A DNA stretch of 33,532 bases. Source: an uncultured Pirellulaceae bacterium (GTDB lineage: Bacteria > Planctomycetota > Planctomycetia > Pirellulales > Pirellulaceae). Shown here one piece after another: positions 1 through 33,532 of this stretch. The notes below the pieces were generated by a model, which worked only from the letters and a program-made list of their open reading frames with translations, was not told the origin of the DNA and did no database searches. Both the position numbers and the translations under genes were made by a program. The stretch is from positions 1-33,532 of the forward strand of contig CALLUY010000010.1 of assembly GCA_938010615.1 (NCBI GenBank). Direction: 5' to 3'. The first letter of the stretch is position 1. Each line of letters begins with the position of its first letter.

Positions 1-59
1 CTTGCCGATCATGAGGTTGAATATGATCCAAAGTACCTGTGGGAGTAACGCTATCAATG

Positions 60-145
60 TGTCGCCCTCCGGGCTTGAGTATCAAGACAGTCAATGTCCG
101 GTGGCTGACGCCACCGGCAATGATGTACCGCCCTCCGGGCTAATC
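60..145. repeat. Short palindromic repeat cluster
   Basis: CGCCCTCCGGGCT occurs twice (about 63-75 and 130-142), each with a GCCC/GGGC mini-stem. Between them lies a perfect 8-bp hairpin, CCGGTGGC (98-105) pairing with GCCACCGG (110-117) across a 4-nt loop. The pattern resembles the intergenic repeat clusters common in planctomycete genomes. No convincing gene covers 1-188; an open frame across it is made of the repeat itself. Confidence 0.55.
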
Positions 146-188
146 GCCAATAGCCCTCGATGCATTCCAGTAGGTGCCAGCGAAATCT

Positions 189-527
189 TTACTCGCGATC
201 CGCAGCGCTGACGATTTGGCGCAAGTCGAAAAGGCGTTTGGCTCGCTTGTCGTCGGGATCGAGCACGGCCACGAAGATGCCGGTAGCGGTTGATTGCTTG
301 ATGATCTGCATCAAGTCAATCCTAGCTGGGCAGAAGACCTTCCAAGTCTCACCCAAACCCGTTGCACTGACGTACGCCTGGGCGCTTTCTTGTGACAGGA
401 ATAACGCCAGTGCCTGTTGACCTTCGTTGAGCGTCCAAATTGCGCACTCCATCTGCTCACCGGAAAGTCGGTATACCAAGTACGGATTTATTTCCTCGCC
501 CAGGTCAGTCGACTCATTGCTAATCAC
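189..527 (-). CDS. Hypothetical protein, 112 aa
   Basis: This minus-strand gene encodes a small soluble protein with no signal peptide or membrane segment. I do not recognise the family. The sequence looks like a folded alpha/beta protein: a strand-rich start (ECAIWTLNEG), an alternating middle part (ALALFLSQESAQAY) and a hydrophobic strand (GIFVAVLDPDDKRAKRLF) before a charged end. Composition and codon use resemble the surrounding genes, and the opposite-strand frames are less protein-like. The overall look is of a small planctomycete protein that handles a column value or an immunity-like partner, but no function can be assigned. It lies downstream of the methyltransferase, separated by a strong palindrome at 643-704, so it is probably transcribed independently. 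Confidence 0.55.
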   Translation of the reverse strand: MISNESTDLGEEINPYLVYRLSGEQMECAIWTLNEGQQALALFLSQESAQAYVSATGLGETWKVFCPARIDLMQIIKQSTATGIFVAVLDPDDKRAKRLFDLRQIVSAADRE

Positions 528-642
528 GAATGTTTTGTTCCTTGCCAGGCGTTACCAAGTGAACCCGGACGACTAAATGAATGTTGTGCAATCCAGCGAT
601 TGAGTCTACACGAAATGACAAGGACGAAAACGGGAACAAGTC

Positions 643-704
643 CAGTAGCTCGACTCTCCGAGTCGTTTTTGCCGTTCCAAACGACTCGGAGAGTCGGGCT
701 ACTG
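643..704. repeat. Palindromic element (CTCTCCGAG family), copy 1
   Basis: Arms of 26 bp (643-668 and 679-704) pair with one mismatch around a 10-nt loop. The core of each arm is CGACTCTCCGAGTCGTTT or its complement. The same arm recurs at 25872 and 26116. The right arm contains the TAG stop codon of the methyltransferase (699-701 read on the minus strand). In RNA it would form a strong hairpin and might protect or terminate the methyltransferase transcript. Confidence 0.8.
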
Positions 705-1322
705 ATGGGAGCTCTTGCGAATGAGGTGCATTCCGTCGCGGCCGCGATAGGTTATCAGCAATGAATTGTCAGCAGCTCCTGCTTGAAACACAGCTTCGAA
801 GAAATGCTCCTCTCCAGGCCAAGGGAAAGCGAAGAATAAATCGAAGTCGTCCATGTCCAATCCGATCTCTTCGTACACATCGTCCTCATGAGTTTCGACG
901 TGCTCGACGTCACTGCCCAGATCAACAATGTCGGAGATGCCGCGGGGGATGAAACTGCCGCAGTAAAATTCAGCTGGTAGATCAACGGCATCTGCCAAAT
1001 CGCTGGCCTGCTCCACCAAGTAAGATTCAATCTCGATGCCGACGGACTCCATGCCGCGTAGCGACGCCAATAAGGCTGCCACCCCGAAACCGCTGCCGAG
1101 TTCACAAAATCGGTTTCCGGTCAGCAAATGGTTTTGCTGAATCCAACTTAGCGATTGATCCAGCAGTTGGAAGTCACAGCGCACGAAGTTCTCAGTCACG
1201 GAATCTCGTTCCAGCATGAACGCTTCGATTCTTTTGGTGGCCCTGTCGATTAAATCAGCGGCGTCCGTTGCAAGCGAAAGCTCTCTGATTTCATCCGGGA
1301 TGTTGATCGACTGCAGTGTCAT
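699..1322 (-). CDS. Class I SAM-dependent methyltransferase
   Basis: The 207-residue protein has a Rossmann-type SAM-binding core. Motif I is CELGSGFGV (about residues 73-81), followed by an acidic strand end VGIEIES (about 94-100) that would hold the ribose hydroxyls of SAM. Later there is a hydrophobic strand with DLFFAFPWPGEE, in the position of the motif IV catalytic or substrate loop. The N-terminal 65 residues are helical and probably form a substrate cap. The substrate cannot be deduced; the FPWPG motif differs from the NPPY loop of N6-adenine methylases, so a DNA methylase is unlikely. The protein is probably cytoplasmic. The ATG at 1322 precedes a good N-terminus. The stop codon lies inside a repeat element. 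Confidence 0.75.
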   Translation of the reverse strand: MTLQSINIPDEIRELSLATDAADLIDRATKRIEAFMLERDSVTENFVRCDFQLLDQSLSWIQQNHLLTGNRFCELGSGFGVAALLASLRGMESVGIEIESYLVEQASDLADAVDLPAEFYCGSFIPRGISDIVDLGSDVEHVETHEDDVYEEIGLDMDDFDLFFAFPWPGEEHFFEAVFQAGAADNSLLITYRGRDGMHLIRKSSHQ

Positions 1323-1408
1323 AATACAAGCACGATGCGCAGTTTTGATGTTGCGCGTTTGAGATGGAATTTCGCATTTTACTTGCTAACATACGTGAAA
1401 ATTGAAAA

Positions 1409-1515
1409 ATGCGAAGCGTTCCAATACAAGCCCGACGCGCAAGCGAGGGATCGGGAAAACCTCGGAAATATTCCCTCGCTTGCGCGTCGGGCTCGTATTA
1501 GTACAACATCGAAAT
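1409..1515. repeat. Composite CCCGACGCG palindromic element
   Basis: The left arm (about 1418-1451, CCAATACAAGCCCGACGCGC onward) and the right arm (about 1482-1505, CGCTTGCGCGTCGGGCTCG onward) form a long imperfect hairpin. The same element, including the flanking words GCGAAGCGTTCCAATACAAG and GTGCAACTTCAAAA in degraded form, recurs at 4909-5145 and 33366-33472. Translated, it gives the spurious peptides KPDAQARD and SPTRKRG, often seen at the ends of over-predicted planctomycete ORFs. Confidence 0.85.
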
Positions 1516-1520
1516 TCGCA

Positions 1521-1539
1521 AGTGAGTGAGTGAGTGAGT
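1521..1539. repeat. Tetranucleotide tandem repeat (GTGA)n
   Basis: About 4.75 copies of GTGA/AGTG lie directly between the truncated KptA fragment and the palindromic element at 1409-1515. Short tandem repeats of this kind can change length by slippage; here the repeat is just downstream of the TAG stop and outside the reading frame. Confidence 0.8.
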
Positions 1540-1779
1540 CTAAGAAACGCCGCGAATGCGAAGGCCATCATCGCTCAACATAAACATTTTCTTTTCGTCC
1601 AACGCCACGACGTCTTGGATATGTTTTAGTGTGATCGATTTTCCGCTGGAATTTGCTTTCTTGACCAGCTCGTCGACGCTTGCCCATCGGTCGGGATCGA
1701 GTTTCAGGCCGATCGATTCGGGGTGATGTTTCAATACGAAACTCAAATATTTACTGATCTTTGTAAGGCGATTGTTCAT
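1540..1779 (-). pseudogene. kptA: Truncated tRNA 2'-phosphotransferase (KptA/Tpt1), N-terminal domain only
   Basis: The 79 residues match the N-terminal winged-helix domain of KptA/Tpt1 RNA 2'-phosphotransferases. Seen here are SKYLSFVLKHHPESIGLKLD, then WASVDELVKKA and the KKMFMLSDDGLRIR helix-strand that leads into the catalytic half in the full family. Full-length proteins are about 180-200 residues and use a C-terminal ADP-ribosyltransferase-like domain to bind NAD+. That domain is missing: the frame stops six nucleotides after RIRG. A GTGA repeat and a palindromic element follow at once. The likeliest reading is a gene cut at the domain boundary by repeat insertion or deletion. A stand-alone winged-helix protein is possible, because the remaining part is intact. 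It cannot have phosphotransferase activity. Confidence 0.7.
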
Positions 1780-1988
1780 AAGCCGCAGTTTAACTCAAAG
1801 TGAAACCTGTGCCATCGCCCCCGTTTGGCAGCCTATGAATGGCGGCCAGTTTTTAGTTAGCCTTAAGGCATAATCTGGTCATTCATCAGCAGAGGACTCA
1901 TTGTCCTGTTACGATACGTCGTCGAACGGGCGTTAGGCTGCGAAGCGTGCCTGCGAAATCCCGATAGTCTCTTAGAGCAATTTCACCC

Positions 1989-3473
1989 GTGTTAGCGGAA
2001 ATGAACGATAGCGAAGTTTCATTTGAAAAAACGGCAAAGCAACTGCGTGCGAGAATCGTTGAGCTCGAATCGCAGGTTGAAGATCTGCGCCGCTACCGAA
2101 TCGATGACCGATTCTTTGAGAATTCGAACGACTTTCTTTGCATCGCGGACCTCGACGGAACGTTCAAACGAATCAATCCGACGTTTACGCTGAAGCTCGG
2201 CTATAGCGAAAGCGAAATTCTTGCACGACCAATTATCGATTCTGTCCATCCAGATGATCGCGAATCGACAATCATGGCTCTGCGGAAACTCAGCGAAGGC
2301 GAGTCTGTTCCTCATTTTGAAAACCGATATCGCAGCAAGGACGGCTCCTATCGTTGGTTGTCATGGATGGCTCCGGCATTGCAACCCGGTTCGAAGGCGA
2401 TCTTTGCGGTCGCGCGAGATATCACGGATCAGAAAGCGACACTTGAAGCCTTAAAACGTTCGCAAGACCGTTTGGATTTGGTTTTGCTTACCACTCAGGA
2501 AGCGATTTGGGATTATGACGTGGTCGCAGATTCAGTTTGGTTGAGTGAACGTTACCAACGCTTGTTTGGGACAGCACCGGCGACATCAGGAGTCTGGGAT
2601 TGGTGGGTCGACCAAATTTATCCTGATGACCGGGCTCGCGTGTCGGAGTCACTTCGAAAAGCGTTAACTGGTGGCCAAGAGTATGGTTGCGTTTGGCAGG
2701 CCGAATACCGCTTTCGATCGCTCGAAGATGGCTACTTGAATATGGAATCCACGGGTTACATCACTCGTGATGAAAATGGCAAGGCAACGAGGATCGTTGG
2801 AACGAAACGAGATCTCACCGAACGAAAGACACTGGAGCGACGCTTACTTGATATTGCCGATGAAGAGCAAAAGCGGATCGCTCATGACCTTCATGATGGA
2901 TTGGGTCAAGAGCTAACTGGATTGGCGATGATGGCGGAGGCTCTGTCAATTGAGTTACGCGAAAAATCACTTCCAGAATCGAAGACAGCAAAAAAGATCG
3001 CACATCTACTCGATGGTTCGCTGCGTAGCGTACGCGGAATGGCGCAGGGCCTGCGACCAGTAGAAATTGATTCACATGGGCTTGAATCAAATGGACTTGC
3101 TGCGGCACTTGAGCGACTCGCATTGCAAACGGCTCAGATGCACCGCGTTCAGTGTAAATTTGATGCTACCGATTCAATTCCGAACAGGGGTTCCGAGGTT
3201 GCGACGCAGCTCTATCGTATCGTGCAGGAGGCAGTGACGAACGCGGCAAAGCACGGAAAACCCAACGTGATCGAAATCAAACTTGGAAAGAAAAACGAAG
3301 AAATGGAACTCTTCGTGTCTGACGACGGGGTCGGGATGGTGGAGAACAGCAACTCGACGGGAGGGATCGGAATGAGGTCGATGCACTATCGCTGCAGCTT
3401 GATCGGCGCGAGGTTAAGCATAGAATCGAAACCAGACGGCGGTACCGTCGTGGCTTGTCGATTGCCGCTCTAA
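1989..3473 (+). CDS. PAS-PAS sensor histidine kinase (HisKA_3 / NarL type)
   Basis: This is the sensor half of a two-component system. In order, it has a short coiled coil (about 12-37), PAS domain 1 (about 40-150, ending VARDITDQK), PAS domain 2 (about 155-280, ending GTKRDLTERK), a dimerisation/phosphoacceptor domain with EEQKRIAHDLHDGLGQ (phospho-His about 302), and an HATPase domain with the N-box QEAVTNAAKHG (about 413-423) and G-box DDGVGM. No membrane segment or signal peptide is visible, so it is probably cytoplasmic and senses an internal signal, ligand or redox state through the PAS domains; no haem or flavin ligand can be named. The first possible start is a GTG at 1989; an ATG at 2001 is equally plausible. 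The response regulator gene follows after 28 nt, so the two are co-transcribed. Confidence 0.92.
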   Translation: MLAEMNDSEVSFEKTAKQLRARIVELESQVEDLRRYRIDDRFFENSNDFLCIADLDGTFKRINPTFTLKLGYSESEILARPIIDSVHPDDRESTIMALRKLSEGESVPHFENRYRSKDGSYRWLSWMAPALQPGSKAIFAVARDITDQKATLEALKRSQDRLDLVLLTTQEAIWDYDVVADSVWLSERYQRLFGTAPATSGVWDWWVDQIYPDDRARVSESLRKALTGGQEYGCVWQAEYRFRSLEDGYLNMESTGYITRDENGKATRIVGTKRDLTERKTLERRLLDIADEEQKRIAHDLHDGLGQELTGLAMMAEALSIELREKSLPESKTAKKIAHLLDGSLRSVRGMAQGLRPVEIDSHGLESNGLAAALERLALQTAQMHRVQCKFDATDSIPNRGSEVATQLYRIVQEAVTNAAKHGKPNVIEIKLGKKNEEMELFVSDDGVGMVENSNSTGGIGMRSMHYRCSLIGARLSIESKPDGGTVVACRLPL

Positions 3474-3488
3474 CGGCCACTTTTCAGC

Positions 3489-3493
3489 AGGAA
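3489..3493 (+). promoter_or_regulatory. Ribosome binding site for the response regulator
   Basis: AGGAA lies 8 nt before a TTG codon at 3502. It supports the TTG start, because the residues that follow (AKIVIVDDHP) begin the first strand of the receiver domain and no ATG or GTG is available upstream without losing this site. Confidence 0.6.
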
Positions 3494-3501
3494 TTATTGA
3501 G

Positions 3502-4146
3502 TTGGCGAAAATCGTGATTGTAGATGACCATCCGGTCACGCGAGATGGCCTGATGATGCGGCTTGGTCTCGAAGAAGACTTGATTGTTTGTGGCGAAGCT
3601 TCGGACATCAACGACGCGTTGGAATTGGTTGCGTCGACACAGCCAGACCTCGCAGTTGTCGACGTTTCACTGGAGACCGGCAGCGGCATCGAGTTGGTGA
3701 AGGAACTCAAAGCTCGATTTCCTGATTTGCGAATACTCGTTTGGTCAATGTATGACGAATCGTTGTATGCTGAGCGAGCGATTCAGGCGGGTGCGTCCGG
3801 CTATATCAACAAAAAGCACGTGAGAGAAGAGATTGTGAATGCAATCCGAACCGTGTTGGCTGGTAATGTCTATCTCAGTTCTGACTACTCAACCAAGATT
3901 GTCAATCGACTGGAAATTGGCAAAACGATCGTATCGAAGGCTCCGGAGAAATTGCTTTCGGATCGAGAATTGGAAGCCTTCACACTCATCGGACGTGGCC
4001 TAAAGACAGCTGAAGTAGCGGAGCGGATGGAATTGACCACAAAGACGATTGAAACCTATCGCTCTCGGATCAAGAGCAAGCTGGAATTGAGCCACGCTGG
4101 CGAACTGTCCCTCGAGGCAATTCGGTGGGTTATGGAAAATTCTTAA
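3502..4146 (+). CDS. NarL/FixJ-family response regulator
   Basis: The 214-residue protein has an N-terminal receiver domain (about 3-120) with the acidic pair D8-D9, phosphoacceptor D54 (LAVVDVSLE), the switch serine in VWSMYDE and the conserved lysine region GYINKKH. A LuxR-type helix-turn-helix follows at about 150-210 (LSDRELEAFTLIGRGLKTAE and TTKTIETYRSRIKSKL). It starts with TTG behind a good ribosome binding site. It directly follows the histidine kinase with a 28-nt gap, so it is the cognate transcription factor, phosphorylated by that kinase and binding DNA as a dimer. Its target genes are unknown; the receiver gene at 4420 or the kinase operon itself are possible. Confidence 0.93.
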   Translation: MAKIVIVDDHPVTRDGLMMRLGLEEDLIVCGEASDINDALELVASTQPDLAVVDVSLETGSGIELVKELKARFPDLRILVWSMYDESLYAERAIQAGASGYINKKHVREEIVNAIRTVLAGNVYLSSDYSTKIVNRLEIGKTIVSKAPEKLLSDRELEAFTLIGRGLKTAEVAERMELTTKTIETYRSRIKSKLELSHAGELSLEAIRWVMENS

Positions 4147-4228
4147 AAATTGCCCTCCCGAATTTACCGGCCTCGGGAATCTACCATCCACGCTATAAAT
4201 GAGTCCGAAGTGATATTTTGTTCATTTA

Positions 4229-4247
4229 CGTAGTGGAAACCACTACG
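4229..4247. other. Perfect 8-bp hairpin in the intergenic region
   Basis: CGTAGTGG (4229-4236) pairs with CCACTACG (4240-4247) around an AAA loop. No U-tract follows, so it is not a classical intrinsic terminator. It lies about 80 nt after the response regulator and 170 nt before the next gene. The rest of 4147-4419 holds nothing else I can support. Confidence 0.45.
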
Positions 4248-4419
4248 CGGATCTGTCGGGAATCACCGACTTTCTCGATATCCTCAATCCGCTAGTTTGT
4301 CTCACATAACAAGTGGCTCTACCTGCTCGCTTAATGCCTGCAATTCGGTTGACTAACGTTGTCAGTCCGCGCTACACAATTTTTGAGCACACTTGAACTA
4401 TGTTAGATTGCTACAAACG

Positions 4420-4779
4420 ATGTCAGCTGGATCAATTCTCTTTGTCGACGAAGACCGCAGTTTGGTCGAGTCGCTTGCCCATTGGTTCGAAGAAAAGGGA
4501 TACGACACCGCGTCAACCTTTCATCCTCTCCAAAGGTTGATGCTGGCTGCAGAACACGAGTGCGATGTCATCGTGATTGACATTGACCTGCCAGAGATGG
4601 ACGGCTTGGAGGTGTTGGGTGAACTGGTCCAACGGGAAATGTTTTCCGTGATCGTTCATACAGCCAACGCGTGTCCGATCTTTGTGTCGAGAGCATTGGA
4701 GATTGGCGCGGTCAACTATCTTGTCAAACCGGCAGCTCTGGAAGACCTTGAAGACGCGATTGAGTCTGCGTTGTCGTAG
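4420..4779 (+). CDS. Stand-alone response regulator receiver protein
   Basis: A receiver domain makes up the whole protein, about 119 residues from the ATG at 4420. An upstream TTG at 4393 would add nine residues that do not belong to the fold. Visible residues are the acidic patch VDED near the start, phosphoacceptor aspartate in VIDIDLPEMDG (about residue 54), the switch threonine in VHTAN and the lysine in LVKPA. There is no output domain, as in CheY/Spo0F-like relay proteins. It lies 270 nt downstream of the kinase/regulator pair and may be a second phosphate acceptor or sink for that kinase, or may serve an unlinked one. The HWFEEKGYDTAS region is like that of PrrA/RegA-type regulators. 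A possible small membrane protein gene begins 3 nt after its stop. Confidence 0.88.
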   Translation: MSAGSILFVDEDRSLVESLAHWFEEKGYDTASTFHPLQRLMLAAEHECDVIVIDIDLPEMDGLEVLGELVQREMFSVIVHTANACPIFVSRALEIGAVNYLVKPAALEDLEDAIESALS

Positions 4780-4782
4780 CCA

Positions 4783-5034
4783 ATGTTTGGGCCAAACTTC
4801 AATTTTGACGACGCATGGTCGTTTGACTTGAATGGATTCTTGACCAAGATAATCATGTCAGGAATTGGCGGAGGCGTTGGAGGGCTCGTTGCCATGGGAA
4901 TCATCCTTAAAAGGTGGAAATGCCAATCGTTCCAATACAAGCCCGACGCGCGAGCGAGGGATCCGGAATTAAAAGGTAGAAATGCCAATCGTTCCAATAC
5001 AAGCCCGACGCGCGAGCGAGGGATCCAGAATTAA
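4783..5034 (+). CDS. Possible small membrane protein running into repeat DNA
   Basis: The ATG lies 3 nt after the receiver-protein stop codon, which suggests translational coupling. The first 45 residues look protein-like: an acidic aromatic start (FGPNFNFDDAWSFD) and a glycine-rich membrane segment (about 23-43, IIMSGIGGGVGGLVAMGIIL). From about residue 46 onward the frame is translated repeat DNA (QYKPDARARD, then SNTSPTRERG). The original gene probably had a different C-terminus, now replaced by repeat sequence. The N-terminal part may be a real small protein; the length given here includes the repeat-derived tail. I do not recognise the family. Confidence 0.4.
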   Translation: MFGPNFNFDDAWSFDLNGFLTKIIMSGIGGGVGGLVAMGIILKRWKCQSFQYKPDARARDPELKGRNANRSNTSPTRERGIQN

Positions 5035-5145
5035 AAGTTAGAAATGCCAATCGTTCCAGTACAAGCCCGACGCGCGAGCGAGGGATCCGAAAATCCTCGC
5101 AAATATCCGCTCGCTTGCGCGTCGGGCTTGTATTTGTGCAACTTC
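4909..5145. repeat. Tandem array of three 62-bp units plus one closing arm
   Basis: Units start at 4909, 4971 and 5033, an exact 62-bp period. Each contains AAATGCCAATCGTTCCA, then the arm TACAAGCCCGACGCGCGAGC and a GGATCC-type end. Only the third unit is followed by the complementary arm (about 5107-5132), which ends in the TTTGTGCAACTTCAAAAC tail. It is the same element as at 1409-1515 and 33366-33472 but with the left half triplicated. A further fragment (CGCCGGGTTAGG and CCCGAAGCGCAAG) lies at about 5156-5190. Confidence 0.9.
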
Positions 5146-5206
5146 AAAACTTACGCGCCGGGTTAGGAACCAGCCCGAAGCGCAAGTTTTGAAGTTGCAC
5201 ACATTT

Positions 5207-6559
5207 TTATTCCGAAGGAATTTCAGCCATTAGCCGAAGGTCGAGCGTAGCGACCACCTCCGGAACGACTTCTCCGCCAGCACTGGTTGAAGCCAACAGG
5301 TCACTCGTCGGATGAAAGGCAACATTGGAAACATATTGCTGATCGCGTCCTAACAGATGGCTCATCCCTGTAGACAGATTCCACATGCGAATGCCGTCGT
5401 CGCCGCAAGAAGCTAACGAGTCGTTGTCGGAATCGAAAGCAATCCGATAGACTTTCCCATTGTGTCCTTCCAACTGATTCACCTTTTCTTGTGACTGAAT
5501 ATTCCAGATCATGATGGTGCCGCCCTGATCGCCTGATGCCAAATACTCTCCCTGCGAATCGAAGGCGACCGTATTGACATCGTTCTCGTCCGTCGGCAAT
5601 ACGGCCACGGTTTCACCGGATTCAATGTTCCACAGCCGAACCGTATTGTCACGGCTAGCCGAAGCCACGAACTTGCCATGAGGTCCCATCGCGATCGAAG
5701 GGATTTGAGCTTCATGGCCTTTGAGAATCTTTATCGTTGCGCGTGTCTTCAAATCCCAGAATCGAATCTCGCAGTCGTCACCAGCTGAAGCCAACATGGT
5801 GGAGTCTGGACTGAACACGACCGAATGCACATCGTCGGTGTGTCCTTGGAGTTCGGTGATCAATTCAAGGGAATCTGCGTTCCATAGTTTGACAACGTTG
5901 TCGCCTCCGCCTGTTGCGATGACCTTCCCGTCGGGTGAAAACGCCACGGAGAAAGCCCAATATTTATGTGCCTGCCATTGGTGAGCCGGCGAATTGGTTT
6001 CGAAATCCCAGAGCCGAATGATTCCGTCAGCACTTCCAGTCGCCAGATAACTTCCATCTGGAGTCCAATCTAACCCAACCATTGCGTGGCGGTAGACATT
6101 CATCGAAGCCATTCCCGACGAAATGGGTTCGGGCTTTTCTGTCTTGACCGTTACGTGCGGCATGAGATCACTCAGTTCGTCCATTCCATTTTGAGTGACG
6201 CCCGTTTCAAACAGATACAGTTCGTCAATCTGTTTTACTTTCAAGAGGAACGCGAGTCCTTTGTCCGTGATGCTGGCTTGAACAAAGTCGAGCTCCTTGA
6301 GTTCGGGTAAGTTCTTCAGGTGTGGCGTAATCTTTTCGAGTGCTTTGTCATCAAATACGTTGCCACGAAACATGACACGCGTCGGGTGTTTATCTTTATT
6401 TTTCACCATCAAACCGCCAGTGATGCTGATGGCTTCAATTGCTTTGGCTTGCAGACGAGCCCGATTCCATTTGTTGCCGTAGTACCCGGCCACGACCGCA
6501 ACGATCGTCAGAGTGACAAGAAAGGTCCGCAGACCATATCGAAAACGCGGAGATTTCAT
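5207..6559 (-). CDS. Membrane-anchored LRR/WD40-repeat protein
   Basis: I place the start at the ATG at 6559 (450 aa), because the next residues form the usual planctomycete N-terminus: MKSPRFRYGLRTFL, then a single membrane helix (about 11-28). A start 36 nt upstream (6595) is possible but adds an unlikely leader. Residues about 70-140 hold leucine-rich-repeat-like strands (LPELKELDFVQASITDKGL; IDELYLFETGV). WD40 blades fill about 158-433, six of them with a clear closing strand (IRLWDF, VKLWNA, IRFWDL, VRLWNI, IMIWNI, IRMWNL) and a partial seventh (SNVAFHPTSDLLAS). The protein is probably anchored in the cytoplasmic membrane and offers a propeller for protein contacts. No catalytic domain is visible, and its partner is unknown. 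Confidence 0.85.
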   Translation of the reverse strand: MKSPRFRYGLRTFLVTLTIVAVVAGYYGNKWNRARLQAKAIEAISITGGLMVKNKDKHPTRVMFRGNVFDDKALEKITPHLKNLPELKELDFVQASITDKGLAFLLKVKQIDELYLFETGVTQNGMDELSDLMPHVTVKTEKPEPISSGMASMNVYRHAMVGLDWTPDGSYLATGSADGIIRLWDFETNSPAHQWQAHKYWAFSVAFSPDGKVIATGGGDNVVKLWNADSLELITELQGHTDDVHSVVFSPDSTMLASAGDDCEIRFWDLKTRATIKILKGHEAQIPSIAMGPHGKFVASASRDNTVRLWNIESGETVAVLPTDENDVNTVAFDSQGEYLASGDQGGTIMIWNIQSQEKVNQLEGHNGKVYRIAFDSDNDSLASCGDDGIRMWNLSTGMSHLLGRDQQYVSNVAFHPTSDLLASTSAGGEVVPEVVATLDLRLMAEIPSE

Positions 6560-6704
6560 GGAATCGCCCGTACAAAATTTTGAAGCGCAAGACAATCAAT
6601 TCTAATGTCCTCGCTTGCTCATTGTACAGCAGAATTTGGTGGTGAGTTCACCTCTTTTGAGTTGCGCGCGCCGTAGCCGAACGTGTTTGAGAACTGTCGC
6701 TTGT

Positions 6705-7007
6705 TCACAGATGAACCGGGATCGACCGAACTTGTTCGCCGGGTGCTGGCTCGACGGGAGGATCAATCCAGTCGATCGTTTCACCAGCCGCGTGGGCAGT
6801 ACGAACGATTTCCTTGAACTCGCGGCAAACTCGCATCATGGCGTCACGCGGGGAAGCGCCGGTTGCTTGCAATCCACCGAGGTTGGCGACGCGAGCGATC
6901 GACTTCCCAGATTCATCTTGCGAAAGATAAACGAGACAAGCAAATGTCGGAACGCTTGGCGCCGGTTTACCCATTGGCAATGAGTTGTCGTTCTGGTTCG
7001 TTGACAT
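6705..7007 (-). CDS. Small hypothetical protein (HicB-like fold possible)
   Basis: The ATG at 7007 (MSTNQNDNSL) is a better start than the one at 7073, which adds residues unlike the rest. The 100-residue product has a strand ACLVYLSQDESGKSIARVAN, a loop with GLQATGASPRDAMMR, a helix CREFKEIVRTAH and a proline-rich end (DPPVEPAPGEQV). The order strand-strand-helix with a conserved GxxPRDA turn recalls HicB-like partial RNase H folds, but no HicA-type toxin gene is next to it and I cannot confirm the family. The gene lies upstream of the WD40 gene, on the same strand, with a gap of about 145 nt. Confidence 0.6.
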   Translation of the reverse strand: MSTNQNDNSLPMGKPAPSVPTFACLVYLSQDESGKSIARVANLGGLQATGASPRDAMMRVCREFKEIVRTAHAAGETIDWIDPPVEPAPGEQVRSIPVHL

Positions 7008-7075
7008 GTCGATTCGGTTTGAGTCAGGGATTAGGTTGGCAATATGTTCTAACCGATAATGGGCTCTCAGCAATG

Positions 7076-7375
7076 CAAGTCCGACGCGGTCCGACCATTC
7101 ACTTGCGAGTTTTGGAGTTGCACACTTTCAGTCACGAAGTGACGACATGTATTAGCCGTGGACGCAAGTCCATGGTTACGGTTAATGAACCGCCGCTGAG
7201 TGCCGAAGGCACGGCAGGAGCCAAGCTTTTCACTGCCGCAATTTTCCTGCCGTCCTTTCAGGACTGCCGATTAGTGCGACAACGTTTCCATGGACTTGCG
7301 TCCATGGCTAATACATGCCGTGCTTTCAGCACTAAACACAGCAATTTCAAAACGTGCGCCTCGGGGTTGTATTCG
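7076..7375. repeat. Nested palindromic repeat cluster
   Basis: A nearly perfect inverted repeat of 31 bp (7144-7175 and 7288-7318, core GGACGCAAGTCCATGG) has one mismatch and encloses about 110 bp. Inside and around it are mini-hairpins with GAA or TTTC loops: GTCACGAAGTGAC (about 7131-7143), GTGCCGAAGGCAC, GTCCTTTCAGGAC and GTGCTTTCAGCAC. Outside lie degraded ends of the CCCGACGCG element: CAATGCAAGTCCGACGCG (about 7073-7090), with GAGTTTTGGAGTTGCACAC at about 7108-7126, and TTTCAAAACGTGCGCCTCGG (about 7345-7364). One repeat family thus appears inserted in another. This accounts for most of the 454-bp gap before the ABC transporter. Confidence 0.75.
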
Positions 7376-7461
7376 GATTTATTTCAGCACCTATTCATCA
7401 TGTTCATCCTGTCAGATAATCACGGTGAAACAACCACAGCTTTAATCCAAATACGTCGTAG

Positions 7462-9312
7462 ATGCGTCCTGTCCCGCCAGCCAAAAACAAAGACAACTCC
7501 TCTGCCCTTTCTCGATTCTTCGGCGTCTTTCGCTATAGCAAAGAAGCAATCAACCTTGTCTGGACAACCGACAAACGGCTGACGCTGATCCTTCTTGCAC
7601 TGACGATCTTCGCCGGCGTCATCCCAGGAGCCATCGCTTACGTAGGCAAGCTGATTGTCGATGCCGTTGTGCTGGCCGTCGAAACGGATTTGCCCGCCGA
7701 TCGGTGGATGGTCCTCAAGTGGATTGGCGTCGAAGCATTCCTGATTATCTTGATGGCCGCGGCACAACGAACACTGATGGTTTCCAACTCCCTGTTGCGG
7801 GCTCTGCTTGGCCAGCGAGTCAACATCATGATCCTCGAGAAAGCTCAAACGCTGGAGCTTTCGCATTTCGAAGACTCCGAATTCTACGACAAACTAACCC
7901 GCGCCCGTCGCGAGGCTTCTTCGCGGCCGCTGTCTTTGGTGACGAAGACCTTCGGTTTAGTGCAAAACGCGATCACGCTACTGACCTATGGATGGTTGCT
8001 GATTCAGTTTTCGTGGCTGGCGGTGCTTGGACTGATCGTTGCAGCGTTGCCGGCGTTTTTCGTCGAAACTTATTTCTCCGGTGCGGCGTTTCGGCTGTTT
8101 CGCTGGCAAGTCCCCGAAACGCGGAAACGGAACTATCTGGAATGGTTGCTGGCCAGAGAGGACTATGTCAAAGAAGTCAAACTCTTTGGCGCCGGCGAAT
8201 TGTTCTTGCAACGCTACCGTGACATCTTTGAAAAACTTTACGCCGAAGACAAAGCCCTCACACTGAAGCGCGGCATGTGGGGATTCCTACTGGGCGTGCT
8301 CAGTTCGATTGCCTTCTACGCAGCCTACGGTTGGATCGGTTGGTCGGCGGCGATCGGCTCGATCACGTTGGGCGGTATGACGATGTATCTGCTGATCTTC
8401 AAGCAAGGTCAATCTTCGATCGCTGCGATGCTGACCTCGATCGGCAAGATGTATGAGGACAATCTGTATCTGTCGAACCTCTATGAATATCTTGACGAGC
8501 CGGTCAATAAAGTCGACGGCACTGCGACGTCGGGTTCAAAGCCTGGCGATGGCGTGCGGTTTGAGAACGTCTCATTCACCTATCCCGGATCGGGCAAGAA
8601 AGAAGGGACTCCTGCCCTCAGTGAAATCAACCTCCACCTTCAGCCCGGCCAGAAGCTGGCGTTGGTTGGAGAAAACGGTTCCGGCAAAACGACATTGATC
8701 AAGCTGCTGACGCGTTTGTACGTTCCCACCGAAGGCCGCGTATTGCTGGACGGTTTGGATTTGAACGATTGGCAATTGGAAGCGTTGCGCGATCGAATCG
8801 GCGTGATTTTTCAGGACTTCGTACGCTACCAATTGAAAGTCGGCGAGAACATTGGTGTCGGCGACGTGGCGAATTTTGAGGCTCGTGATCAACAAGTCGC
8901 TGCCGCGGAAAAGGGCATGGCCGAACCGTTTATTGATCAGATGGAATTGGGCTACGAAACGCAGCTTGGCCGTTGGTTCAAGGACGGCCGCGAGTTGTCA
9001 GGCGGCGAGTGGCAAAAGATCGCGTTGTCCCGAGCGTTCATGCGCAAGCAAGCCGACATTCTGGTACTCGACGAGCCCACGTCTGCGATGGACGCCGAAG
9101 CCGAGGCCCGTATTTTCGATCACTTCCGTGAGGCAACGAAGCAGCAAATGGCGATTTTGATTTCTCACCGCTTCAGCACTGTCCGCATGGCTGACCAGAT
9201 CATCGTATTAGCCAAAGGCAAGATGATCGAACGTGGATCGCATGAGGAGCTGATGCAGATGAATGGCCACTACGCTCACCTGTTTGAAATTCAAGCCAAG
9301 GGCTATCAGTAA
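7462..9312 (+). CDS. ABC exporter, fused membrane and ATPase domains
   Basis: The 616-residue half-transporter has a type I exporter membrane domain (about 40-320) with several hydrophobic segments (for example LTLILLALTIFAGVIPGAIA, WLAVLGLIVAALPAFF, FLLGVLSSIAFYAAYGWIGW). A nucleotide-binding domain follows at about 365-610. It contains Walker A GENGSGKT (403-410), a Q-loop in IFQDFVRY, the signature LSGGEWQKIALSRA (512-525), Walker B ILVLDEPTSAMD (533-544) and the switch histidine in ILISHRFSTV (H569). All key residues are present, so it should work as a homodimer in the cytoplasmic membrane. A W/K in place of RQR in the signature (GGEWQK) is typical of a bacterial subgroup of lipid or peptide exporters, but the substrate cannot be named. 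It is a single gene with no adjacent partner. Confidence 0.92.
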   Translation: MRPVPPAKNKDNSSALSRFFGVFRYSKEAINLVWTTDKRLTLILLALTIFAGVIPGAIAYVGKLIVDAVVLAVETDLPADRWMVLKWIGVEAFLIILMAAAQRTLMVSNSLLRALLGQRVNIMILEKAQTLELSHFEDSEFYDKLTRARREASSRPLSLVTKTFGLVQNAITLLTYGWLLIQFSWLAVLGLIVAALPAFFVETYFSGAAFRLFRWQVPETRKRNYLEWLLAREDYVKEVKLFGAGELFLQRYRDIFEKLYAEDKALTLKRGMWGFLLGVLSSIAFYAAYGWIGWSAAIGSITLGGMTMYLLIFKQGQSSIAAMLTSIGKMYEDNLYLSNLYEYLDEPVNKVDGTATSGSKPGDGVRFENVSFTYPGSGKKEGTPALSEINLHLQPGQKLALVGENGSGKTTLIKLLTRLYVPTEGRVLLDGLDLNDWQLEALRDRIGVIFQDFVRYQLKVGENIGVGDVANFEARDQQVAAAEKGMAEPFIDQMELGYETQLGRWFKDGRELSGGEWQKIALSRAFMRKQADILVLDEPTSAMDAEAEARIFDHFREATKQQMAILISHRFSTVRMADQIIVLAKGKMIERGSHEELMQMNGHYAHLFEIQAKGYQ

Positions 9313-9378
9313 GGAGCAAACTGAAGATCGTTGTCCTGAAGAAGCGTGGCCATTCGGTCGAGCGACCCGAAAAATTGC

Positions 9379-9627
9379 TCAATCACAACTCAGCCCCGGA
9401 ACGAGGCGACAAGCCGCAAGTAACCCTTTCCTAGGAATCAGCTTATTGTCTTCACCGAGGTCAAAGAATTCGTTCTGGTTTTGGTCTCTTAGTGACCAGA
9501 CCGAATCAAACATCTCCGCGTACTGTCGTAGTTTTTGCAGTGGGCTTAACGACCGTTCTTTCTCGATCCGGATTGGATCAATCCGAGAATGGTACTCGTC
9601 CCAATTTTGTTGTGGTGCAAAGCTCAT
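9379..9627 (-). CDS. Small hypothetical protein, 82 aa
   Basis: A charged, helix-rich soluble protein, with IRIEKERSLSPLQKLRQYAE followed by MFDSVWSLRDQNQNEFF. The 'SPLQKLRxYxxMFDSVW' pattern looks like a small domain found in several bacterial proteins of unknown function, sometimes beside nucleotidyltransferase-type genes; no such partner is visible here. It is convergent with the ABC transporter (66-nt gap). No signal peptide or membrane segment. I would keep it as a probable gene on the strength of its protein-like composition. Confidence 0.55.
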   Translation of the reverse strand: MSFAPQQNWDEYHSRIDPIRIEKERSLSPLQKLRQYAEMFDSVWSLRDQNQNEFFDLGEDNKLIPRKGLLAACRLVPGLSCD

Positions 9628-9689
9628 AAGACAATTTTAGCAGAGATGATTTCGTGGACCAATCTCGACAGCGCGTAAGGTTCAGCCGC

Positions 9690-9824
9690 AATACCATTCA
9701 ATGAAGCTAATTCGTTTAACGTCTAGCCGGAGGCGTCGGCGTTTTGGAGCCGCGAAACGCCGACGCCTTCGGCTAGACGTTAAACGACGATAATCGATCA
9801 AAAGCGTTTCATTGAACGGCATTG
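9690..9824. repeat. Long palindrome with 33-bp arms
   Basis: The inner arms, 9712-9744 and 9755-9787, are complementary except for one position around a 10-nt loop (core GTCTAGCCGGAGGCGTCGGC). An outer pair of about 16 bp (9690-9705 AATACCATTCAATGAA and 9809-9824) pairs with two mismatches. The rest of 9628-9947 shows no gene. The hairpin lies just after the kinase gene stop side and could end or protect its transcript. Confidence 0.85.
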
Positions 9825-9947
9825 GGTTTAGCCACGAAATACACGAAAGGACATGATCGGCAGCGCCTAGGACTTTCGTGTCATGGCATCATTTCTTGTC
9901 CCTGCATCCACGCCAGATCAATCAATGAGTTGCATCCTTTTTTCTCT

Positions 9948-11369
9948 TCAACAACTATGAGTGTCGTCCAAATTGCCAATAATCTTCTCTGTCGTCTGCT
10001 CGAACCAGTTCGCAAAATGCCTCTTGAGGTGTTCTTCGTGCGAATCACCCCATTCAACAAAATGTAAGACAGGCGAAGTCACCGCATTAGCGCAATTCTG
10101 TTCAAGCTGTCTCAGTTTCGTATTGTCGGATTCGAAAAACTCTTGGAACGCCAACGTGATTTCAATTCCGGAGATTGTAAGGAAATAGCGGCAGACTGCA
10201 CGTGGAATGTAATGGCGCACGCCAAGTTGAATTGATGTCAATGACTTCCGAACTACCTCGACAGAATTGAATTGGCGATTTCGAAATTGTTGAATCTGAA
10301 AATTAAGTGAAACGGGTTTCAATTCAGGGTTTTGTTGAAGTGCTTGAAGGTGCTTCCTAAATTTTGTGAGAACGCTTTTGTGCTTATCTTCTAGTCCATC
10401 CAATTGATAATCGCGATTTTCGTTATTCAATCGTTTCTTGATCTGCTTTGTAACTGCCAACAGGTCAATATCTGGTAACTCCCCCTCCGCGCGTTGTTTA
10501 AGTTGCTCGAATCGACTTCGTATTTCTGCAGGGGTGTCGAACCGGTTCTTAACATCATACTGGAATGCTCGATCGAAAAACGTCATCAAGTGACTCGCCA
10601 CACTTGAACCGTCCGAGTCGATCAACGCCTTGTGCCTCCGATGAGGCGATCTTGAGGAATCCGCTGAAAGGAACTCGGGGAACTTGTTAGTAAGGAGATA
10701 AAAGAAGATTCCGATTGCCAGAGTCAGATCCGACTTGAAGTCGTGTTTTGATTCGGAACCAGTAGATTCCGTTTCATGCAGCGTAAGGAAGCTGTTTCCA
10801 ATTGATTCCCGAATGGAAGTCAAGCCGTCTTCATGATCTTTAACACGATTGAAAGAAAGCCCAAAGTCGATGATGTATGGCTGAGAAATATCGCTTTCCA
10901 ACATTACAATATTCCTTGGCTTTATGTCTCTATGAGCGGTGTCTTCCGAGTGTGCGATTTCGATCGTTTTTATCAGTAGAAGGGTGAATTCGATAGCATC
11001 ATGCAGATCCATCGGTCCATTCACTTCTTGTACCTTCAATAAAGTCTGACCACTAATAAACTCCATTACGACAAAGGGCGAGATACGATCATTCTCAATC
11101 GCAGACTCAATGTTTGATTCAATGAATTTTGGGACGAGAGCATCAGTTTTGGATAATGTTCGGAGCGCAGTAACTTCTCGAAACATTCGACGACGCGATT
11201 TTGGTGTGTCGCGATCTGGTCGAAGTCTCTTCAACGCAACCGTGGTCTGATCAGACTTTCGAATCGCTTCAAAAGTATATCCTTGGCCACCGTCACCAAG
11301 AATTGACACAAATTCATATTTTTCTGTCCAAGGTCCAGACGTCCAAATTGCAGGTGGTTCGGCGGTCAT
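9948..11369 (-). CDS. Ser/Thr protein kinase with unknown C-terminal domain
   Basis: I choose the ATG at 11369 (MTAEPPAIW, 473 aa); an ATG at 11453 would add 28 residues not needed for the fold. The kinase domain covers about 18-320: glycine loop LGDGGQGYTF, catalytic lysine VALKRL (K47), FREV glutamate (E65), HRDIKPRN (146-153) and DFG (168-170). All catalytic residues are present, so it should be active. The remaining 150 residues (about 320-473) are charged and helical, then strand-rich, ending HFVEWGDSHEEHLKRHFAN; I do not recognise them. No membrane segment is seen. Rows 10321-10440 count to about 37% GC against 52% and 60% in rows sampled outside (8401 and 17041). It diverges from the second kinase across 178 bp. 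Confidence 0.88.
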   Translation of the reverse strand: MTAEPPAIWTSGPWTEKYEFVSILGDGGQGYTFEAIRKSDQTTVALKRLRPDRDTPKSRRRMFREVTALRTLSKTDALVPKFIESNIESAIENDRISPFVVMEFISGQTLLKVQEVNGPMDLHDAIEFTLLLIKTIEIAHSEDTAHRDIKPRNIVMLESDISQPYIIDFGLSFNRVKDHEDGLTSIRESIGNSFLTLHETESTGSESKHDFKSDLTLAIGIFFYLLTNKFPEFLSADSSRSPHRRHKALIDSDGSSVASHLMTFFDRAFQYDVKNRFDTPAEIRSRFEQLKQRAEGELPDIDLLAVTKQIKKRLNNENRDYQLDGLEDKHKSVLTKFRKHLQALQQNPELKPVSLNFQIQQFRNRQFNSVEVVRKSLTSIQLGVRHYIPRAVCRYFLTISGIEITLAFQEFFESDNTKLRQLEQNCANAVTSPVLHFVEWGDSHEEHLKRHFANWFEQTTEKIIGNLDDTHSC

Positions 11370-11535
11370 AGTAGAGGTCGCGATTTTTTGAGAAAGTGTT
11401 CGTGAATTGGCGATCGTAAAACAAGAGCAATAGATTCCAAAATGAAGCCGCAATCAACGGTTAAATTACTTGTTAGCATCGGCTAAAATACTGTAGCGAA
11501 TCTATCAATTTGGTAGGCTCTTGCTTTGGTTGAAA

Positions 11536-11541
11536 AAGGAG
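11536..11541 (+). promoter_or_regulatory. Shine-Dalgarno AAGGAG deciding the start of kinase 2
   Basis: AAGGAG lies 6 nt before the GTG at 11548. It fixes that GTG as the start and rules out the TTG at 11521, which has no such site. Confidence 0.75.
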
Positions 11542-11547
11542 CGAATT

Positions 11548-12717
11548 GTGCACGGTGACTACGAAGGTTGGAAGAAAGTCCGAAAACTGGGGAAAGGAGG
11601 ACAGGGAGAAGTTTGGCTGGTTCAAAAGTCATGCGATTTAGATGAATCAGAAGTTAACAACCTACACGAGCTGAGCAGGGCCATTAGGGATATTAGGGAG
11701 CTTTCGCCATCACGCTCGGAAGCCGTCGCCTCGACAATTCATGAAGTAATCAGAGATATCTCAAAGAAAAAAGTAGTGGTTGGCGCCCTCAAGGAGTTGC
11801 ATTTTACTGCACTTCACGGAGATGACGAAATTGCGAGAGGTAGGATGCGCCGCGAGCTCGAAGTTATGAAAACAGTGCAGCATCCCAATCTGCTGACCGT
11901 AGTAGAAGTTTCTTCGAGATTTGACAGCTTCATTTCGGAGTATCACGCAGGCGGGATATTGACTGACCATCTAAATCGGTTTTCTGGCCGTTCTTTAGAA
12001 GCTCTCAGAGCGGTCAGGCCATTAGTTGAAGCCGTAGGGCAACTGCATAAGTCAGGCCATGTTCATCGAGATATTAAGCCTGCAAACATATTCATCGGTG
12101 ACGAGCTTCAGTTGATTCTGGGTGATTTCGGTCTAGTTTTTCTCGAAGATAACGAAACACGCGTTTCGGAAACGTTTGAAAATGTCGGGAGCAGAGACTG
12201 GATGCCGGGTTGGGCGTACGGGATTCGAGTCGAAAGTGTAAAGCCGACTTTCGATGTGTTCAGTCTTGGAAAAGTGCTTTGGTCAATGATATCTGGTCGC
12301 CCTTTGCTCCAGCTGTGGTATTTCGATCGCGCAAGTAACTGCGTTGCTACTATGTTCCCCAATGATTCGAATATGTTGCTGATTAATGACCTTTTATCGA
12401 AATGCGTGGTTGAAGAAGAGAAAGATTGCCTCGATGACGCATCAGTGCTTCTTTCCGAAATCGATAAAACGATTCGCAAGATGGAAGTCAACGCTACTGT
12501 AATGGCAAAAGATATTGAACGTCGCTGCCGAGTCTGCGGAACCGGTGCATACAATTTGATCTGCGATAGAAACAACACCGCTTCTGGTAACTTCGGTATT
12601 CAACCGCGTGGAGTTCAAAGCTTTCGGATTTTCACCTGCTCCAAATGCGGGCATGTTGACCTATTTTCTTGTTCGGATGCCAAAAGAGATGTATTGCCAG
12701 ATGCGTGGCTCAACTAG
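11548..12717 (+). CDS. Ser/Thr protein kinase with C-terminal zinc ribbon
   Basis: The 389-residue protein begins at a GTG behind a strong ribosome binding site. The kinase core has the glycine loop LGKGGQGEVW (14-23), a catalytic lysine in ALKEL (K82), HRDIKPANI (173-181), DFG (193-195) and an activation segment with GSRDWMPGWAYG. Between the glycine loop and the lysine lies an insertion of about 50 residues (30-77), charged and probably helical, where normal kinases have about 15. Residues 325-370 form a probable zinc ribbon: CRVCG (C327, C330) and CSKCG (C364, C367) separated by 33 residues, with two more cysteines nearby (C339, C375). The family is not one I can name. The Nudix gene follows after 39 nt, which suggests co-transcription. 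Row 12361 counts to 35% GC. Confidence 0.88.
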   Translation: MHGDYEGWKKVRKLGKGGQGEVWLVQKSCDLDESEVNNLHELSRAIRDIRELSPSRSEAVASTIHEVIRDISKKKVVVGALKELHFTALHGDDEIARGRMRRELEVMKTVQHPNLLTVVEVSSRFDSFISEYHAGGILTDHLNRFSGRSLEALRAVRPLVEAVGQLHKSGHVHRDIKPANIFIGDELQLILGDFGLVFLEDNETRVSETFENVGSRDWMPGWAYGIRVESVKPTFDVFSLGKVLWSMISGRPLLQLWYFDRASNCVATMFPNDSNMLLINDLLSKCVVEEEKDCLDDASVLLSEIDKTIRKMEVNATVMAKDIERRCRVCGTGAYNLICDRNNTASGNFGIQPRGVQSFRIFTCSKCGHVDLFSCSDAKRDVLPDAWLN

Positions 12718-12756
12718 ATATTCACGACCGAAGTCAACTACCAACTGGCGGAATCT

Positions 12757-13305
12757 ATGTTTGAGTACTTAAAACTGGCGATCAAGCTACTGCATGATCG
12801 ATCTGCACGAAAGCGACTACAAGGTTTACGCCCAGTAGTAATTTGCATTGCCCAGTCACCAACAACGCGCGACTTTCTTCTAGTTCGTTCAACACATTCC
12901 GCAGATACTTGGGCGCCAGCTCAGGAGGGCATTGGCAAAGACGAGACTGTGGAAGAGGCTGCAATAAGATGTATGCAAGAGGAGTTTGGATTGAGCATTG
13001 GAAGTATCCAATACCGAAATAGCGTTTGGATCGCAGATAGAAGACTCCCTGAACGAGTTGGTGAGCGCGATATTGATGGATCAATGTTCAAAATGAAGGG
13101 CAAGTCATACTACTCAGGCCATCTGATGGTTGACGAAAACGCGCCATTAAATCTAAACCCAACAGAAGTAGTAGAGGCTGATTGGGTTGCCAAAGCCGAT
13201 TTGGCAACACACCTTTCAACACTTCCGAGCGACAAATATGTGATACTGCGGAAGGCATTTAAGGAATCGTGTTCAATTGACATTGGGCCACCAGTCGAAA
13301 AATAA
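12757..13305 (+). CDS. Nudix hydrolase-like protein with an altered Nudix box
   Basis: The 182-residue protein has a Nudix fold: a first strand GLRPVVICIAQS, the Nudix helix region (about 57-79, KDETVEEAAIRCMQEEFGL) and later strands (SYYSGHLMV; EVVEADWVAKADL). The consensus GX5EX7REUXEEXGU is kept at E63, R71 and the E75-E76 pair, but the glutamate after the arginine is cysteine (C72) and the leading glycine position holds glutamate (E57). Since E75/E76 normally bind the metal, activity may be retained but altered. Substrates of the family are nucleoside diphosphates linked to another group (ADP-ribose, NAD(H), dinucleoside polyphosphates). An N-terminal helix (FEYLKLAIKLLHDR) precedes the fold. 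It follows the zinc-ribbon kinase by 39 nt. Confidence 0.85.
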   Translation: MFEYLKLAIKLLHDRSARKRLQGLRPVVICIAQSPTTRDFLLVRSTHSADTWAPAQEGIGKDETVEEAAIRCMQEEFGLSIGSIQYRNSVWIADRRLPERVGERDIDGSMFKMKGKSYYSGHLMVDENAPLNLNPTEVVEADWVAKADLATHLSTLPSDKYVILRKAFKESCSIDIGPPVEK

Positions 13306-13512
13306 TGTTCGGTTCCAAGAAATGACAACATTTTATCTTGGTGAAAGCGGACCATGGCGGCATCGATCTTTCGCATCTTGAGCGCCCGTCAATACCGCTC
13401 TGACTCGCTGATCGGAGTTCGTTAATCCGCTTCGCCGATCGACAGCTATGTCTCCGTTTTGCAGACTTTAGAGTTCGGCGGAACGCTTCATACGCCGCCA
13501 CTTCAAATCAAG

Positions 13513-13546
13513 CAAGCCAAACTCGTGGACAAGCCAAACTCGTGGG
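13513..13546. repeat. Direct repeat, 2 x 17 bp
   Basis: CAAGCCAAACTCGTGG occurs twice with a 17-bp period (13513 and 13530). It lies in the 287-bp gap between the Nudix gene and the end of the di-heme oxidoreductase gene, where nothing else is recognisable. Confidence 0.6.
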
Positions 13547-13592
13547 CAAGCAACACCTCACAGGGTGACCGCAAGCCAGCTCTCGCTACTTT

Positions 13593-16058
13593 CTACTTTC
13601 GTTTCAAAATGGCTCTCTTCGATTCCACTGTCGGTGCTATGGGAGTTCGCGGCTTGGCTGTAGGTTCCACTAGTTTCGGGCGATCGGGAGCCGTCGGACG
13701 ATTCGCTGAGTCCGTAGCCGATCCAAGCGACTTCAGGAACTTGACTAGAGCAGCGCGATCGGAAGCCGACATCGCGCGAAATGTCTCTTTGGATTCCTCG
13801 GCCTCGCCACCGTGCCAGAGAATGGCTTCTTCTATCGTTCGGGCTCGACCGTCGTGTAGGTAAGCTTCTCCATCGCCGTTGACGCCGGCAGTGTTACCAA
13901 TATTCCAAAGCGGAGAAGTTCGCCATTCAGAACCGGTCGCGACCCCCTCGCCCAAATTGTCGGCCAGTCCATCGCCCATGTCATGCAAAAGCAAATCGGT
14001 GTACGGATGGATTGTCTGACTCCGCAATTCAGTCATAGGGTGAAACGGACTGGTCGTGAATTGAGTCACATGACACTTCGCGCAATTTGCACCCGTGAAC
14101 AAAACTTCTCCGTGAAGTGCTTCGGTGTCATCGAGGTCGCTGCGAGCCTGAACTCCAAGAAGGGCCGTGTAGCGAACCATCAAATCAAGGTCTTCGTCTG
14201 ATACTTCCGCGTTGCCCGCAGTCGTTTCGCCGTCGAGAATTGGAAACACCGTTGTCCTGACACCCATGTCACCGTTTAGCGCGGCGGCCAACTGATGCCT
14301 AACCATCGGCTGCACTGCCTTGTATCCGAATCGACCCAGTCGCGGTTGTCCTGTTTCGGGATCGGTCACAATTTGCGGACGTCCAGAAATTCCGTCCGCG
14401 TCGCTATCGTCCGGATCAGCCAAAGCGGTAACGCTGTTTTCACTAATCGCTTCCAACAATCCCATGCCTACCAAGGCAGGTGCCAGCCGCGCCGAAAAAT
14501 GGCTGGGAGTGACATCGGCGAAAGCATAGCTTGGTTTTCGCAATGTATATGCCGTCCCATCGGCATACGTTCCATTGATCGTGGAGTAGCTGCTGATTGT
14601 CGCCGCCCCTTCGGCCGCTCCGGATGTGCTGAGTGGTTGCAACAAGGATCCGAGATCGGGGTGAGGCGAACCGGTTTCGTCAGAGGCAACGTTAACGACG
14701 GTCTGGGTCATCATGCTGCCGATGTCAGGAGCGAGCGCACGTCCATTGTTGACGTGACATTGAACGCAACTTCTACCAATAAACTTTGAACCCAGCTTCC
14801 CAACGTGCTCATTGAATGTTGGGTTTCCCGATTCAGAATGACTTCCGTCGCCAAAGTCGGTGTGGTGCAGACGTCTGCCGAGCATGAACGGATATCCGTT
14901 GGTCGGAGAAATGTTGCCTGCCATTTGCTTGAACGCATTATCGGGCTCATCGGAGTACGGGTAGTGCACCGTTGTTTTGCCACCGAGCCAAGCGCTAATG
15001 GGAAGTGGATATGAATCGAGACTCTGGTTCACGTTGCCAACGACTCCCCCGTCAAAGCCAAGGTCGTTACCTTGACCCCACGGAACGATTCCTTCGCCCA
15101 CAACGTAGAGTAACGTCGTGCCATAATAGTTTGAACGCCCGTTTCGAGGCGCCAGAAGAAACAGACTGATTTCGATCTCTACACGATCTCCGACTTCTAT
15201 GGGTCGGCTGAACTGCGTGTTGGAGTTGATTGTCGCGGAGTAGTTATAGTCCGTTTCGCCGGGAATGTCCGAAGGCGAGGTCGAGACAAGCGTCGCGATC
15301 TGGTTGTGTGAGTATTCGGCAACCGTGGTGATGCCCCGAAAGAAAGTTCGAAATTCGGCAGGGTTCAAGGGGCGATTGGTGGTGTAGTTGAAAGTGATGT
15401 CCGTACCGCCATTTCTGCCTACGCGGTCGACGATTTCGATCCTTGCGACTCGTTGCTCCCAGTACCAAGTCAGGTAGTGGTCGTAGGCTTGAAATTGACC
15501 CTCTCTGGCATGCCGATCGCGACCTCTGTCTGCGAGGTAGGTAAGCAGAGCGTCCGGCGTGTCGATCGTCGTCGGAGCTTCCAACGCGGTGCCGGTATTA
15601 AATAGATTGACGATTTGTTTACTGGATTTGAGGTAGTTTTGGCGAACGGACAAAAGGTCGAAAATGTTCACTATGCCAGACGCATTGAAATCTCCTGCAC
15701 TCCATTGAGCGATCGGCAGATTGTAGTTCTGTCGAAAACTGAGCAGGTCAAAAATGTCGACGTCCCCATCGAGATCCGTGTCACCTGCCAGATAGGAATT
15801 GCCGTACCCGTTCGCCATCGCTGCTACCGAAAGCCAACGATCCCGGTCAGCTAAATTAACCGTACCGTCGCCAGTCAGATCAAATGCCGAATCGTTGCTG
15901 CCGTCGGCAATCTCTTCAACGAGCGCATCAAGATCGGCAACGTCCCAAACTGAGTCGCCATTAAAGTCGCCGTCGTTCGCGCGAAGCGTGTTGCTACTCA
16001 GAAACAGGACGCACAAAAGTAAACCGTACAAAGGTGTGTAGTGCAGCTTGGCGCTCAT
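13593..16058 (-). CDS. Secreted dockerin-bearing di-heme oxidoreductase (DUF1111-like)
   Basis: The 821-residue protein starts with a signal peptide (about 1-28, YGLLLCVLFLSSNTLRA). Residues 29-145 hold four calcium-loop segments of dockerin/EF-hand type: DFNGDSVWDVADLD, DLTGDGTVNLADRD, DTDLDGDVDIFDLL and DFNASGIVNIFDLL. Residues 150-400 are a strand-rich region I do not recognise. The C-terminal part has two c-type haem sites, CVQCH (431-435) and CAKCH (659-663), and matches the di-heme oxidoreductase family related to cytochrome c peroxidases (LHDGRARTIEEAILWHGGEA near the end). It probably moves electrons in the periplasm or at the surface; the substrate is unknown. Usual family members are about 450-550 residues, so the N-terminal half is an addition. 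Confidence 0.85.
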   Translation of the reverse strand: MSAKLHYTPLYGLLLCVLFLSSNTLRANDGDFNGDSVWDVADLDALVEEIADGSNDSAFDLTGDGTVNLADRDRWLSVAAMANGYGNSYLAGDTDLDGDVDIFDLLSFRQNYNLPIAQWSAGDFNASGIVNIFDLLSVRQNYLKSSKQIVNLFNTGTALEAPTTIDTPDALLTYLADRGRDRHAREGQFQAYDHYLTWYWEQRVARIEIVDRVGRNGGTDITFNYTTNRPLNPAEFRTFFRGITTVAEYSHNQIATLVSTSPSDIPGETDYNYSATINSNTQFSRPIEVGDRVEIEISLFLLAPRNGRSNYYGTTLLYVVGEGIVPWGQGNDLGFDGGVVGNVNQSLDSYPLPISAWLGGKTTVHYPYSDEPDNAFKQMAGNISPTNGYPFMLGRRLHHTDFGDGSHSESGNPTFNEHVGKLGSKFIGRSCVQCHVNNGRALAPDIGSMMTQTVVNVASDETGSPHPDLGSLLQPLSTSGAAEGAATISSYSTINGTYADGTAYTLRKPSYAFADVTPSHFSARLAPALVGMGLLEAISENSVTALADPDDSDADGISGRPQIVTDPETGQPRLGRFGYKAVQPMVRHQLAAALNGDMGVRTTVFPILDGETTAGNAEVSDEDLDLMVRYTALLGVQARSDLDDTEALHGEVLFTGANCAKCHVTQFTTSPFHPMTELRSQTIHPYTDLLLHDMGDGLADNLGEGVATGSEWRTSPLWNIGNTAGVNGDGEAYLHDGRARTIEEAILWHGGEAEESKETFRAMSASDRAALVKFLKSLGSATDSANRPTAPDRPKLVEPTAKPRTPIAPTVESKRAILKRK

Positions 16059-16242
16059 AGGACGTATACCGAGGAAGGAATGTTTGGACTTCAGACGACA
16101 AAACAGACTGGAGTGTTGTCGCTATGAAAGCGGTTTCACATCGACATCATAACAGGCACGTCTATCGTTGTCCGTGCAACTTCTCGTCATTTGGCAAGAA
16201 TAACCTGTGGTAACGCATGCCAAAGAGCATTACCCCACCACT

Positions 16243-18048
16243 CTACGACAAAAGCTGGAAGGGAAGCTGGATCCGACGATGGCTTGCAAGTTCGCTGCTG
16301 GATTTGAACCTTGATTCATCTTGGTTTGCGAAATCGGGCAAAGCAGTTTGTGCCGATGCCGACTGAGCAACAAAACGATACGTACGGATCGCTGACGCGC
16401 CAACTGAATTCGAACTTTGGGATAAAACATTGGCACCTCCACCTAGGGCCAGTGGAATTGCACGGCTGGCATTCACGACGCCGCTCGCATCTGAGCCGCT
16501 GGCAGTGCGATCAGAAGACTGAACGATAATGTTGCGAAGCGACGAAGCTGTCAGGTTCGAATTCGCAGACAGTGTCAGCGCCGCAATGCCTGCAACATGG
16601 GGCGTTGCCATGCTGGTTCCCGAAAGCCAAGTGTAACGGCCGTTGGCTGCTGTGCTGTAAACGCTGACTCCGGGAGCATCGACTTGGACGGCTCCGGAGT
16701 TGCCGACGCCGTTACTGAATCCAGCGATCTGACCATTCGAACCGTAGGCTCCGACCGAAAGTACGTTTTCGTATCGACTGCTGAATGACGCAGGATTGCC
16801 AGGCGTGCTTGAGCCTTCGTTGCCAGCGGCTGCAACAACCAGAACGTCATTGGAGGCCGCATAGCTGATTGCAGATGCAATCGCCGAACTGAATCCGCCG
16901 CCCAAACTCAAGTTCACAATGTGAGCGCCATTGTCGACGGCGTAGCGGATTCCTTGCGCGATTGAGCTAACAAAGCCAGAGCCTTGTTGATTCAAAACCT
17001 TGATGGACATGACTTCAGAGTCAGGCGCGACACCCGTTGCTCCGAACGCATTTCGTTCCGCGGCGATCGATCCTGCGACATGCGTACCATGCCCGTTGTC
17101 GTCAGCGACGTTGGCGTTGTTGCCGACGAAGTTCCAGCCGTAGCGATCGTCAATATAACCGTTGCCGTCATTATCGACTCCATCGCCTGCGATCTCATCG
17201 GAATTCACCCAAATGTTATCGTCGAGATCAGAGTGGTTGATGTTGACTCCCGTATCGATGACCGCAACTACAACACCGTCTCCAGTATGGCCGGCTTGCC
17301 AAGCTTCGGGAGCGTTTACAGAATTCAGGTTCCAGTCGAGGTTGCCTCCGTACCAATCGGCTGCCGGAAGTTCGGTTGGTTGAGTTACGGGTTGTTGCGT
17401 TTCAGATTGGTCAGGTTGGGGATTCGAAACTGGAGTTTCATCGTTTACCGGTTTTTCATCGACGACCGGGTCAGCAACTTCAGGATCAGAGGTCACGGGA
17501 TTTTCGATATCTGGAGTCAAGTCAGCACTGAGTCGATATTGACCATATCCTCCAAAAACGATCGCCACGTAGTTTCCTGCGGCAAGATCGGTCGTCAGCG
17601 CCGTTTGCGAGTTGCCTCGGATTGTGGAAGCTGCAATGCGATTTCGCGACTGATCGAAAATTGCCACGCGGCTGAAAGTGTTACGATCGAATTCAAGTTC
17701 CAGCGATAATTCGCCTTCCTCGGTGACTTCGAATTCATATCGATCGATGCGGTCAAAGAATCCATTGGACGCTTCAACTGAAAAAGATTCGTCCAGTTCT
17801 CCGAGTTGTTCTGTTGTCGGTGCTTGGAAAAAAGATGGAGACCGAAATCGGCGACCGAAAAAGGCTGCTTGCGCGGTGAACGTTGGCTCGATTTGATCAG
17901 TCGCTGATTGAAATTCAGATTGAAGCGTAAGTTCAGTTGGAGAACAGCCTGTTGAACTCAATGCCGCCAGCAAGTTGCGATCCTCCAGTTTCCCGTAGGT
18001 TTTAAAGTTGTTTGTCTTCTTTCGTTTTCTGGTTCGATTGAAAGTCAT
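16243..18048 (-). CDS. Secreted subtilisin-family (S8) serine protease
   Basis: I choose the ATG at 18048 (601 aa): it has AGGGA five or six nucleotides upstream, and the N-terminus MTFNRTRKRKKTNNF leads to the planctomycete surface motif LEDRNLLA (21-28). The ATG at 18135 adds an unlikely leader. Residues 85-178 resemble a bacterial pre-peptidase beta domain (DRIDRYEFEVTEEGELSLEL; AAGNYVAIVFGG). A Pro/Thr/acid-rich linker follows (about 180-228). The peptidase domain (about 245-495) has catalytic D265 (VAVIDTGV), H320 (GHGTHVAG), N410 (AAAGNEG) and S479 (SGTSMATPHVAG). All catalytic residues are present. It probably acts at the cell surface or outside the cell. It is transcribed in the same direction as the genes on both sides. 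Confidence 0.93.
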   Translation of the reverse strand: MTFNRTRKRKKTNNFKTYGKLEDRNLLAALSSTGCSPTELTLQSEFQSATDQIEPTFTAQAAFFGRRFRSPSFFQAPTTEQLGELDESFSVEASNGFFDRIDRYEFEVTEEGELSLELEFDRNTFSRVAIFDQSRNRIAASTIRGNSQTALTTDLAAGNYVAIVFGGYGQYRLSADLTPDIENPVTSDPEVADPVVDEKPVNDETPVSNPQPDQSETQQPVTQPTELPAADWYGGNLDWNLNSVNAPEAWQAGHTGDGVVVAVIDTGVNINHSDLDDNIWVNSDEIAGDGVDNDGNGYIDDRYGWNFVGNNANVADDNGHGTHVAGSIAAERNAFGATGVAPDSEVMSIKVLNQQGSGFVSSIAQGIRYAVDNGAHIVNLSLGGGFSSAIASAISYAASNDVLVVAAAGNEGSSTPGNPASFSSRYENVLSVGAYGSNGQIAGFSNGVGNSGAVQVDAPGVSVYSTAANGRYTWLSGTSMATPHVAGIAALTLSANSNLTASSLRNIIVQSSDRTASGSDASGVVNASRAIPLALGGGANVLSQSSNSVGASAIRTYRFVAQSASAQTALPDFANQDESRFKSSSELASHRRIQLPFQLLS

Positions 18049-18312
18049 TGCCGTCCCTGTATTTGATTTGATCGGTTCCCGGACCTGTTTGGCCGATGCT
18101 CCATTTTGTGCTAATCGGACAAAAAAAATAACCACAAAGCAGGAACTAATCTAAATGTGACAGCACGTTGAGAGTCCACCAAAACTGTCGAACGTGTGAC
18201 AACATACACCCGCAAAGCTCATAGACACTCGTGTACTGTTTGATAAACGTGAGCGGCAAGGCGCTCACTCATTGTGCAAAACCAGAGTGGTGTTCCATTT
18301 GTCAAAATGAAC

Positions 18313-19782
18313 CTAGGACCAAAGTTGAAAGTCCTGTGGAGCATCTCGGACGGATCCAAAGTCATTAAACCAGCCCGGGTCGGCGGATCTGAAATCGCCG
18401 AACGTGTAAGCGGTGGTGTTGCTTAGGTCGACCTCTTCACCGAGGAATCCGGGTTTTCCCCAAACTGAATAGGAGGTGCGGAATCCCCATTGGAAGTGGT
18501 TGAAATTGCTGCCAAGTCCCGTGCCTGGGACTTCTTCTTCGTTCGCGGCGAAAATGGAAACCCAATAGGTTTTCCCGGCCTCCATCGTAAAATTAATATC
18601 GGCGGAATAGGCGTAAAGATCTTCCTCTTCCACCGGTGGCAAATCGATACCAGTGTCGACACGATTGACCTCGCTTCCGACATTGAAGACTGCGACGGGA
18701 TCGCCTTCGGGCGAATAAGGATTGTCGTTGAAGAAGATCCCTTCATAGATTTCGATGGTGAAATCATCGACTTCGAATGCTTCGCCAAGGGAGTAATTTC
18801 CTGACCATGAAATTCGGCTGATGGTCTCGGTGGAGTCGAGCGTCACATCGTTGGCGACTCGGAAATTGTCTGACTCAGAATTGAAATAGGAAGTGCTGGT
18901 CGCTTCGACTCCTTCGATCCCGCCGGTTCCGTTGTCGAAAACCAAATTTTGCTCGACCGTCACCGTGACGTCATCTGCCACTTCGTCACTCATCGTCATT
19001 CCGTGAGTTTGATCGACTCCTCCTTGTCCGCCGATCTTGATGCGGCTTTCAATTTTGGCTTCGGTCAAATCTCCGCCGACTGTGTCGTCGCCAAAGCCAA
19101 GGAACACGCCAAGCTGATGTTCGCCAACAACGGGATTGTTCAGCTGAACCGTGTCGTCACCACCGAAGGTGAGCACTAGATTTGTTTCGCCGAGGTAGTG
19201 ATTGCTGTCGGAGCGGACTGAATCGGAGTGATTGCCCGTAACGACAATTGAATCACCTGCCAGCATTGAGTCGGTCATTGAAACGGAATCCTGACCGTCA
19301 AGCGTCATGGCGAAAAAGGTATCGCCGAAGTAACTTCCGGTTGTTGAAATCGAATCGTTTCCATCGAACGTTTGGATGACGGTTCGATCGAGAAAGCGAC
19401 TGTCGACGACGTCGACTTTGTCATTGCCGGTGCCTCCGTAGATCAATGACATGTCTTCAAACTGGGCGTCAGTTATCGCAAAGTCGTCGTGCCCCGGACC
19501 AAGATGTGCTCGCAAACCACCTGCGAAACTGACACCGGAGTCAGTCACGATGCTGCCCTCAACAAGAATACTTTCTTCACCGTTGATGGTTGTCCCATCA
19601 AGGCCATTGATTCGGAGTTGATCGCCATCGGCCACGACTTCGAATTGGTTGTCGGCAGCGTCTCCGCGAATGTACAGGTGGACGTTTTCGAAAACCGTGA
19701 CGTTGCCCGCAAGTAATCGGCGTTGTTCAAGGGGCTTGTAGTCGGCAGATACTTTTCTTCGATTGGTTGATTTGAAAGTCAT
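18313..19782 (-). CDS. Surface protein with LEQRRLLA motif and RTX-like repeats
   Basis: The start at 19782 (489 aa) gives MTFKSTNRRKVSADYKPLEQRRLLAG, which closely parallels the start of the subtilase gene downstream. The first 300 residues are a run of strand-turn units rich in D, G and N (GGTGNDKVDVVD, TFDGNDSIST, GFGDDTVGGD), like calcium-binding RTX or beta-roll surface repeats. The last 190 residues form a different, beta-sandwich-like domain (ISRISWSGNYSLGEAFEVDD; AGKTYWVSIFAANEEE). No enzyme motif is visible. It is probably a secreted, calcium-dependent surface or matrix protein. The high acidity fits a marine host. Confidence 0.82.
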   Translation of the reverse strand: MTFKSTNRRKVSADYKPLEQRRLLAGNVTVFENVHLYIRGDAADNQFEVVADGDQLRINGLDGTTINGEESILVEGSIVTDSGVSFAGGLRAHLGPGHDDFAITDAQFEDMSLIYGGTGNDKVDVVDSRFLDRTVIQTFDGNDSISTTGSYFGDTFFAMTLDGQDSVSMTDSMLAGDSIVVTGNHSDSVRSDSNHYLGETNLVLTFGGDDTVQLNNPVVGEHQLGVFLGFGDDTVGGDLTEAKIESRIKIGGQGGVDQTHGMTMSDEVADDVTVTVEQNLVFDNGTGGIEGVEATSTSYFNSESDNFRVANDVTLDSTETISRISWSGNYSLGEAFEVDDFTIEIYEGIFFNDNPYSPEGDPVAVFNVGSEVNRVDTGIDLPPVEEEDLYAYSADINFTMEAGKTYWVSIFAANEEEVPGTGLGSNFNHFQWGFRTSYSVWGKPGFLGEEVDLSNTTAYTFGDFRSADPGWFNDFGSVRDAPQDFQLWS

Positions 19783-20219
19783 CGGAATATCCAATTGAGG
19801 CAGAAACGACAAACAGAACGAGTGGCATCGCTGGTGAGGCCGACAAGAAAAGGCTTGGCGGATGTGCCTTCATTGTAGTGGTTCAACGACTGATTCAATC
19901 TTGTTTGAAATTTTTTCCTCGCTTAACCCAAACGTTCAATTGCCCGGCCGTTCTCTTGCCCAACTGTTTAGGGTAGTTGATGGGTCAGAGGGCGATTTAC
20001 TCGTAAGATTTGCCGTGCTCGATGAGCAATGTCGCGCTTGGACTTGATGCAGACCGCTGGTATTTTGATGCGATGAAGGTGAGATCGATTTTCACACCAA
20101 ATCCGTAGTTGGTAGCTGGTCGGTCTCTGAAATCTCATGTTTTGAGGTAACAGAACATGCCGAGATTTCAGTTCATGTTTTGATTTTGAAAGTATTGACG
20201 ACTTCCGCTGCGAAACACG
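19783..20219. other. 437-bp intergenic region with one hairpin
   Basis: Between the divergent surface-protein gene and the small membrane protein gene I see no protein-coding frame of quality. The one structure is a hairpin at 20128-20170: TGAAATCTC pairs with GAGATTTCA (9 bp), and ATGTT with AACAT inside it. It ends 49 nt before the ATG at 20220. The two promoters should lie here, but no clear -35/-10 pair can be supported. Confidence 0.5.
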
Positions 20220-20426
20220 ATGAACGAAAACCCCTATTCATCCCCACCAGAGAGAGAGTCTGATTCATCGACGCGCGACGATGACCCGATTCGTCGGCCG
20301 TGGACCAAACGCGAACGTGTTGATCATTTTCTTGACGAGATCCTTACCGGACATGGTTGCTTCCTGATTGTCGTCATGCACCTCGTTGCCGCAGCGCTGC
20401 TTTGGTACTGGGATTTGTGGGGGTGA
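20220..20426 (+). CDS. Small single-pass membrane protein ('NPYSSP' type)
   Basis: The 68-residue product starts MNENPYSSPPE, a signature seen at the start of many small planctomycete proteins. A charged middle part (TRDDDPIRRPWTKRERVDH) follows, then a C-terminal hydrophobic segment (about 46-66, GCFLIVVMHLVAAALLWYW). It is probably a tail-anchored inner-membrane protein with the N-terminus in the cytoplasm. The function is unknown. Confidence 0.65.
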   Translation: MNENPYSSPPERESDSSTRDDDPIRRPWTKRERVDHFLDEILTGHGCFLIVVMHLVAAALLWYWDLWG

Positions 20427-20446
20427 TGACGAGTGATGAATCGAAG

Positions 20447-20811
20447 CTACTTGATCCCCCAGAACTCATTTAATTTTTGGCCAGCGAACGAGCTCCTGCC
20501 TTCGACAACGTAACGCAAAATTCGTATCGCTCGTAAACACCGCCACTGAGCTTTTGATCTGGATCTTGTCGTTCTTCAAAACATAATGCGTCTGGGCAGA
20601 GCACGACGTAACCAAGCTTGGCCAGCGCCGCACCAGTTTGGTGCATTGGATTTCCGGCGAGCCCCGCTGGTTCGCTCTTGCCGAGATCGTATTCGCCGGC
20701 GTGCTGATGCCACACTGCGATCGTAATTTTGCTGACTTGCGGATTCAACGGACTCGGATCTGGCCATTTTCCGCCTAGGCAGTCAACGAGTTGACCCAAG
20801 GTTGGTTTCAT
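20447..20811 (-). pseudogene. Decayed alpha/beta hydrolase (dienelactone hydrolase-like), 5' part
   Basis: The 5' frame encodes about 100 residues that I recognise from a planctomycete alpha/beta-hydrolase family: ITIAVWHQHAGEYDLGKSEP, then NPMHQTGAALAKLGYVVLCP and DALCFEERQDPDQKL. After YERYEF (about 20518) the frame reads CVTLSKAG and stops at 20470. Moving one frame over at a run of four T's gives LRYVVEG, which from memory of the family is the expected continuation; one T seems to be missing. That frame also ends soon, at 20447. The part with the nucleophile serine (GHSMG type) and the rest of the triad is absent. So there is both a frameshift and a truncation, and the gene is not functional. 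Confidence 0.7.
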
Positions 20812-21092
20812 ATTCTGACCTATATAGATGCCGCGTTTTTAGGAACTGATTGCCGTGGGGCTTCGTAATTGCCAGCATAGGCGGTTTGTGAGTCGTAGAG
20901 TGCGTTTATCGCATTATTGTGTGTCTCGCTCGAATTGCGGCAAAGGATCGAGTAGAATATTTACAGGCCCGCGACATTCGTTTCAGGCACAGGGGTATCA
21001 ATAACCAGAGAAGAAATTAAAATAGACCCCCCGACCTTCGCTGCAGCGCGAAGATTGGCCTCATCAATCATCCAATCAAGATTTGAAGACCC

Positions 21093-21377
21093 ATGCAGAG
21101 TAATCCCGTAGCCGAAGGACACTATCGTATTCGTAAAGCAGGTGCGAAAAGTGATATTTCGAAGTCGATTTGGAATGGCAAGAAATGTCACTATGTTCAA
21201 ATTGGAATTGAACTGACTGGATTTGCGAATCTTGAGGAAGCAATGGAGTTCGTTGCCGGCAAAGACTTGGTCGCCGATCGGATGTCATTGGACTTCGGTA
21301 TGAAGCCGGCCGAGCCGGAAGAAGAAGTTGCCGAAGAAGAAGCCGTCGCAGAAGAAGATGACGCAGCGACTGCTTAG
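21093..21377 (+). CDS. Small hypothetical protein with an acidic tail
   Basis: The 94-residue protein has a basic, strand-rich first half (GHYRIRKAGAKSDISKSIWN; KKCHYVQIGIELTGF) and a helix (LEEAMEFVAGKDLVADR). The last 25 residues are almost all Glu, Ala and Asp (PAEPEEEVAEEEAVAEED). It has no membrane segment. Acidic tails of this kind occur in small proteins that bind basic partners such as ribosomal proteins, but I do not recognise the family. It starts with ATG; the ribosome binding site is weak. Confidence 0.6.
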   Translation: MQSNPVAEGHYRIRKAGAKSDISKSIWNGKKCHYVQIGIELTGFANLEEAMEFVAGKDLVADRMSLDFGMKPAEPEEEVAEEEAVAEEDDAATA

Positions 21378-21442
21378 GTTACCTCCGCTTTGTGAGAACA
21401 ACGTGTGGTCGCCTCGCTGATCGTGGCCACACGACTCGCAAC

Positions 21443-22393
21443 CTATTCCAAGTTCGCAACTTCTCCACCGTTACGCGAAAAAATCGCTTGGTAAACGGTC
21501 AGGCTGATGTCGGAGGACATGAATCGAGTCGATCCATCTCCGATCTGCACATTCATTCCTGAATTGTGATAACTGCCAAAAGAGATTTCCATCAGCGCCC
21601 CATGAATCGTCGGCTGATTGACTCGAGCATTCATTGCGACCAGTGCTGAGCCGACGACTTCTGAAAAGTCTCCTTGCCCTGTTCCACCATTGGCCGAATC
21701 GCAGTGATTGCGTCTGATGTCTGGCGACCCAATGAACCAATGGTCGGTTGAGTTACCGTTCTTGTTGAAAGTTGGGTCGGTTCGCGACTCAGCCAGGAAG
21801 ACGGTGTTTGACAGACCATCAGTCACGGAAGCAAATCTGGTTTCACTGTTGCCCCAGAAAACTCCATCTGGGTTGTTGCTGCACGCGGAAATTGAACCGG
21901 GTAAGTTGGGTCCGCTGTCGTCTCCACGAACGAGCGAACCAATACTGGCTCGATACTCTGAAGGAACGCGACCTTCGACACTGTTGTGATCATAGTGGTC
22001 GCCCAATGGCGACGAAGGACAACGGGTAATCGGAATGACCGTGCCGGCAGCAAGTTCATTTGCACTTCCATCGGTCGTCCAACTGGCACCACGTTGAAGC
22101 ATCTTGTGCACGTTTTGTTGTTCGATAAATGGAAGTAACTCGATGCCCCAAGTAAAACCATCGTTATCCCATCCATAGGGCAAATGTTGGTGGGAAGACT
22201 CGTAGTTGTGCAACGAAAGTCCCAGTTGCCGAATATGGTTGGCGCACTGGATTCGACGAGCTGCTTCGCGAACCTGTTGGACTGCCGGAAGCAACATGCC
22301 AATCAAGATCCCAATGATGGCGATCACAACCAGTAATTCGACCAGTGTGAAACCAGTTCGGGCGATTCGCTTCATTGGTGGGCTGCTGTTCAT
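21443..22393 (-). CDS. DUF1559 protein with prepilin-type N-terminus
   Basis: The N-terminus has the type IV prepilin/pseudopilin signature: a short basic leader (MNSSPPMKRIAR), then the cleavage and methylation site TGFTLVELLVVIAIIGIL and an amphipathic helix (AVQQVREAARRIQC). A DUF1559 domain follows with the family's typical NHIRQLGLSLHNYES, later a cysteine-bearing ITRCPSSPLGD and the closing SDISLTVYQAIFSRNGGE. This family is much expanded in planctomycetes, and its job is not known; members are thought to form extracellular or periplasmic pilus-like assemblies. The ATG at 22375 (MKRIAR) is an equally possible start. No pilus genes are near it. Confidence 0.93.
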   Translation of the reverse strand: MNSSPPMKRIARTGFTLVELLVVIAIIGILIGMLLPAVQQVREAARRIQCANHIRQLGLSLHNYESSHQHLPYGWDNDGFTWGIELLPFIEQQNVHKMLQRGASWTTDGSANELAAGTVIPITRCPSSPLGDHYDHNSVEGRVPSEYRASIGSLVRGDDSGPNLPGSISACSNNPDGVFWGNSETRFASVTDGLSNTVFLAESRTDPTFNKNGNSTDHWFIGSPDIRRNHCDSANGGTGQGDFSEVVGSALVAMNARVNQPTIHGALMEISFGSYHNSGMNVQIGDGSTRFMSSDISLTVYQAIFSRNGGEVANLE

Positions 22394-22512
22394 GAAGTGC
22401 TCGGAAGGCGATCAATGCGGGAATGCTTTTGGCTTGACTGGTAAGTCGATATTGTAGTCTCAAGTGGGAGTTGGCGGGTGTGGTGGTGATGCAACAGCAA
22501 AAAACCACATCT

Positions 22513-23022
22513 TCAATCGCCTGCAACGTCATAGACGGGTTGGTTTTGGTCTGGAATAGCTTCCAGACCGGGCCGGTGATTTATGAATTCTTGCCCCTCT
22601 GCAATCGCACAGTTGAACGCATGCTGTAAATCAGCCGTCTTGAAAATGAACTTTTGATTCCAGTCGCGATTGTGCCAAGTCGTCTGATCGTCGTGATGGA
22701 TGACTTCAACGCCGTCATACATTCCAGCACAACTTGGCGCGCCACAGGCGCACGTCCAGATAAAGAAGGTCCCATCTTCTGCGATGCTGTCGCGTAGCTC
22801 ACTAAGATTGATATGTTCCGGATCGGAATCATCCGATTTCACATTGTTGAACTCCAACACCGCGACCAGAAAATCGGGCTCGCCAGGTTCGCTGTCGACG
22901 ATATGTCGAATTCGAACTGAGTCGACAGTCAGTGGCACGATCGTTCGCGACAGCCAGCGTCGGAAAATTGCTGGCAATTTAAGGTTGATGCTGACGTGAA
23001 TTGGCCACTTCAATATTCGCAT
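22513..23022 (-). CDS. Hypothetical protein with a CACGxxxC motif
   Basis: A 169-residue soluble protein with no signal peptide. A cluster FFIWTCACGAPSCAGMYDG (about residues 88-106) holds three cysteines and is the most distinctive part. Similar 'WTCGCGxxGC' clusters occur in small bacterial proteins of unknown function. The early region (RIRHIVDSEPGEPDFLVAVL) is strand-rich, and the end (QHAFNCAIAEGQEFINH) is helical. The cysteines could bind zinc, but a fourth ligand is not obvious. It lies 31 nt downstream of the end side of the nuclease gene and shares its strand. Confidence 0.6.
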   Translation of the reverse strand: MRILKWPIHVSINLKLPAIFRRWLSRTIVPLTVDSVRIRHIVDSEPGEPDFLVAVLEFNNVKSDDSDPEHINLSELRDSIAEDGTFFIWTCACGAPSCAGMYDGVEVIHHDDQTTWHNRDWNQKFIFKTADLQHAFNCAIAEGQEFINHRPGLEAIPDQNQPVYDVAGD

Positions 23023-23053
23023 GAATGCTCTCTAAGTTGAGCTGCGTCAAGCT

Positions 23054-24574
23054 TCACTTCCCAATCCCAATCAAAACAGGGTCGTGATCAGAACTGCGAA
23101 ACACATCGGTTTCGAAAAGTGTTTTTGGGTTGTATTCTTGGTTATAGTCTAGGAATCTTGGCTCGTCAGCGTTGATATGCCACGTCCCGATTCCGGTAAC
23201 ATCGGCAGCCAGCGAACTGGTTGCAAAAGCGTGATCCAAGCTGCCGGACTGGCCGCGGTAGATGTACGAGTAGTGAGCGTCTTCAGTCGTTGTGCCTTTT
23301 CTTCCGGCCAATCGCTCGTTTAGATCAACCAACCCTTTGGCTCGCAACGCATCGATTGGGTCTTCCTGTTCGTAAGCATTCAAGTCGCCGACAACCAGAA
23401 TTCGAGCTTCGTCATTATCTTTTTTCAGTCCGTCAATGTATTTGCAAATCGCGAGTGCTTGAGAGCGTCGTTTGGCGTTGTAGGCACCCTGCCCGTCTCC
23501 TTTGTTTTTGTTGGCCACATCGGCGGAAGAAGAACCGCCTTTTGACTTAAAGTGGTTGACAACAAAGACGAACGATTTCTCATTGTCCTTCGATTTGAAG
23601 TTTTGCACGACGGGTGTTCGGGCTCCGTCAAAAGCTTCATCGACGATCATCTTAACGCCGTCCACCGCTGAAACTCGATCGGATCGATAAATGATTCCGA
23701 CACGAATCGCGTTCTCTCCGCCGGGTGCTTCACGAAAGCCGTCGGGTAAACCGCAGGCCTTGAATGTTTCATTGCCAAGTTTCTTGTTCAGTGCGGCGAC
23801 GAGTTGAATTTCGGCATCGAGATTGTTTTCAAGTTCCATCAATCCGATCACATCGGCCTTGAGCGCCAGAATCGCAGCAACAATTTTTGCTTCCTGTCGC
23901 TTAAATTCTGATTTTGAATCGGCGCCGCGAGCCTTGTTGCGTCCGTTGTCGATCGTCGAGTAATAGTTCAGCACATTGAAACTGGCGACCGTCAGGTCAG
24001 CTTTGCCAACATCAGGTCGCGCTGGTCGAGGAGCTGGCTTCCAATCGAGCGGTTTGGATGGAACCAGCACAATGTTGTTTCGTTCTTTCATCAATTTACC
24101 AGATACGCCTTTAACGACGGATCCCGCGCGGACCGTTGGATACGCCTTGCCTAGACCAGGAAACAGAGTTGGCGGAAAGATGTTTTGCTTTGATGATTCG
24201 TCATCAATGATGAGCGTCCCTTTATCGTTGAATTTCTGCGCCTTGACAACTTTCGCAACGTTGTTTCCGCCTTCGAACGATGTCGCTGCGGGATCTTTGT
24301 CGTTTGGGTCGATATGACTGGTGGGAACATAAAGTCGACTTCGAGCTACTTTGATTTGGCCGCGACGAGCCAAATCGTAGGTGTCGACGATGACGAGATC
24401 TCCTTCGATGACGACTTCTTTGCCAACGAGCGAACGCCAGTCGACTGAACTCAGATCGCCGCTGATGACAGTAGCCTGTTGAGCCTGAGCCAGATTGGAT
24501 CCGATGCAGAGCATAAGCGTGATCGTTGTCAGGGTCAGAAATGTGTCGCGAGTTGTCTTTGCTGTGCAGGTCAT
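23054..24574 (-). CDS. Secreted ExeM/NucH-type extracellular nuclease
   Basis: From the ATG at 24574 (506 aa) the protein has a signal peptide ending in NLAQAQQ. The N-terminal half is strand-rich (ISGDLSSVDWRSLVGKEVVI) and resembles the OB-type domain of ExeM-like proteins. The C-terminal endonuclease/exonuclease/phosphatase domain begins with LTVASFNVLNYYS and has the catalytic series DVIGLMELENN (metal-binding Glu), VVNHFKSKGG, VVGDLNAYEQEDP, SGSLDHAFA and SSDHDPVLIGI. All expected residues are present. It probably degrades extracellular DNA for nutrients. The ATG at 24610 adds 12 residues before the signal peptide, so I prefer 24574. Confidence 0.88.
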   Translation of the reverse strand: MTCTAKTTRDTFLTLTTITLMLCIGSNLAQAQQATVISGDLSSVDWRSLVGKEVVIEGDLVIVDTYDLARRGQIKVARSRLYVPTSHIDPNDKDPAATSFEGGNNVAKVVKAQKFNDKGTLIIDDESSKQNIFPPTLFPGLGKAYPTVRAGSVVKGVSGKLMKERNNIVLVPSKPLDWKPAPRPARPDVGKADLTVASFNVLNYYSTIDNGRNKARGADSKSEFKRQEAKIVAAILALKADVIGLMELENNLDAEIQLVAALNKKLGNETFKACGLPDGFREAPGGENAIRVGIIYRSDRVSAVDGVKMIVDEAFDGARTPVVQNFKSKDNEKSFVFVVNHFKSKGGSSSADVANKNKGDGQGAYNAKRRSQALAICKYIDGLKKDNDEARILVVGDLNAYEQEDPIDALRAKGLVDLNERLAGRKGTTTEDAHYSYIYRGQSGSLDHAFATSSLAADVTGIGTWHINADEPRFLDYNQEYNPKTLFETDVFRSSDHDPVLIGIGK

Positions 24575-24858
24575 GTTACGGGGTTTCAAAGGGCATGGTT
24601 TCGATGACATAGGTTTGTCATTGTCGCGTCAAAGGTCAATCCACCGAATCGTTTTTATGACAGGAACACGATGATGGGCAGGATACATGCTGCCCTTCAA
24701 AAGACAAACGCAGATCTATACCGAAAAAGTTTGCTCGATGGTTTAGGCGACGTTTATCTGTGTGATTCCGTGACTCGCTCCATCCATCTTTGCCTATGTT
24801 GGCTTGCTGACTACCGACCTGACCGCGACAATGAGCCCATGTTGTCCAAGTCAAATTT

Positions 24859-24864
24859 GGAGAG
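24859..24864 (+). promoter_or_regulatory. Ribosome binding site GGAGAG for the carbonic anhydrase
   Basis: GGAGAG lies 6 nt before the GTG at 24871. It confirms this GTG start; no ATG lies nearby. Confidence 0.65.
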
Positions 24865-24870
24865 ATTCCT

Positions 24871-25533
24871 GTGGCCAAAGCGAAGAAAAATACGAAACGA
24901 AAAAATGATCCGTCGAAGTGTAACTACGAAAAGATGACGAATTGGGATAAGGTTCTGAATCGTTTGGAAGAGGGTAATGCTCGTTACAAGTCTGGCAATT
25001 TGATACACCCAAACCAGCTACCAGAATGTCGCGAGCGTTGGATTGACGATCAGGAACCGTGGTGCATCGTTTTGTCTTGCGCAGACAGTCGTGTCACGCC
25101 TGAAATGGTTTTCGACACTGGCATCGGCGAATTGTTTGTAGTCCGCGTGGCGGGAAACATTGCGAACGCATCGACGATTGCGAGCATCGAATACGCCGCG
25201 TTCAAACTGAAAAAATACGTCAAGGGGATCGTGGTCTTGGGACATGAGGGTTGCGGCGCCGTTAACGCTGCAATAGATGTCAGAGACGCCGGAAATGCTG
25301 CTTCTAGCCCTGCACTACAACACTTGGTCGGGCATATCATGCCCGCGCTGCAAAAGACTCCAAGCGGCAAGAATAAAAAGGCTGGCTATGTACGTGCCAA
25401 CGCGCGATTGGCCGCGGCAGATCTTATTGCTCGTTCAAAGATAATTCAGGACTCCAAGCTTCCGATCGTGCCAGCGTATTACCGTTTGAAGAGCGGTGAC
25501 GTCGAATTTTTGAGCGAGATCAAGCGCGGGTAG
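24871..25533 (+). CDS. Beta-class carbonic anhydrase
   Basis: The 220-residue enzyme interconverts CO2 and bicarbonate. The zinc ligands of the beta class are visible: C70 and D72 in SCADSRVTPE, and H125 and C128 in LGHEGCGAV. The Asp-Arg dyad (D72, R74) is kept. A lysine-rich N-terminal tail (MAKAKKNTKRKNDPSK) precedes the fold. There is no signal peptide, so it is cytoplasmic. The C-terminal part ends IVPAYYRLKSGDVEFL, typical of the family. It uses a GTG start behind a good ribosome binding site. The small gene that follows at 25580 may be in the same transcript. Confidence 0.95.
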   Translation: MAKAKKNTKRKNDPSKCNYEKMTNWDKVLNRLEEGNARYKSGNLIHPNQLPECRERWIDDQEPWCIVLSCADSRVTPEMVFDTGIGELFVVRVAGNIANASTIASIEYAAFKLKKYVKGIVVLGHEGCGAVNAAIDVRDAGNAASSPALQHLVGHIMPALQKTPSGKNKKAGYVRANARLAAADLIARSKIIQDSKLPIVPAYYRLKSGDVEFLSEIKRG

Positions 25534-25579
25534 CGCGAAGCATCTTTTGTCTCCTGCATCCTCTGATAGATCAAACATC

Positions 25580-25843
25580 ATGAAGAAACACGAATGGCGC
25601 GAGAAAACTGAGGACGGCGAGACGCGTTTGGTTACAGCGACGCGACATGCCGGCAAATGGCAGCTTCAGTCACGCCTGAAATCAGAAAACGAATGGACCA
25701 AATTTCCAAAAATTGAGCTCGAAGATTTGGAGACGCTGCTCGACATCATCGAGAAGAAGTATCAGCGTAGTCGCGTTCCTCACGAACACGTTAAGGAAAT
25801 TGAAACCTTGATTGCTGCAGCGCAGCCTCGGAAGCAATCGTGA
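25580..25843 (+). CDS. Small conserved hypothetical protein, 87 aa
   Basis: The start is the ATG at 25580 (MKKHEWREKTEDGET), 46 nt after the carbonic anhydrase stop; an ATG at 25547 lies close to the carbonic anhydrase end and is less likely. The product is charged: a strand pair (TRLVTATRHAGKWQLQSRLK; NEWTKFPKIE) followed by two helices (LEDLETLLDIIEKKYQR; HEHVKEIETLIAAA). It looks like a compact, soluble beta-beta-alpha-alpha domain. I do not know its function. Confidence 0.7.
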   Translation: MKKHEWREKTEDGETRLVTATRHAGKWQLQSRLKSENEWTKFPKIELEDLETLLDIIEKKYQRSRVPHEHVKEIETLIAAAQPRKQS

Positions 25844-25871
25844 GCAAACGATTCTGAATCCGTTGGCTAAC

Positions 25872-26116
25872 AGTAGCACGACTCTCCGAGTCGTTCGTGG
25901 CTGTGTGAAATGAATCGGAGAGGTTGTGAATTAATTAGGCATGTGCTTTACGAAGGTATTCGCGCCGTTCGTAGTACCGGTTTTAACCGGAATTCCTCCA
26001 CTTCGCTCAAGCTAGATTCCGCCTAAAGGCGGTACTACAAACACAGGGTGCAAAAAATTCACAGCCTCTCCGAGTCGTTCGTGGCAGTGCGAAACGACTC
26101 GGAGAGTCGTGCTACT
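25872..26116. repeat. Composite 245-bp element with perfect 24-bp terminal inverted repeats
   Basis: AGTAGCACGACTCTCCGAGT begins the left end (25872-25895), and its exact complement ends the right end (26093-26116). Each end also has a partial partner arm next to it (about 25908-25925 and 26066-26079). In the middle is another inverted repeat, GTAGTACCGGTTTTAACCGG (from 25971) against 26015-26038, where each arm contains a mini-hairpin (CCGG/CCGG and CCGCC/GGCGG). No protein is encoded. The right end contains the dnaX stop codon. Confidence 0.85.
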
Positions 26117-27980
26117 TTCGTTTTGCGTGCTTGGGATCGAAATAGTCCGAAACGGCGCCGTCAAAGATCGAAATCGCCTGTTTGACAAATTCATTTTCAT
26201 TGAGCTCTCGAATCTGCTGCGCGCGGGAAAGCTGCGGAGCGATGGTCTCTGCGGTCGGTGCGTTTTTCGACAAAACAAAGTCAATTCGAATGCGACGACC
26301 AGCAACTTCGCGCAACGCGGCCTCAATTTTTGCTTTGCGGTCGGTGCGAGAACACATCGTGCGGTGCATTGCTTCGAACAGCGCGACTTCGATGTGATCG
26401 GGAGACTTCGTGGTCAACGTATCAAAGTTCGATGCCATATCAGCTGTCATGTCTCCCATCGTTTGCATGGCCGATTGATACATTGTCTTAATGTCTCCAC
26501 TGGCAGGCTCCGCGATGGTGCTGCTGCTTGCTGAAGTTGATTCCGGTTCGAGAGTCGCCACGGCAGTAGCGGCAACGGTTGCGCTCGCGACAACAGCAGC
26601 GGAGGCAGCAACTTCATTGGTCCCAGCAGCAGTCGCGCTTTTTTGAACTTCAGCAACTTCAGCTTTAGGTGCGACTTCTGCGACAGGCTTCGTTGGGACG
26701 ACTTCTGGTACGATTGGTGGGTCCGGTTTCGAAGGTTGCTCAATTACGTTTTTTTTTTCTGAGCTTTTGCCATGCACGATCGCTTTTCCTGCTGGCATCT
26801 TGGTTAAGGTATTCACCAAATCGGAAATCGATTCCAGCTGCTGCAAATTGCATATCCGTACAGCAGCGACTTCCAAAAGCACCCGAGCGTGAAGGCTGGA
26901 TTGCATTCGAACGACCGCCGTATCGAGAATCTGCACGATTGTCAGCATGGTTTGCAGGCCCAGCTGGCCGCCAACGTCCCTTAAGCTTTGAGCATCGCTA
27001 GCCGAACAACTTTGCAGGACTTCATCGCCGCAGCCGATGTGCATGGCCATCATGTCACGGAAGTAGCCTAACAGTTGTCCCGTCAATTGCCCCGCATCCA
27101 CGCCGCCGGCAATGCTTTGATGGATCAAGTTCATTGTCGTCGTTGCGTCGTGAGCCGTCATGGCACTGGCAACTTCGGCGATGCGGCTCATGTCCGTCGT
27201 GCCGAGCAACTGATGGACTTCTTCGACGGTTATGTCGTTGCCGCAAAACGAAAACAACTGTTCCAGCAGCGATTGGCTGTCTCGCATTGAACCGTTCGCG
27301 CGGCGCGCTAACAGTTGTAGCGCTTCGTCACTGGCGGCTACATTTTCTGTTTCAGCAATCTCTCGCAATCGATTGGTGATCTCGTCCGGTTGGACAGGAG
27401 AGAAGTCATACCGTTGGCAGCGCGACAGGACCGTAATTGGGATCTTTTGAGGATCCGTTGTGCAGAAGATAAACTTTACATGCCCCGGAGGTTCCTCCAG
27501 CGTTTTGAGCAACGCGTTGAACGCTTGCTGAGTCAACATGTGGACTTCGTCGATAATGTAAATCTTGTAACGGCCGCGGCCGGGTCGAATCGCCGCATTG
27601 GATCGGAGTTGCCGAATCTCATCGATTCCGCGGTTACTGGCACCGTCAATTTCGAGGACGTCCACGTCTTCGCCGACGGAAACGGAATTGCAAATATCGC
27701 ATTCGTTACAGGGCGTCGGTGTGGGGCCTTTGGAACAGTTGAGACATTTCGCGAAAATTCGAGCTGACGAGGTCTTGCCGACTCCACGAGCACCGGTGAA
27801 AAGATACGCATGACCGACGCGATTCGATTCAATCGCGTTGGACAAGGCTCGGGCAACGTGTCCTTGTCCGACCAAGTCTCCGAAAGACTGTGGACGGTAG
27901 CGTAGTGCGACGACCTGATACTGCTCGCTCGCGTTTGGGTCAGTCGAATTGGTTGGTTCGGGACTCATGGATTCCTGCAA
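26112..27980 (-). CDS. dnaX: DNA polymerase III subunit gamma/tau
   Basis: The 622-residue protein is the clamp-loader ATPase. It has RYRPQSFGDLVGQ, Walker A GARGVGKT (63-70), zinc cysteines C82, C91, C94 and C97, Walker B IYIIDEVHML (D144, E145), sensor 1 FCTTDPQKI and the LSRCQR arginine finger region (about 185-190). Domain III ends near residue 400. A run of ten A's lies at codons 408-411, after which comes an Ala/Val/Pro-rich linker (about 415-500), and a tau-specific C-terminal domain (about 510-622) with HIEVALFEAMHRTMCSRTD and RRIRIDFVLSKNAP. M5 (27968) is an alternative start. The stop codon is within a repeat. No recR or ybaB gene follows, unlike in many bacteria. Confidence 0.96.
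   Translation of the reverse strand: MQESMSPEPTNSTDPNASEQYQVVALRYRPQSFGDLVGQGHVARALSNAIESNRVGHAYLFTGARGVGKTSSARIFAKCLNCSKGPTPTPCNECDICNSVSVGEDVDVLEIDGASNRGIDEIRQLRSNAAIRPGRGRYKIYIIDEVHMLTQQAFNALLKTLEEPPGHVKFIFCTTDPQKIPITVLSRCQRYDFSPVQPDEITNRLREIAETENVAASDEALQLLARRANGSMRDSQSLLEQLFSFCGNDITVEEVHQLLGTTDMSRIAEVASAMTAHDATTTMNLIHQSIAGGVDAGQLTGQLLGYFRDMMAMHIGCGDEVLQSCSASDAQSLRDVGGQLGLQTMLTIVQILDTAVVRMQSSLHARVLLEVAAVRICNLQQLESISDLVNTLTKMPAGKAIVHGKSSEKKNVIEQPSKPDPPIVPEVVPTKPVAEVAPKAEVAEVQKSATAAGTNEVAASAAVVASATVAATAVATLEPESTSASSSTIAEPASGDIKTMYQSAMQTMGDMTADMASNFDTLTTKSPDHIEVALFEAMHRTMCSRTDRKAKIEAALREVAGRRIRIDFVLSKNAPTAETIAPQLSRAQQIRELNENEFVKQAISIFDGAVSDYFDPKHAKRK
26749..26758 (-). promoter_or_regulatory. 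dnaX: A10 slippage site in dnaX
   Basis: On the coding strand the codons GAA AAA AAA AAC (E408-N411) contain ten A's in a row. One extra A reads KKKRN and then TGA; one missing A reads KKT and then TAA. Either slip would end the protein at about 411-413 residues, just after domain III. That is the length class of the gamma form made by programmed slippage in other bacteria. Confidence 0.7.
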
Positions 27981-28144
27981 AAACGGGGTCGATCCTTGGC
28001 CGATATTCTATCGTTAAATGCCGCCGGACAGAATGAGGCCACAAAACGAATCGAAGGTTTGAATTTACGGACCGGAACCGTTACGCTGAGAGATGATAAA
28101 CGCCAATTGCCACCTCAAAACCTAATTGTTGCGGAAGCGAAAAC

Positions 28145-29755
28145 ATGGGACTTTTAGATATATTCGAAGCGATTCTCCAGCCAGAAAAAAAATCCAGCCG
28201 CAGCGAGAGTTCCCGGAGAGGCGTTCGCCTGCCTGACCTTGACCCGACTCCGACCGTCGGCGATGGCGGCATCGGAGATGTCATGCACTCGGTGGTTCAA
28301 GTCGTCGCATTGCGAGAGGGCTTCCGTGGCGGAATGTCATCGGCGTGGACTGGCTCCGGCACGATCGTGCATCCCCAAGGAGTCATCCTTACGAATTGTC
28401 ATGTCGCGAATCCACGAGCGATGGGAATGTCATCTCCTCCCGCAGATCGGCTGGGGATCGCCATCACGGAAAAATCTGATCGAGCCCCTGCCCTTTCTTA
28501 TTTTGGCGAATGCGTTTGCTACGACGTGGACTTGGACCTTGCCGTGATTCGCATTGTTTGCGATGTCAAAGGACGAAAGATCCGCAAGCTTAATCTTCCG
28601 TCGGTTGCCCTTGGTGACAGCGATGATTTGAACTTGGGTGACCGCATTTCGATTTTTGGCTATCCCGGAATCGGCGGAGAAAACGTAACGTTCACTTCGG
28701 GTAGCGTTTCAGGATTCTCGAAAGAAAAAGGCGTCCGTTCACCTCGAGCTTGGGTTAAGACAGACGCGACGATTGCCGGAGGAAATTCTGGTGGCACGGC
28801 GGTTTGCCCGAAAGGTTTCCTCGTCGGAGTTCCGACACAAGCAGCCGCGGGAACCGGAATCACGCCCGTCGATGCCCGACCGGTATTGGACACTAATAAG
28901 GACGGACGTATCGATCAGCGTGATACACCAATGGCGATTGGCGGATTCATTAACGGTTTGCGTCCGATTAACTTGGCGATTCCGTTGCTCGAAAAAGCCG
29001 GCATGCGTGTCAGCAAGGATCGCGGTGATTCGCACGATATGCCCGAGCACAAACCGGCTCCGATTCGCGGATTCGATTTCGATTTGATTCGCGAGAAGCC
29101 TGAGTTTTCGAATCTTCTGTTTTCAACACGAGTGACAGACGATGGTCGACCGATCTATCCAACGTCCAGCATTCCGGGCGGCGTCGATGAAGTTTACGCT
29201 TCGTTTGACTTCGACAATATGCGAAATGGAACTCCTTGGAGTGTCGTTTGGATGAATGAAGGTAAAGTCATCATCGAACAAAAAGATAATTGGGATGATG
29301 GCGAAGAAGGTCGCAAGACGGTCAAGATCGCAAACCAGCGCGGTGTTCCTAATGGCCAGTATCGTTTGGTCGTCGGTATCGGCGGCGAAATCAAGCTCGA
29401 AGGCGACATGCATGTTGGACCGATGGTTGACGAATCGGACAGTGAGATTTCTGGACGAATTGTCGATGGCAGTTCCGGACGTGGCATCGATGGTGCTCTC
29501 GTGATTGTGTTGAAGCCTAAAGTTGAAATGCGACGGTTTCTCTCTGCTCGCAGAGAATCCGATGTTCAAAGCTCGACCGAGTCGGAGCGGGATGGTTCTT
29601 TCAAATTGCCTGATCAGCTCCCCAAGGGGAATGCATACAGTATGGTGATTGCAGCGCGAGGATATCGTCCTCTGACGGTCGAGCATGCGTTGCGAGTTAG
29701 TGCTGGAGCTCCAGAAAACGCGGATGTTGGTGAAATTGAACTCGAAAGAGATTGA
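28145..29755 (+). CDS. Trypsin-like serine protease with a Ca-loop insert and C-terminal beta domain
   Basis: The 536-residue protein starts MGLLDIFEAILQPEKKS and shows no signal peptide. A chymotrypsin-fold protease (about 40-285) has H86 (ILTNCHVANP), D131 (DVDLDLAVIRI) and S215 (AGGNSGGTAV), as in HtrA/DegP. There is no PDZ domain. Near its end is a calcium-loop motif, DTNKDGRIDQRDTP (249-262), of EF-hand or dockerin type. Residues about 310-430 are a strand-rich region (DEVYASFDFDNMRNGTPWSV), and residues about 440-536 a carboxypeptidase-regulatory-like beta domain (SEISGRIVDGSSGRGIDGAL; DGSFKLPDQLPKG). It is probably an intracellular or membrane-associated protease. It diverges from dnaX. 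Confidence 0.85.
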   Translation: MGLLDIFEAILQPEKKSSRSESSRRGVRLPDLDPTPTVGDGGIGDVMHSVVQVVALREGFRGGMSSAWTGSGTIVHPQGVILTNCHVANPRAMGMSSPPADRLGIAITEKSDRAPALSYFGECVCYDVDLDLAVIRIVCDVKGRKIRKLNLPSVALGDSDDLNLGDRISIFGYPGIGGENVTFTSGSVSGFSKEKGVRSPRAWVKTDATIAGGNSGGTAVCPKGFLVGVPTQAAAGTGITPVDARPVLDTNKDGRIDQRDTPMAIGGFINGLRPINLAIPLLEKAGMRVSKDRGDSHDMPEHKPAPIRGFDFDLIREKPEFSNLLFSTRVTDDGRPIYPTSSIPGGVDEVYASFDFDNMRNGTPWSVVWMNEGKVIIEQKDNWDDGEEGRKTVKIANQRGVPNGQYRLVVGIGGEIKLEGDMHVGPMVDESDSEISGRIVDGSSGRGIDGALVIVLKPKVEMRRFLSARRESDVQSSTESERDGSFKLPDQLPKGNAYSMVIAARGYRPLTVEHALRVSAGAPENADVGEIELERD

Positions 29756-29848
29756 GTTCGGATTCGAGTTGTTGATTTTGAGTGTCTCTCAGCGGATACT
29801 TTAATAGTTGGAAACGTTGCCAACTGAGATCCCATTCTGGATGACGGT

Positions 29849-30622
29849 ATGAAACTGATTGGATACGCCTTCGAAACCGGCCGCATTGATTTTGCGCGCG
29901 TCGACAATCCGTGGGCTTTCCAAATGATCGACAACGGCATGAAGGCCAGTCAAAAAGATCGTATTGTTCTTGATCCGTTGCAAGCCCCGATCGAATTGCG
30001 GTCGGCGGAGGTCAACGAGGCGGAACCCGTGTGGATGAAGGCGACAGAGCTTCTCCTGCGGTCCGCAAACCAGATTATCTTGCAGTATCGCGAGCCGGGT
30101 TTTTTGCGTTTCCGTAAAGCAACTCACGAAGCAAAGCAAAATCGAACTTTCATCACCCTTGGAAACCAGGACGAAGCAAACCTGTTCGCCGAAGAGCACT
30201 GGCAAAACATTCGCTATTTCTTCGCGTTTCGCCGCAACATCATCAACTTCGACATCACGACAATCATTACGCACAAAGAGGGACAGGGCGCCGGAGAGCA
30301 AGGCATGAGTCGGATCGAATTGCCCGCGCGAATGGAATTAGTGGACGACGTTCCCAAGATGACCTTCGATTCTTCAGGCGCTAAAGCGACGACCGACATC
30401 ATCGACTGGCGCGGTACGGTGGTCGAAGGCGACACGGGACGCTACGCTCCCGAAGCCAGCTACATCAAGCTAAATTTTGCTCAAGTGAATCGACCGTTCA
30501 CGTTTCTACACGAAGACCGAAAAGAGTTTCGCAATCATTCGTTCACTTTCGGAGGATCGAAAATGGATGGATTGTTGTCGCGCGTGATCAAGGCCCGCAT
30601 GCGAGACGCCGCCGAGACGTAA
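29849..30622 (+). CDS. Hypothetical protein, 257 aa
   Basis: A soluble protein with no signal peptide and no membrane segment. I do not recognise it. It has a first part with MKLIGYAFETGRIDFARVDN and a helix (WMKATELLLRSANQIILQYR), a middle part with EEHWQNIRYFFAFRRNIINF, and a strand-rich second half (MSRIELPARMELVDDVPKMT; TDIIDWRGTVVEG). The end is basic (GLLSRVIKARMRDA). The ATG at 29849 is about 90 nt after the protease stop and in the same direction, so the two may be co-transcribed. Codon use is that of the surrounding genes. Confidence 0.65.
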   Translation: MKLIGYAFETGRIDFARVDNPWAFQMIDNGMKASQKDRIVLDPLQAPIELRSAEVNEAEPVWMKATELLLRSANQIILQYREPGFLRFRKATHEAKQNRTFITLGNQDEANLFAEEHWQNIRYFFAFRRNIINFDITTIITHKEGQGAGEQGMSRIELPARMELVDDVPKMTFDSSGAKATTDIIDWRGTVVEGDTGRYAPEASYIKLNFAQVNRPFTFLHEDRKEFRNHSFTFGGSKMDGLLSRVIKARMRDAAET

Positions 30623-30749
30623 GAAGCACGCAAACTTCGTGCAACGCAATGTCGGTCAGCTTTCCAATTTTCCAAGCTGTTAGCGTGCCGGCGCGACCGA
30701 GCTTCTGAGCCAGCGCATTTTCCAGTGTCCTACCGGTTCACTCCGCCCG

Positions 30750-31598
30750 CTATCGGTTGAAGTCGATGTTGTCTGGATCGATGTCGTCGGGGTCGGTCTT
30801 GGGAACCGGAAGCGAGCTGCCTTTTGAGCGATTCGAATCCTCTGCCGCGTTGGGCAATTCCGTGTCCTCATCGACGATCATTTTGCTGGGAACCAAAATC
30901 GGCATGACCGCGTTCAGCTTTGGCGCCAACTGCAGCGGATCTCTTGAGAATATCCACATCAACAGCAGATAGGCGATTGGAATTGCCAACAAGCCACCGA
31001 CGCCAATCTTGATTGCTTCCAGCACAGGGCTTCGGTTGCTAGTCTTTCGAGGACTGCTGCTGCGACTTCGCGAACCTGAACCCGGCTTGGAATCACCGTC
31101 TTTGGCTTTGCTTCTGAGAGCTGCTGCAGCTCTCTGCTGTTGCAGTTTTTCGCGTTCTTCGTTTGCGCGATCTCTACGGCGAGCAAGTTCATTTGATTCC
31201 GCTTCGCTCAGCGGACGCCCCGATTTCTGGCCGGAACTTTCAGACGATGACTTTCGTCGACGCCGACGACGTTTTCTTATACCGGCAGCAAGTTGCGGCG
31301 GAACGACAAACTTTCCGTCGGCTTGCTCAGTGGTCGAATCGGTTTTGATGCCGGTTTCAATCTGAACGTCTTCGGTCGTCGTGCTGACAGGGCTAGGTGC
31401 TGATCCGTCAACGAATTGAATTTCGGGTACTTGCTGATTCAGGACGCTGGCAAGCTGGAATCGGCTGTCGCAATGAGGGCAACTTACCGAACTCTCTGGG
31501 CGTACGTTGATGGGGATGCGGATGATCCCCTCGCACTGCTCGCAGTTCGCAAATAGGAATTCTGGTTTTTTGTCCGAAGTGGAGCTCATTGTTTTCAT
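30750..31598 (-). CDS. Zinc-ribbon membrane protein
   Basis: The 282-residue protein starts with a probable zinc ribbon: C19 and C22 (CEQC), C40 and C43 (CPHC). A low-complexity stretch follows (about 105-195) with RKRRRRRRK, a helix (ELARRRDRANEEREKLQQQR) and a Ser/Arg-rich part (SGSRSRSSSPRK). One membrane helix lies at about 197-217 (KIGVGGLLAIPIAYLLLMWI). The C-terminus is acidic (DPDDIDPDNIDF). Such 'zinc ribbon - disordered - TM' proteins are common in planctomycetes and of unknown function; the arginine-rich part may bind nucleic acid. M4 (31589) is an alternative start. Confidence 0.75.
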   Translation of the reverse strand: MKTMSSTSDKKPEFLFANCEQCEGIIRIPINVRPESSVSCPHCDSRFQLASVLNQQVPEIQFVDGSAPSPVSTTTEDVQIETGIKTDSTTEQADGKFVVPPQLAAGIRKRRRRRRKSSSESSGQKSGRPLSEAESNELARRRDRANEEREKLQQQRAAAALRSKAKDGDSKPGSGSRSRSSSPRKTSNRSPVLEAIKIGVGGLLAIPIAYLLLMWIFSRDPLQLAPKLNAVMPILVPSKMIVDEDTELPNAAEDSNRSKGSSLPVPKTDPDDIDPDNIDFNR

Positions 31599-31714
31599 TG
31601 TTAACGGCCTGCCGGCGTAAATTGTCTACCCTTGTTTTCGAATGGATAGATGCCAGCTCTTTCAATGAATATACCGACAAATGTCTGTGGAGAGCAAATC
31701 ACGATACTCAATCG

Positions 31715-33226
31715 TTAAAGTCCGTAAACTGGGTACAGTCTCGATTGCAAATCCGCTATCAGTGACTCGTGCGACAGATCCAATCCTGTCACGCGTTTTC
31801 CAAGCTGTGCGGAAGAATATTTCTGTCCTTGGCGATGAACATGGTCATTTAGCCACAATTTCAAATCGGAAAACTCGCCTTTTGCAAACAAAACGCCCAA
31901 ATCACCAACTTCCTTTTCGGCACTCGCGAAGAATTGACTCGCGTAAAGATTGCCGAGCGAATAGGTCGGGAAATAGCCGAAAAGTCCCGCGCTCCAGTGG
32001 ACATCTTGGAGGACTCCATCGGAAAACGACGGCGGCGTGATGCCCAGTGAAGATTCATATTTCGAATTCCAGGCATCTGGCAGATCCTCGACGGACAGTT
32101 TGCCATCGATCAAGTCTCGTTCGAGTTCGAATCGAATGATGATGTGCAAGTTGTAAGTCGCCTCATCCGCTTCGACTCTAATCAGCGAAGGCTGCACGGT
32201 GTTGATGGACGCACAAAATGAGTCAACCGTTTGATCGTTTAGCGCGTCCGGGAAATGCTGCTGAGCAACGGGAAAGAAAAATTTCCAAAACGCACTCGAA
32301 CGTCCAACCAGATTTTCCCAAAGCCGCGACTGCGATTCGTGAATCCCGAGAGAACAATATTTTCCAGTTGGAAGTCCGTATTGGTCACTTCTGAGACCTT
32401 GCTCGTACATGCCGTGGCCTGCTTCGTGAAGTGTGCCAAAGAAGCCGGAGTTAAAGAACGAACTGTCGTACCGCGTAAGGATTCGGCAATCGTTGGGTCC
32501 AATTTCCGTGCAGAACGGATGATGGGTTTCGTCCAATCGGCCGCGAGCGTAGTCGAAACCAATCTGCTCGGATGCGTATTTAGCAAAAGCCTTCTGAGCG
32601 TCGACCGGGAAATTTCGATGAAGTACTTCACTGCTCGGTCGGTTTTCGCTGCCAGCAATTTTTTCAATCAGTGGAACCAGCTCGATTCGAAGCGCTTCCA
32701 AAACTTTTGTTACGTCCGCCGTTTTGGCGCCCGGTTCGTATTCGTCCAGCAGCGCGTCGTAGCGACAGTCCTCATAACCAACGGCGTCGGCTTTTTGTTG
32801 CATCAAGTCGACAATATTCGAAAGAGTCGGTGCGAACGAAGCGTAATCATTTTGCTTGCGAGCCTGAACCCAAATGTTGTGTCCCGCCGAAGTTGCTTTG
32901 GTGATTTCTTCAACCAATTGAGCGGGCACTCGAACATCTTTGTCGAACTCTCGTTTAAGGTTCGAAACGACTGCGGCTTGGTCAGATTCTGGATCTTCGG
33001 TCAGTGGCGAATCAGAAAGCTGATTCAATAGCTCGCCCAATTCAGGATCGGTGCGACGACGATGGACTTCTCCGGCCAGAAACGTTAGCTGTTGGCAGCG
33101 GTAGTCGTCTGCTTGTGAGGGAAGGTTGGTTTGTTGGTCCCATTCCAGCAACGCGGAAGTTGACTGCAGGAGCGCCGTTTCGCGAACGCGTTGGCAGAGA
33201 TTTTCGTAGCGGGTTTGATCGTCCAT
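31715..33226 (-). CDS. M32-family metallocarboxypeptidase (Taq type)
   Basis: The 503-residue enzyme removes C-terminal amino acids from peptides. The M32 zinc site is visible: HEAGH (267-271) with the third ligand E297 in HESQSRLWEN, and the family motif HHPF (235-238). The N-terminal helix bundle (YENLCQRVRETALLQSTSAL; LLEWDQQTNLPS) is also typical. The length is that of the family (about 500). There is no signal peptide, so it is cytoplasmic, and it probably acts in peptide turnover. The gene starts at an ATG at 33226, right after a repeat region. Confidence 0.94.
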   Translation of the reverse strand: MDDQTRYENLCQRVRETALLQSTSALLEWDQQTNLPSQADDYRCQQLTFLAGEVHRRRTDPELGELLNQLSDSPLTEDPESDQAAVVSNLKREFDKDVRVPAQLVEEITKATSAGHNIWVQARKQNDYASFAPTLSNIVDLMQQKADAVGYEDCRYDALLDEYEPGAKTADVTKVLEALRIELVPLIEKIAGSENRPSSEVLHRNFPVDAQKAFAKYASEQIGFDYARGRLDETHHPFCTEIGPNDCRILTRYDSSFFNSGFFGTLHEAGHGMYEQGLRSDQYGLPTGKYCSLGIHESQSRLWENLVGRSSAFWKFFFPVAQQHFPDALNDQTVDSFCASINTVQPSLIRVEADEATYNLHIIIRFELERDLIDGKLSVEDLPDAWNSKYESSLGITPPSFSDGVLQDVHWSAGLFGYFPTYSLGNLYASQFFASAEKEVGDLGVLFAKGEFSDLKLWLNDHVHRQGQKYSSAQLGKRVTGLDLSHESLIADLQSRLYPVYGL

Positions 33227-33274
33227 GATGATTCAGTTTCGAAAACAATTTGGGTGATTTATCTTGCCAATCAT

Positions 33275-33532
33275 AACCCGACGCGTAAGCGAGGTACCAG
33301 GGCGCACCTCGCTTACGCGTCGGGTTAGGATTTGCACGCGCAAACCAAAAAGTGAAAATTAAAAAAAGCGAAGCGTTCCAATACAAGCCCGACGCGCAAG
33401 CGAGGGAGCAAGAAATCCTAGGAAAGATCCGCTCGCTTGCGCTTCGGGCTTGTATTTGTGCAACTTCAAAACGCGTAAGCGAGGTACCAGGGCGCACCTC
33501 GCTTACGCGTCGGGATAGGATTTGCACGCACA
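33275..33532. repeat. Repeat cluster at the window end
   Basis: AACCCGACGCGTAAGCGAGG (33276 onward) pairs perfectly, over 21 bp, with 33306-33326 around a 10-nt loop. The block 33281-33339 recurs 190 bp later at 33471-33529 with one difference. Between them lies a complete CCCGACGCG composite element (about 33366-33472), like those at 1409-1515 and 4909-5145. The second block is cut by the window end. Confidence 0.85.

Follow-up and report, generated by a model that had tools for sequence, protein, structure and literature searches.

A retained run of nine or ten adenines in planctomycete dnaX as a candidate site of transcriptional slippage

The dnaX gene of an uncultured Pirellulaceae bacterium carries a run of ten adenines that probably acts as a programmed transcriptional slippage site, giving a gamma-like form of DnaX beside full-length tau; from the comparative sequence evidence, we put the probability of this reading at about 0.8. 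The gene lies in the 33,532-nucleotide stretch of DNA analysed here (the window), which belongs to a draft genome that is 84% complete and comprises 4.70 Mb in 221 contigs. In the proposed mechanism, RNA polymerase would slip on the A10 run and produce messages with differing numbers of A's. In-frame messages would be translated into tau, 618 amino acids in length, and out-of-frame messages would stop within five codons, yielding a gamma-like protein of about 44 kDa in which the clamp-loader domains are intact and the linker and C-terminal domain are missing. Both DnaX proteins would then work in the clamp loader. We infer the slippage in the cell, its frequency, its transcriptional nature, and the working of both proteins in the clamp loader. 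The initial annotation had proposed two DnaX forms arising by slippage, more likely transcriptional, and the comparative evidence supports that proposal as an inference.

The dnaX gene occupies positions 26112 to 27968 of the minus strand (618 codons plus stop) and was assigned a tau-like full-length product by profile and E. coli matches. It scores over cut-off for NCBIfam TIGR02397 and NF004046, the Pfam clamp-loader ATPase, lid and domain III are all over cut-off in its product, and the match to E. coli tau/gamma chains has an E value of 3.2e-84. The sequence confirms that the A10 run reported at 26749 to 26758 lies on the minus (coding) strand of dnaX, where it reads TCA GAA AAA AAA AAC GTA ATT GAG in the context G-A10-C; its status as a proposed slip site draws on this sequence and on the class-wide occurrence of A9-A11. 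The run had also been placed at codon 408, a number that stands if codons are counted from the TTG at 27980 and fails if they are counted from the ATG at 27968, where the run begins at codon 404 and covers codons 404 to 407. We consider the TTG less likely as a start than the ATG 12 bases downstream. Translation bears out the earlier claim that both alternative frames stop within five codons (KKKRN-TGA and KKT-TAA). With one extra A, or a -1 shift, the TGA at 26740 to 26742 (minus strand) is reached, and the predicted translation from the ATG ends in EKKKRN (409 amino acids, 44.5 kDa). With one A fewer, or a +1 shift, the TAA at 26744 to 26746 (minus strand) is reached and the predicted product ends in EKKT (407 amino acids, 44.2 kDa). 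The predicted unshifted product from the same ATG has 618 amino acids and 66.7 kDa. Searching the genome that carries the window for A9 gave 19 matches in 18 tracts, among which the dnaX run is the sole A10; some of the other A9 tracts fall in open frames.

A short product would retain the clamp-loader domains and lose the C-terminal domain, because the run encodes residues 404-407. Codons 1 to 390 (26799 to 27968, minus strand) hold the ATPase, lid and domain III by Pfam and a structure model, and would be whole in the short form; the Pfam matches stop at residue 387. In the model (21 sequences, mean pLDDT 75.8), helices extend up to residue 390, with the final helix of the clamp-loader part at 378-390. 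They are followed at codons 391 to 492 (26493 to 26798, minus strand) by a linker that contains the A run and is predicted from its pLDDT to be disordered (below 50 at 394-474 and 476-490). The model therefore puts the run where the folded part ends and the disordered linker starts, in agreement with its earlier description as lying just past the clamp-loader domains. This linker is tolerant of sequence change. Codons 493 to 602 (26163 to 26492, minus strand) are modelled as a folded C-terminal domain that would be missing from the short form, and residues 485-618 modelled alone reach a pLDDT of 85.5. None of the 783 Foldseek matches to the C-terminal domain falls under an E value of 0.001. 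The top match is a chain of a SirA-DnaA complex. Chains E from E. coli polymerase III complexes, which we take to be tau, rank second and fifth, and the third place goes to 2aya, the C-terminal domain of E. coli tau, as a weak match (E 3.6e-3, TM 0.35, large rmsd). Judging from its position in the gene and the weak 2aya match, the folded region 493-602 is probably the tau C-terminal domain.

In Pfam searches, the eight ORFs neighbouring dnaX contained nothing bearing on the A run. Palindromic repeats adjoin the 3' end of the gene (25872-26116 of the window), consisting of two 41-base direct copies, 90% alike, plus a perfect inverted pair of 24 bases with arms at 25872-25895 and 26093-26116. 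An A8 tract lies at 28185-28192, at about codon 14 of a trypsin-like protease ORF (28145-29755, plus strand), and a second A8 is found elsewhere in the window, at 18121-18128.

The run is retained across most of the class. We anchored dnaX loci by tblastn at residue 372 and took the longest A-run over the following 120 codons. Among sampled genomes of the same class, A9-A11 occurs in the dnaX linker at 203 of 238 loci, and the length is 9 or 10 in 201 of these 203. Only three class loci have A7 or A8, none has A12 or longer, and 32 have A5 or less, three of them cut at contig ends; L027, L119 and L233, which stop at contig ends, are counted as lacking the run. T-runs in the same linker stretches never exceed 6. 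Across class loci, the run starts 21-84 codons (median 43) past residue 372. In the genus, 27 loci (the window's own included) comprise 20 with A9, 6 with A10 and one (L027) that lacks a run and stops at its contig end. The family outside the genus (n=107) has 33 A9, 60 A10, 2 A11 and 12 without; the order outside the family (n=44) has 24 A9, 13 A10, 1 A7 and 6 without; and the class outside the order (n=60) has 30 A9, 15 A10, 1 A8, 1 A7 and 13 without. Counted by taxon, the run is present in at least one member of 113 of the 131 sampled genera and of 23 of the 26 sampled families. Loci of one genus are not independent, and per-genus counts reduce this dependence without removing it.

These counts rest on the following samples. 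The genus sample had 28 genomes and gave 27 dnaX loci after G024, with only a weak paralogue match, was left out. For the family, 115 of 119 genomes matched; from the 111 outside the genus, the fragmentary G056, G081, G086, G091 and G101 were left out, and adding G322 brought the set to 107. For the order, 47 of 48 genomes matched, 44 of them outside the family; G382 was left out and G379 entered twice, giving 44 loci. The two dnaX-like matches of G379 (L273 and L293) lie on different contigs and reflect either two copies or contamination. All 60 genomes sampled from the class outside the order yielded a locus.

The initial annotation had named retention of the run in related species as a check and a sequencing error in the homopolymer as a way for the claim to fail. 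Retention extends well beyond the genus, as the 203 of 238 class loci attest. Sequencing error is a poor explanation, because the relative of greatest identity, G001, assembled in one contig and 88% identical over residues 4-415, has A9 at the dnaX linker and further single-contig genomes also have A9 or A10. More broadly, the run could reflect no recoding at all but chance, codon usage or misassembly, an idea to which a draft genome of 221 contigs, the error-prone nature of homopolymers and a linker that tolerates change lend some credit. We consider it very improbable. When codon order in the linkers was shuffled (200 rounds), on average 1.25 of 233 loci had A9, with a maximum of 5, against 201 observed. 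Elsewhere in the same genes A9 is absent: none of the 238 loci has it in the conserved part upstream of the linker (257 kb, longest run 7) or in the remainder of the frame downstream (85 kb, longest run 8, with five loci lacking sequence there). Outside the run, AAA accounts for 1230 of 2682 lysine codons, and for 38 of 189 at the 16 loci with GC3 of at least 0.85, so simple codon usage does not explain the unbroken A tract. Several different codons supply the first A (E 52, Q 45, S 22, A 20, V 17, L 17, K 17, and others), so it is the bases that are kept rather than the residues. On the strength of the shuffles, the lack of A9 elsewhere in the genes and AAA usage outside the run, we discounted chance, codon usage and assembly error.

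Stops in the two shifted frames are enriched as well. The zero frame is open in 199 of the 203 class loci with the run. Within 10 codons, the -1 frame reaches a stop in 188 of these 199 loci, the +1 frame in 174, and both frames in 165, leaving 34 not closed in both. In 400 rounds of shuffling the codons downstream, with the first codon kept in place, the numbers were 75.5 +/- 6.3 for the -1 frame, 54.6 +/- 5.8 for the +1 frame and 20.2 +/- 4.0 (maximum 32) for both. At other linker positions (n = 15,996), stops occur in 26% of cases for -1, 28% for +1 and 8% for both. With one locus per genus, the numbers are 107, 96 and 90, respectively, of 113. The excess of +1 stops is expected from slippage in either direction and unexpected from -1 frameshifting.

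This last point bears on programmed -1 ribosomal frameshifting of the E. coli type, in which a ribosome slipping at A_AAA_AAA or A_AAA_AAC would terminate at the TGA of the -1 frame. Both heptamers are in frame within the run of the window, so some ribosomal shifting is possible; -1 stops are frequent (188/199), and according to the available text of PMC5009743 this is the route used by E. coli dnaX. Such frameshifting would, however, be served by 7 A's rather than 9-10 and would have no need of the +1 stops seen in 174 of 199 loci. The run in the window lacks A_AAA_AAG, a heptamer at which, according to the same text, E. coli ribosomes are much more prone to shift than at A_AAA_AAC or A_AAA_AAA. 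The stimulators of the E. coli site show no excess either. None of the four Shine-Dalgarno-like 4-mers sought occurs just upstream of the run in the window, and across the class they are found upstream at 18 of 203 loci against a background of 9.4%, without enrichment and with no strong motif. Over the 60 bases downstream, folding is slightly weaker than background (mean energy -15.35 vs -16.54, p 0.012) by a measure of local, pseudoknot-free pairing. The same measures found both elements in E. coli dnaX (L414), with GGAG and a hairpin region at -22.8. The earlier observations of no Shine-Dalgarno-like element before the run and no strong stem after it therefore extend to the 203 loci. The length of the run, the stops in both other frames and the lack of stimulators together favour transcriptional slippage, and we regard E. 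coli-type frameshifting as unlikely.

Run length also bears on ribosome sliding, in which ribosomes would move forward or backward on the A tract and end in either shifted frame. Sliding is known in vitro for E. coli ribosomes, where as few as three AAA lysines can yield truncated product (PMC4363877, available text), and it would likewise require stops in both frames. In the same experiments, sliding was robust on A11, yet little product formed on A9 or A10, the very lengths of 201 of the 203 runs, and the run of the window holds only two whole AAA codons. Sliding is accordingly quite improbable here. For E. coli RNA polymerase, slippage is reported as undetectable below eight A's (PMC6260861, available text). 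The observed 9-10 A's exceed this limit and stay under the one for ribosome sliding, both limits coming from E. coli; the sliding limit may explain the upper bound on run length. In a large share of genomes, selection is also reported to act against A/T runs of nine (PMC1088944, in part). The near absence of runs of 6-8 A's beside the 201 of 9-10, together with the enrichment of stops in both other frames, adds grounds for transcription that the initial annotation did not have.

Four loci with the run depart from the single open frame. In L025, L116, L200 and L242, the gamma and tau parts do not share a frame at the A run. The gamma frame stops within 5 codons of the run, and the tau part is encoded by 197-280 codons open in a different register; it is conserved, at about 50-80% identity to the tau part of a relative, which counts in favour of slippage at the run. 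These may be genes of a two-ORF type or products of assembly error, the latter being possible because all four genomes are multi-contig. They are also what could be expected if the length of the run changed in DNA rather than RNA, by replication slippage or phase variation. That the zero frame is open in the other 199 loci speaks against a change in DNA, as does the alternation between A9 and A10, in which bases bordering the run change and the frame is kept; we hold this explanation to be very unlikely. Under transcriptional slippage, a DNA change that alters the frame at the run could be tolerated, because messages in all three frames would be made. This leads to a broader proposal, to which we give even odds: most of the class would keep a dnaX slip site at 9-10 A's, enough for RNA polymerase slippage and too short for ribosome sliding, with both other frames closed, and the gene would tolerate a DNA frame change at the run, so that most species are tau-first and a few gamma-first.

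An A9 run is absent from 32 class loci with a full linker, some of them in single-contig genomes (e.g. G102, G286 and G300), and the slip route is therefore not indispensable. The genus coded g19 is one that lacks the site. Mean GC3 is 0.75 without the run versus 0.68 with it. On a FastTree tree, at least 21 state changes are needed within the class, a count that does not distinguish gain from loss. A substitute site was sought in 14 loci lacking the run (1 from the genus, 12 from the family and 1 from the order, three of them contig ends); homopolymers there include C7 in L226, C6 in L124 and A6 in L246. One genus, g197, contains both states. L270 has the A9 run, as TTA AAA AAA AAG, and the other five loci lack it: L327, L331 and L338 keep the three lysines with AAG among the codons, L350 keeps two lysines, and L324 lacks any adjacent pair of lysines at this place. 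From these sequences, it looks as if the site was gained or lost through synonymous change.

Outside the class, 129 genomes of the phylum matched, 82 were taken and 80 could be anchored. Only 8 of these 80 planctomycete loci have A9-A11, all 8 reaching stops within 13 codons in both other frames, and 65 have 6 or fewer A's. In nine outside-class loci (L394, L396, L397, L402, L404, L405, L407, L411 and L412), the frame ends 17-34 codons past residue 372 and no A run of 6 or more is found; these are perhaps DnaX proteins without the tau part. A separate collection of 80 named loci, 77 of them anchored, includes 13 with A9 or A10, ten from Planctomycetota and one each from entries titled Verrucomicrobia (L053), Ignavibacteria (L054) and Bacteroidetes (L059). 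These last three have A9 in the dnaX linker and stops in both other frames, and the slip site may thus recur in other phyla. Named isolates bearing A9 or A10 include Aporhodopirellula aestuarii (L032) and Gemmata sp. IIL30 (L039).

The closest known system is dnaX of Thermus thermophilus, in which transcriptional slippage occurs on A9 (Larsen 2000, as cited in PMC1088944 and PMC5009743). As far as these accounts describe it, the shared features are the gene, nine or ten A's in the sense strand, nearby stops in both other frames with a single long tau ORF, and a truncated gamma-like product, which here is predicted. The differences are that slippage in Thermus is experimental and here predicted from sequence, and that the run here begins at codon 404 of 618, about two-thirds along dnaX. 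GeneTack predicted two-ORF dnaX genes with poly-A at the junction, for which its authors infer slippage (PMC3711429, in part); L025, L116, L200 and L242 resemble this type, whereas in the window gene and 199 of the 203 class loci with the run a single open frame encodes tau. Frameshifting in E. coli dnaX relies on A_AAA_AAG, on a Shine-Dalgarno-like element upstream of it and on a stem-loop (PMC3711429 and PMC5009743, available text). The E. coli case shares with ours the gene, a similar place after domain III and the kind of truncated product, but there the signal is A_AAA_AAG with GGAG and a hairpin, and here it would be 9-10 A's without enrichment of Shine-Dalgarno-like motifs or structure. 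In Caulobacter crescentus, gamma is made by proteolysis of tau (PMC5009743, available text); a short DnaX form likewise exists beside tau, but no recoding site is needed.

In the open-access literature, we found no description of dnaX recoding in planctomycetes; subscription papers were mostly outside the scope of this search. Two planctomycete genomes were scanned in PMC3711429, and a planctomycete may be among its nine A10 species, judging from the available part of that paper. The mechanism is thus already known from Thermus, and, as far as we searched, its retention through most sampled genera of a class has not been described.

Slippage that gives a truncated product is described as hard to spot by comparison, as it leaves no new coding sequence to align (PMC1088944, in part). 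The signature used here, a kept run length with stops in both other frames above shuffled controls, recognises such slippage and lends itself to scans of other genes. With the site present in 113 of 131 sampled genera beside clear absences, comparison can test whether bacteria in general need a short DnaX form or whether it is peculiar to a few models.
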